From the NCBI GenBank assembly GCA_964017185.1, contig OZ024869.1, positions 64,246,931 through 64,310,930 on the forward strand: a stretch of DNA of 64,000 nucleotides, read 5' to 3'. Shown here in pieces: positions 1 to 64,000 of the stretch (positions are counted from its first letter, which is position 1; every line of letters begins with the position of its first letter). Below the pieces are notes generated by a model, which ran no database searches, was not told the DNA's origin, and was given only the letters and a program-made list of their open reading frames with translations. Origin of the DNA: Rugalucina vietnamica. Lineage: Eukaryota; Mollusca; Bivalvia; Lucinida; Lucinidae. The position numbers and the translations under genes are program-made.

Positions 1-421
1 GACTCGTGTGTTAATGAATCTCTATTTAAATGTCGTGCCGCCGAATACATCAGTTACGACAATAAATGTCGTCTCCATTCTGAGGACAGTCTCAAAAGCA
101 AAACAGTTGATTATCAAACAAGCAACGACTTTGACCTCTACATAAGGGACTGTGCATACACAAATACTGTCACTTTCTCTTCAACAACGCAACAATCAAA
201 CATAAAAGGAATAACGAAACCCCCGACTGCTTTCCCGCCAGGAACCATACCTCAGACACAAACACCAACTTCTTTGCCGCCAACAACTCAGAGTTCTATT
301 TATAGCTCTTGTATTAACGACATCGACTGTGACGGAATTTTTGACGCCGAATGTCGCTATGGACAATGTCAGTGCTTACCAGGACTGAGCCATGATCCGA
401 TCTCAAATAGCTGTGTTCAAG
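1..421 (+). CDS. PAN/apple + EB-like module exon (5'-truncated by window edge)
   Basis: This is an internal exon of a secreted or cell-surface multidomain protein, open in frame 1 from the first base. It starts inside a PAN/apple-like domain (CRAAEY, CRLHS, LYIRDC). A Thr/Pro-rich linker follows, at about residues 52-98. The last part is a six-cysteine EB/EGF-like module with the pattern C-x5-D-C, AEC, QCQC, PGLSHDP and a final SC. The exon ends CAA-G before a GTAGGT donor, so the splice phase is 1. The same layout recurs in the next three exons, which makes this one gene with duplicated exons. PAN and EB modules usually bind proteins or glycans; the ligand is unknown. The start of the PAN domain and the signal peptide lie upstream of the window. 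Confidence 0.75.
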
Positions 422-692
422 GTAGGTTATATCCTTTTTAACATTTTTGCCATATTGCGAGTTTGATTGCTAAAAAAATACCAAACGTTAGAACCGCCAC
501 GGCGGTATGTTTTGGATTAAAAATAGGTGTCGGGGGGGGGGGGCGGATATTGCCTGTATGGGCTCCAGGGGCACAGTTAACATTGGCCCCTGTTTCTCTT
601 TGCACAGTTGGTGTTAAGAACGTAGAGTCATCGTGGCATTAACATGTTTACTGTAACTACATGTATACAGTAATTATTGAATCTCGTTGTAG
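422..692 (+). other. intron 1 of the PAN-EB gene
   Basis: The intron runs from a GTAGGT donor to a TAG acceptor. It carries a G12 homopolymer at 532-543, just after a short GCCACGGCGG stretch. I see nothing else in it. Confidence 0.7.
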
Positions 693-1121
693 AGTGTGCC
701 ACATATGGAACAACATTTAACGATCTCCAGGGTCACTATCTCAGCTATGCCAGTGACGATAAGATAGGAGGTGTTTCAGACCCTCTTCACTGCATGCACT
801 TGTGCATCGAGAAGACTAGCTATGTGTGTCGTGTAGCCGAACTTTATTATCCAAATTCCTACTGCCTGCTTTATTCTGAAGAGACGTTTATTACTAATGA
901 TCTGACATTAAAACCGAGTGTCAGCTATGATCACTACATGAGGGACTGTGCGGCGCCTCTTTCAACGACTTCCAAGACGTCTGCCTCACCGAGCTTCATT
1001 TTTATGTCGTGCACTGACAATACTGTCTGTGCAGAGATATCTGACGCCGAGTGTCGCGATGGAAAATGTCAGTGCATACCAGGATTGAGTCACAACCCAG
1101 TCTCAAATAGCTGCGTAAAAG
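693..1121 (+). CDS. PAN/apple + EB-like module exon (repeat 2)
   Basis: This exon encodes one complete module pair. It begins after a TAG acceptor; one base from the previous exon completes the Glu codon before CATYGTTF. The PAN/apple-like part has six cysteines (ECATYG, HCMHLC, VCRVAE, YCLLYS, MRDC). A short Ser/Thr linker follows, then the EB/EGF-like module (SCTDNTVC, AEC, KCQC, PGLSHNP, SC). The exon ends AAA-G before GTTGGT and is 429 nt, a multiple of three, so it is a symmetric phase 1-1 exon that can be duplicated or skipped without shifting the frame. An in-frame ATG at 677 is in the intron and is not a start. The linker is the shortest of the four. Confidence 0.8.
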
Positions 1122-1558
1122 GTTGGTTTTATGTCATGCTGTACCTTCAAATTGACTTTCCCAGCAAGATGTAAGCAAGAAATCAAATCAGAACTGATAA
1201 TATTCAAGCAAATTTCAAACGCAACACTTGCATTACTGATTGTTTCTCTCAGAATACACATGCAACATCACACGAAACGACAATGGAGTGATGTGATTAG
1301 AATCCAGATTTGTTTGGCAACAACTTACAGCAGTACCGATATGACAACAACGTATAGCGAGCCAATCAACTCTCCGCTGTAGGTTGTTGTCAAATCGATC
1401 CTGCCTCCAATCGCAACATTCTATTTTGTCATGTGTCGTGCGATGTTGCATCAATCGGCGCGGTAAGAATCACGGAGATGCAGGGTTGTCTATATATCAT
1501 GCAATGTTTATATACTAATATTATTTGTTATTGATAATATCTTTTGATTTTCCTTTAG
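1122..1558 (+). other. intron 2 of the PAN-EB gene
   Basis: The intron has a GTTGGT donor and a TTTCCTTTAG acceptor. Short open frames of 73-83 codons occur on both strands between 1131 and 1454. They have no recognisable motif and overlap each other, so I read them as chance. Nothing else is visible. Confidence 0.65.
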
Positions 1559-2038
1559 AGTGCATGACATATGGAACAACATTTCAAGAATTCCAGGACC
1601 ACTATCTCGACGTTTTCAGTCCCGATTGGGTAGAATATCTGCTAGACCCTGTTGTATGTATGGACGCGTGCATCGCTCAAACAAGTTCTGTATGTGTGGT
1701 CGCTGAAGTGTGGCATCCGTATGGAGAGTGCATGCTTTATTCACATGAACAGCTCAAAGCTATTAATCTCGCCTTTACTCCAAGTGAACGGTATGACCAC
1801 TACATGAGAGACTGTGCTGTTGAACCCTCCACGACCCCCTCACCTCTACCAACACCATCTACACCAACCTATACCACTTATCCACCACCCCAGACTTCTA
1901 CCTTACCGAGCTACATATCTATGTCGTGTATTGACGACACTGATTGTATAGGAAATTTTAACTTCAAATGTCGACATGAAATATGTCGTTGCTTACCAGG
2001 ACTAAGCTATGATCCGATCTCAAATGGCTGTGTCCAAG
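1559..2038 (+). CDS. PAN/apple + EB-like module exon (repeat 3)
   Basis: The exon is 480 nt and phase 1-1, with a TTTAG acceptor and a CAA-G/GTTGGT donor. The PAN/apple-like part starts ECMTYGTTFQEF and keeps the six cysteines, through VCVVAEVW, ECMLYS and MRDC. A longer Pro/Thr/Ser linker of about 40 residues follows; such linkers are commonly O-glycosylated. The EB/EGF-like module reads SCIDDTDC, KCRHEICRC, PGLSYDP, GC. It is the most diverged complete copy (VWHPYG replaces YYPNSY), so it is probably not one of the youngest duplicates. Confidence 0.8.
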
Positions 2039-2180
2039 GTTGGTTTAAGCCTCTTTATTTATACATCCGCGGAGGGTATCTAAGGTACCCAACAATACAT
2101 TTCAATTTGCATATTTTACTTTTGAAATGTTATTTTTACATTTACGGGTAGATACATATTAATTTTACTTTTTGCAAGTA

Positions 2181-3090
2181 CGAGGGTGGGTCAGGAAATT
2201 CTGCCATAGGTGTTATATTACAATAAATAGACACGATAGGTTTCTGAATTATACATTGTTAGAGAGGGCAACATTTCTGCTTTATGATGATACCAAACCC
2301 ATGCCCAAAAGTAATACATAGTTTAAATTATTCGTCTTGAAAGACAGGTGGGGTCAAACCACTGGCATGTTTTCTTGAAGTTGTTAACTTTGTATTGTGT
2401 CTTTCATGTGTTGTATATTTGTAACTACTGGCAATATTTTCTTCAAATTTTAAGTGATAAATTCTGATATATTTAGAAAAGCAATCCGGCAGAAATAAAC
2501 GTTACAAGTGCGCTACTGACTGGATAATGATTCGATAAAGATGACGTCATTGGAAGATGTACCCCTGTAACTGTTCAATACCACTGTGTCATTATAATTG
2601 CTGGCATTATTATGATTTCACTTCAGAGCAGACTAAGATGATACAGTTAAATGGTTAAATGCATTTAAAGCTTCGAAGTTTATGCTAAGATGTCATTTTT
2701 CTTTGAATTTAAACTGCAGTTTTAAAAACATGCCAGGACAGGCCGATTTCAACATTTCATTGTGTTATAAAACAATTAAATTAAGTTGAAGAAGTTTGAG
2801 TTTTGCAGGATATAATCACTCATATTTGACGAATATATAGCACTTATGACTTTTTTTTCGAAATCATTTTACTGTATATTTTTGCATTGTTTTCTTTAAA
2901 CCATGCCAGTATCAGGGAGTCACTTCTTTAAAAGTGATTTTTTACATTTCATTCATGAAGAGCCACAAACAATTTTTATCGCAGGTAATAGCTAGAAAAC
3001 TGGTCTTCCAGATGTTGCTATTTTAAAATATTTTGCAATGACAGATACCGAGAAATATATGGAGTGACAGAACATTTTGACCGATCCTCG
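2181..3090. mobile_element. diverged 910-bp TA-flanked TIR element (mariner-like, non-autonomous)
   Basis: The left end reads CGAGGGTGGGTCAGGAAATT just after TA. The right end, read in reverse complement, is CGAGGATCGGTCAAAATGTT next to TA. The first ~230 bp and several interior landmarks (a TGACGTCAT next to ACCCCT, and TTTTGCAGGATATA) match the element at 51905-52813, in opposite orientation. Total length agrees within a base (910 against 909). TA target duplications and a CGAGGGTG start fit the Tc1/mariner superfamily. No transposase frame is present. The right arm has decayed beyond its first ~25 bp, so the copy is old. Confidence 0.65.
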
Positions 3091-3362
3091 TAGATTCAAA
3101 TTTTTGTTAAATGAAAACAATAAACACTATGTAGTATACAAAATATAGTTGTTGGTGGTTCAAGCCATTCGCTTAAAAATAGAACACACTACGATTTTAT
3201 TCTATACCAGTAAGAAAAAAATGAGGTGGAAATCCTGTCTTTTACATCCCTTTCCAAAGCCAGGAATATTACATAAATTCTTCAGTCTGTCAATGTACAA
3301 CTTTCCGGCAACGTGATTTCGTCGCGTGTCAGTGCCGTTAATTTCTTTAGAGGACAATAAAA

Positions 3363-3812
3363 TTAGTAAAATCCCAGCTCAAATCCATTTGCAACAGAAA
3401 TATGTAGATCTAAAAAGGGGGCTTCGGTATCCGAGATATTGGCTTTGTTCAACTGTAGTTCAGATGGATAAATTTGATTGACCATACCTTCAAAATAAGG
3501 GTTGTCAATGTTCAAAAGGTCATCGAGGTACCTAGAAGTGGAATTAAAAGCCTCAATAACATCAGCTTGATTATCATGGTTAAGAGAATCCATGAAATCT
3601 CTTTCGTAGCAGTATAAAAATAAATCAGCTACGAGAGGTGCGCAATTTGTACCCATCGGAATTCCAACAATTTGTCTGTATAACTTGGTCCCAAATCTAA
3701 TATAAATATTATCTAAGAGATAGGATAAGGCGTCGCACAAATTCTGACATGACCAAAGTGTATACCGACTTTGGTCAGAGGAAGTGACCAAAACCGGCTG
3801 CCGTAATAACAA
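3363..3812 (-). mobile_element. reverse-transcriptase fragment, probably Penelope-like
   Basis: The minus strand encodes about 149 residues of a reverse-transcriptase core. It includes a GIPMGTNCAPLVADLFLY stretch (finger/palm, about residues 50-68), a RYLDDLLNID catalytic motif (about 94-103) and an APFLDLHISV segment. The GIPMGT and YLDD combination resembles reverse transcriptases of Penelope-like elements known from bivalves and corals; that family assignment is from memory and moderate. The fragment lacks the rest of the polymerase and any endonuclease, and no element ends are visible. It lies antisense in an intron of the PAN-EB gene and is a dead fragment. Confidence 0.7.
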
Positions 3813-3940
3813 ATAAAATATAAAAATAGATCCTGTGAAAGCAGTGAAAATATTTAAAGGGAGTAGTGTGAATCATAATGGGCAATGTTGGGTAATCAAC
3901 CCTCATCAGTGACCCATATAAAATTTTGTTTTTGCTTCAG

Positions 3941-4441
3941 AGTGTGCGACATATGGAACAACATTTCAAGAACTTCAGGACAACTATCTCAGCTTTAACA
4001 GTGACGATATGATAGGAGGTATTACAGATCCAGTTGAATGTATGAATCTGTGCATCGCGGAAAGCAGTTATTTATGTCGTGTAGCTGAACTTTACTATCC
4101 CAACTCCTACTGCTTACTGTATTCTGAAGAGACATTTAATGCCTATATGTATGATCTCACATTTAATCCGAGTGTAAGCTACGACCACTATACGAGAGAC
4201 TGCGCGGTTGATCATCCCCCGACCACCTCACCGTCAACTTCTCCACCACTAATGTCACCAAACACACCACCTTCTACCACTTATCCCCCAATTGAGATGT
4301 CTACTCCACTGAGCTACATTTTCAGTGCTTGTATGGACAACACCGACTGTGAGGGAATATCTGACGCTGAGTGTCGTTATGAGATATGTCAGTGTATCCC
4401 AGGATTGAGTCATGACCCGGTCTCAAATAGCTGCGTTCAAG
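3941..4441 (+). CDS. PAN/apple + EB-like module exon (repeat 4)
   Basis: The exon is 501 nt and phase 1-1, from a GCTTCAG acceptor to a CAA-G/GTCGGT donor. The true beginning is the acceptor; an in-frame ATG at 4009 is internal to the PAN domain. The PAN/apple-like part has ECATYGTTFQEL, ECMNLC, LCRVAELYYPNSYC and TRDC. A ~40-residue Pro/Thr/Ser linker is followed by an EB/EGF-like module (ACMDNTDC, AECRYEICQC, PGLSHDP, SC). It is closest to repeats 2 and 5, sharing the VAELYYPNSYC block with repeat 2, which suggests fairly recent exon duplication. Confidence 0.8.
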
Positions 4442-4700
4442 GTCGGTTTCATTTTTATATTGAGTATACAACTTCAGCAATCAAACAAAATTTATCGCAT
4501 TTTGTTTCTTTGCCAGGATAACCGATACAAAAATACCAGATTATACGATAGATGAGAAATACACAAAACATGTAAGTTGATGATGTTCTAAATTCTAGAT
4601 ATTAATAATGCTTGTGGTTCCGATTGTTTTACGATTTTTTCTGAGCTAGACCTTGAATTGTTTTAACATATGATACATTAAAAGTCTGTGTTTTCTTCAG
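4442..4700 (+). other. intron 4 of the PAN-EB gene
   Basis: The intron has a GTCGGT donor and a TTTTCTTCAG acceptor. I see no other feature in it. Confidence 0.65.
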
Positions 4701-4969
4701 AGTGTGCGACTTATGGAACAACATTTCAAGAACTTCAGGCCAGCTATCTCGGCTTTAACGTTGACCATATTATATTAAGTACACCAGACCCAGATGAGTG
4801 CATGAATTGGTGCATCGCGGAACCCAGTTTTGTATGTCGAGCCGCCGAACTTTACTATCCAAACTCCCACTGCAGGCTTTATTCTGTGGAGACGGTAGCC
4901 GCTAATACAGTAACGTTCAATCCAAGTGCCAGCTATGATCTCTATATGAGAGACTGTGCGACGGAATGA
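4701..4969 (+). CDS. terminal PAN/apple-like exon
   Basis: After a TTCTTCAG acceptor the exon encodes one PAN/apple-like domain (ECATYGTTFQEL, ECMNWC, VCRAAELYYPNSHC, MRDC) and stops at TGA three codons later. An AATAAA lies at 5044, 75 bases past the stop, so this reads as the last exon of the gene. Just past the stop, a different frame still encodes a Ser/Thr/Pro-rich linker of about 17 residues (PSPTSTSTT and on) like those of the other exons, and no EB module follows. The copy probably once had a linker, and a frame change now ends the protein after the PAN domain. It could instead be a decayed copy, with the real end elsewhere. Confidence 0.65.
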
Positions 4970-5043
4970 ACCATCCCCGACCTCCACATCTACCACTGTA
5001 TCATCAGCGACACCACCAGTGCTTCGTGTAACTCATATCAACA

Positions 5044-5049
5044 AATAAA
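5044..5049 (+). promoter_or_regulatory. candidate polyadenylation signal AATAAA
   Basis: A canonical hexamer lies 75 bases after the TGA of the last PAN exon, with T-rich sequence beginning ~9 bases later. This is the expected position for the 3' end of the gene. Confidence 0.45.
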
Positions 5050-5067
5050 AACAAATTATTTGACAAA

Positions 5068-5174
5068 TGCGTAGGTCACATTTTCCCCGAACCATGCGGA
5101 GACCGTACGGAAATGCAAAAATTGGCATCGTACGATAATTGCAAGCTAATCGTAGGCCAAATGTAACCTAGGCA
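5068..5174. mobile_element. 107-bp mini-element with CGTACG-rich interior
   Basis: The ends are imperfect inverted repeats: TGCGTAGGTCACATTTTCC on the left and, in reverse complement, TGCCTAGGTTACATTTGGCC on the right. The interior repeats ACCGTACGG, ATCGTACGAT and ATCGTAGG, the same motifs that fill the element starting at 63664 with TGCCTAGGTTACATTTG. I read it as a minimal, internally deleted member of that family. Confidence 0.5.
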
Positions 5175-5892
5175 TAAGCAACTCGAAAATATGCCTTAGA
5201 CCAGTAATATCGATGACTGCTGTCTATAAAAGTGATAGGAAACGTGTACTTTATTTATCGAAAATGATATCAATGTCTTTCCTGGATATTAAGTATCATA
5301 CGTGTAGTTTATAAAATGGAATATTTTCTAAAGAGGTTGCGCAAACACGCACACAACTGATTTTCTTATTAATGTCAAGACAGGACAATTTGCAGTATAG
5401 CGACTATACAAATAAAAATGTCAACATGATTTAGTTGTGCCAAATGGTCTCCCAATTAACAAGTCCTAACAAACACTGCCTCGACACTGTTCAAATGATG
5501 TACTGTAACTAACATATGTTTTCAAATTAATCGCGGCGATAACTTTGTCAGTAATATTTAACTCTTGTTAATCCATGCCAAATCGTTTCAGTCTATTTTT
5601 TATATTTTGTACGTAGAATATACTGTAGCTTGAATTTCAAGGGTAATGATTTTTCATTTGAATCACCGAATATAAAGAGCTAAAATGCAACTAATTAGCG
5701 ATGACGTTACCAGAGAAGATGTGAATGCGTTTTCTTTGTTGGAATTGATGCTTTACGTCCCAATCAACTGTAAGTTGCGGTCATGTCGGGTCGTTGCCTC
5801 CACTTATGGGACTACCCAAGATTAGGATGTCATGAAGCCAAAATGTGGTTGAAATAGAACCATCTACATGTTAGTAAACCGTCTAAGTCATT
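5175..5892. other. no gene; one degraded repeat body
   Basis: Only a diverged piece near 5745-5865 is recognisable. It matches a body seen at 7600-7710, 8450-8530, 31690-31800 and 50440-50540 (GGTCATGTCGGGTCGTTGCC followed by TTATGGGA and AGGATGTCATGA). Nothing else is supported. Confidence 0.4.
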
Positions 5893-6290
5893 AATCGTTT
5901 TTATTGTGTCATCGTTGTGTTTCAGCTGATTTTAATGCTATACGCCGTGTTAGGGGGGCACCATTATTTTTTTTAATTAGAAATGGCGCTTGTAGAATCT
6001 AGTCGTGGGTGAAGTAGGTAGAGAGGACCGATTGGTCGTGTAACGTACCACAGTCTATCAATACTTCCTTTTTATTACCGGTGTTGTCTGTGAAATCAGA
6101 ATTTAAATCAGAAATTTTAACCTATGTAAACGCGAGGAATAAATGCTAGTCACCCATGGGAGTCTATAAACCTTGTTTTTATCCCACGTCAGATGTCCTG
6201 TCACATGATATTTGTCTAGATAGACTATTATGTTCACTTGTTTATTTTGAAACGCAGCCATGCCTATTTGTTGCATTCATATTGGTGTTT
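5893..6290 (+). repeat. duplicated block, copy A
   Basis: The segment from GTTGTGTTTCAGCTGATTTT through ATTGGTCGTG, GGAATAAATGCTAG and GATATTTGTCTAGATAGA to the TTTGTTGCATT end recurs in order at 6602-7075. The copies differ by scattered substitutions and by ~80 bp that only copy B has. There is no coding potential in either copy. Confidence 0.6.
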
Positions 6291-6601
6291 TATTGTTTTA
6301 TTCTGAATTGATTTTTCTTGCTGAAATATCCGACAAAATGAAAAGCTACAAAATATATTACGAGAAGAGGGCAAAAAAGAACGACATTCAATATTTCAAT
6401 TAATAACAATGGATCCTTATGAAATAAATAGGATTGGTTTAATAAGGTAAAGAATTATGATTGATTTAGATCTGTGCCCAAACAGTTTGGCATTAATTTG
6501 GAGCTTAAATTCGATTGCTTATATACATGTATGCTGATCACCATGATCCAACTATCGGTAGTTTCAATGGCCCTGGCTTGCAGTGACGATATACAGTCAT
6601 G

Positions 6602-7075
6602 ACGAACCGTTTTCATTGTTTCAGCGTTGTGTTTTAACTGATTTTAATGCTACGCGTCCTGTAAGGAGGAAATCATTATTTCTTTGGTCTAGGAATTGCG
6701 CCTGTTGAATCTAGTCTAGGACGAAGTAGACAGAAAAGGCCGATTGGTCGTGTTACGTATCACAATCTATCAATATTCCGTTTTTAGTGGCTGTTTAAAC
6801 TTTCGCTTTCCATGTCCTATTCTACGCTGCAACATAACTTTGTCTGATGAAATGCCAATTCGATTCTTATTACCAGTTGTCTATGAAATCAGAATTCAGA
6901 TCAGAAGTTTAAACCTTTGCAGACGTGTGGAATAAATGCTAGCCACTCTTGGGATTTCATAAACCTTGTTTTATTCCGCGTCAGTTTTTCATTCACATGA
7001 TATTTGTCTAGATAGATTGTTGCGTCCACATTAATTTATTTTGAAACCATGAGTATTTTTTGTTGCATTTGCGTT
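6602..7075 (+). repeat. duplicated block, copy B
   Basis: This is the direct duplicate of 5893-6290. About 80 bp at roughly 6795-6875 are extra relative to copy A. Divergence is high enough that the duplication is not recent. A 63-codon frame inside it follows no homologous frame in copy A and is chance. Confidence 0.6.
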
Positions 7076-7139
7076 TGTCCATAACATTATTAAAGTACAA
7101 ATACTTTGACCGTGCCGGATGACCTCTGACATAATTAAG

Positions 7140-7720
7140 CCGCCTCGTGGAAAAAAACAGCAACAGGTCCGACACAAACCGGCCTGTGCAAGCACAGAAA
7201 AGAGCTAGAAGCTTGAAATTTCGGATTTATGTAGAAGAGGAATCGTACTATCCGAGTAGCGAAAACAAAGACGTTGATCAGCTTCGCAATTACTGCGAAG
7301 CTGATCTGCGCCTTTGTTTTCGCATATGCAGATTGTTGGTTTTCTCATGAGGTGGCTCATATATATGCATTTGCTGATCCGACTCATCTTCAAATAAATT
7401 TTTTGTTACTAATGCGACTCTATGATGGCAAACAATATGTGACCACATGTCTCACATGGCACTGAAAAATGTATAAAACAAATAGGTGCCCCTTTTCTTG
7501 TGTTTACAAAACCGGATCAATTGAGGTTAACCGGCACGGTAAAAGTACTTGCACTATTATATAGTGCAAATATTTTGATGACTTTTTATTTGAAGCCATG
7601 CTTTACATCCCAGTCAACAGCTATGGTCATGTCGGGACGTTGCCTCCATTTTATGGGATTTTTACCTAAAATTAGGAGGTCATGTCATCCAAAAAGTGCT
7701 TTGAATATAACCACCCAAGT
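7140..7720 (+). repeat. dispersed repeat with 65-bp hairpin core, copy 1
   Basis: The core at 7258-7326 is a near-perfect palindrome, GCGAAAACAAAGacg...GCGCCTTTGTTTTCGC, with arms meeting at AATTACTGCGAAG. The flanks (GTCCGACACAAACCGGCC, then GAAGAGGAATCGTACTATCC) and a downstream body (CATGTCGGGACGTTGCCTCC at ~7628) recur at 31430-31810 inverted and at 50440-50830. The palindrome translates on either strand to ENK-ADQLR and EADLRLCF peptides. I remember such peptides as frequent spurious predictions in invertebrate proteomes, so I do not call a gene here. Confidence 0.65.
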
Positions 7721-7987
7721 AAGCTACTATGGCTTATACAGCTGTATGTATGGATGGTTTGACTTGAACCACTTTCCTTGGCAGGGTCAGACCTAAGCGG
7801 TTAACCAGTAATCAGATAGTCTGTCAGTGGCGTAGAAGCTTTGTCTGGAGAAACAAGCGGCCCGTCCATTTCTATAGGTCCCAATGGGGCGGGATCCATA
7901 TTCCCACCGACCACCCTTGCTGTCAAGTGAAAGATATGGCTTATGATTTTTTTTTGCTTTCAAACGTATACCGTATACAATACTGAG
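7721..7987. repeat. fragment of a dispersed repeat
   Basis: Pieces such as GGGATCCATATTCCCACC, GTAGAAGCTTTGTCTGGAGA and a run near GCGGTTAACCAG resemble 9340-9440 and 31325-31400 (GGGTCCCGCCGATCGGGGC and GCAAAGCTT). No gene is visible. Confidence 0.35.
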
Positions 7988-9111
7988 GCAAAAGGACCAA
8001 TGGTCCTGAAAACGTTCCCTGTGATATTGTTATTCACAAATATTTTCATGCATGTGCTTGTGCATAGCCCTGGGACATTCAAATACATCAGCAACCTGAG
8101 CTGGCTCTTCTGTAAATAGGTCAAGGTCATCCAATGATCAATGATCACCATTTACACGTCAGTCCCTTTGCTCAATGCCAGGTTTCGATATCTTATGACT
8201 TCTGATTTTAGAAATTAAGATTTTAAAGTTTTTTTTTTTTTTTTTTTTCTTTTTTTTTTTTTTTTGCTATTTATGGTGATCATCTTGTTTATCTGAACTG
8301 GATCGAGTACGCGTATATCAATTTTCATTCTCATTAACAATGAGGTTCCATAATGAAATTTGGCTTTGATTGGCCAAGCGGTTTCAGATTCAGAAAAAAA
8401 AGTTAGTTTAAGTTGTGGCTTAGCTTGACAGTCTACAGTTACATGCATAGTGATGTCAGACGTTGCCTCCTTTCCATGCGACTTCTATCCAACATTAGGA
8501 TATCATGACACCAAAAATATGCATGAACAATAAACACCCAAGTAAACCAAAGAAGATATTTGACATATACGTGTATGTATTTTTCTGAGGCTGGGAAATC
8601 CCCTATGACCAAAATCATTTTTCATAGCATTTACTGTCCATTAGCCTTAGTATTCCAAGTTACATTTCGCCACTTAATGACATCCATGACCAAAGTTGAC
8701 CTTGTGTTAAGATAAATGAGCGTTATTACATATACATGTTTTAAAACTTCATTCTTTGATGTGTCATGCAAAGTATCAAAATCATAGCCATTGCGATTCC
8801 GGTGAATTTATTTTAAAGGTTTTTGATATTTATTGCCCAGGTGGCCATCTTGGTCATGTGACCAAATCATTTATACAAATACGCGTATTAGCTTTGTATG
8901 GGGGTTCCATAAGAAATTGGGATTTGATTGTCAAAGCGGTTTCAGAGATGTTTTGTTTTACGGACATATACAGGGTACAGTATAGCCCCGGAGCAGGGGA
9001 AAATACAAATCCAAAGGGCCCAAATGCGAACGGCGACGACGACGGCAACGGCGACAACACCGAAGCATACCTATCCTAAAAGCTCACCTGTATGAACATA
9101 TAGGTGAGGCT
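7988..9111 (-). mobile_element. AGCTCACC-family element, copy 1
   Basis: Read on the minus strand, the element begins AGCCTCACCTATATGTTCAT, with an inverted AGGTGAGCT nearby. It then has a CGCCGTCGTCGTCGCC-type stretch, a GATTGACAATC-like block and a GGCCATCTTGGTCATGTGACC block. It ends in GGACCATTGGTCCTTT. The same order occurs at 44222-45103 and in part at 14501-17265. The interior includes a T-rich tract at 8229-8265. No transposase is present. I know the family only as an abundant bivalve repeat and leave its class open. Confidence 0.55.
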
Positions 9112-9732
9112 TCGTCTCAAGTGAGGGAAAAACCTGGAATGCGTCAAACTGACAATAATTATGGAGCGAAACGTCGTGAAAGCGAAATAAACACACCGCC
9201 TGCAATAGTATTGAATTGTTTCTTGATAATGTTCATGATGTTCAAACTATGGATGGTTTCTCTGAAAAATGACAGTTTTTTTTTGTTTACAGTCTGCCAG
9301 AAAAAAAAGCTTCGGATCACATTGCGTAGAAGATTGGTCGGGTAGGGAATATGGGTCCCGCCGATCGGGGCTGTGAGAAATAGATTGACTGCTTGTGTCT
9401 CCAGGCAAAGCTTTTCTGACTGGTCAACCGCTCAGCCAAGAAAAAAGTAATTCAAGTCGAATGGGGCTGCTCATTCAGCTGCTGACAGTATTATGTCTAT
9501 TTAGCGGTGTAGACCTACTGGTTTGTGATTTTAGTTGTATGTTTGGGCGGACTTTGTCTTTGTATGTGCTGTTTTATCCCAGTCGCCTTACATTAATCTT
9601 TACCATTTGTATTTGATATCTGAGAAGGAGTTGTAAAACATTGAATATCCACACTTCTCTGTCGAGCGATTTACGGGAATTTATACATTTAGCCACTTTT
9701 AACAGTTGAGAACCCAAAACAGTCTAGGCTCC

Positions 9733-9780
<48 letters not shown>

Positions 9781-10300
9781 AAAACAAAAAAAAAAAACAA
9801 CAAGCCCTGTGTTTTAAACTTTTAACGCTTATTCTCCAAGCAGCTCTTGCTTCCCCGCAATAAACACCCACACATATTATCGTCATCCTATCAAAAGCTA
9901 ACACGAACTGAATTAGACCTTAACTGATTCCAATCTTCAGATAACAACTCCAGAAACCATATAAAACTATGTAATATCGCATGCGTTGTGAATTAAAGTA
10001 TATATTTGCACATAAAAGCTAGTTTATCAAGCACTGGGAGCAATAAAATCAGCAATAAGGCAAACGTTGTTCAGAGAATCAGCTCTCGGCCATGCTTTGA
10101 AAAGCTGTTGATGGAGATAGAAATCACAGAAAAACGAGAGAACAAAAACTTGTCTCAATATCTCATCTCACAACTTTAATATCTACAAATGGTCGTTATC
10201 AACATCAAGAAAACAAGTCAGTGAAATAAATACTCCCTTATACCCCACTTTTATATAGTAAAACGGGTATACAGGGGCATATCTATTTTTTCTATTTTTT
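9112..10300. other. no gene; repeat fragments and a long poly(A)
   Basis: A fragment at about 9340-9440 belongs with 7721-7987 and 31325-31400. An A43 tract lies at 9737-9779, followed by A-rich sequence to 9797. The short open frames here are not supported by motifs or repeated conservation. Confidence 0.4.
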
Positions 10301-10553
10301 AGCTCACCTGAGCCAAGGTGAGCTTATAGTACGGTAGTCGAGCCGTCGTCCGTCCGTCCGTCCGTGCGTGCGTCCGTGCGTCCACACTTTCAGTCTTGAA
10401 TATCTCTGTGACTAGCTGGCCGATTGCAATCAGATTTTACATGAAGCAGCATTGGGGTGGAGGATTGCCTGCCATAGGTTTTTGAGCAGATCGGATCGGA
10501 ACTCTGGTTTCCATGGCAACAGATAGCTCCCATTGAATTATGATGGAGAAAAT

Positions 10554-11903
10554 GTTGTGGCCACTCTAGCAACTTCATTTTTGATTGGATCTTCTTCATT
10601 CTTGCAGGTAACAAGGACAACCATAACATCTCGGATGAGGTCGAATTTCGGCCAGGTTCGACCTCAGATTGCGGAGTTAGCTGCCCTTGAGCGTCTGGAA
10701 AAATCCCCATAAACTTATAATGGGAAAAATGTTGTGGCCACTCTATCGCCTTTATTTTTTATTAGATCTTCTTCATTCTTGCAGGTAACAAGGACAGTCA
10801 TAATATCTCGGATGGGTTTTAATTTCAGCCAGATCCGACCTCTGACTGTGGAGTTAGCTGCCCTTGAGTGTTTGAAAAATCATTATTTTGTGTTTTGGCC
10901 ACTCTAGCAATTTCAATTTCGATCGGATCTTCTTCATACTTGGAAGTAACAAGGATAGCCATAACATCTCGGATGAGTTCGAATTTCAGCTACATGTAGA
11001 TTCAACCCTTGACTGCCGAGTTATCTGCCCTTGACTGTGTGAAAAATCAATATTTAGTGTTGTGGCCACTCTAGCGCCTTCATTTTTATTTGGATCTTCT
11101 TTATTCTTGGAAGTAACAAGGGCATCTGTAACATCTCGGATGAGTTTGATTTTCGACCAAATCCGACTTTTGACATCGGAGTTATCTGCCCTTGAGTGTT
11201 TGAAAAATCAATATGTAGTGTTGTGGCCACTGTAGCGCTTTCAATTTTGATTGGATCTTCTTCATACTTGCAAGTAACAAGGATAGCCATAACATCTCGG
11301 ATGAGTTCGAATTTCAGCCAGGTCCGACCCTTGACTGCAGAGTTATCTGTCCTTGACTGTGTGAAAAATCAATATTTAGTGTTGTGGCCACTCTAGCGCC
11401 TTCATTTTTATTCGAATTTTCTTTATTCTTGAAAGTAACAAGGACATCTATAACATCTCGGATGACTTCGAATTTCGACCAGATCGGACCTCTGACTGCG
11501 GAGTTATCTGCCCTTGAGTGTTTGAAAAATTCATATTTTGTGTTGTGGCCACTCTAGCATCTTTGTTTTTCTGTGGATCTTCTTTATTCTTGCAGGTAAC
11601 AAGGATAACTACAATATCTCGCATGAGTTCGAATTTCGGCCAGATCTGACCTCTGACTGCGGAGTTAGCTGCCCTTTAGTGTTTGAAAAATCAATATTTT
11701 GTATTGTGACTACTCTAGCGCCTTCAATTTTGATCGGATCTTCTTCATTTTTGGAAGAAACAAGGATAACCATAACATCTTGGATGAGTTTGAATTTGAG
11801 CCAGATTCGACTGTGGACTGCGGAGTTAGCTGTCCTTGAATGTTTGAAAAATCAATTTTTAGTGTTGTGGCCACTCTAGCATCTTCAATTTTGATCGGAT
11901 TTT

Positions 11904-11904
<1 letters not shown>
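10554..11904 (+). repeat. 161-bp tandem array, about nine units
   Basis: The anchor GTTGTGGCCACTCTAGC or a close variant occurs at 10554, 10731, 10892, 11059, 11220, 11381, 11542, 11703 and 11864. Five spacings in a row are exactly 161, and the others are 161, 167 and 177. Each unit also carries GGATCTTCTTCATTCTTG, AACATCTCGGATGAG and CTGACTGCGGAGTTA-type blocks. The last unit is cut short by the poly(A) at 11905. Confidence 0.85.

Positions 11905-11953
<49 letters not shown>
11905..11953 (+). repeat. poly(A) tract, 49 nt
   Basis: This is an uninterrupted A run directly after GGATTTTC of the last, truncated 161-bp unit. It looks like expansion or an assembly effect inside the repeat and not a retrotransposon tail, because element sequence continues past it. 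Confidence 0.6.
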
Positions 11954-11956
<3 letters not shown>

Positions 11957-12021
11957 ACTTTGTCCAGTAACTGTACTTGTTGACTCTCAGGTGAGCGATT
12001 GCTGACCTTGGGCTACTTGTT

Positions 12022-14500
12022 TTTTATCCAAAACATGTGGATGTGGGTACTCGTGTCAGAACCGCCTCGTCTGCTGTATTCATTGCATATAGACGAACTT
12101 AAGTGTGTTTCCCAGTATCTGATAATGTTTTTGCAGATATTTTGCATTTGTTTGAATGTAGAGGAAATTATTTTTCTTGGCACAATTTAGCATTTAGTTT
12201 GTCGCAAAATGTGCAGCAAAATTTTGAAAATCGGATGACAAATAAAAAAGTTCTGATCAAAATATTTTGACAAGGGATTTTATGTACAAAAATCTCATGG
12301 AAGGGAGGTAAATGTTTTCCCGCAAAAAATCTTGACATTTCATTATTATTGTTCAAACTCATTATAAAATGGCATGAATGACTTACCTGAGATAAAATAT
12401 TCACGATCAAGCCAAAACATTTCGAAGAGTACCCAGTTTCATGATCATGGATTATCCCCCCTTGCCAATGCAAAATTCCTATTAAAATCATTTGGCCATT
12501 AAAACTTTATCTGTGACCGATTTTAAAAAATTTCGCAGGTCCTACTAGCACAAACTAAGATCAAGACTTTTACATGAAACTAACTTTCCTACCACCCTAC
12601 ACACATAAATTTCTGCGAAAACCCAATGTAAACTTTAGGATGACAATTTAGGGAATTTTGCATTAATCTGTTTTAAATTACTGTTTCGATAGTTTTACGT
12701 CGCTAACGTCATTCCACTTTTGCAGTTTTGTTCCGCATATGACGACTGTTTACAATTGAGTCCTCCGTAAAACCACCCATCATTAATATTCATTTTTATA
12801 TTGACCATTCAAATCTGCACATTAGCTAACGGTCAATGACGGTTAGACAACACGTGGGTTAGACAAACAAACCCACGTGCTTTTTACAGGTAAATACAGG
12901 TGCAAAAACACAATGTTTGTCTAAGGAAATAGGGGTGGGCGTGGCTATACCTTGCTGGCGGAGGAGTCAATTGTCCTATATCTAGTCAGAAGTAGCGTAT
13001 AAGTAGGGAATCAGGCATGTTCAATGGTGATTTCAGACACTTATATCTCAGTTTATTAGACACAATAGTTTGGGTTTGTCGAAGCAGACATAACAAGTTT
13101 AGCTGATTTTTGCACATATGACGTAACGGTTTACTGCAAAGTTTCAATGAATTCACTTTGACACACTTGAAGGTGTTAAACATATTATTCCGTATTCTGA
13201 CGGCTTCTGGATATAATACAAAAACATGATAGAAACTTATTGATGCACACACAGGCAGTATAAATCAGTTATTAAAGGGTAAGGGTTAAGATTCCTTGAA
13301 CAATATTTTTGTCGAGAAAACATGGTTTTTGCAACATATTTTTAAGACCATATACTTATCGCAACCAAACATTTTGGGTAAAGTGATTTTATACACACAT
13401 TTCCGGTTCATCATGTTCATTGTATAATCATTAATAACACTGTACATAACTAATGCCAATTCCTATACTTAAAATTATACACTATATTTATGTGTTTACC
13501 TGCTACTTTACAATTGGACAGTAAGTGTGGACATGCACTGTACTTATTATGGAGCTGAGCCCATCTTTTTGAAAGCCGCCCACTTGCCCAAACATGCTAT
13601 TCCGATACACTATGTCATTTACAATAGAACAGCTGTATTCAAAATATTTTGATTGGGGACATGAGATATCAGGTAGGAGAAATCTATTGATTCTTAGAGT
13701 ATCTATAAACCTTTACGGTAATGTGTAAGGTCAATATGTCTCTAGGACTTTGAAAACGACTCACTGTATACATCGGATATCATTTGTTATATTTTAAAAA
13801 GTTGAGCGGATGTATAAAATAAACATACATGTAGTATCTTGTACCTCAACACCATTAACAAGATTTAATCCATAACGATTTGTTTGCATTTTTGTTTGAA
13901 GACGTCATCGAGACGTAAGAAAACCTGAAAGCGGCTACAATGATGAGTTTTTGTAAAAACAAACCATTTCTGGTGATAGCTTACAACCTTAAGCAAAAAG
14001 AAAAGCGGAATAAAACGGGGGATTTCTTTTAATGTCATTTAAGGCGCTATCGTTATTTGCTAACGTCAAGCGTAAGTGTTCAAAACACATCCAGACATTC
14101 GATTACAAAATCAAAAGTACATGAAATGGCGATTTTTACGTAAGTCTGTGTCTATTTATTGTTAGCAAAAACGTTTCATTTTATACGCAAAAGTAAAGGT
14201 TTTTTAAAAACGTTAAAGTGACGTAATTACAGCGGCTTAAGTGCAAATGAAGGCCAAGCAAAAGCATTTACTTTTGTGTTTCTTTCCAGAAATCCAGTTG
14301 TACCTGATGAATATTTTCCGTCCCCATAATTTTTTGTTGAGTCATGTGTAACGCTTGAATTCATTGTGTATGACGTCAATAACTGGCGTTGACGTTTCGG
14401 TTTTGGTATTGAAGTTAAGCAGATTGACTGTACTTTTCAGTTATCCTGAGAGTAAGAATCAATAAGGTAAGTGAGGCGTTTACAAAGTCCCTTAGAATAC
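12022..14500. other. no gene recognised
   Basis: A small perfect hairpin (CACGTGGGTT with AACCCACGTG) lies at about 12850-12878. Open frames of 63-107 codons occur (12168-12491 minus is the longest). They lack motifs, good starts or splice context, and I do not support them. Confidence 0.45.
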
Positions 14501-15492
14501 CAGAGGACCAATGGTCCTGTAAACGCTCAACTGAGATCTGTTGTATATACCTATGAAGATGTTTGAATATTATGAAAAAATAGCCCCAGTAAAGGGGCAG
14601 ATGAGGCTCTGGGGCCATTTGTTTCATAATAATCAATATCCTGTCCATTTATCAATTGCCTGCAAGTCTTTCCATTCAACTGACATTTTGACAGTTTTAC
14701 CCATTCAAAGGCATAGGCGACCTATGTTGACCTTGTCGTAAAATAGGTCAAAGTCACTACAGGGTCCTGATTTATATCGATAATTCATGCCATGTTTCTT
14801 TCGAAAATTGGTCCACCGGTTCCGGAGAAGAAGATTTTTGAAGGGTTTTACCATATATGGGCATGGCGGCCATCTTGGTCAAGACCTAGATTATTTATAT
14901 ATACATTGGTTACCCAATCCTATAGATGTTTCACATAAAATGTGGCTTTGATTGGCCGAGTGGTTTCAGAGGAGAAGATGTTTGAATATTATGGAAATAT
15001 ATATGTATACTGCCCCGGGGTGAGGGCATATGAGCTCCTGGGGACCATTGTTTTCAGAATCATTAATATTCAGCCTACAGCGCATTACCTGCAAGACTTT
15101 TACTTTAAATGACATTTTAAAAGTTTCCACCGTTCAAATGCATTAACGATCTATGTTGACCTTGCCATAAAATAGGTCAAGGTCATCGCAGGGTCATGAT
15201 TTATATATACATTATAGAACTTGAGTCATCAATACTTCATGCTAAGTTTCGTTTAAATCTGTCCACCGGTTCCGGAGAAGAAGATTTTTGAAGGGTGTTT
15301 ACCATATATGGGCATGGCGGCCATCTTGGTCATGTGACCTGGATTATTTATATACACATTGGTTCCCTCTTCCTATAGATGCTTCACATAAAATTTGGCT
15401 TTGATTGGCCCAGCAGTTTCAGAGAAGATGTTTGAATATAATGGTAATATTATACAATTATTGACGTCAATGAGGTAGATATATAGAGGATA

Positions 15493-15639
15493 TTTGCTTT
15501 TTTGAGATGAATACCAAATATATTTCATCGAGTGAGTTAAAAACATCATAATTTTCAAGAGTGCGCAGCACGAGTGAAAATTTTTATGTTTTCAACTCAC
15601 TCGATGAAATATATTTGGTATTCACCGAAAAAAGGCAAA
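15493..15639. mobile_element. foldback (hairpin) element
   Basis: Arms of about 64 bp are nearly perfect reverse complements, centred on GAGTGCGCAGCACGAGTG. Each contains GAATACCAAATATATTTC and ATCGAGTGAGTT. It is inserted after the second unit of the AGCTCACC element at 14501. No coding sequence. Confidence 0.65.
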
Positions 15640-15700
15640 AATTTCTTTTTATTTTATACAATACACGCGCATTTTCCAATTTCAGGCAGGCGGTGAAAAT

Positions 15701-15702
<2 letters not shown>

Positions 15703-15751
<49 letters not shown>
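15703..15751 (+). repeat. poly(A) tract, 49 nt
   Basis: An uninterrupted A run follows GGTGAAAATGC, shortly after the foldback element at 15493-15639. Confidence 0.7.
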
Positions 15752-15755
<4 letters not shown>

Positions 15756-16134
15756 AAACAAATTATTTTGGTACCACCTTTTTCCTTACGTTCTAACTAA
15801 GAAAATGAATACCCACGCTTTATGTTTTTGTTCATAAATAACGTTTGAATTTCTGATGTGAGACACATTTAATTACGTCAAGTAAATGGAAACGTCTATC
15901 TATCTTCATATACTGAGTCGATCAATTTCTGATCATCATCTCAGGTTTTGGTAGAAACGTCAGAAGTAATCCAAAATCTACAGTGAAGATATAGGCTGAT
16001 ACCAGACACTAGTGACTTTTGATATCAGTGAGATTTGATAGCAGTGAAATTTCATATCAATGAAAATATCAATTTTATCAAGTTGAGATATACATTGGTT
16101 TTCACTGTAAAGTATGAAATAAAAAGGATTTATC

Positions 16135-16205
16135 TACCTGAAAAAGTGATATTAACCGAGACCGCAGGCTGAGGTGAATATCACCATTGAGGGTACATAA
16201 ATCCT
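16135..16205. repeat. short hairpin
   Basis: AGGATTTATCTACC pairs with GGTACATAAATCCT, and inside it GTGATATT pairs with AATATCAC, around a GACCGCAGGCTG centre. The architecture is like the other foldbacks in the window, but the sequence is different. Confidence 0.45.
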
Positions 16206-17265
16206 TATATCTACCGAAATTGAAATCAATAACTGTTTTGTTATATGAGTTTTTAACTGTTTTGTAGTTGTTGTTTTTTATAACAGATAAATAAACAAAA
16301 TCGTAACAGATGTTAAAGACGACTATATAATGAGGAATAATGATTGAAAGATAAAATTGTTAGTTCTTAGTAAAACCTATGTTTTGAATCACCATGACGA
16401 GGCAATTCCAATGATTACCAACACCATAGTTTCTTACGAAAAATAATCAGAATTATCCCTTAATTATCACCAAATACACCTCATTATACGTATAGTGCTT
16501 TGTTTTCCTGTAATAGTGTGTTACTCCTAGCATGTAGATTTCATGAACTGAAATGAGTTCAGGCTATTAACAGCTTACTGGCTGTTTTTATACATATACA
16601 CCATGTTAATTTCATGCTGGTGCTATTTTGGGTACTCAGGAGGTGACTATAAATTTTGGAAGTTAGTATAGAAAACCTATCAAAATAATAAACCTCCAGG
16701 AGCTGGTTTGATCTGGTTTTCATCAGTCTGGTCTAGTTTCAGAGAGTTTTAGAGCAATATAAGTATTTATTAATACTGAATGAGCCAATCAGGAGACAGG
16801 ATTTTCTTCAGTCATATAACAAACATATATATTACCCCGGGGTGGTGGCATATGAGCCCCTGGGACCAATTTATTTTTCAGAATCATTAATATTCAGTCC
16901 TACTGCGCATTTCCTGCAAGACTTTCTTTAAATGACATTTTAGAAAGTTTTCTCCGTTCAAATGCATTGACGACATCTGATGACCTTGCCGTAAAATAGG
17001 CCAAGTTCATCACAGGATCATGATTTATATACACATTGTAGTACTTGAGTCATCGATGCTTCGCCAAGTTTCGTTGAAATCGGCCAACCAGTTCCGGAGT
17101 AGAAGATTTTTTAAGGGTTTATACCATGTATTGGCATGGCGGCCATCTTGGTCATGTGACCTGGATTATTTATATACACATTGATTCCCTCTTCCTATAG
17201 ATGCTTCATATAAAATTTGGCTTTGACTGGCCGAGTGGTTTCAGAGGAGAAGATCTTTGAAATTG

Positions 17266-18221
17266 TGGACGGACTGTGTTGAGTCACTAATATGTCCAAA
17301 CAAAACTGTATCAGATAATATCCCGAAGTTTGTGGAATGGTGTTCTTGATAGTAAAAATGTCTTTGCAGGCCATTTTTAAATTATCTAGCTGAGAACCTC
17401 GGTTAAATCATGGTTTATTTATGGCGTTTATTTATATGATTATAGATTTTATACGTGCGAATAAGTTTTTTTTTTCTCAGATTCCGAAGTAGCGTATAAT
17501 GATTTTTTTAAATGGTCACGTATTATTTTTTTTAGCGTTTGCTGTGAGAGAGAAAATTCTATGTTTCATGTAGATACATAGTCGCATTTAATTTCATTGG
17601 CGGATAAACGTAATTCATTGTTGGCAACATTACACACAATTGTTCGATGCCTTAAAATAGACCGCATTTGTGTCAAGATTTCCTGTCAAGCTAATGTAAA
17701 AATTGCAATGATATGATTTCAAACAACTTTGATGCTATTCATTAACACGTTTCAATTATTTAAGCTGATTACTTATTTAAGTAAGCTCGATTAAGCTGCG
17801 CCCCGAACCTATCTGACATGACTTAAGTCTGAGCAAAATGCAATGTACAAGAATATTGCTTGTTTCATGGATTATCTGGACTTGAATTGTATTTTGATTA
17901 TGTCTATCGCAGAATTTTCAGTTACCCAACTAGTGGTGGTTCACCTACATGTAACGTATTAAGTCGCAATCATAAACTGAAAGCAAGATTTCTGTTAACG
18001 TATCTAAATTATAACATCGGTCTTTACCTCCCCCTCGTGCAGTGTTAAACAGTTTTATTAGACTATCCTAGAACACGCAGAGCCCGTCGTTAAAATTAAT
18101 TAAAAGATTCAAGTCTTCAAACGTAGGGGAAACTAGAAATATGTGTTTGTAAAACACTGTGCCCCCAACTATATTTTTGCCACTAACCTGGCACAGATTG
18201 TCATGGAAGAAACAATACACA
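17266..18221. other. no gene recognised
   Basis: AT-rich sequence without a supported frame, repeat or motif. Confidence 0.4.
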
Positions 18222-18430
18222 AAATTTTATATTACTGACCGTCCAAGGCAATACTTCTGTTGTGGTTCTAATTGTTTTATGTTTTGGCGTGAAATTTTTG
18301 TGCTGTTTGCACCTTGCCATTTTCATCTTTTTAGTTAAGGTCGGGTAACTGAGTGGTAAATAGCTGGGAAATAGCTGCTCACTCGGCTTACGATATGTTT
18401 TCTTTGTATATTAGTACATGTATCTGCAAG
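18222..18430 (+). repeat. dispersed repeat R3, copy 1 (partial)
   Basis: The block GACCGTCCAAGGCAATACTT, TTCTGTTGTGGTTC, TTTTTGTGCTGTTTG, GGTAACTGAGTGG and CTCACTCGGCTTACGATATG matches 45280-45545 and 51268-51545. The later part of the repeat (GGAGTGGGAATCT and on) is missing here. Confidence 0.6.
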
Positions 18431-18995
18431 TTTGCTAAAAGTTTGCTAAAAACCAATCAGATTATCAACTTACAGTCTGATCATTTTTGTGTCAATGGGA
18501 CCATCTGCTGTGATTGTTATCATGGGTTGATTGGTGTCAGAGAAGATTAAAAAGGTGGGCAGATGACAACAGACAGACAATAATTGGCAATAAACCCCAA
18601 AGCATGCCTATACCATAAGATCAACTAGTGAACCTTTCCGCTCTAGCACCTAGTCCATCTCTATGAAGCTTGTCAGGTGTCACCTTCTGATAGTCTGCCA
18701 CTCTCTAAGAATTTGAATATATGACAGTGAATTTTCACATATGTAACTGGGGATGCAAAGAACACTTCAATGAATAAGTACCTATTTTGTTCCAAGGCGG
18801 TTCTGCTGTGATCTACCTTCATTGTCTGACTATTCTGTCTGCCTCTCAGTTGTATTGTCATCTTTGTGTTTGGTTGATACTAGCTGTAGGGCTAACTTGC
18901 TAGAAATAGCTGGTCAACATGCTTTTCTAATGTGCTGTTTATATTTTTGAGATTTTTTATTTTATTTATTTTTTTTTGTGTGTGTGTGTGTGTGT
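18431..18995. other. no gene; possible repeat remains
   Basis: A 62-codon minus frame at 18673-18861 has no recognisable motif. A T-rich and (TG)n stretch runs from about 18950 to 18998. No feature is supported with confidence. Confidence 0.35.
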
Positions 18996-19172
18996 GTGTT
19001 TTTACTAAGGTTTAACATCTGAGTCAACAATTTTTCAGTCATGTCGGGATGGAGCCAACACTTCCTAGGCTTTAACCAGTACTGTAGGGAGTTATATGTG
19101 TTAATGTGGTGGGAATCGATCCAAGGACCTCTTGATTAGGAGCGACACTCTACCACTAGGCCACCATGCTCC
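18996..19172 (-). repeat. tRNA-headed SINE-like element
   Basis: The minus strand starts GGAGCATGGTGGCC and has a Pol III A box TGGCCTAGTGG (19153-19163) and a B box GGATCGATTCC (19112-19122) about 30 bases apart, as in tRNA genes. The head does not fold into a full tRNA. The body continues to TTGACTCAGATG, which fits a tRNA-derived SINE. A second, poorer copy lies at 19345-19510. Confidence 0.6.
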
Positions 19173-19344
19173 AAATGGATTGTTATGTTCTTTCTTTCCA
19201 ACCTGGTGTCTTTGGGTTGGGATTTTAAATTTAATTGTATCAATTCCTTGCTCTCCATACTACTTGACAGTTTTAATAATAGTGTTATCCCTCTCATGTG
19301 GACAGTAATTGTTGGATCATTATTCTTATTTGTTTATGTTGTGG

Positions 19345-19510
19345 TTTATCGTCTTAGTCAACAATTTTTCAATCATGTCTGAACACAGCAACTTAGCCCA
19401 AGGTATTGGCCGGTACTATGAGGAGCTAATGTGTCCTGATCAAAGTTGTCCTAACCATTAACCTCTCAATCCACAGAACAAACCATTCAGCACTAGGCCA
19501 ACACGCTCAC
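19345..19510 (-). repeat. tRNA-headed SINE-like element, diverged copy
   Basis: The same body (GTCAACAATTTTTCAATCAT near 19358) and a degraded A box, TTGGCCTAGTG, resemble 18996-19172. The B box is not recognisable, so the copy is older. Confidence 0.45.
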
Positions 19511-19769
19511 CAACAGATGAATCTATTGTTGATATACTGTCTGACTCCGGGACAGATAATATAGATGATGCCAAAAACATGTGTTGCAGGTAACCACACT
19601 CTACCTAAATGTTCCGGAGAAACATCTGATTTTCTGGTTATTAATTCCTTGGAAAATAATATTTTTAACATTTTGAGAAGTTTCACTACATGTATATTTC
19701 TATGCAATGATAACATAAATTAAATAAGTTCCTGTTCTACAGTACTTGTTATTTTGTACCCTTTACCCG

Positions 19770-19955
19770 AAACACACTTTTTGGCATCACTTGTGGATTT
19801 CTTTTGCTTTATGTCCCACCAAACAGTTATGGTCATGTGGAGAAGTTCCTCTGTTCAAACCTCATCCAAAAGACTGCAAACACATAGGATCGAACCTAGG
19901 ATCAGCATGAGTCTGAGGTTTACAAGGCAAGTGGTTTAACAACTAACTCACAGAA
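19770..19955 (-). repeat. tRNA-headed SINE-like element, different head
   Basis: The minus strand contains a B box AGGTTCGATCC (19887-19897) preceded by CTGTGAGTTAGTTGTTAAAC and a CCTTGTAAACC stretch typical of tRNA-like heads. The body near 19790-19830 (GGTCATGTGGAGAAGTTCC) is related to the GTCATGTCGGGA bodies elsewhere. Confidence 0.4.
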
Positions 19956-20046
19956 GCTTTTATTTTTACTGTATTTGCTTGCAAAAATATGGACATGCTT
20001 GAATATCATGGATATCAATACAAAAAATCAAAAACATACATATTTC

Positions 20047-21490
20047 ACTCTTTCTAGGTAGGTAGGGGTCACATTCTCACTGACACTTTCACTCTTTATA
20101 TGTTGTAGGCATCACATTCTCACAGACACTTTCACTCTTTATAGGTTGTAGGCGTCACATTCTCACAGACACTTTCACTCTTTATAGGTTGTAGGCGTCA
20201 CATTCTCACAGACACTTTCACTCTTTATAGGTTGTAGGCGTCACATTCTCACAGACACTTTCACTCTTTATAGGTTGTAGGCGTCACATTCTCACAGAAA
20301 CTTTCACTCTTTATAGGTTGTAGGCGTCACATTCTCACAGACACTTTCACTCTTTATAGGTTGTAGGCGTCACATTCTCACAGAAACTTTCACTCTTTAA
20401 AGGTTGTAGGCGTCACATTCTCAAGACTCTTTCAGTCTTAAAATGTTGGTTGGCGCCACACTCTCACAGACTCTTTCACTCTTTAAAGATAGGCAGGCGT
20501 CACATTCTCACAAACACTTTCATTCTTTAAAGGTAGGTAGGCGTCGCATTCTCACAGACACTTTCACTCTTTATAGGTTGTAGGCGTCACATTCTCACAG
20601 AAACTTTCACTCTTTAAAGGTTGTAGGCATCACATTCTCACAGACACTTTCACTCTTTATAGGTTGTAGGCGTCACATTCTCACAGACACTTTCACTCTT
20701 TAAAGGTTGTAGGCGTCACATTCCCAAGACTCTTTCAGTCTTAAAATGTTGGTTGGCGCCACACTCTCACAGACTCTTTCACTCTTTAAAGATAGGCAGG
20801 CGTCACATTCTCACAAACACTTTCATTCTTTAAAGGTAGGTAGGCGTCGCATTCTCAGACACTTTCACTCTGTAAAGGTAGGCAGGCATCACATTCTCAT
20901 AGACACTTTCACTCTTTAAATGTTGGTAGGTGTCACATTCTCACAGATTCTTTTAATCTTTATAGGTAGGTAGGCGTCACATTCTCACATGCACTTTCAC
21001 TCTTTAAATGTTGGTAGGCGTCACATTCTCACAGACTCTTTTAGTCTTTATAGGTAGGTAGGCGTCACATTCTCACATACACTTTCACTCTTTAAATGTT
21101 GGTAGGCATCACATTCTCACAGACTCTTTCACTCTTTAAATCTTGGTAGGCGTCACATTCTCACAGATTCTTTTACTCTTTATAGGTAGGTAGGCATCAC
21201 ATTCTCACAGACACTTTCACTCTTTAAAGGTTGGTAGACATCACATCCTCATAGACTCTTTCACTCTTTAAATGTTGGTAGGCGTCACATTCTCACAAAC
21301 TCTTTTACTCTTTATAGGTAGGTAGGCGTCACATTCTCACATACACTTTCACTCTTTAAAGATTGATAGGCCTCAAATTCTCACAGACTTTTTCACTTTT
21401 CAAAGGTTGGTAGGCGTCACATCCTCACAGACTCTTTCACTCTTTAAAGGCTGGTAGGCGTCACATTCTCACAAACACTCACTCTTTTAA
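20047..21490 (+). repeat. 43-bp tandem array, about 33 units
   Basis: The unit contains GGCGTCACATTCTCACAGAC, then ACTTTCACTCTTTA and AGGTTGTA or AGGTAGGTA, with period 43. Two variants of the linker (GTTGTAG and GTAGGTAG) alternate in places. A block of about 155 bp holding several odd units (CTCAAGACTC, GGTTGGCGCCACAC) occurs at ~20396 and again ~304 bp later, so there is higher-order structure. The array ends ~180 bp past the 3' end of the Helitron gene. It is not CRISPR: repeats are contiguous, with no unique spacers. Confidence 0.9.
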
Positions 21491-21671
21491 GGTGGGAGAA
21501 TGTGACACTTTATAGGCTGTCCGCCTTTGCCAGCCCTGTCGCAAACATTTAAGTATATTCCACATTTGGTAACAGGCTCTTAGAAAAAGACTTTGCATAG
21601 CTATACGGGCAGTCCACACAAGCATATGCTCATCTGTCTAACAAAGTAGTGTCTCCTGCACTTATAGCAGT

Positions 21672-24161
21672 CTATAATGTTTCAATAACTTGGGCATGGA
21701 CAAAATAATGATCTGAGTAATATGTTGGGAGCACAGATACGTTGCCAGAACAACATTCTGGAAGATAAATATGATCCAAGCATGATCCCATTCTGTGTGT
21801 GGGCTGTTTAATTATTTGTTGGAAGCCAAATTTGTCCATAAGTCTACTAAAAGGAGAACTGCTTCGTTTCAACCAGTCAAAATTAAAATCTCCCAAAAGA
21901 ATGATCTTTTCCTTTCTTCTTTCTGTAAGCCAAGTTACAATGGTTTCTACATTTGCAGCAAACTCTCTCTGGGGAACAGATGGTGACCTGTAGAGTAAGA
22001 CAACGGTGTGACATTCCTGTCCAAACTGTATGATGACAGATAATACTTCTATAGCCGTGGTTACTGGCACCTCAAGTAAAGTAGCCTTTAAATGATCTGA
22101 GACATACAATGCAATACCATGGTGATTTTCAGCCATATCTGGCTGCTTCATAAACAATCTGTAATTATCAATCTGATGATTCTGTTTATTGTTGTTGGTA
22201 ATGTGTGTCTCCGTGAAGGCAAGAATATCACTGGCCAAGAGGACTGGGTCTGTGGTTATGTCCTTGAAGTGGAGTTTGGCTGAATTTGCATTTAACAATG
22301 CTATTCTAGTACTGGGACATGTAAGCGGTGAAGTCAATTCATGATAGGGTGATGGAAGACGCATTTCTGTAAGAAGCCTTTTCATTTCTTTTTTTACATT
22401 TGTACTTGCTCTTATATTTTCTGGATTGAAGTCTAACAACTGGAGACCTTTAAGAGTTCTCGATCTACTCAAAGCAACATAAGCTTGACCTGGCAAGAAA
22501 CTATGTTTGAAACATACAACTATTTCATCATGAGTAGAACCCTGAACCTTATGAATAGAAGAGCCATGTCCTAGTGTCATTGGAAACTGCAGCCATGTTA
22601 TTTCAAGTCCCTGTTTCTGTCCAGTAGAAAATTTCACCTCCATTCGAGTTATTGGAACAGCATTAGCAGGGAAAGCTGACAAATCAAATCTTGATTCTGC
22701 AATTGCTCTTGAGCCCACATTTGCTTTGTCAAACTGAACTACAACTGCTTTCACTTCTTCTCCACTAGTAGCATTTTGTGGAATGAAGCCCAGGACAGTC
22801 CCTTGTGCTCCATTTACTAGGCCATCTTGTACATCAATATTTCTGACTAACATCACCCTGCACCCTTCACAAATTAGTATTTCCTTTTCTAAACCTCCTG
22901 TATCTTTGGACTTATCTGACACTGTGTAATCTTTCAAGCAAGAAGGTCGCTTTTCTTTTCTTTTTAAGGAAAGAATTGGTTTGTTCAGCTCACCCATTTT
23001 CAAACTATTGTGTGCATTCTTATCAACATTGAGCTTGAATATGTGAAGAACATCTGACTTGTAGACGGGATCAGTTTTGTCTATTTCACAGGTGCGTAAA
23101 AGATCTATGTCTGCTTCTGTGTGCTCAGCTTTTCGAACTCTGTTGAGTAATTCTGCAAATTCAGCATCTTCCTTCTGACGCATAATTTGTGTGAGTTCTA
23201 CTGCTTTGAAGTTGCGTACCCAAATTGAGCCAAACAGACGTTCAAATTTATCAGCTGGTAATTCATATACAGGACTTTGTCCAACTGGTGGCAGCTGATA
23301 CAAGTCTCCAAATGCCAAGACTGTCAGTCCCCCAAAAGGTTTTGACACACCTGTAATTTGTTGTAGTCGTTTGCTGATATGCAAGATCATACTGTTTCCA
23401 ACCATGGAGATTTCATCAATGATGACCATTTGTAAAGACTTCAGTTTAGCTCTCAGTGTGTTACATTTATCATCTGAAAGTTTGATGTAAGTTTTTGTGT
23501 TATTCCTCGGCATAAGTAGTGCAGAGTGTATTGTTGGTGCACCAATGTTGAAGGCTGCTGGGCCAGTGGGAGCCATAAGCAATGCATGGGTTTCACTAGG
23601 GCTCTCACCAGCTTTTCTGAAAACAAAATTAGCCATGTTATGAACAGCTTTAATGAGATGGGACTTGCCCGTCCCTGCACCACCAGTCACAAATATGCAT
23701 TCAGGATCTGTATTCAAGGAGTCATTTTTCTTGTTTTCACACCAGTTAAGCAAATATTGGAATACATTTCTTTGCTCAGCATTTAATGACTGGACAAGTT
23801 GTCTATACTCCAAGTCTGATAAAAGATCTGGAATCAGCTCAACAGCTAAAGCTGGAGCACTTGTCCTCATGGTATCACTTGTGAATCTTAAGTTCTCATT
23901 GGCATCTGGATTGATGACAGCAAAGCCTTCATCTTCTTCAGCACCTTCTTCAAATGCATCTGCTTCTTCATGCTGGGTTTCTGGTGCTACTTGATCCCAG
24001 GCATGTGTTGGCGGACCATGTTCTTGGAAGTTTTCAACTGCTTCATCAACCATCTCTGCATTGCTCATGAGCCTGTTTTCATTGTTTTCAACCAAGTCTT
24101 TTTTTACTGTCAAAATGCTCAGAATGTGACTCATGGCCATCTTGCAAATCAGCTTTTTCAT
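21672..24161 (-). CDS. Helitron helicase-endonuclease part (Pif1 helicase + EEP domain)
   Basis: This frame supplies DNA unwinding and a putative nuclease for rolling-circle transposition. Helicase (superfamily 1B, Pif1/RecD-like): Walker A GGAGTGKS at 160-167, TGPAAFNIGAPTIHS at 199-213, Walker B VIIDEIS at 246-252, GDLYQLPPV at 285-293, HKVQGST at 537-543 and YVALSRSR at 561-568. C-terminus (about 618-829), exonuclease-endonuclease-phosphatase fold: LLNANS with N625, E651, GDFN with D758 and N760, LDHIY with D796, and SDH with D817 and H818; all key residues are present. The Met at 24161 overlaps the Rep frame by 74 nt and is unlikely to be a true start. Family members are continuous Rep-Hel proteins, and the real join is near the A7 run at 24099-24105. 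Confidence 0.9.
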   Translation of the reverse strand: MKKLICKMAMSHILSILTVKKDLVENNENRLMSNAEMVDEAVENFQEHGPPTHAWDQVAPETQHEEADAFEEGAEEDEGFAVINPDANENLRFTSDTMRTSAPALAVELIPDLLSDLEYRQLVQSLNAEQRNVFQYLLNWCENKKNDSLNTDPECIFVTGGAGTGKSHLIKAVHNMANFVFRKAGESPSETHALLMAPTGPAAFNIGAPTIHSALLMPRNNTKTYIKLSDDKCNTLRAKLKSLQMVIIDEISMVGNSMILHISKRLQQITGVSKPFGGLTVLAFGDLYQLPPVGQSPVYELPADKFERLFGSIWVRNFKAVELTQIMRQKEDAEFAELLNRVRKAEHTEADIDLLRTCEIDKTDPVYKSDVLHIFKLNVDKNAHNSLKMGELNKPILSLKRKEKRPSCLKDYTVSDKSKDTGGLEKEILICEGCRVMLVRNIDVQDGLVNGAQGTVLGFIPQNATSGEEVKAVVVQFDKANVGSRAIAESRFDLSAFPANAVPITRMEVKFSTGQKQGLEITWLQFPMTLGHGSSIHKVQGSTHDEIVVCFKHSFLPGQAYVALSRSRTLKGLQLLDFNPENIRASTNVKKEMKRLLTEMRLPSPYHELTSPLTCPSTRIALLNANSAKLHFKDITTDPVLLASDILAFTETHITNNNKQNHQIDNYRLFMKQPDMAENHHGIALYVSDHLKATLLEVPVTTAIEVLSVIIQFGQECHTVVLLYRSPSVPQREFAANVETIVTWLTERRKEKIILLGDFNFDWLKRSSSPFSRLMDKFGFQQIIKQPTHRMGSCLDHIYLPECCSGNVSVLPTYYSDHYFVHAQVIETL

Positions 24162-27100
24162 TTTTCCAGGGCAAGTACAACAGCAACTTGTTGTAAAAGT
24201 ACATTTCGGGTTCTTTTGTCATTGAGCACTGGTGAAAGCGAATGACATTAGGTTTTGTCTTTCTCTTCATTCTGCCTAGATTGTTTGACAGAACACTGAC
24301 ATGGGAAGACTTTTCTGCTTCTGTGTCAGTACTCAATGCTGGATATATATCTGAAGCATCATCATTCACTTTACAGGTTGTAACCTCATACCACATAGAA
24401 AACTCAGCTAGACACATTTCATTCAATACAGCAGGTCTTGCAGCATATCTTTCCAGCAGATTAGGTAGAAATATATCCGGCTCATCATCTTCCATTGATG
24501 CTAGTTGTGTCTGTGATTTTAGTATACGTACTCTTCTCTCAGGATAACCTGTAGGAATCCACACAGTCTTAAAGTTTGACTGATACAGGGGAAGTCCAAG
24601 GAGTCTGTAGACAGCTTCCTGAGCACTAACCGCTCTTGAATTAGCAAATGCATCGGCAACTTTACTCATTTGTTTGCTAATGGCCAAATTACTCATTTCT
24701 TTTGAAACGGCTTGTAGGACCAAGCCCATCTCTCTTTCGTCTTTTGTTACATAGCTTGTGATGTAGTGTATTGCTGCATAGGGACTAACAACATATTGTA
24801 GGTCCATATTGGCTTGCCATCCTGTCAAGAGGTGAGCATTGTAGTTGTTGATGTTGATTTCAGATGGTTTCCTTTTAAGATGAAGAGTAGCATCTTTAGC
24901 AGCAAACAGTAGAGCAAAGTTGTACTCATCTGGGGATAGTTCTGCCTCAGTTAAGATATCAAAGAGGCTGACATCTTTCAGGTTTTCATGGTTTTCCATA
25001 CATTCTTTCATTCTGTTCAAAATTTCATGGGCTTGCTTGCGTAGAATACCCTTCTGTTCAGAGTCAATATCTTTCGTTTGTTCAGGGCGTGCCAGTATTG
25101 TTTCCTCAGAAGGTGGTCGAGGAAAGTTAAACCTGCATGAGTTGCCTCTCTTTTTACATGACGCTGAACAGGAATGCCTCTGAAGTTCTGTGACAAGGTT
25201 CTTTAGATTGTCATCTTCAACAGGTATAGTTGCTGACACATATTCATCAACAAACTCACAGATCTTTTTTGTGTCTGAATCTGGTTGTGGTGCTTCTTCT
25301 ACCCATAAGATGGCATGGGCATGAGGTGAGCCCCTCTGTTGAAACTCTATTCGATAGAAGTAGTTAGTAATTTTCCCAAGAGGGGCTGCATCTGATAAAA
25401 TGACATCTGTGAAGAGGGACTGTAATTTGTGATGAAAATGTCTAGCAGCTGTCACAGGGTTTGAACGTAGCAGTTCACACTTCTCCTCCCAAGTCATGCC
25501 TCTGATTTGTTCTTCAGATAACATTCTGCCTTGTTGTCTTGCTATGCCCTGCAATGTGTCTGTCCATCTAAGATCTGCCGCTGATAGTGTCATGAACCAT
25601 GTGAATATCTTCAATTGTTTTATTGCAGAAAGTAACTTAAACATGACTTGCTGCCAGTATGGTGGACTACCTCTAATTGGTCTTAAGAACCGATAAGCTT
25701 CGTCCTTCATAAGCAATGGTCTAATCCTGTCTGGATTCTTAAAGGCTGCTGCAGTAAATTCTTCTCCACCTTCGTTTGCACCAAATGATTTCCTCAGAGC
25801 CACTGATATTGAATTACGTATCTGCTGCCACTCAGAAAGGAACTGTCCAACGAACAAATACTCTGTATTTGATGCAAACTTGCCACCATGCTCTAGTATT
25901 CTGCGCTGGAAGTATTTTTTGGCTGAAATTGATACAGGTCTTTCATATGTCAAACCAAACTTTCCTGATGGAAACAGAGTAGGGAAGGCCAGTTCTTCAA
26001 ATTTTTCATCATTTAGCATATTTATTGGCCTTTTTCCTTCCCCAGGAGCTATAGACATTACTCTATTTGTGACATCAATAGATGGATCATCTGGCTGAAT
26101 ACATGAATCTAACTTTATGCCCCGCAGTCTGGAACCTGTTTCTTCTTCAACAGTTTCATCATCAGAGTCATCATCCAATGGAGCCTCAGTTGTATTGTCA
26201 CCTGTATTTTCTGCTTCTTTGTTGACTGTGATGTCTGTTGTTAATTCAGCCCAAGTGTCTTGATCCTCCTCTGCACTCCTCTGCTCCCATTCTTCTCTTC
26301 CTTCAATGTCTGAATATAGGACATTATTTGCTTTCAACCACCGAAATGCTTCTTTTACTCTGTTTGGTCTAATATATTGAAAATTAACGTGACCAGAGTA
26401 CTGAACTTTACGTTTTAGCTTTAATGGCAAAAACCCAGCTTCTGAAGGTGTTCTTGGCAAGGCTTCACAAACCTGTCCTGCTTGTACTGGAACATTAACT
26501 ACAGCGCCTTTGATTCCTCTTTGTCGTCCCTTTGGAAGAGCCAGTAATTTCATGAATGGATACCTCTGTGATAGAAGTCTTTCTTCCAAAGAACTTAAAC
26601 TATTCAATTCTGGTGGACTGTCAGGTAATGCTAGATTGTTGGAATTTGATTGAGGTGGAAGCTTATTGTTCATTATATGACTCTGACAAGTTTTGCACAA
26701 CCATTCTTTGTTTTTTGCTGATAGTTTGCCAGACAGGCACATCTGACGTAATGGTTCAGCAACATTCTTAAATAGAATTTCCTTTGCTTCAATTACAGAC
26801 TTTCTATACAGCATCCTGTTGCAACAAGTACATACATATTCAGCAAACTCTGTAATGTGTGTCTTAAAATTATGTAATGCCTCTTCTATAGACTTCACTT
26901 TTCTGCGGAGTCGTGTTTGCTCTCTGTCTTTTTCTTTCACCTCTTCTCGCTGACTTTCAGATAAACCTTCCCTTTGCAGTCTTTTTTGGTCTCTGTCTTT
27001 AGCTTTCACCTCTTCTCTCTGACATTCGGATAAACCCTCTCTTTGCTGTCTCATTTGTTCTCTATTTTTAGCTTTCACCTCTTCTCTCTGACTTTCATAT

Positions 27101-28770
27101 AAACTTTCTCTCTTCTGTCTCATTTGTTCTCTAGTTTTAGCTTTTTCCTCTTCTTGCTGACCTTCAGATAAACTCTTTCTACGCTGTCTCATTCTGTCTC
27201 TGTCTTTAGCTTTAACTTCTTCTCGCTGTTCAGCATTTAACTGTTGTCTATATTGTCTCATTAGGTCCCGACACTTAACATTTCCTTGTTCTTTTTGTTG
27301 AGGATTCCTAAACTTCCTTTGTTTAGATTTAACATCTTTGTTACTGACTTTTAATTTCAAATCTGATTCAGTTTCTTCAAGCCTTTTTTTATTTTCTTCC
27401 ATTAATTTGCTGTAACTCTTCTGATAATCAGCTTGTGACTGAAAATAATTTTGCAGCCGTTGCATTTCATCAGGAACTGTCGGAAACATACTGAAAGTAC
27501 CCTGTTTTAGACTTTTTAGTAGATGTTGTCTGATACCTGACATTAAAAATCCTGTTTGTCGCAATGGAATTTGTTTCAGCAGTAAAGCTACAGTAAAAGC
27601 AATAGCAAAAATGCCACATGATTCTGAGTCTAATTGGTGTTGTGGAATACAGTAATTAATTGGGGTCTCAGGATTTTCTGCCAAACCTTTGTATACAATC
27701 TTTAATTGAGGCAAAACTTGTTCAATTCTTTCATGGGCATATACACTGTCATATATGGTGATAGTTTTCATAAACTGGTAAGACAAGATGTAATGACATG
27801 GCACAAAGTGCATTTGAACTGCAGTACATGCTGAAGGTATACGGTCAGCTTCAGGAACTTGCTGTCCCATAAGGATATGTGCATAAATATATGAAGGACG
27901 CAAAAGCCCATGTGTCACATTAAACTGTTTTTTTAGTAACATTGATGACAAATCTAGGACTTCTATTGGAAGTTCACCATAAAGGACATTGTTTGACAGT
28001 TTATCTTCATGACACACCGTGAAAAGGCCAGGATCTGCGGCCAGACAGGAGTGATAATTACTTTCAGTACTTTTTGAAACAATCGGTTCACTGGTAAACT
28101 GGCTTGTATACACATATTCTGTATTGTCTTGCAATATTTCTGGACTTGTGACTGGTTCTGAATCCGTAACACTATTATTATCTGATCTGTTCCAACTGGT
28201 AACAGGGACAGGCTGTGTTTGTGTCTGGTTTTGTGAAATGTCCAACCTACTGACTGTTTCAGAATCAGAAATAGTATCATTGGATTTATAGTGTCTAGTA
28301 ACTTGTACAGGTTCTCCAGTTGTAGTCGATGATCTGTCCCATTTTCTGAATGGATCTGTTTGAGTAATACCACTATTTGATTTGGTATCAGGGACAGATG
28401 CTGTTCTGATATTATTTTGTGTTTCTTCCTGTGCAATGACTGGGGCCGAATCGACAACAGAATAGCCATGTGCCGTGTCTAACTCCATAACAAGGACAGA
28501 GTCTGTTATTTGCTTATTTTGTGATCTGTACTTTCGTCTTGTAGCAACTGAATCATTTGCAGTCTCTTCAGTGTTTTGGGGTGAAGTCATTGGGATAAAA
28601 CACCGTTTCTGTTGTATATTTGTACTATTTGCGGCAGCTTCTGCTGTTGGTACAGGTTTATCATCTTGAACAATGACATTCAGAGGTGTCCCATCCTCAA
28701 TTCGTCGTCGTTTCATCCGCTCCTTGTTTTCTTCCTGTCTCTGTCTTTTCGATTTACCTTTAGTCTTCAT
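24088..28770 (-). CDS. Helitron Rep part with N-terminal Ulp1-like protease domain
   Basis: 1560 residues, on the ATG shortly after a predicted 3' splice site. The N-terminus is basic, then Ser/Thr-rich and disordered (to about 240). Residues 270-430 look like a C48/Ulp1-type cysteine protease: H326, D341 (YDS), Q379 and C385 (SCGIFAIAF); the Gln-Cys spacing of six and the other spacings are close to yeast Ulp1 as I recall it. Residues 505-625 are about five charged repeats of ~25 residues (REEVKAKDR), probably coiled coil. Residues 647-760 have CTCC and CKTC pairs and a PFMKLLALPKG/VVNVP region like DUF6570. A Helitron_like_N region starts at 945. The HUH motif is PHAHAILW (H1150, H1152), with candidate catalytic Tyr at 1336 and 1340 (HYITSYVTK). 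It nicks and joins DNA ends. The frame ends in the wrong phase, at an A7 run. Confidence 0.88.
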   Translation of the reverse strand: MKTKGKSKRQRQEENKERMKRRRIEDGTPLNVIVQDDKPVPTAEAAANSTNIQQKRCFIPMTSPQNTEETANDSVATRRKYRSQNKQITDSVLVMELDTAHGYSVVDSAPVIAQEETQNNIRTASVPDTKSNSGITQTDPFRKWDRSSTTTGEPVQVTRHYKSNDTISDSETVSRLDISQNQTQTQPVPVTSWNRSDNNSVTDSEPVTSPEILQDNTEYVYTSQFTSEPIVSKSTESNYHSCLAADPGLFTVCHEDKLSNNVLYGELPIEVLDLSSMLLKKQFNVTHGLLRPSYIYAHILMGQQVPEADRIPSACTAVQMHFVPCHYILSYQFMKTITIYDSVYAHERIEQVLPQLKIVYKGLAENPETPINYCIPQHQLDSESCGIFAIAFTVALLLKQIPLRQTGFLMSGIRQHLLKSLKQGTFSMFPTVPDEMQRLQNYFQSQADYQKSYSKLMEENKKRLEETESDLKLKVSNKDVKSKQRKFRNPQQKEQGNVKCRDLMRQYRQQLNAEQREEVKAKDRDRMRQRRKSLSEGQQEEEKAKTREQMRQKRESLYESQREEVKAKNREQMRQQREGLSECQREEVKAKDRDQKRLQREGLSESQREEVKEKDREQTRLRRKVKSIEEALHNFKTHITEFAEYVCTCCNRMLYRKSVIEAKEILFKNVAEPLRQMCLSGKLSAKNKEWLCKTCQSHIMNNKLPPQSNSNNLALPDSPPELNSLSSLEERLLSQRYPFMKLLALPKGRQRGIKGAVVNVPVQAGQVCEALPRTPSEAGFLPLKLKRKVQYSGHVNFQYIRPNRVKEAFRWLKANNVLYSDIEGREEWEQRSAEEDQDTWAELTTDITVNKEAENTGDNTTEAPLDDDSDDETVEEETGSRLRGIKLDSCIQPDDPSIDVTNRVMSIAPGEGKRPINMLNDEKFEELAFPTLFPSGKFGLTYERPVSISAKKYFQRRILEHGGKFASNTEYLFVGQFLSEWQQIRNSISVALRKSFGANEGGEEFTAAAFKNPDRIRPLLMKDEAYRFLRPIRGSPPYWQQVMFKLLSAIKQLKIFTWFMTLSAADLRWTDTLQGIARQQGRMLSEEQIRGMTWEEKCELLRSNPVTAARHFHHKLQSLFTDVILSDAAPLGKITNYFYRIEFQQRGSPHAHAILWVEEAPQPDSDTKKICEFVDEYVSATIPVEDDNLKNLVTELQRHSCSASCKKRGNSCRFNFPRPPSEETILARPEQTKDIDSEQKGILRKQAHEILNRMKECMENHENLKDVSLFDILTEAELSPDEYNFALLFAAKDATLHLKRKPSEININNYNAHLLTGWQANMDLQYVVSPYAAIHYITSYVTKDEREMGLVLQAVSKEMSNLAISKQMSKVADAFANSRAVSAQEAVYRLLGLPLYQSNFKTVWIPTGYPERRVRILKSQTQLASMEDDEPDIFLPNLLERYAARPAVLNEMCLAEFSMWYEVTTCKVNDDASDIYPALSTDTEAEKSSHVSVLSNNLGRMKRKTKPNVIRFHQCSMTKEPEMYFYNKLLLYLPWKNEKADLQDGHESHSEHFDSKKRLG
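24099..24105 (-). other. A7 homopolymer where the Rep and helicase frames part
   Basis: In the sense strand the Rep frame reads AGT AAA AAA AGA, leading to a stop five codons on. The helicase frame reads AAA AAA GAC through the same run. One A fewer would make Rep-Hel continuous, giving about 2,365 residues. This could be a mutation, a homopolymer sequencing error, or translational slippage of +1 (or -2). The usual -1 slippery pattern does not fit the direction needed. Confidence 0.8.
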
Positions 28771-29121
28771 TGTTCACCTGAAACGATAGAAATACTATTT
28801 AAAATATTTGTTAAATTATCTACTGAGCCAAGTAATGCAGATGACTATACCTTTCATGAAATCTCTAGGTAGAGTTCAGACTAGTAAAATTTCTGGACTG
28901 AAGCTTAACCTAGTTTAAAAGGTACACCTCTCCACTAGTTGGCTTTTCCCAATAAATGCATACTTACCTTTCCGAACACATATTTCTAAATTAAAAACAT
29001 TCCATGGTCCATGCACAATAAATCTTCATTTAGCGTGTGTGATGAAAACGCCAAGAAGATGCTCTGAACACTGCCACAACTTTAACATTTAGTGGATGGC
29101 AAAGTTGTTTTTTCTGCTTTT
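28727..29121 (-). repeat. leader duplication, proximal copy
   Basis: A unit of about 395 bp covers the first ~15 codons of Rep, the predicted leader intron and its upstream exon. It is repeated in tandem at 29122-29445. Shared landmarks include CAAGTAATGCAG, TTTCATGAAATCTCTA and GGTACACCTCTCCA. Confidence 0.65.
28778..28967 (-). other. predicted leader intron of the Helitron gene (proximal copy)
   Basis: In the sense strand a strong donor AAAG/GTAAGTATG at 28967 and an acceptor TCGTTTCAG/GTGAACA at 28778 bracket 190 nt, ending seven bases before the ATG of the Rep frame. Both sites match consensus well. The same pair recurs in the upstream duplicate at 29174-29355. Confidence 0.5.
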
Positions 29122-29445
29122 GGACTCTTCCTGCCTCAGCCTTTTCGAATGCCCTTTATTCTTCATTGATCACCTGAAATGATAACAACTGATTAAAACT
29201 TGTTATACTATTGACTGTGCCAAGTAATGCAGCTGTATAACTTTTCATGAAATCTCTAAGTATAGTTCAGACCAATAAAATTTCTAGTCTGAATCTAAAC
29301 CTAGTTTAAAAAGGTACACCTCTCCATTAGTTGGCATTTCCCAAAAAATGCTTACCTTTACTGCTCAGCACATATTTGTAAACTAAGAACATTCCATTTT
29401 CCATATGCTATAAGTCTTCATTAAGTTCATGTCATAAAAAGCAGA
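29122..29445 (-). repeat. leader duplication, distal copy with a decayed Rep start
   Basis: It repeats 28727-29121, including a second ATG followed by MKNKGHSKRLRQEES, clearly related to the MKTKGKSKRQRQEEN of the real start. Its own donor (TAAAG/GTAAGCA at 29355) and acceptor (CATTTCAG/GTGATCA at 29174) are kept. The distal reading frame does not connect to Rep. The copies differ by scattered changes, so the duplication is not new. Confidence 0.6.
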
Positions 29446-29760
29446 GAAGGTGTCGGTCTGCAAATGCTTGTAAACCATGCTATGGCCCCAAAAGCTTTGT
29501 GAATGGTGGAGACGCAAGCACCCTGTCTACTATCCTGATCAGCCGATTTCCCAGACACAAATAGTGGAATTTCCATATTAAGCTTAAAGCCTTAGACTGC
29601 TTACATATGCAGACTTATGGTAAATTAAGTGAAATTTCATTCTCAAGTGAATCTACTCAGTTGCCTCTGGGAACTATGGCCTCAGTTGCCTCTGGGAACT
29701 ATGGCCTGAATGCAGGCTTAAAATGGGGTTAAAGCTTTGAAGAATTTCATAAGTCTGTCA
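29446..29760. other. no gene; short perfect duplication
   Basis: A 25-bp unit (CAGTTGCCTCTGGGAACTAT plus GGCCT) occurs twice in tandem without mismatch at 29658-29707. No other feature is supported. Confidence 0.5.
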
Positions 29761-29764
29761 AATT

Positions 29765-31195
29765 TGCAAAAAAGGTATCAAAGGTTGACCAGGTTATGTT
29801 CTCATCAGCCTCAATCAGTATACTAAATAGGAAGCATGTAGCTTAAATACTTTTTTAAGATTTGTTGCACTGTGTTGCACAAAAATGTTGCACACAAGAT
29901 TTTCAAATTATTTTTTCAAGGGGCATAATTCAGAAAAATGCACAAATTGGGTATGAATAAATGAACTATTTGTTCATGAGGAATGTGCATACGAAATTTC
30001 AAAACCCTAGTATTCACCGTTCAAAATTCTCTGGAAAGTAGAAAAATCAATCACAATCTCAAAATTCTGTCAAAATTTGACAAAAAGTTCTCAAAAGTCA
30101 AAATTTGACAAAAAGTTCTCAAAAGTTAGTCAGGTAATTTTATCATGCGGAATGAGCATATGCAATTTCAAAACACTAGTAGTCATCTTTCAAAAGTGTA
30201 AAAAATCTAAAAAAAAAAAGGAAAATCAATCAAAATTCTGTAAATCTGTGTAAACTTGACAAAATGTTATCAAACGTTAATCAGGTGATCTGCTCATCAT
30301 CCACAGTGAGTATACTAAATTTGAAGGCTCTAGCTTATACACGTTTTGAGATATCTTGCACACAAGGTTTTCAAAAAAAAATCAAAGGGGGATAATCCAG
30401 AAAAGGGCAATAACCGAGACAAGAAAAAAATATGGCTCAACTATTTTTTCATGAGGAATGTGCATATGCAATTTCAAAACCCTACCATTTTAACTGTTAA
30501 AAAGTTTAAAAGTGGAAAATCAATCAAAATTTCAAAATTCTGTTATTCCGTCAAAATTTGACAAAAAGTTCTCAAAAGTTAATCAGGTGATCTACTCATC
30601 ATCCTCAATGAGTATACCAAATTTGAAGGCTCTAGCTTATACACTTTTTGAGATATCTAGCACACAAGGTTTTCAAAAATAAAATCCAAAGGGGGATAAT
30701 CCAGAAAAGGGCAATAACCGAGACAAGAAAAAAAATACGGGTCAACTATTTTTTCATGAGGAATGTGTATATGGAATTTCAAAACCCTAGCATTAACTGT
30801 TAAAAAGTTTAAAATTCTCCAAAAAGTGGAAAATTAATAAAAAATTCAAAATTCTGTAATTTTGTCAAAATTTGACAAAAAGTTCTCAAAAGTTGATCAG
30901 GTGATGTACTCATCATCCTCAATGAGTATACCAAATTTGAAGGCTCTAGCTTATACACTTTTTGAGATATCTTGCACACAAGGTTTTCAAATTTTAAATT
31001 CAAAGGGGGATAATCCAGAAAAGGGCCATAACTGAGACAAGAAAAAAAATATGGGTCAACTATTTTTTCATGAGGAATGTGCATATGAAATTTTAAAACC
31101 CTACCATTCACCGTTCCAAAGTTAACGGACACACACACAGACAGACAAGCCAAAAGCAATATGCCCTTCCAACTTTTTCAAAGTTGGGGGCATAA
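29765..31195 (+). repeat. tandem array of ~302-314-bp units with a terminal hairpin
   Basis: The anchor GAGTATACYAAATTTGAAGG occurs at 30308, 30610 and 30924 (spacings 302 and 314), with a more diverged unit from about 29810. Each unit has GAGATATCTTGCACACAAGG, GGGGGATAATCCAGAAAAGG, CATGAGGAATGTGCATATG and GTCAAAATTTGACAAAAAG. The array ends with ACACACACAGACAGACAAGCC and a CCAACTTTTTCAAAGTTGG hairpin before GGGGCATAAT, an ending I recognise from bivalve repeats. Frames inside (for example 30809-31159 minus) are shadows of the repeat. Confidence 0.75.
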
Positions 31196-31324
31196 TAAAA
31201 ATGGGTTAACTGTCAGTATTCAAACATGGCATTCACTGTAGTGTACGAAAGATTCTAATTTATCGCCGCAATTGTAAAGTAATAGACCAACATTTTTTTC
31301 AGTCAATGGTTGTCAGGTGTTAAA

Positions 31325-31810
31325 ATGGGGACCCCGCCAGTTTGCTCCGTGAGAAGTAGATGGACTGCGTGTGGTTCTAAGCAAAGCTTCTAAACTACTG
31401 ATCCAGGAAAAGTGGTTCAAGTAAAATCATCCATACATATATGAGCCGCCGCACGGGAAACCAACAATCTGCATAGGCGAAAACAAAGGCGCAGATCAGC
31501 TTCGCAGTAATTGCGAAGCTGATCAGCGCCTTTGTTTTCGCTACAAAGATTGTACAATTCCTCTTCTTTCTAAATCCAAAGTTTCCAGCCTCTAACCACC
31601 TTCTGTGACTGTACAGCCCGGTTTATGTCGGACTTGGTCGGAATTCCAAATTGTTGGTTTTCACACACACACACAGGCTCAATGCTTTGTTTACTTTGAT
31701 GGGTATATTTTAAAGCACGTTTTGGGTGTCATGACATTCTAATGCTGGTTACAAGTTCTATAAAATGGAGGCAACGTCCCGACGTAAAGCATCAGCATAC
31801 ACAAGCAAAC
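31325..31810 (-). repeat. dispersed repeat with 65-bp hairpin core, copy 2
   Basis: The core at 31479-31547 is the best palindrome of the three: GGCGAAAACAAAGGCGCAGA paired with its reverse complement around GCAGTAATTGC. The flanks are in reverse order relative to copy 1: GAATTCC and TCCGACATAAACC sequences to the right, and the GGAGGCAACGTCCCGACGT body at 31768-31786. A GCAAAGCTT-containing piece precedes the core. Confidence 0.65.
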
Positions 31811-32235
31811 AAATAACTGTTAACCGTTAAAACAAATCAAAGAAAGAAACATTAGATTCTCTTTCGCGTAATGGCCTAATAAATTTTGAGCAACCAATGG
31901 ATCACCACAGTGCTGTCTTAAAATATTCTAAGTCTTGAAAGCGTATCGTATCATATTAATTATTTATAGGTCACTTCCACCGTCGTATTAATTTTCTTAG
32001 AAAGGCGTTAAGTGTCCCACAGAAGGAGTGGTTCTTCACACCAGGCGTAGACATAAATTTTGTACTTAGGTGTAGAGTTGACCTGACATGTCAAGGCCGG
32101 TTGCGATACATCAGACAATGTGCCTATTTCTTTAAAGTTAGTTCACTGAACTTGTTTTACGTGGCCTGTCCAAAAAGTTTGTGGACTAACTTATAACCGA
32201 GTTAGTCTTAAAGCGTCTAATTTTTTTAAAGCGCC
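31811..32235. other. no gene recognised
   Basis: No repeat or frame is identified before the (AAT)n tract. Confidence 0.4.

Positions 32236-32292
<57 letters not shown>
32236..32292 (-). repeat. (ATT)19 tail of the LINE
   Basis: A perfect trinucleotide run lies directly after the LINE 3' end (AATAAAGTC in the sense strand). Confidence 0.8.
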
Positions 32293-32294
<2 letters not shown>

Positions 32295-33235
32295 CTTTAT
32301 TTAAAGAGGAGGCTCAGTTGAACAAGTCCAATCTTTTCTGAGGTCCTCTATCAAAACAACATACATGTATACATATAAAATATACAACATAGAAAATTAA
32401 CATAAACAAATACAAAAATAGAGTTCTGTTCCTAAATTAAAGAATGTTCTTGTGTGGCTGCCCAGTTAAGATATCATTTCCTAAATTGTTGAAGGTAGAC
32501 TGCATTTCTGAGATGGTTTGAAATGGAGTTCCATATTTTTGATCCTGAGTACGCAAGGCTGTTCCTATAATGTTCAATATTTGGTTTAGGGATGTATAAA
32601 AGATTGTCTGCTGTAGACCTAAGGGTTCTGTCATGGACCTCTTTTGAAAACATTTCTGGTACATAACTCTCTCTGGGAAGGTCATCCATTTCAATTCCGC
32701 AAAGTGTTCCTCTGATGGAGTTACTATTGGCTTATCTAGAACTGACCTTGCTTTCCGTTTCTGGAATTTGATAATGGAGCTCATAAGCTCAGTATTGGCA
32801 TTACCCCAGACTGAACAACAGTAGTCGAGATGAGGGAGTATGTATGCATTGTAGAAGAGCTTTCTAGTTGGAATGTTTAGGTACTTTTTAATCCTATTCA
32901 AGAGAAAAAGCAATGAATTGCATTTTTTTAATGTTGACTCAATATGAGTTGACCAACTTAGGGAGTTGTTTATATGAACACCGAGCAGTTTCTCAGACTC
33001 TGATATTTGAATTTGTTCTCCCTTAATAGTGAGATGAGGTGGTTCTGCCATTAATTTGTTGGTTGGTTTCGAGTTGCTAAGAACATGACCTTTGATTTGG
33101 ATGTGTTCTTTTTTCATGTCATTGTCATCATACCAATCAGAAAAGTTGTCTAGGTCTAGATTTAGGAAATTTGTTACTGTGGGCAGATCAAGGTGCCATC
33201 ATCTGCAAATAGATCTTACAGACAATATTTGATGT
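32236..33235 (-). mobile_element. 5'-truncated LINE (non-LTR retrotransposon) with (ATT)n tail
   Basis: The minus strand encodes the end of a LINE polyprotein. A FADDGTL motif near 33205 is the catalytic box of the reverse transcriptase. The frame at 32437-33117 has the C-terminal region LLGVHINNSLSWSTHI, FYNAYILPHLDYC, SVWG and FQKRKARSVLDK. About residue 155 (~32655) homology moves to another frame at 32474-32689, with TADNLLYIPKPN, SLAYSGSKIWNSI and QQFRK, so a small indel interrupts it. There is also a break between FADD and the Met at 33117. The element ends AATAAAGTC followed by (ATT)19 at 32236-32292, a microsatellite tail typical of several LINE clades. I place it in the Jockey/CR1-like group with moderate confidence. 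Confidence 0.8.
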
Positions 33236-33640
33236 ACAGGGGCAAATCATTACCTTAATGAATGTACGTTCAAACTTTTGTGATAATTGCTGAAACGCTG
33301 GTTATGAAGTTATATGTGGACTAATTAAAATGAGGAGCACATTGGCGTATTTCCTAACGTGATATCGAAATGCGGCATCTAAAAGTAATCATTTAGAGTT
33401 CATGCAACACAAAGTATTCCACTTCTAACGAAGTTGATTCACCACGTACTTGACTGTCTATCATCACAATTTTACGAAGTTTTCTTGGCATTTGATTTTT
33501 TTTCTCTTTTTTGTCTCTTTTCTTCTTTCTTTTTTTCTCTTTTTTTTCTTTTTTTTTTTTTTTGTCGGCTCCTCCTCCCCTTTCACCGACCTCATGTTTT
33601 TTACACATCATTCTATAGCCTCATTCTGTAGCAGTGTGTC
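33236..33640. other. no gene; polypyrimidine tract
   Basis: A T/C-only stretch runs from about 33493 to 33563 on the + strand. Open frames across it are low-complexity and not supported. Confidence 0.5.
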
Positions 33641-34510
33641 AACATATGGGCCTTTTTAACTACATACTTAAGTCAGTCTCGTCTCTCTGCATAAGATATG
33701 GTTTTCGCATCCCCCTTTTCTTGCTTGTAGCGGTGTGTTCGCCTCCTTTTCTGACTACATAAATGTCATTTTCATCTAAATGCATCAAACTTTTATAAAT
33801 CATGTGTTCGCCAATTGAGCACAAAGGCAATTTTTATCTATATTTCTATATTTCAAAAATCGAAAGGCAATTTTTATCTATATTTCTATATTTCAAAAAT
33901 CGAGGATGGCCGTTCTCGCCGTCTCTCCTTCCAAGCACCGTCCATGAGCGGTTCTGGGATGATTTGCATTCATGGAAAGTACCCTGTTTGATTCTCTTTT
34001 GTGCTTACTACCTTGATTTTTCTCTGGTTGCCTCCAGCCTTGGTTCCCAAATGTTTAAATTTCATAGCTAATACACAATTACCGAGTAAAATAAACACAC
34101 CGCTACAAACTGACTTTATGTAAAGTGACGCGCAATTTACCGCCATTTTTATCAGATTCTGGGCCCTTTCAAAGGGCGTTCATGAATCAATTTTAAGTCG
34201 TTTACCCTCTGCCGAACATACAGTGGAGTCAATTTTTGTCACATTTTAAGTGATTTTTGTGTATTTTTGTATTGTTTTTGTTTTAATTTATTTATTTACC
34301 TATTTTCATTTTTTTTCTTTCATTTTTTTTCCCGTTTTTACCTGTAAATACATATTGACTTTGAAGAAGGCGAAAGCCGAAAGCGCGCTTAGTTTGATTT
34401 ATTCTTGCACTGTTAATGGTTTAATCCCCCTATATACTTATTTTAATCATGTTTTGAATCCTTTCTTAGGATCCAGTGCTACCGGGAAGATTTTTGTTTG
34501 ATGGTACACT
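33640..34510 (+). mobile_element. probable 3' remnant of a Penelope-like element
   Basis: The block has no coding frame. It holds paired TGTAGCRGTGTGT motifs near 33627 and 33728, a perfect 40-bp tandem duplication at 33823-33902 (unit begins AAAGGCAATTTTTATC), and a hammerhead-like core at 34359-34387. Penelope-like elements carry hammerhead motifs in their terminal repeats. Assignment rests on that motif only. Confidence 0.35.
34359..34387 (+). ncRNA. hammerhead-ribozyme-like core (degenerate)
   Basis: TTGAAGA, a GGC-GAAA-GCC stem-loop and GAAAGCGCG follow in the order of a hammerhead core (CUGANGA, stem II, GAAA), as known from Penelope-like elements. The core is not a perfect match and no clear stem I and cleavage triplet were found, so activity is doubtful. 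Confidence 0.3.
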
Positions 34511-35453
34511 AAATATAAGTGATTATTGGCATTTGATAAAAAATACACACAATCGAAGACGAACAAAATAACAGATATTTCGAGTTCTTGCTTTTCAAAG
34601 CTGGACCACTCTGCCATTTAGTGCATGTGAAATACTAAAAAAATACACGTTAACGTCAATGTTTATCAAAGTTCGCCACCCACGCCAAACAAGGAGCTAA
34701 CGTGGTAGATATGACGAAACAAATTTCACCTAAGAAGTTAATATTCAGATTATTCCATATAATGTGTACCTATACCAAAAGCTGCGCCGTCCAAAACCGC
34801 GACGTCATCAATTTAAGCAACACGATTTAATCACCGGAGAGGTAATACATGTAATTTCAGTAATTCAAAATATAATATTTAAAAACAGGTCGAATTTCTC
34901 CCACACGTCAAGCGGTACATATTTCTTCACGGACATAAGTTACGATAGAGATAGAGTGCGAATTTACAAACGATTTAAAAGGGAAAGTAGGTTTCGAAAC
35001 ATTGAAAATTCTGAAGTGCTCCGTGTTCGCTACCCTGCTGCCATGGCAACGTTTTGTTACATATTTCATAACGTTATTTTGTATTTTTTGAGAATAGGAA
35101 TAAATTCAGGTTGCATGATTTACGCTTATAGGCAATTTTTTATTTAATTTTGAATACTGGAAGCGTACTTTCGGAAGTCCACAAACGTTTTGGACAAACC
35201 TCTTACATGCATTAATAAATTCACCATTGCAATCCTTGGATAAAAAGATCTAGACATGCTAGACAAACCTATGCCTAAGCTATAGGAGGTCATCGTCTTT
35301 TTGTTTTCCCATACTGCAGAGTCCAGCATGCAACATCTGTTGAATGAATTTAGCTTGGTGTAAAGGTTTGTTTAACCATCCAATAACACAATTTCTCGTG
35401 CTTAAGCTGATTATATTATTAGATATCTCTCTGCAGCAGTCCTCTTCATTAAA
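34511..35453. other. no gene recognised
   Basis: A 127-codon + frame at 34764-35147 has no motif and no context; I do not call it. No repeat is recognised. Confidence 0.35.
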
Positions 35454-35563
35454 GTCCAATTCGCATGCGCCAAAAATACACACGTGTAAATATACTCCGG
35501 TGTGCAAATTTTACTCGGGGTAAGTATATGGCGCATGCGAACGCAAATACACACCGGAGTATA

Positions 35564-36597
35564 CACTGAAAAAAAGTCATAAGAGGCCACCTCATATTTT
35601 TCTTCTAGTTCAGAAAGTAAAATACGATCGATTAAAATTCATTATCATATGAATAAACCAATGTCTAACAGTGGCTCTGTGAGTTTCTGCATTCCAAAAT
35701 GCGTAATACTTCTCACACAGACGAAGCATGTGTAAAGGTACCCTATTTCAAAAAGTCACACTTTATTAACATCAAATTAAATGTCATATTATGACGTTGT
35801 GTTTTTACATTTTAATTTATTTGAAAGTGCTACAGACTGCCATGATGCAAGATAAAATTAAGTCAAAAGTGTTGCTGCAATAAGAATCTTCGTTTCTGTT
35901 TTGTACATGCAAGAAGACAACAACCTGAATAACAGGAATTCAGCTTTTGTATGCAATTTGCATACCAACTTTGTTCTTCTCTAGTTGCGTTATTATCAGC
36001 AGCACGGCATTGAAATTTTCAGCGATTATTTAGGTCAAATACTAGACTCTCATAAACATTGAAAATTAAAAAATTCGTCCAAAAATTTTGTTATTTTGTT
36101 CGTTAAAAACTGGCATTGAAACCGGAAGTGTGCGGCAGCCTTGACCTGTTGGTCCTCGAAAATGGTCTAAAACAGTTCAGTCGAGTTATATCTCTCATTT
36201 CCAAGTGGATTTAACAGGGGTCAACATGTTTAAGAGGCACATTTATGAATTTTCCAAAACATCTCAAAATTGGCGATTTTTAAAAATGCATAAAAATTCT
36301 ACCAGTAGAGAAAATTCGAATGTTTCATGTTTTTCCGAGCCGTAACGACCCCTTTGATGACACCCGTTTCTAATTTCAATAAATGGTGTGCTGTATCCAA
36401 TTTTTTTATTTAAAAACATTGATTTTTGCATTTTTACTCCAAAAACGCCTTTAGTAAAAGAAAATTATTTCTTAACACTTTGGAACTATACTTACTTGAA
36501 AGACACGTCTTTTGGCAAAAATATCGTGCAATTTTGAACATGGCTTAGAAACAAAAAATGAGTTTGAAAAGTGGCCTCTTATAACTTTTTTTCAGTG
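35564..36597. mobile_element. 1034-bp TA-flanked TIR element nested in 35454-37406
   Basis: The left end CACTGAAAAAAAGTCATAAG, then AGGCCAC, is matched inverted at the right end (one mismatch in ~27). TA lies outside each end (35562-35563 and 36598-36599). This fits a non-autonomous Tc1/mariner-type insertion. The interior has no supported frame. Confidence 0.7.
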
Positions 36598-37055
36598 TAT
36601 TTACATATGGGTAAATTTACTCCTGGGTCTGACCAGATGCAAATTTTATTTTTACAAATACACACGTGTAAATTTACTATTATGTCCCATGCGAACACAA
36701 AGTAAAATTTACCCATGAGTATTTTTATTTCAAGTCAATATTCTGCTTTTAGATAACGAATTATCACATTTTTTTGTTCCTAACTGATTATATGACAGTT
36801 GCTGAAACTGTGGACATTGTTGCTAAATAAGAGTTTATTGCCATTCATAACATTTTAGATCATATGGAGCGCAAACAGCCACACTATTTCTTCATAATTC
36901 TTGGTTAGGATTCTTGGGGCATTTGAACAGTAATTCCTTGTGAAAGGATGAAAAAAGGGAACTGTATAACTGCTAAGGTTATGCCTTCCCCTCTGCTGCC
37001 AAAGTCTACATGAACACCTTGAAGCAGCCTCTTCTTGTTTTGCAAATACAGAAAA

Positions 37056-37405
37056 CTTAAATGAACAGGTTTTAATCCAGAAATGATAAATTTACCAACA
37101 AAAATACTCCTGGCGATAAAACCCATGCGAACGCAATTTAAATTTACTCTCAGGTTAATTTGCACACCGGAGTATAAATACACACCGGAGTATATTTACA
37201 CGTGTGTATTTTTTGCGCATGCGAATTGGACTTAAATGAACAGGTTTTAATCCAGAAATGATAAATTTACCTACAAAAATACTCCTGGCGATAAAACCCA
37301 TGCGAACGCAATTTAAATTTACTCTCAGGTTGATTTGCACACCGGAGTATAAATACACACCGGAGTATATTTACACGCGTGTATTTTTTGCGCATGCGAA
37401 TTGGA
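37056..37405. repeat. two-unit tandem duplication, period 175 bp
   Basis: CTTAAATGAACAGGTTTTAA begins at 37056 and again at 37231, and a third CTTAA starts at 37406. The two 175-bp units differ at only about three positions. The unit includes the whole right TIR of the element at 35454-37406, so that end is present twice. Identical minus-strand frames in both units are a by-product. Confidence 0.85.
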
Positions 37406-37689
37406 CTTAAGATGCTTCAGTTATTTAACATTAACATTTATTCCTGCAACTTGATCAAATTCACAATCAAAACTTTCTCTTCACATGTTGTGTAAATTTT
37501 GTCATTTTCATTTTGTTTCAGTTGCTGTTTAATGTTCTTGGCAACAATGTTTCTATCTTGTTGGGACGGACCATGGCTTTCTGTGTATTTCACCAGCTTT
37601 GGTCATTTGTATCTCACTAATGAGAAAGACCGGCATTAATTCTTGAATAAGGTTCATGTGTGTTTGATGTTTGAGTTCTTTGATAGCTG

Positions 37690-37866
37690 ACTAGGCTCTA
37701 AACTGTCGGTTGCAAGTAGGGCTAGTCAATGTCATGGAATTTGCTGGTGGCCCATTGGTCCTTACCCAGTGCTAAGTACAAAGACACGAGACGGCACTTG
37801 AAGGTTTCGAATCCCTTGTTCCTCGATACAAGGTTTGGCGTTTTACCTCTGAGGCAAATCGCCCCC
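37690..37866 (-). repeat. tRNA-headed SINE-like element
   Basis: The minus strand opens GGGGCGATTTGCCTCAGAGG with an A box (TTGCCTCAGAGG, 37846-37857) and a B box (GATTCGAAACC, 37803-37813). The body extends to about 37690. A full cloverleaf is not seen. Confidence 0.45.
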
Positions 37867-40800
37867 TCATACGAAAGTTTTAGACTACCTTAACCTCGTC
37901 CAATTATTGCTTCCTTTTATTTTTTGCTCTATTGGAGACATTTTGGTTTTAAAGTTATTGGTATCAACGATAACTCGACAAAGAAATTAATAATATACGA
38001 GTATACATGTGTAATCAAACACAAAGTGCAAGTGCTGAAGCAAATGTTTGAAACATGATCCTTGCATGATGAATGCGAAGTACTAGACTGCGGCGACATG
38101 TATCGCGACATCAATGAATGATCGTCGTAGAACATCTATCTCATTTAGACCAGTACACATAAAGGCGAAAAATTTGGGAAACGAATGTCACAAAACATCG
38201 CATATCCCGCTCTTGAAAATTGCTGCCGGCCCATTCAGAATCATTCGATTTTCATCATGTGAAAATGTCTATTAATTTATATAATTCTATGAAAGCTTGA
38301 CAATAAAGGCGTTTACCAGCTTGTGGATCTGTGAAGTCCCGCATAGACCTATACATTGTTTACATGTTTTTGTCTAATATCATACTTATTGGAACCCTAT
38401 CCATACATAGCTTCCGTTAGTAGCCATACGTTCCATTACTCACGGTTGCCGCTGTAGATATCAGTATCTATTGACACGGCTCATGTTGGTAGCTACAAAG
38501 CTCATCGGATCAGGGCGCTATCGGCAATAGGCAGCGAGACACAGCAGGAACCACTTAGACACATCGGAGACAAGCTTCTATACTCTTCAATCAACCGATA
38601 GTTCAAAACTTCGAAGACAAAATAAAGGTAGGTTATGTTGTTGATTATTGTTGCTTTGTCATATTTTCTTGTCAATCATTGGCGATACAATATTTTAGAT
38701 GGATACATAAAATACAGGTTGATATTTGCATGTATATTAACACATTTTGATATTAGTGTACATGTATGTCAAATTAAATCTAAATTTAAGGGAGACAATA
38801 ACAAAATTTAGAATTTTGATCAGAATATTCATCGAGACTGCAGAAGACTTTTTCAGAGATATTTTGTTGGCTTTCCGGCACATTTCAGAATTATGTTAGA
38901 TATTTCATAACTGCATTTTCATGGTTCTTGAGTTTCTCGGGGTTTCTCGATTTGAAAGTTTAACTGCAGCTCTAATTTACATTCAGTTTCAAAAATATTT
39001 AACCACTAAAAGTTGTGCTGCGGTAAGTTTTATGGGTATTGTTTTTTTACTAGTATTTTTTTTCAGGGGAGTTTGTGATTACTTACTAACGACTCTCGCA
39101 CCTGCCCGGCAAAGAACGACGACTCTTGTTTTTAAGCTCGATACAGGTGTCTTTTTAACACAAACTCCCGTGCTTTGTAATTTTAAACGTTATCATCCTC
39201 TTAGGGGTAAACATTACTATTGTTTATGAGCGCATTGTTTGCGCAACGTCGGCATTTAGTATGTGCATGTTACGCGTAGCTTTTAACGTCGTTTTGTTTT
39301 GATTCGTCAATGCAAACTGTAGAATCTTGTAATTTCTGCATAATTAAAAGTTCTATAGCGGGTATACATATCGGTCATTTCTACTTTAAAAGAGGCTCTG
39401 TGGAAATTGATATACTTCAAATCGTGTATAAGATTAATGTTATGTAAAATCGGTTATTTCGCTGTTGATGACGCCGCGTCAGTGCAACGTTTGGCGTTAA
39501 AACGAAAAAGGCGGGGATATTGAACGATTTTTTCTCTATAGTTTCCGACGCAATCCGACAACCCCGATCTTTTATTTAAAATTTTAAATTGTTACAACGT
39601 TTCCTATTTGTTTACGTATATAATTTAATCAAAATCATATGCATAGAGATATCGCAAAAATACTTTTACCAGGTTTTGAAAATGGCGGGAAAGTTAATTT
39701 TGCTTGAAATCTCATCAAATTAAGAAAAATAGTATTCATCGTGTGTTTAAGTTGTTTTTGCAGTAATAACATATGTATTAAAACACATGTCCGCTACGAG
39801 TGCGGTTTTCTGAAATGAACGAGAAACATCAAAAAAGTTCCGATACCATGGAAACGAGGCCGGTGACCCCCCCCCCCCCCCATTTTTATTTCGATTTAGT
39901 GCAATGATACAATTATCTTGATGTATGTGAAGTTTCATGAAAATCATACGCGGGAATCAATTAGTAATGTTTCCCTTTAAGATATAGAAATTATTATTAT
40001 TATTATTATTATTATTGGTTACACATTTCACCTTCTTGTGCCGGAGGAGTTTCTTTTTCCAAAAGGAGTGAAGAAAGAGGTCTAAAAGCTGCATCTGATA
40101 ATTCTAGGAATGGTTTTTGTCCAACTTTAATGCGTTTCACATCAACAGTTCGACAAAAAAATAGTTTTAGCCGTTAAATTTTATTCACTCGATTTCGTAT
40201 TCAAAGACCAGTGGCTACTGCCACTCGAAATAGACAAGTTGGTGTATCGGGATGTAATGGAATAAATCCTGAAGCCCCCATCTCACTGGAATGCGACAGC
40301 CTCGCGACTGTTTTGCGAATTGCAATGTTCCCGTGAGAGTGTTCCCAGGATTCTTATGTGCAGCGGACTAGTCGCCAACCGTTCGCGAGAGAAACTTTTA
40401 AATTTAAAAATGTTTAGGGTTTTTATGCGACAAAATATTTGCGAACCCGTCGCTTAGACTCACGAACCCAGTCAGGCGACAATCGCACGACATGCATGCA
40501 AAAGTCGGTGGAAATTCGCAACAAACTACCATTCAATAACGCGGTTTAACGTATATCGCAAACATAAGTAATCAAATTCCAGTCTCCATTTATTGCATTC
40601 CAGCGAGATACTTGTTTTATAAAACTTCGCGCCCCGAAATTTTGTTTCTGTATATAGAAATTTCATAAGTGGAAATAAAACTGCTGATAATTTTGCTAGA
40701 CTGAACAAGACATTTCGTCAATTGCCATTTGAATGTAAGAAAGACCTTGTGGGGTTACGCATCAAAGTTTCAGAAAATCCAATTTTGTATCTAGAACTTG

Positions 40801-42833
40801 AGGACAGAACGTATAATGAAGCATAATCGTTTGATACTTGTCTGAACAAACTTGATACACTGAGAAATTTTTTGTTCAATATATATGGGCCAAGATCTGA
40901 TAAAAGGGGTCTTATGGCAGAAAAATCAAAATTAAGATATTGATTAGATATGAAAGACCAAGTTTCTCTGAGTATTTCCTGAAAATTTGAAGAAATTATC
41001 CTCACAAATAGCAAAGATATGAATGTTGAAAGGTGTGCAGTTGATGCAATCTAAACATGACGTCATAAAACTGTTGATGACGTTTGGACGTTGATGACGT
41101 TAACGTCTTTAAATCACTGTAATTAAAATAAGTTAAGACACGAATGGGCACGAATTCACAAACTGTTTGATAAAACATGCAATACAAAGGGCGTGTCTGG
41201 TTTTTGAAATGAGGGTAGTCCTTATGGCGCAATGGTTGCCATGGCAACATACATGATACAAATAACGTTTGACCATAAGAAAAGTATGCGTCTTGGATTG
41301 TGTTACAATATTAAAGCTGTATGTAATAAATATCAGAACATACCAAATATTTCAAATTTAGATGGTTTTTAAAGTTTAATAGCATAAAATGTACATGAAT
41401 GCCCGAAGACACCTTTTACCAGATCCGCGCTCATACATGTATATATAACACGCAATATCTGAAATGACACTATGTACAATCCTAAAATAGTCGGCGGTAG
41501 TGTAGATCTATGGGTGGTAGTAGAGTAGTCCACACCTGAAAAAAAGTTCACAAAGCATGTTTAATCTGGAGCATGGGTATATATACATATTTTCCCCTCT
41601 TTCTGCCCCAAAACATAAAACTGGGAGCACCGTCCGAAACCACATCGCCGTCCGGGCTTCGCCGAGGCGGTTCCAAACTGCGCTCACAGTCCATGCTTCA
41701 TTGCAAAAACAGGTTAAATATCTATTTATTTTTTACACTGTGCCCTATCAGAACGCACTGAGAAATATCTAAATCTACATACATGTATTACGAAACCAAC
41801 GCCTGTGCATCAATTTTAAAGTCACTTTTTTCAGCTGTGAAAATTTATAATTTTTATAAAAATGTTTAATGAGAATATAGATTGTGGTTACATGTTAGAG
41901 CCTGTGAGGCGATGCGATTCTAACGCGTGTCCACGATCTATAAGGTGACAAAAAGGACAAAAATGTATACCCTTGCATATATAGAGTAGCCGCAATGTTT
42001 ATTGTCACCTCCCCGTGACCACCGAAGTTTTATTAACTTTTCTTAAACCGAAAAACATATAATGTTTTATGGGCGTTCAGTAAATGTTATAAATTTACCC
42101 GTATTTACCAGAATCGGTTTGTTAATTTAAATTTGGCACATATAGACTGCTGAAACAATATTAATGGCTTCATTGTATGATAAAGTGATAAAACGATCGC
42201 AGGTTTGATTATTTGCAAGAACTTCCAGACGAAAAAGTACCCAAACTTCCAGACGACCTCGTAGATAATTAGGATTGAAAAATTGTACGTCAACAAACGC
42301 TAGCGCGCAATATAAATCTATTTTCTTCAGGAAAAAGTTGAATACGAAACGAAAACAATATGGTTGAAAACCGCATTTAAATTAACTTTTGAGACCCCTT
42401 TATTTTCATTAGTATTCTTTAAGTAGTGACATTTTATCTAGTTATCTCAATTTTAATTTAGTTAACCCGCAACCCTACCGCCGTAACGTATGTTATTTTC
42501 TATGGATGGTAGAAATTTGAAGCAATTATGGAGGGAAATTACGAGGTTTCTTTAGAATTCCGACTTGGAATTTACATCTTGAACAATTTTGCTGTCTAAT
42601 GCAACAGATCTGTTCAACGTACAAAGTCGTCGCAATACAATGTTTTAGCTTTTTCACATTCGGCTTACGATATCATGCGCACAATATTGCTCGAATGAAG
42701 AAAATGTTCTTGGTTCTGTTACATGTATCTATTTAAAATTAGATAAATGATATCTAGATCTCTTAGGCATACTATAAAAAGGTACAAGTAGGCAATGATC
42801 AGGAAAAGGCGCAATCAGAAAGAAATTCCCACT

Positions 42834-42876
<43 letters not shown>

Positions 42877-44221
42877 GAGGCGAGAAAAACTAAACTGGCA
42901 ATTAGGTACTTATACACTAAAAAACATGAAAACGCACATAAGGCTCAAACAGTACAAAAATTCGACTCCAAAACATAAAACAAGTAAAACTCTTCTAAGT
43001 AAAGTTTTCACTGTCTTCATAATACAGATGTTGCATTGATTTAAATTATCCTTTACATCCATCGTTACACTGGATATATTTTTATGTCAGTTTTAGTGCC
43101 GCATTATCTTTATCGTACTTTTTGTCATAATTAAGAAAGTCTATATGGAATTATTGTCCACATTACAATAACCATGAGTTGGAATTTCATCAAGGCTATA
43201 GCTAATTTGTCTCAATATGCTGGAATTACTAAAAGTGCAGGTGGTTGAATTATATATGAAGACACCAAGAATGTAATTGATCCTGATATTCTGTCAAACT
43301 TAGGCCTGCTTTCAAGTCGTGTAGATTAACTAATTTTGTTACTACATACATCTGATATATACACCTCGACAAAAGTTTAGCATATTCTAGTTTTAAAGTG
43401 CAAAAGTTAAATGCCCGCAAAATAAAACAGATTCGCAATTCACGGGTTCAGAAAGGAAGCATGTAGTAGCATGTCGTAGCAAACAAATGAAAAAATTGTC
43501 TCAGATCTTTAAAATTTATGTGCTACAATATGCATTATTTTGATAATAAGCTGTATTTCAAAAATGTTAATTCTGCACCCCATATGACACGTCTGTACAA
43601 AATTCACACCCAGATCAAGGAAGTGTATGTTGGGTACAACCTGTTACATACAAAAAATGAGATCTGAAAGTCAAACTCTGACAGTTCTGGAAAGAACAAA
43701 AATGTATAGAATGTATAGCAAAATTGCAATGTTAAACATTTTGAAAATAAGTTTGTCGCTAAAGATGTCTAATGTCTACATCTCAAATGGCAGGATAATG
43801 ATGTCTATACCACATTATTATTCTGTCTGTGGACTAAAGATTTTACTAAGTTTCGTTTTATAACGTTGAATTTGAGTGCTTTTTAAGAAGGTTTTAAAAA
43901 TGTGTCGCAAATCGCACTTTCAAAACAGTAGCCTTTTCTTTTGTCATTCAGTTTCTAAATAACTGCCGATTTTGAATCCAAAAAAGCACTGGTTGTTTCC
44001 GCTGTAACCATGGCATCGAATAGGGGCGATTGCGTCAACATATTTATACACTGAGGTAAGTTTTTACCAGACATGTTTCCTTCATTTTAGACATATAATT
44101 ATGCTAAACATTTGACGAAGAGTATATTTATAAGACAAAAAAGTTTAACTCTCATTTCTACTTTAAACTTCAACTGGTGTTTTTCTTTGACAGCTTACTG
44201 AATCTGCGAGTTCTCGATTTT
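37867..44221. other. long stretch without a recognised gene
   Basis: I see (ATT)n at 39991-40016, a C15 run at 39867-39881 and one partial R3 repeat at 42720-42915. A possible untranslated exon ends AAAATAAAG/GTAGGT at 38631, with no other support. Open frames up to 102 codons (38921-39229) carry no motif. Confidence 0.4.
42720..42915 (-). repeat. dispersed repeat R3, partial, with expanded homopolymer
   Basis: The minus strand reads TATAAGTACCTAATTG, then CTCGCCTCG followed by T41 (A run at 42835-42875) and GAGTGGGAATTTCTTTCTG, CCTTTTCCTGATCATTGCC and TTGTACC. In the copy at 51268-51545 the same spot has only TTTTT. The peptide LFLIAPFPDLCLLVPF read from this repeat is a spurious one that I recall from bivalve proteomes. 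Confidence 0.65.
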
Positions 44222-45103
44222 AGCTCACCTGAGCCGAAGGCACTCAGGTGAGCTTATAGTATACCCATGCTCCGTCGTCCGTCGTCGTTCGCACTTTTCA
44301 ATCAACTTCTTCTCTGAAACCACTTGGCCAATCAAATTCAAATTTCATGAGAAGCATCCTTAGGACGGGGGAACGAAAGTTTGTATAAATGGTCATGGTC
44401 ACATGACCAAGATGGCCGCCAGGGCTATAAATAGCAGAAACCTTTAAAAATCTTCTTCTCCAGTACCAGAAGGCCTACGATTTTGAAACTTGGTGTGAAT
44501 GAACAGAAGATGTATGCTTATGATAATATTTTAGGCCCAGGGGGTTGTCTGCCCCTGCCCCGGGCATATATACACGTATATGACCAAAATACTTGAACAT
44601 CTTATTCTCTGAAACCGCTTGGCCAATCAAAGCCAAACATCCTCAGGACGAGTGAATGAAAGTTTGCATAAAAAAGTCATGGTCACATGACCAAGATGGC
44701 CACCATTGCTATAAATAACAAAAATCTTAAAAAATCTGCTTCTTCAGAACCAGGAGGCCTATGATTTTGAAACTTGGCATGAAGCATCAAGGAATGGAGG
44801 TCTGCAAAATTTTTATAAATCATGAACCTGGGATGACCTTGACCTATTTTACGGCAAAGTCAACTTAGGTCTCCCATGCATATGATGGGGGAAACGTTTT
44901 AAAATGTCATTTGAAGGTCAAAACGTGCAGTAAATTGGCAAATTGACTGAATTTTCATGATTTGAAAAGACATTGACTCCAGGGGTTATTCTTACCCTGC
45001 CCTGGGGTTATATACATGCATATAACCAGTGTATTCAAACAAGTTTATTAGTATATGTCTCAGGTCTCAGGTGAGCGTTTATATGACCATTGGTCCTCTT
45101 GTT
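44222..45103 (+). mobile_element. AGCTCACC-family element, copy 4 (complete)
   Basis: It begins AGCTCACCTGAGCCGAAGGC and CTCAGGTGAGCTTATAGTA, with a CGTCGTCCGTCGTCG stretch. It ends TCTCAGGTGAGCGTTTATAT, GACCATTGGTCC and TCTTGTT. Two internal units with CATGACCAAGATGGCC at ~44405 and ~44689 are about 284 bp apart. It has no coding sequence. It is the best reference copy in the window. Confidence 0.65.
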
Positions 45104-45279
45104 CATCATGGTGGTTATCATGATTTATTTGTTTGTCCTTGATGATTCATTGACTAGTTAAAAATTCGCCACGAGGACCGAACAACTATATAAATGTTGT
45201 GAACCATTGCATAAGATGAGGGTGAGTTTAGGGCCCTGAAAAAAAAAAACGGTTTAAGCCCCCAGTATTTTTATTACTG

Positions 45280-45541
45280 ATCGTTCCAATGCGATACTTC
45301 TGATGTGGTTCTAATTGTTTAAAGTTTTGTGGTCCAATTTTTGTGCTGTTTGAACATTATGTACATTCTCATATTTTTGTTAAGTTAACGGCGTGGCTGC
45401 CTATTGGGAAACTGCTGCTCACTCGGCTTACGATATGTTTCTTAGTATGGGTACCTAGTTGTCAATTTAGTTTCTTCACAACTCGGGTTTTGGAGTGGGT
45501 ATTCTTTCTGATTGATCCATTTCCTGATAATTGCCTGCTTG

Positions 45542-45545
<4 letters not shown>
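45280..45545 (+). repeat. dispersed repeat R3, copy 2
   Basis: It matches 51268-51545 over its length (TACTTCTGATGTGGTTC, GCTCACTCGGCTTACGATAT, GGAGTGGGTATTCTTTCTG, GCCTGCTTGTACC). It breaks off exactly where the (CT)n tract starts. Confidence 0.65.

Positions 45546-45629
<84 letters not shown>
45545..45629 (+). repeat. (CT)n microsatellite, 85 nt
   Basis: A perfect CT run follows directly after TTGTAC of the R3 repeat; other copies have TTTCTAC there. Confidence 0.95.
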
Positions 45630-45635
<6 letters not shown>

Positions 45636-48329
45636 GCTTTAAAAACTTAAAAACTTAACTTAGATAAAAGCTCGTTACACTGTTTGAATTTAAAGCTAAA
45701 ATTCATATAATGAGCCCTACAGGATTGGTTTCGAAGACAGATTCTTCGAATCTATACGTTATCCTTGATTAATTTGGGTAAGTTAATTATAAACATACAG
45801 CCCATGTGGCATTTCAGTCATGTCATTAAATAGCATGCCAAATTTAGAGCGGTAAGGAATTGAAATTATCACTTTTGTATATCTGTCTGGATCATCTCAG
45901 CCTAAATTGTGTCAGGAGCTGTTATATCTAATAACAAACGATAACGTTGTACGTCAGACGATATAACGCAGTTTTATAAGTTTCAGCAGATTGGCTATTC
46001 CAATTGCCTTTAAACGTCTTAAATTAAAGACATATGCTTCTTCCTAAATATGTAGCTTCGATACCCACGCAGGTTTAAATCACATTATATAAACGTATTT
46101 CAGACTAAAAAAATCTTCAAGAAGTAAAACACCTTATCTTGTCTGCCTGGAGTTTACTAATTTTCTTTATCACGTCTAGATTTGATTGTATTCTCGTCAT
46201 TTACGGTATGGGGTTTCGTGCTATCTTACTGTCTTTCGATGCAGTTACTTTGATATTGTTCAGACTTGTGTCAGTGTGTCACCTTCTTGATTATCATTGG
46301 CATTATACATTGCACTTTTATTTAAAGAAACGACATACGAGTAATCGTTTGCTAGAAGTTTGTAAAATGATAATCTCGTCTTTTTCAAAGATGTGCATCT
46401 GATCCATTCGTTTTCCTGTCTTATGGTAACGCATATTCGCCACTTTTATGCAGATAATAAAAAGAAAGATTTTGCTGAAATTAAGTCATTGCGTTTTCCG
46501 TGTTGAATCCAATTCGGAAGAAGGCTGCGTTGCAAAATATTTTTTTGAAAAGGAAGTCAGATTGCTTATAACTGTACTACGCATACGTGATGAAGAACGC
46601 AGCGAAAATACTTATATATTGAGCATAAACCTCAATGTATGAATATACAAAATGAAAGTAAATTATGTGACGAAGGTCTCCTCCGAAAGAATTCAGATTG
46701 CAGCTTTGGCTTTGTCGCAATGTGACTCAAAGTTATTACAAATATAGTCAGTTTCTTCTCGTACTATCAAAACTATTTCGGAGTAGTCTCAATCGTATAT
46801 GAACCCTTATAAATATATACGCATTTAACCAATAGGATAAGATATTATGTCATTCATATTATAACCGTTACGGCAAATCTATGGCATGAGTCTACACTTA
46901 ATGAGTTCTGATTACATTGCATACGTTGAATTTGTCGCCGTGTGACTCAAAGTTATTATAAAGATAAGCATCTTTCTTCTGCAGCATAAATTACATCGTA
47001 TGTTGGCGTTTAATAACTATGAAAGAGGCCGATAAGAAATGCGCGACATATGATTACTGAAGAGCTAAGTGAAAGGAAAGTGCCCTAAAGTGAACATTTT
47101 TGTCCAATCGGACATGAGCATTGTTTATGAAATTTAAAATAAAAGTTTAATTTACCCAAGGATTTTAGAGGTATTATCGAAAATTACTGTGCTTAGTCTG
47201 TAAGTCAGAACTGGATAGTCGTTACGATTCAGCTTAGTATAGAAGTTCCCTATTGTAGAGTGTCAAGCTGTCGAAACAGACGCAATAAGTTTACATTATT
47301 CTTTTCTTGAATTCCCTGATGAGAAGGCTTTCTGTCCTACTTTGCTTCTTGAATGCTGGTAATTTGTCTCAATAAGCAATGATAGTGGCTGGGTTATATG
47401 TTTGTGGATTATAAGAAAGTATCTAAAAGTGTAACAGGATATCATACCCGTAAAGTGTATACCCTCTTACATCCAACGTTACATGATAACGCTTGATATT
47501 CAAAGTTTTCTGTTATTTTCATGTTTAGCTTTGCCGCACCGGTGCTCGGCTGTGCAGGCTTACGGTAGCACTATTCCTGTTTTTTTTTTTCTTTTCTAAA
47601 TGTGCAGCGCATCTCCTGCAGGGTGAATTCGGTAATTAAAACAGAACACAAATGCTTTATTTCTACGAAATGAATACTGCATCAAACAAATATTTTTTTG
47701 AGAATCCAGTATAGATGCAATAGCTTTTAGCACTTTTCAAAGGGTTTTCTGTCGAATGCTGTTAGACATTCTAGACCCATCCTTAGATAATTTAAGTGTA
47801 AAGCAAGATAAATTATTTACAATTCGACGGTTAACGACGAGCCACGTCTACAGAAAACCAAATTTGGGAACTAAGGATAAAGCAATAGGTCTGACTTATT
47901 TTACCCAATATCAATTTAACCCAGACATCATGCTACTCATGTGAGTTAGATCCCCATTCTTTGTGATATGGTTGCGGTTTAACAATCTAAATTAGGTCTA
48001 AGTGCATGTTCCATTTCCCTGTTTTCTAATGATGCAACATGTTTGGTCATTGCCCTTTGACAAATTGACAAGTTCTAATATGAAATGTTCTTCTATAGCT
48101 GTAATGGAAAATATGGTATAATTATCCAAACATTAAGTGCGTGTACTGGTATTTTATGGTGATCCTCCAGACTGCTATTACTATATTGTCTGAGTGGAAA
48201 ACAACTGTTCATAACCAAAGCTAACCAACTTTTTTTTTATCCTATAAGAGGATAACACGCACATGCATTTGATCTTTAAACCAATCTAAAACGTCGACGA
48301 ATGCAGAAAAATGAGAAAAAGTTGGAATT
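45630..48329. other. no gene; one weak duplication
   Basis: GTGTGACTCAAAGTTATTA-type blocks at ~46720 and ~46945 are similar over about 70 bp. Otherwise I see nothing. Confidence 0.4.
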
Positions 48330-48475
48330 ATAAGGAATGAATTATTATTTTTGTTGATTTTATCGATGTGTAAACTCAAGCGAATCACGAACTTTATCAT
48401 AAAGCCCTCAGTTTGTGAGTGATTCGCCCGAGTTTACACATCGATAAAATCAACAAAAATAAAATTAATTCCTAT
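48330..48475. mobile_element. foldback (hairpin) element
   Basis: Arms of about 60 bp (GTTGATTTTATCGATGTGTA, then AACTC and GCGAATCAC) are inverted around ATAAAGCCCTC. They differ at only a few positions. There is no coding sequence. Confidence 0.7.
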
Positions 48476-48904
48476 AGTGATATGCAATATTGCTCTCATA
48501 GATAGCAGGTCTAAATCACCTCTGTCTTTCTTTCTACATAGATTGATGGTTATCTGCAGAATAATTAAAAATCAACAAATATGCGTAACCTAACATTACT
48601 CTGCACCCTTAAAAGGTGAGTTATATAAGTATTAAATTTTCGAAAATCATTCATGTTATGGGCAATTAGCTGTGTTGACGTTATTCCGAACATTTGGTTC
48701 GGCATGCAGCGTACCCATCGCCCTTTCTGGCATTACAATTTGTATAATTATATCACCATTTCCGTTATGTAATAACTTTATATGGTATTTGAGAATAACA
48801 ACATCAATCGATCTTAACGATGAGGGCTTAATTGTGCAGCGATTCCGCCTTTTACTGATTAATTTCATTTATATTGATGCATATTGAATATCTTAGAATG
48901 AAGA
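48476..48904. other. no gene recognised
   Basis: Overlapping 70-codon frames on both strands at 48656-48887 are not supported. Confidence 0.4.
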
Positions 48905-50045
48905 ACATGCGGTCGGGGGTTGATCGAGCTTGATCGGCGGGAGCGGTCTGGACGGTCGTCTTTGGTCGGCATCACTCGGGCTTCCTTCCCGATAGTTTTT
49001 GACATGACAAAAATATTCGAGTAGAGATCGTGTAGCAAACCGCTCGGGAAGCGATCGAGAACGAATCGAGAATCAGTAGAGTACGGGTCGGGTCGGTCGA
49101 GTAGCGATCGTGTAGAGATCTACCTAGATCGGGACTGAAATATTTGCCGACCAGGACACGATCAGCCCGACCCAAGTTCGACCACTACCCGATGCTTACT
49201 CGATCAACACGATTCCTACTAGAGCCATGGTCCAGATCAAGCCGATCTCCATACGACCGTACTCGATCGCTCCCAGATCCATACCCGATCCCACTCGATC
49301 TATACCCGATCGTACATGATCACTTCTCGATCATACCCGATCGCTACTTAAGTGGACCCGATCGCTACCCGACTTTGCACACGCGCAATGGCTTCAATAC
49401 GTTCCTTCAAAAAGGCGCGAAGATGTTAATCCGTCTGTCATTAGTCGCTCGGTACTTGAAGACAGAAGTAGAAACTGATGCCGCGAACAGGTAAAAAGGC
49501 GCATCTTGCTGTTGCTAACCAAGCCCCCAGAAGGCTAAAAAGGGGAAACAGCGGTCAGCACCAACGCCAGTTGAAGTCGATGACTCCCGCGATAACTCTC
49601 CTGCTAAACACATAAGTACATGTATATAGCATCAACTGCTCCATTTCCATCATTATTTCTTCCAGATCTAGACCTTCTTTATATCTTCTTCGCTGCACAA
49701 ATCACAACACTGACCTATGTAGGTCAAGGTTTCAATGTCAAAATAGTTGTGCTGCGATCGAGTAATGGTCTAGTTTGTCTGGAATTGTTCGTGTAAGAAT
49801 CGAGTTATTATCGCGGTGTTCGTGAACAGATCGTGTAGGGTTTCTGTTGAGATCGGTATGCTCGAGCAGTGATCGGGTTGTCAGTCGGGTTGAAGTCGTG
49901 TAGGAGTATTGAGTGCTCGTGCGGCTATCGGGTATGATCGAGAAGCGCTCGAGTAAAAGTCGTGTTCAGGTCATTATCGAGCTCGGTCGGGAACTTTTGG
50001 CAATCGGGACGATCGAGTTGATCCGATCGGCAGTGTGAACCCAGC
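48905..50045. mobile_element. probable non-autonomous DNA transposon filled with CGATCGGGT-type repeats
   Basis: Two blocks (48905-49380 and 49740-50040) are packed with variants of GATCGGGT, CGATCGAGTA and GTCGTGTAG in both orientations, while the centre (49390-49735) has none. The composition is clearly richer in G+C and CpG than the surroundings. Subterminal repeats of this kind flank some DNA transposons and bind transposase. Exact ends and a target duplication were not found. The + frame at 49144-49494 is a by-product of the repeats. Confidence 0.5.
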
Positions 50046-50439
50046 TTTATCGGTGCGCGTCAAAGCGGCGTTATCAAGATATTAAAAACCACGGAATGAG
50101 GCTGCCAAATAATACTGAAAATACATGGTCTATGTTATTAAACCACATTTCGAACACTTTCATGCGTGCCGTATGACAGAAAAAATATTTTGATTTCACA
50201 ATTCATTTTGATTTTGGTCGTTATGACACGATCGTTCCCTCTAAGTGCTTGTTAGTTAAACATATAGGGACATAAAGACCACAAAAAGGTGCAAAGTTTC
50301 ATTTGTGCATTTAGAATCATGAAAGAAGTTTGAATAGATGAAGGAAATCGTTACAAAGACATGTGAGCGTACGCGTAAAATATACCGATATCACCATGAT
50401 TATAAGACATTTTCTTGGTATGGACATTTGTTTGCTCGT
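50046..50439. other. no gene recognised
   Basis: AT-rich sequence without a supported feature. Confidence 0.4.
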
Positions 50440-50830
50440 TAACGTCTCAGACCACAGCTAAGGTCTTTTCTCCATTTTATGGGACTTTTACCCAAAATGA
50501 GAATGTCATGACATCCAACTAAGCCACAACGGCTAATACGTACAGTTGCGTTTAGTTATCAATACATGTATATCCCTGCAATATTTTGAACAATAATTTG
50601 TTGAACTTTCGCATGAGATAACCAACATTATGGGTTTCCGATCAGATCCGACAGGAATCGGCCTGTGTAGTCACAGAAGCAGCCTAGAAGATTCAAATTC
50701 TGGAATTACAAAGAAGAGTGAGTGTCCTATCTGTGTAGCGAAAACAAAGACGCTGATCAGCGGCGCAGTTGTTGCACAGCTGATCTGCGCCTTTGTTTTC
50801 GCCTGTGTATTTTTAGGTTTAGTTATACAG
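50440..50830 (+). repeat. dispersed repeat with 65-bp hairpin core, copy 3
   Basis: The core at 50738-50802 (GCGAAAACAAAGACGCTGAT to CGCCTTTGTTTTCGC) has arms meeting at CAGTTGTTGCACAG, so it is less perfect than copy 2. GATCCGACAGGAATCGGCC and GAAGAGTGAGTGTCCTATC precede it in the order of copy 1. The CATTTTATGGGACTTTTACC body lies at 50473-50492, before the core, not after it. Confidence 0.6.
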
Positions 50831-51267
50831 CGACTCTGTATATATATTTTGTAAAGTATGAGTGTAAAACTTACTCTGTATATAAAACTTCCCGATCTTG
50901 TGATGCTGTATGCCTAAATTAATTACATAAATAAAGGAGCTGTGTTCAAAAGAGTTGTCAATTTATTTCTGAATATCGGTGTATATTAATGACTGAACGT
51001 AGCTGTATATCGCAGTAAATAAACCAATTGTGGTCGAGCATTTTTAGCCATAATTGCTGACTCGGCTGCATGCTACAAAACAAACAAATCGAAATGACAC
51101 CCATTACGCAAAAACGAAGTAGCAGCGGAATTTAAGCAAATTACACTACAGCTTTTATCCAAACACTTCAAAGTCTATACCCCGCCCCTTTACTTTATTA
51201 CGTGAACATTGGACAGAAAAATAAATTAATATGGTAGGTACACGTGAACGCACATTATCTTCCTGTC
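50831..51267. other. no gene recognised
   Basis: No repeat or frame is supported. Confidence 0.4.
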
Positions 51268-51545
51268 AAAATATACTTCTGTTGTGGTTCTTTTTGTTTT
51301 ATGTCTTGGCGTTTAAATTTTTTTTGTGCTGTTGGCGCCTTATGTATGATTTCATATTTTTAATTAAGTTAAGGTAACTGAGTGGTCACTTATTGGGAAA
51401 ATAGCTGCTCATTCGGCTTACGATATGTTTCATGGTATAAGTGCCTAATTGTTAGTTTGGTTTTTTCCCACCTCGGTTTTTGGAGTGGGAATCTCTTTCT
51501 GATTGCGCCTTTTCCTGATCTTTGCCTACTTGTACCTTTCTACAC
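51268..51545 (+). repeat. dispersed repeat R3, copy 3 (most complete)
   Basis: It runs from TATACTTCTGTTGTGGTTC through CTCATTCGGCTTACGATATG and GGAGTGGGAATCTCTTTCTG to CCTACTTGTACCTTTC. A 65-codon frame with LFLIAPFPDLCLLVPF is a repeat by-product, because the frame is shared with other copies but has no start context. Confidence 0.65.
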
Positions 51546-51902
51546 ATGCAAAGCTAGACCATCAGCTGTGCGTTCGTAACATTGTAAAAAACTGGCGGTT
51601 CCTTCCCAAGAGAAAATTGTTCGGTAATAAAGCCAGTAGTAATATGATTGTCTATGACATAAATGTAAAAGCCATATTGGCTTACGATAAACTGACATCA
51701 ATTATGCATCCCGATTACAAGTCTAGGCTTCATTCTTTACGCGTCATTTAACAATATATCCTGAAACGGATACAGAAGAATACACCGTTCAAAATATTTA
51801 AAGAAACATTGCACTTTTTAATATACCGTAATGTAAAAGTATCGCAACTTTGAGGCGACCGAAAGTCCGTTTCAATTCGTGACCTCGCCCAATTACATGA
51901 CA
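51546..51902. other. no gene recognised
   Basis: No feature is supported between R3 and the TIR element. Confidence 0.4.
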
Positions 51903-51904
51903 TA

Positions 51905-52813
51905 CGAGGGTGGGTCAGAAAGTTCTGTCATAGGTGTTATAACTTTGTTAATAGACATGATAGGTTGCTGTATTATACCTTGATTGAAAGGGCTACATTT
52001 CTACTTTATAATGATGCCAAAAGAATGCATGAAATAAATAAATACTTCAAACTAGACGCCTTGAAAGACACCTGGGGTAAAACCAATAGCACTTTTTCTT
52101 TAATTTGTGAATATCTTTTAAGAAAAACGACTTCGAAAAAATATAACCCCTGCAATATATTTTTCAATCATAGACGAATATATCCTGCAAAAATCAAAAT
52201 AATTTAATTAAAATTAATTGAGTTATTGCAAAATGAAATAGTGAAATTTGCTTGTTGTACATACATTAAAATTACAGTTCAAATTCAAAGGGCATTTATT
52301 GACATCTACACGTTGACCAGGGACCTTAAATACATTTTACCATTTTATTGTTTCATCCTAGTGTGTCCTGTCGTAAACTCGTAAAAATGCGAGCTAATAT
52401 AATGGTTCAGCGGTGCCAGAAATGCTATAGGGGTACGTATTTTAATGACGTCATATATATCGCTTTATAATAAAGTCAACATAGCATCGATACCAGTTAT
52501 TTTTGTCACATTGCTTTTCTAAATATACTATTATTATCACTGTAAAGTTGGAGAAAATCTGATCGGTAATTATGACGATATGACGCATGAAACGCACACA
52601 ATAATATTCACAAATTCTAGAAAACGTGCCATTGGTTTTACCCCAGGTGTCTTTCAAGGTGTCTATTTTTAGGTATTTATTTCTTACGGGTATTGTTTTG
52701 ACATCATTATAAAGACGAAATGTAGCCCTTTCAGTCAAGGTATAACACAACAACCTATCATGTTTATTAACAAAGTTATAATACCTATGACAGAACTTTC
52801 TGACCCACCCTCG
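51905..52813. mobile_element. 909-bp TA-flanked element with ~215-bp inverted ends
   Basis: CGAGGGTGGGTCAGAAAGTT at the left is repeated inverted at the right. The inverted similarity continues for about 215 bp (to TTTGTGAATATT) at roughly 85-90%. TA flanks both ends (51903-51904 and 52814-52815). The frames in the arms (TERATF-LYND, LKDTWGKTN) mirror each other because they lie in the arms; they are not a transposase. It is a Tc1/mariner-like non-autonomous element, a relative of 2181-3090. Confidence 0.75.
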
Positions 52814-52815
52814 TA

Positions 52816-54476
52816 TTAGCATTGATTGCCTGTAAACTGATGTCGAACTGATTATGGATTTTGTAATTTACTTGTAACTGCGTTATTTGGTGTTGATTGT
52901 GTAATTTTTGTAGTAGTAGCATAAATCTTGTAGTAAAAACATAATAATTGCATTTAGAATAATATGAAATAAGGTATTACCTTTGTCGCGACGCTCTACG
53001 CCCATTGCGCAGATATTTTTAAAATAAGCAACATATATGACAGCTTCCTCACCCTGGTGACCATAGCCGACCATTACCATTATGGAAAGTTAGTTAATCA
53101 GCACATGTTGAAACGTGACGGCGACGAAAAATATGGAAAATTAATTTATCAATTAGTATAATGCAGCAGCGCGTGTTGCAACGTCACGATGACGTCAAAA
53201 ATAACAATTTCGGTTCCGGTTGACGAAAGATATTTTTCTATCAATGTAGAGAAGAGCAGAATAGAACATAACATTTTTACCACGTTCTACTATAAGAGCG
53301 GTCGCTATAAAAATAACGAATAACGTCATCAAAAATGAAGTTTGGCCACACCACAAAATATATAACAGCATTATATTGGAAAACGAAATGACAATAACCA
53401 CGCAGTTTCGAATGTTTATAAAATATTTACCTATACCCCCTACTTTTTGTGGCCTATTTCAAGAATGGGGGTACTCTAAGACTTTGCTCAGCAATTCCAG
53501 AAAGTTTATGAGACAATATGAAATGAGGACTCGAATTGGCATAAAACATTCCTGACAGTATTTGTAAGCAATGTATTCAGTCGTGAATCCACTGGTATTA
53601 GGAATTTAAGCAGTTTCTCAGGCAGTCACTGGTTAAACCCAAATTTTGCATTTTTATGACGCCAAGCTCAGAGGAGGGGTCGCTTATTGCCACATGTAGT
53701 TTTCTTATCAGTTTCATAGACCACAGACCAAAACTATGTTTAGTCCATTACATTTTGTATGTTACTCTTTCAATATCAAAATAACAAAGTTTTATGAAAT
53801 CTAAATGCTTTATTAAATACAGTTTGGCCTTTGGAATGATGTCTTCGAATTTTCTCAACACCCTGTATGTGATGTCTTCGCTGATATTTTATTTTTGACC
53901 AAAGCCTCAGTGTAAGTCATTCTGGTCGGTGTGGAGAGGTATTACGGAACACAGACGGGAACATCCTGTCTACTTTGAGGCAATCAGAATATCATTTGGA
54001 AAAAGTTGCCCGAAATTTTGGATATTGGATATGTTTTTAAACAATTTCGAACCAATAACATTGTAACAGTTCTGAAACTCCACAGATTCAAGAAATTTGT
54101 CACCAGTGTAAAGTTTCTGTGAAAGTCAGTCAACCATGAATGCCAGTAAATGCCGACGCCGTCACATTAAGTTGGAAAATGGTCAGTGTCCCTTTAGATA
54201 TTTTGAACTGTCCCTTTAGATATTTTGAACAGTATATTTGGGATTGTCAAGCACATTGATGAGGCGAGAAACTAAGATCTGCAAATTGTGTAAAAACGTA
54301 TGGTTTCTTTTACATGGAACCATTAACGTACGAACACAAATATGGAAAAATATTGAAGCAGATGCGCTTATAGAAAATGGATTTCCTTCTTAAAGTCGAC
54401 AAAACATCTATTTCCTATAATATATACTTAAACGCAATAGTTTCGCAACGCATACACATGTTCGAACAACTATGAC
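52816..54476. other. no gene recognised
   Basis: Short frames (65-68 codons) without motifs. No repeat identified. Confidence 0.4.
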
Positions 54477-55566
54477 TCATCCCCTTTCTCATTCATATGT
54501 TCACTGCTCTTAAATAAGTGGCATATAAGCCCTCGCTTATATGCCACTTGCTCTTAAAGGATCCAGATTTATTTTCATTTACATCATATTTTTGACTGAA
54601 AACGACTTTTGTGGATGACATGTTCGTCAGTTCCGTCATTTGTCTTTCATACTGTAACAATATAAAAATCAGAATGCTGGCGCTTATGGTTATCGAATAG
54701 CAACGTGAGTTTCAAGATAACGTCATTTTCTAATTTACAGAGATACCAGGGTTTTCAGCGTCGTCGACATCGATTTCGAACGCATGTGGAAAGACAAAAT
54801 CAAATTGGTAGATATTATTCCTCGATTGACATTCATTTGGTCTGCGTGACGTCTTTCTTTTTTGAAATTTATTGACCGTTTACAGTCAAACAAAAATAAA
54901 GAGCCAGATTCTTTTATTGCCATAAGAATGCCCCCAGCACATAACACATGTTACGTGATTACCGCGATATGAATGGTCTTACGGCGCTTTTAACGGCCGT
55001 TTGAAAAAAATGTTGTGTTTTCTGTCGGCTAAGTCATCTGGCTATCATTTCATGCTGTCTGATTTCTAATCGAGTGGATTTGCACTGTTTTAAATGTTAT
55101 TTCGTGAAAAACGCGAACGCCAGTACAACGTCAAAATGAAAAATGTAAAAGGAGCATAAAATAAACGGCTTTGAAAATGTACTCACGTTAATCATGTACA
55201 AGAAAACACAAAAGCAAATTGTTGCGTTCCTTTTGCATTTAAGTATATGACTGTGCAAACGCAAATTTATAAGACTGGTAGGGATACAGTTGTTTACCCT
55301 TTCCAAATAGCACCTCTGGCAAACTACATGTACATGTATATCATTGAATCATTTGGGCCTTGACACAATCAAATATAAAACCATCTATAATACGCATAAA
55401 TACGCATAAATTCTAGTTAGAATGTCGAAGACAAAATGTGGGGAAGGGGAAATATAAGTCTGATAAAGCTTTTCCTAATGCTTCTTATGGAGTTATTTTA
55501 TGAATTAAAACAAAACTGAGATCCTTTAAGAGCAGTGAGCATATTAATGAGAAATGGGATGGGCCA
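54477..55566. mobile_element. possible ~1.1-kb TIR element; left end carries a small hairpin insertion
   Basis: CATCCCCTTTCTCATTCATA with TTCACTGCTCTTAA at the left is matched inverted at 55518-55566 (CATCCCATTTCTCATTAATA, then CTCACTGCTCTTAAAGGATC). The ~45-bp ends are alike except for a 44-nt insertion in the left one. Target duplications were not identified, and the interior has no supported frame. Confidence 0.45.
54507..54560. repeat. 34-bp hairpin flanked by 10-bp direct repeats
   Basis: TGCTCTTAAA lies on both sides of a perfect hairpin, AAGTGGCATATAAGC / GCTTATATGCCACTT, with a CCTC loop. The matching inverted copy at 55518-55566 has a single TGCTCTTAAA and no hairpin, so it shows the state before insertion. 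Confidence 0.7.
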
Positions 55567-55727
55567 TACCATGGTTTCGGCTACTTAAACCGCTTCAGTG
55601 ACCCTTTAGATTTGGCGAAATAGAGCCAAAGGGAAATACTGTAATTTTGCAACTTTCAACAGGATAGTCGATACAAAGACTTGTATTATCCAAACATTGC
55701 CAAATATAGAAAATATAGCAAATGAAT

Positions 55728-56126
55728 CTAAACCGATAATGAATTTTTAAAATTTATCAGAATACCCTCGCTGATCTCACAGGACCAAAAGGAAAATATA
55801 ATCTGCACTATAGATGATGTACGGCGATATTCTTCAATCTCGAAAAAAGCCCCGGACAAAGATGAAATGTTCTTATATCCATTAAATGGTGAAGTAAAAA
55901 TGTCTACGTTTTCCTCAATCCTTTTACCGAGTGTCAAAGCTGTATCATATGGTTTGAAATGAAACATTTTATAAAATACCTTTTCCGTCTCGATTGTTGT
56001 AAGGAATTCTTCACAAACATTTTGATTCATGAAGACCAGGATTGGGCATCTAGGCTCACCATGTTTTTGTAGAACATTACCGTGTGCTGGAAATGATAAG
56101 GCAAATGCGGGTGATTGAGAATACAC
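55728..56126 (-). CDS. orphan open frame, possible terminal exon
   Basis: 132 codons are open on the minus strand outside any recognised repeat, long for such AT-rich DNA. A plausible acceptor (TTATCATTTCCAG) lies in frame at about 56089, so the exon might start there with HGNVLQKHGEPRCPILVF and run to the stop at 55728. I recognise no domain: there are three or four cysteines, no signal peptide in the exon and no membrane segment. No AATAAA is seen just downstream. It may be the last exon of an unidentified gene or chance. Confidence 0.3.
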   Translation of the reverse strand: MYSQSPAFALSFPAHGNVLQKHGEPRCPILVFMNQNVCEEFLTTIETEKVFYKMFHFKPYDTALTLGKRIEENVDIFTSPFNGYKNISSLSGAFFEIEEYRRTSSIVQIIFSFWSCEISEGILINFKNSLSV

Positions 56127-56440
56127 GAGTAGAATGAATGTTGCCTAACTACACGTAACTATCAAGTAATTAATATTGCCTAGTATTGCACTGAAACTGC
56201 CTCTGCATTTTATAACATAAGTCGATTTGTAATTTGCATCCAAAATATCAATCACCATAATCAAATTTATTCGGTCTAGTTCTTATACTACGGAAATTAA
56301 GGTAGTATAAAATGAATGGTAAGAATGTTATAAAAGTCTCAGTGCAGAAAGTTTTTTAAGACAATGAACTTGTGTACTTTAACAGTTATAGCTCGATTTT
56401 GTCTTCAGCGACGAATCTACTTGGTAGCATTTGAAAGGAT
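56127..56440. other. no gene recognised
   Basis: No feature except a TAGCTCGATTTTG stretch at ~56388, also present inverted near 60945 outside the large element. Confidence 0.4.
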
Positions 56441-57310
56441 ATTCACACCCTGTCCAACGTTGACGACGGTGAAACGGCGCCAACACCGGTTACTACGGTG
56501 CTTTCGCTACAAAATTTGATGGATGCGAATAAATTTCTTGTTTTGTTCAATGTTACATAAACGTTTGCGATGCCTTGAAGTAAAACGCGCATCTAATGGA
56601 GAATTAACTTGACTTTTTATTTCTGCTTGAACGAAAAACTGTTTTTGTATATTTTTTCCGAACATTCGATTCAAAGTTGGTAAAAAAGGTTCGGCCAAGG
56701 CCTATTCGGCCGATTTCTACAGAAACTGTTCGTATTTTCCAAAATACGCACAAAAATGTAAGCAAACGAGCATTTTGCAATGACTTGTAGGCAAGATTGT
56801 GGGACGTTTGCATCGTTCTCAATAGATTTTCCCCCGAAAAATGCACAGGAAGAATTTTATGGCAAAAAGTAAAAACAACGCCGGTTACTACGGTACCAGA
56901 ATTACCTGTATTGTTGAATAGATGGGCATTCTAGCTTTACAAGATGCGGATTGTGTTACTAATTCGTGTCCTGCTTATGCCTACATACCTCTTTCATGTA
57001 GTTTTGAGAACTATGTTCATTGGCATGGTTATCAACCCTAAAATGAAGAGATTCTTATGAAACAGTTCCTTATTATTATGAGATAGAAGTGGTGCCAATT
57101 GGACAACAGGGCTTGTCCGTGACTCACCAATTGCACGTAATTATACCTTGAGGTACCTTGGTATTATAAGTTTCACCAACCTTTCTGCAACCCTTTTAAA
57201 TTGAAGTACCTTCTTGCTTGTACTTACTCGCTCAATGACTCTATGACTGACTCATGCATTCGAAAGTTTCGAGGCGAAACGCTATCCAGTATGTTATAAT
57301 AATAATTATA

Positions 57311-57453
57311 CTAATAAAAGGTTATTGAATGAATGTCGAAAACTATTCTGAACGAGTTCATATTGCGAGGACGCACGAGCTTGCGAGTGAATCTCAGCCA
57401 TATCAACGAGTTCCGAATATTTTACGATTTTCATTCAATAACCTTTTCATTAC
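57311..57453. repeat. hairpin in the spacer of the 4.08-kb element
   Basis: AAAAGGTTATTGAATGAA and following bases pair with TTCATTCAATAACCTTTT, arms of about 43 bp. The loop contains GGACGCACGAGCTTGCGAGTG. Confidence 0.65.
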
Positions 57454-57792
57454 AATCCCCGTCATGTATATACCCTAATATTTACATTTTTATTGCAATC
57501 GCCCTAGATGAAAGTATCTTTCTTGATGTTCTTCATTTCCCAATGAAAAACATTAAGTCTCGTGATGTAGAGTCCACGGACGTCAAAACTCATCCAGTGA
57601 CATTATTTGTTTACTCTTGTTGACGTGACGTTGGCTGCGTATCGCCATGACGTTAGGCGCGAAAATTTGACGCTTTGGCTGTTCCAAAATTACGTTAAGT
57701 CGGATTTAATGTCAAATAACATGAAAATGAACGGTGCTATGCGCAATTAAAAATCTGATACTTGATTGATAAAATAAAATGTAAATATAAAT

Positions 57793-57936
57793 ATTGAAAT
57801 TCAGATTCTAGCTTTCACTGGATGATGAAAAACATTAGCTGTTTTAATGTCTCCGAGAAGCCATTCGGGCTTCACAGACATTTAAACAGCCTAATGTTTT
57901 TCATCATCCAGTGAAAGCTAAAATCTGAATTTCAAT
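57793..57936. repeat. hairpin in the spacer of the 4.08-kb element
   Basis: The arms are about 66 bp and nearly perfect (ATTGAAATTCAGATT, AGCTTTCACTGGATGATGAA), around GAAGCCATTCGGGCTTC. This is the tightest long hairpin in the window. Confidence 0.8.
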
Positions 57937-58614
57937 CCTTAAAAGTACGCAATGGAAGGTGGTTTGTAAGTGTTTATTCCTGGCATCTCCAGTTCTGATA
58001 GACATTTCATTTGGCCACATTTAATGTAAAAAGGTATCGGTTTTAACGGCTTATCACCATATTGCAACACACGCAGAGCTTCGCCTTTGTGTACGCGAGG
58101 ACCGTGACGTTGCAGTAAAACTAATGACGTCGACGTGACTCTTGGGCGTCGTTGCGATCTGAAATTTCATAAACAAAGTTAGAAATTCAGAGTACAAACA
58201 CTTTTAAATTATCGTTCTTCCAAATTTTGAGATATTTGTCCTGAAATGAAGTTTTGTATATTTATTGTCCATCAAAAACATTCTAAACTATTGAATATGG
58301 AATATTCTAACACGCCTCGCCTAAATAGCCAATGGCTAAAAACCGTGTCATATTGTGCATCAATTTCACTGGGCGAATAAACATGACTATAATTTACCAC
58401 GTTTTTATGCCATTTTGGTTAGATTATGACCTCACTATCTCGTAATTCACGTAACCTTGACGTTAGACGGTGTAACGTCATTTCAACGCGTTAAAAACGT
58501 AACAAACGTGTAGACATTTGCGGGAATGTCAAAAGTTTGGTGGAATTTTATCAGTGAAATGGTCGAAAAGTTATTGAGAAACTGAAGGTTTAAAATGATT
58601 TTATATTGTTTATT

Positions 58615-58770
58615 GCATGTAAGAATCGAAAAAGATCAGCTCTAGTGCGTGAATTGTTGAGTAATAATTCACTGTTTGTCAGTCAGTTGTATGCAGATAA
58701 ATCACTCGCGTTGCGCGCTCGTGATTTCATCTCACAACTCACTGCTAGAGCTGATCTATTTATTAAATAT
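58615..58770. repeat. imperfect hairpin in the spacer of the 4.08-kb element
   Basis: GATCAGCTCTAG and CAGTTGTATGCAGAT-type segments pair across a CACTCGCGTTGCGCGCTCGTG centre. Arms have several mismatches and a loop on the left side. Confidence 0.5.
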
Positions 58771-59424
58771 TCAGTATTTTCAGCAATGTAAAGTGAACGG
58801 AGTAATTTCTTCGGTATAAATATAATATGAGATATACCTGTATGCTGTGTTGAAACAAAAATGGATTTCCAATGACACCCTAATCTAGAATAGCAGCCCC
58901 ACAAAATGTCGAAGCCCTTCCCAGCCTGGCCACAACAATAACTGTTGACTGGAACGTCAAAGCAAGAACAAACATACAAACAAATAATTAAATCTTCCCC
59001 TCCCCCTTATGTTAACCGTATGTTGCCTCATATAGTTATTTGGAATGCTATGCCCGAAATACACTTAATAATCAAAAGGATACGTATGTGTTTGCTTATT
59101 TTTTGTCAGAAGATAGAATGTCACGTCTGTGGAAAAAATCCCAACCAAACAAGATCTTTTCAATGGGGAGAAGATTATCTTTTCAGCAGATACTGGACTT
59201 CTTAGTTCAATTGGGGATCGGTCTTCAATGAAAGTCTCTAAGGTTCGCGTTTTAAACGAATGTGGATCTTTCTTATCTTTGATTTATTAAAAGGTCAATG
59301 ATGACTCCTTTCGCATCCTCCACTTATATTGTCTTATTCTGCAAGAAACAATACGATACTTTGCCATTTGGATAATACTAGTCTTTGTGTTGACTTCCCT
59401 CTTGACTGTTACCAATCTTCACTG

Positions 59425-59640
59425 TAGACTTGATGTCCATGCCAATGAACGTAAAGTTCCCGAAACCTACATGAAAGAGGTGTGTAGGCAGAAGCATGAC
59501 ACAAATACATGTAAGTAACAAATTCCGCATCTTGTGAAGTATCCAACAATCCAGGTGAATCTGACACCGTTGTAACCGGCTTTTCTTTTTTTTATCATAA
59601 AATTATTCCTGTGCATTTTTGGGGAAACAATTATCTAAAA
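59425..59640 (+). repeat. extra, diverged piece of the terminal repeat
   Basis: CATGAAAGAGGTGTGTAGGC, TCCGCATCTTGTGAAG, GTTGTAACCGGC and TTCCTGTGCATTTTTGGGG follow in the order of the right arm at ~59955-60145. It is in the same orientation as that arm and is more diverged than the two arms are from each other. Confidence 0.65.
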
Positions 59641-60522
59641 CGATTATTATTATTATTATTATTATTATTATAACATACTGGATAATGTTTCGACTCGAAA
59701 CATCCGAATGTGTGAGTCATTCATAGAGTCATTGAGCGAGTAAGTAAGTACAAGCAAGAAAGTACTTCGATTTAAAAGGGTTGCAGAAAGGTTGGTGAAA
59801 CTTATAATACCAAGGTACCTCAAAGTATAATAACGTGCAATTGGTGAGTCACGGACAAGCCCTGTTTTCCTATTGGAACCACTTCTATCTCATAACAATA
59901 CGGAACTGTTTCATTAGAATCTTTTCATTTAAGGGTTGATAACCATGCTAATGAACGTATATTTCTCGAAACTACATGAAAGAGGTATGTAGGCAGAAGC
60001 AGGGCACGAATTAGTAACACAATCCGCATCTTGTAAAGCTAGAAGGCCCATCTATTCAATAATCCAGATAATTCTGGTACCGTAGTAACCGGCGTTGTTT
60101 TTACTTTTTGCCATAAAATTCTTCCTGTGCATTTTTCGGGGGAAAATCTATCGAGAACGATGTAAACGTCCCACAATCTTGCCTACAAGTCATTGCAAAA
60201 TGCTCGTTTGCTTACATTTTTGTGCGTATCTTGGAAAATACGAACAGTTTCTGTAGAAATCGGCCGAATAGGCCTTGACCGAACCTTGTTTACCAACTTT
60301 GAATCGAATGTTTGGAAAAATTATACAAAAACAGTTTTACGTTCAAGCAGAAATAAAAAGTCAAGTTAATTCTCAATTAGATGCGCGTTTTACTTCATCG
60401 CAAACGTTTATGTAACATTGAACAAAACAAGAAATTTATTCGCACCCATCAAATTTTGTAGCGAAAGAACCGTAGTAACCGGTGTTGGGGCCGTTTCACC
60501 GTCGTCAACGTTGGACAGGGTG

Positions 60523-61042
60523 ATTCAGAGTGTAATAGAACACATACTTACTGTGCGTGTAACCGAAGTGAAACGGAAAACTTAAAGCATTTCGTGCATT
60601 TCGCATTTTCGTATTTCGTACCTTGCCGTGCAACTTCATGGATTTGTCGATCTTTTGACGTATCTGATGTCATAATCGAGCTATACATGTACAGGTTTGG
60701 ACAATGGCAATTTTGATGCAATACATTATCCACTTGAGCGTATGACTCAATTTTGATCTATGACGCGTCAAATGTCAGGCGAGTCTCTGAAGAAGCACGT
60801 GAAATGGTATTCAGATTGCAACAGTTAAATACTTACTTTGTCTACAACTGAAGTGTAACGGAAGACTTGCGACATTTCATCATTATTGTCCTTTCACATG
60901 CTACTTCATAGACTCGCCCGGCGTTTGGCGCGCCAGAGGTCAAAATCGAGCTATAGTATGATACGTGTTTAACTTTGTCTTTGATAAGTGGATTGGGAAT
61001 AACGTGCAATGTTCTCAGAAATTTAAAGCATTTATAGGAAAC
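60523..61042. other. no gene; weak direct repeat
   Basis: ACTTACTGTGCGTGTAACCG..GAAACGGAA at ~60547 and ACTTACTTTGTCTACAACTG..TAACGGAAG at ~60833 are similar for about 130 bp, ending in AATCGAGCTATA in both. Confidence 0.4.
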
Positions 61043-61044
61043 TA

Positions 61045-62027
61045 CAGCTCCGTTTCATAAGTTTAGTACATACCGATTTATTTCATAAGTAATGGCATAG
61101 CAGTACCCGTACTTGAAGCTTGGCCAAATGTTATTGGGTATTTGCAGATTTGAACGGATTTCGTTATGTCAAACTTAATACATGAAACTATTCACTGATT
61201 GTATCATTTTAGATTTTAATCGATTGATTTATCAAAAGTAACACATTAAAATGATAAGCAAAATATCATAACTTTAGGGATACAAATATCAACTTTAACA
61301 TTGATTTCATACACTTCAAGAAAGTTTTTACCAAAACCAGATTATACCGTTAAATTGGCATAACACCCAGCATACTACACCTAACATAATATTTGGTCTA
61401 CCATGTGTATATTTAAACTTATTGATGCTCCCAAACAGCCGTTGTACACAAAATTATACAATCAGTCAGCGTTTGATACATAATTATACATACAATCGTA
61501 TGTTTTTACAAATAACACTGGTCAAACAGTTGAATATAAATATTTGATCCAAAGAAAGCCGCTCAAAAAGGTACTGGGACACAAAATGGCGACACGACAG
61601 TCCAAACAAGGTAAGATATTCTAGAAGGATGCAAGATTTCAGGCTTCAATAACCTCGACTGTACATAGGGTAGCCCAAATATTGTGTACGGTGTAGTCTC
61701 CTGGACGCTCTGTCATGTTATTGCAATAATAAGTTTTTAGTTCAAATTGTCATGTAATGTGAGAAACCAATGTTAACATTGATATTCGTGTCACAGAAGT
61801 AATGTTATTTCGTTTATCATATTTTATATTCTATTATCTATTTATTTATCAATCAAAATCTAAATTGTTACAATCATTGACTAATTCTATGTATTAGGAT
61901 TGACTGAGCAAAATCCGTTCAAGCCTGCAAACACCCAATAAAATTTGGCCAAGCTTCAAGTACGGGTACTGCTATGCCATTACTTATGAAACAAATCGGT
62001 ATGTATTAAACTTATGAAACGGAGCTG
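61045..62027. mobile_element. 983-bp TA-flanked element with ~135-bp TIRs
   Basis: CAGCTCCGTTTCATAAGTTT at the left is matched inverted at the right, continuing for ~135 bp (through GCATAGCAGTACCCGTAC) at roughly 90%. TA lies outside both ends (61043-61044 and 62028-62029). The interior has no frame of note. It is a non-autonomous Tc1/mariner-like element. Confidence 0.75.
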
Positions 62028-62029
62028 TA

Positions 62030-63663
62030 TAGAGCCAAATAGACGGGATGTTTCCGCTAGCATTACGTGGTACCTCTACACACCGACGGGAATGATTAGC
62101 ATGACTTGCCGAAAATGAAAACTCAGCAAAGAAATGAAAAACTGTCCATTATGTTGAAAAAGTACGTGGATTCATAAAAGTGTATTCATAAAAGAGAACT
62201 TTCAGTGTATTTTAATATTCTAAAATTCTGCTCTCAGTTTTTATTTTCATAATCTTAAATCTAACAATAAATGCCTTTCATTGAAATCTCTTTGGAATTA
62301 TGTCATTCTTGAAGTCATGATAACATCCAAACATTGACACAAACAATATTTCATTGTCATAAAGAATATTAATTATGAATACAAAGCACAATATTAATCC
62401 CATGATACCACCTAAAGGCTGATTGCACACGGATCGTAGAAATAAAACATGGTAATGTTTTAACACCATATTACGCTTTTGTTTCGGTGCCTAAAAGGAG
62501 TTTTGAACATTGTTCACAGAAATGAAATATGATAATGTTTTTTAACTGTATATCACGTTTTGTCTTTCTTTAATACTCAATGCCCACGGCTCGAAAACAA
62601 ATAGGACATCATAATATTTTTAACATCATGTTATTTCGCTATAATATACTATGCAAAATAAATTAAGCGATGTTTGATGTTTCATTTATTTGTTTCTCAT
62701 CTTAGAGCAACTATGGACATTCCTTTCATTTGCGTGACAAGAATAGGGTCTTCGGCACATGCTACGATGAATTAAAAAACGCCATCCTTTACAGAGGCTT
62801 TTGGAACAACCAAGAAATACAGAAGGGATGAGAAGGCAAAATTCACAACCATTAAACATAATGCAAACAACTGACTTTTGTTTAGTCCATCTGTTTCCCT
62901 TTTTTCATCTCTTCTCTATCAACGATGTTGATTATGTGACAAATGAGATCGGGCTTTGGTGGTATAAACTTTACCCGCCGAAGTTGTCTTAATTTCGGTT
63001 TTCTTGGTTTCTATGTATTTCAGAACAACAATGCAAGACAAACGAAACAGAATGTAGCCAATACCGTGGCGAGTAAAACTTTCTGAGTCATAACGCGTCA
63101 TGCTAGCCTGGGTGAGATAACGCTGACGTTAAACTCATTCTTTTAACTTACGTTTTGAAGCCACGAAATGGCATTTTGCAAAACCACTTTATTTTGTCAC
63201 ATTTGTGTGTTCCAGGCAATTAAACTCAATGCCGATTTTTAGGAAATTTCACTTAGAAATGTAACTGTAAGGCGATAATGAAGGAGCCAGAGAAAAACGT
63301 CAAATTAAAAAACTTTGGATCTTTATTTCTCGACGATAAAATTTCGTTTCAAAACGTTGTCTTGTTTTTCCTTTGTTTTGATGACTAACCAGTTACTAAA
63401 GCATGATTTCGGTTTCTCACTTAAAGCAGACCTGTCAGTTTTGATCATGTGTCTTTAATTCTGACTTCAGTATGGCTGTAGCGTTTGATTTTTTCGAAAG
63501 TGTTCGCTTGCAAGATCTTGTCGAAAGATTGCCACTTATGCCTATATTCAACAAAATTAATTTTTATTCATTATGTGCAGAGTCTGGCGGCTGTAATGAA
63601 AATTGCTATATATATTTTGCATAGTATATATAGGCGTTTTGCAGACTGCTCATAGAAATGTAA
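62030..63663. other. no gene; weak tandem similarity
   Basis: Three diverged ~100-bp pieces (GGTAATGTTTTAACACCATA at ~62450, GATAATGTTTTTTAACTG at ~62531, CATAATATTTTTAACATCATG at ~62609) look like an old tandem repeat. Short frames are not supported. Confidence 0.35.
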
Positions 63664-64000
63664 TGCCTAGGTTACATTTGCCCTAATCATCGTACGATTT
63701 TTCGGTCTGCGATTATTTCTACGGTTTTTAGCCATCGTAGGTGATCGTGGGCTACGACGTATATGTTTACAATTCATACGCACATCGTACGATTTCTTAC
63801 TCTAACTTTCGTCGAACCGTGCGGAAATCGTAGGGTATCCGCACACTTTACGAGTAGCTTAAGTGAAAATCGTACGGAGCCCGTTCGATGTCCGAAAGGA
63901 GTCCCGGCGATTTCTGTCCCCAATTGATCATAAAAACGTGCGGTGATCGCACGGTCTCCGTAAGACTCCCGCACGACGTGTCTACGGGCTACAGTCTTAC
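63664..64000 (+). mobile_element. start of a CGTACG-rich TIR element (runs off the window)
   Basis: It opens TGCCTAGGTTACATTTG and is packed with ATCGTACGAT, CGTGCGGAAATCGTAGG, GCACGGTCTCCGTA-type motifs in both orientations. It is richer in G+C than the DNA before it. The same end and motifs occur in the 107-bp mini-element at 5068-5174. The remainder is beyond the window. Confidence 0.5.

Follow-up and report, generated by a model that had tools for sequence, protein, structure and literature searches.

The window analysed here, a 64,000-nucleotide stretch of the genome of the lucinid bivalve Rugalucina vietnamica, contains a rolling-circle transposon whose Rep protein is preceded by a putative cysteine protease. 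The first-pass annotation described this protease as Ulp1-like. The locus raises two questions: to which class the protease belongs, and what use a transposase would have for it.

Organization of the window element

The protease lies in ORF 1 (24088..28770, minus strand, as are all features of the element), which encodes 1,560 residues. The order of modules read in the first-pass annotation is borne out: a basic N-terminus is followed by the C48-like protease (residues 254–430; 27481..28011), charged repeats, a zinc-finger/DUF6570 part and an HUH Rep. The repeats are highly charged 23-residue units (69 bp each; residues 501–638; 26857..27270), five in number with a degenerate sixth. The Pfam match to DUF6570 (PF20209; residues 701–827; 26290..26670) comes directly after two CxxC pairs, and the Pfam match to Helitron_like_N (PF14214), the Rep domain, covers residues 953–1155 (25306..25914). 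We take HAHAIL at residue 1150 to be the HUH-type pair and YITSYVTK (residues 1336–1343; 24742..24765) to be the Rep tyrosine motif.

ORF 2 (21672..24218 from stop to stop, minus strand; first ATG at 24161) overlaps ORF 1 out of frame out of which Pfam reads a PIF1 helicase, with an Exo_endo_phos endonuclease at the C-terminus. In the window copy, the Rep half and the helicase/endonuclease half are thus in different frames, in a region that contains a stretch of consecutive A; the split may be a mutation, an assembly error or a programmed shift. According to PMC4067079, a Helentron combines Rep, helicase and a C-terminal endonuclease. Since an HUH Rep, a PIF1-type helicase and a C-terminal endonuclease are all present, in this copy across two frames, the window element is a Helentron.

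The ORFs are flanked by several repeats. The 5' leader (28730..29440, minus strand) is present in two copies (28730–29048 and 29126–29440), shows donor-like GTAAG sites and, by eye, TTTCAG as an acceptor-like site ahead of the ATG, and is a possible 5' untranslated intron. Downstream of the endonuclease is a 44-bp minisatellite of 33 copies (20043..21493, minus strand), which perhaps lies inside the Helentron. A search of one copy for Helentron ends (subterminal inverted repeats, 3' palindrome, TT insertion) gave short inverted repeats and no convincing subterminal pair. Upstream of the Helentron ORF are units of ~300 bp, about three in tandem (29968–31150), and a near-perfect 65-nt hairpin with 30-nt arms of 97% identity (31477–31541), which may represent a terminus or a small fold-back element. 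Further along, an ORF on the minus strand (32437–33198) resembles by eye the end of a non-LTR reverse transcriptase, with no Pfam match at E≤0.1, and is followed by an ATT microsatellite. At the other end of the window, three similar ORFs on the plus strand (674–4521), with PAN_1 in the first only and weak matches to EB modules, are probably exons of a host gene.

Class, fold and constraint of the protease domain

The putative catalytic residues run His-Asp-Gln-Cys, Gln preceding Cys by six residues, as expected of C48 when the spacing is compared with that of SENP1 and Ulp1: H326 (codon at 27793–27795), D341 (27748–27750), Q379 (27634–27636) and C385 (27616–27618), all on the minus strand. 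These four residues, already picked out in the first-pass annotation, are invariant in all 15 rows of an alignment (A3) of the window domain (P0002) with 14 of the 29 other loci found in the genome; close copies, two fragments (L136 and L143) and a locus with internal stops (L124) were left out of it. Loss of His or Cys in sister copies, which would have counted against the assignment, was looked for at all 30 loci. The motif is kept at 28 of them, the failures being L124, where Gln is missing by eye, and L143, a match of 32 residues only. For L114–L122, the pattern begins at a neighbouring His five residues N-terminal of H326, with H326 itself visible.

Similarity to the C48 profile is low. 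The window domain scores 15.3–16.3 bits against PF02902, below the curated cut-off of 20.7, and for this reason is labelled C48-like; a relative, L150, scores 23.7 bits, over the cut-off, and 8 of the 15 members of A3 match at E≤0.01. A two-row profile of Ulp1 and SENP1 aligned the His, Asp and Cys of the window domain with those of Ulp1; it was set aside as proof, since one of 200 shuffles scored as high and the hhalign probability was 4%. With a four-row profile, none of 300 shuffles scored as high and the probability was 10%, the alignment being confined to the Gln-Cys part. Viral contigs searched with P0001, P0002, the Rep part and alignment A2 gave no relative. DNA patterns for a CG-x-FA motif hit 6, 77 and 22 stretches, and were rejected because the translations read (some limited to ORFs above 40 residues) looked by eye like chance ORFs.

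The fold was modelled with AlphaFold2 using an alignment of homologues, with a pLDDT of 86 for the protease domain; a single-sequence model of residues 254–457 (pLDDT 33.7) was discarded. The best PDB matches of the predicted fold are SENP, Ulp1 and NEDP1. SENP5-SUMO complexes occupy Foldseek ranks 1–3, and NEDP1 (SENP8) is as good a match as SENP5. SENP5, NEDP1 and yeast Ulp1, which are cellular enzymes without a transposase fusion, share 12–15% identity with the window domain. The top viral fold match (BFVD) is Q6R2R7, an unnamed protein of 410 residues (E 4.3e-10, TMq 0.70). On the predicted structure, which agrees with C48, residues 254–430 form a cysteine protease of clan CE and of Ulp1/SENP (C48) type. 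The C48 match anticipated in the first-pass annotation is therefore found at the level of the predicted fold, while the window sequence by itself stays under the Pfam cut-off.

VTD and OTU proteases are the ones published for Helentrons (PMC9741609, PMC4067079), and the domain might have been one of these misread as Ulp1-like. We regard this as hardly credible. The VTD motif, as described in PMC9741609, has Cys at its N-terminal and Asp-x-His at its C-terminal end, against the invariant His, Asp, Gln and Cys seen in that order here. The fold matches seen are C48. In addition, Pfam gave no match to Herpes_teg_N (the VTD family) or OTU (PF02338) at E≤10, which for OTU is weak evidence, whereas the same library detects Herpes_teg_N in a related locus, L151 (E 4.7e-6). 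VTD or OTU chains are also absent among the 50 matches listed by VIA-align, which is not evidence of a differing fold.

The protease is constrained as strongly as Rep, and clearly more than its flanks on both sides. Between the window copy and L144, dN/dS is 0.59 for the N-terminus, 0.12 for the protease and 0.38 for the charged repeats; for the remainder, it is 0.12 for the zinc-finger/DUF6570 part, 0.10 for Rep, 0.08 for residues 1341–1540, 0.07 for the helicase and 0.20 for the endonuclease. Among 17 pairs of protease regions, in which the loci rows include up to 20 residues of flank, dN/dS is defined in 15 and ranges from 0.11 to 0.51, with the highest values from little-diverged pairs. 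Transposons do capture genes, and the failure of L124, with its internal stops, to keep the motif is what one might see if the domain were an inactive passenger retained merely as part of a large ORF. Such a passenger is very improbable, given a dN/dS far below that of the flanks and an active site that is invariant across 15 rows.

Relatives in the genome and the N-terminal protease slot

The host genome contains 30 places that match the protease domain, and C48 Helentrons with long frames form several lineages among them. Six sisters of the window copy are 93–97% identical to it; five have open frames of 2,422–2,545 residues, and L120, at 1,545, is about the length of the window ORF. Single open frames extend over 2,545 residues in L144, 2,378 in L145 and 2,377 in L146, and over 2,527–2,582 in L147, where the frame is cut at the end of the locus. 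All four (L144–L147) have matches to DUF6570, Helitron_like_N, PIF1 and the endonuclease, with the Gln-Cys motif of the protease near the N-terminus. The first-pass reading of a Helitron Rep with an N-terminal Ulp1-like protease thus holds, with protease and Rep in one frame in four Helentron relatives as well as a predicted C48 fold and the catalytic order. Two pairs are almost identical: L115 and L116, which lie on different contigs, with 4 differences in 3,609 bases, and L118 and L119 with 7 in 3,609, as expected if the family moved recently. Among the 14 matches listed in a genome-wide PF02902 search, none coincides with the 30 places; standard profile scoring can miss these domains, and C48 Helentrons may therefore be overlooked elsewhere.

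Other Helentrons carry a different protease at the same position. L151 has a basic N-terminus, a VTD, charged repeats, a Cys pair, DUF6570 and Rep, which is the window architecture with another protease in the slot N-terminal to Rep. Herpes_teg_N and Helitron_like_N each have at least 150 scored matches in the genome. We joined the best 150 of 409 Rep candidates with the best 150 of 297 VTD candidates on the same contig and strand within 7 kb; the Rep matches were not each confirmed as endonuclease-bearing. A VTD lies upstream of 73 of these 150 Rep matches and C48 upstream of 11; both occur in no case and neither in 66. Since each list stops at its best 150 entries, 73 is a lower and 66 an upper bound (L151 is scored as neither, yet has a VTD). 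With a limit of 4 kb, the numbers for the same 150 are 72, 9, 0 and 69. The two classes thus alternate among the scored matches, and among the matches listed no VTD is found within 10 kb of any C48 place.

Phylogenies of Rep do not join the C48 carriers. In a tree of 23 rows, which omits L167 (long branch) as well as L159 and L172 (short and near-identical to one another, though labelled VTD and none), they are not one clade (AU p 2e-8), and C48 needs two changes. Five C48 carriers fall with the VTD clade and are separated from the clade of the window, at which a warning of long branches meeting applies. In a tree of 26 rows, C48 needs four changes, and starred branches force at least two. In the tree of the protease domain, 12 rows, the window among them, form one group (93/89, under the star level); eight of these are tied to Rep (the window, L117, L120, L122, L126, L127, L130 and L133), and L134, L137 and L141 fall outside the group. 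The trees being unrooted, C48 may be an ancient feature of these Helentrons that VTD replaced in the high-copy family, or it may have been gained more than once.

The window protease sits where relatives carry a VTD, and the place therefore seems to be occupied by a deconjugating protease, with the class able to change. C48 would be a third class in the slot, one that never occurs together with VTD among the scored cases and is under Rep-like selection, which suggests a shared need rather than accidental capture. We tentatively suggest, as a possibility somewhat short of an even chance, that Helentrons have a fixed slot at the N-terminus for a protease that removes modifiers, with classes (VTD, C48, perhaps OTU) replacing one another. 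What is selected would then be deconjugation at the covalent Rep-DNA complex, protecting the transposition intermediate from ubiquitin- or SUMO-directed repair.

Putative role at the transposase complex

HUH Reps form a covalent tyrosine-DNA link, and the SUMO and ubiquitin pathways serve to clear protein-DNA crosslinks. In the literature covered by our search, we found no paper that links this clearance with HUH proteins. We consider it likely that the Helentron RepHel begins with a CE-clan protease of the Ulp1/SENP kind that removes a ubiquitin-like modifier at the transposase complex, its activity and substrate being deduced. A deconjugating protease tethered to RepHel by fusion would act where RepHel acts. 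It would be an active enzyme that strips ubiquitin or a ubiquitin-like modifier, either from RepHel in cis or from proteins present where transposition takes place; its most likely use would be to prevent the transposase, covalent tyrosine-DNA intermediate included, from receiving tags that mark it for removal.

The substrate may be approached through the VTDs. The VTDs tested from zebrafish Helitrons cut K48 and K63 ubiquitin chains, and NEDD8 in two of three cases, but not SUMO (PMC9741609). If C48 has the same job, the shared substrate is likelier ubiquitin or NEDD8 than SUMO. The earlier interpretation, in which a deubiquitinase- or deSUMOylase-like module tied to a rolling-circle transposase interferes with host SUMO or ubiquitin control or processes its own product, is partly supported.

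Alternatively, the protease could deSUMOylate silencing factors of the host at the element and so allow transcription of the Helentron. The SENP5-SUMO complexes at the top of the Foldseek ranking would fit. The SUMO ligase Su(var)2-10 works in piRNA-guided silencing in Drosophila (PMC7272611), and plant Vandal elements with an Ulp1 domain in their VANC gene (KIU) cause hypomethylation of related elements, the role of the Ulp1 part not being established (PMC13317346). We nevertheless find anti-silencing unlikely, at perhaps a one-in-four level: NEDP1 is matched as well as SENP5, the zebrafish VTDs tested were unreactive with SUMO probes (PMC9741609), which matters if C48 and VTD share a job, and a protease fused to RepHel would be expected to act at the protein-DNA complex.

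Self-processing, in which the protease would cut a long RepHel polyprotein into functional pieces, has been proposed for Rep, helicase and endonuclease with OTU-like proteases (PMC4067079). The one-frame products of 2,377–2,545 residues in L144–L146 and the long charged linker between domains would suit it, yet that linker is weakly constrained and the tested zebrafish VTDs are deubiquitinases (PMC9741609). We judge it decidedly improbable.

VTD Helentrons such as zebrafish DrT1/DrT2 share RepHel, an AP-type endonuclease and a cysteine protease with the window element, and differ in the order of catalytic residues (PMC9741609); OTU Helentrons likewise are rolling-circle elements encoding a protease, of the OTU class and described as an additional ORF (PMC4067079). 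Ginger1 and Mutator-type transposons (Ulp1, one also with PHD; PMC2836005) and KIU/Vandal (PMC13317346) are DNA transposons with an Ulp1/C48 domain, but they are cut-and-paste elements without an HUH Rep, and the Ulp1 domain of Ginger1 is C-terminal to its transposase, whereas that of the window is N-terminal to Rep. The Helitron protease named in the accessible part of PMC2836005 is OTU, not Ulp1. VTD and OTU in Helentrons are thus already published, and our literature search, whose coverage excludes Repbase reports and most subscription journals, found no report of a C48 domain in a Helitron or Helentron. Elements that share a transposase architecture but differ in protease form a natural comparison set for seeking a substrate on which both classes act.

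Other ORFs of interest were noted in the genome. L152 (G000:C12:18221356) has a Rep-bearing ORF of 3,542 residues with a very long charged-repeat N-terminus, and Pfam finds no protease (E≤0.01) in the portion retrieved. Two of the three rows outside the protease group were read further as L149 and L150; their ORFs (L149:5807-7501 and L150:5691-7112) combine C48 and PHD (Pfam) with a SWIM-like Cys/His stretch (by eye), are related to the Helentron protease, and showed no Rep in the frames examined. They resemble the Ulp1/PHD-bearing transposons of PMC2836005, and such C48-PHD ORFs are a possible source of the Helentron protease module. L106–L111 contain large ORFs with C48 over the Pfam cut-off, in frames of up to 2,211 residues, and a USP-like stretch N-terminal to C48 (by eye); the stretches retrieved show no Rep. 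Occurring as two families of near-copies, they are perhaps multicopy mobile elements.
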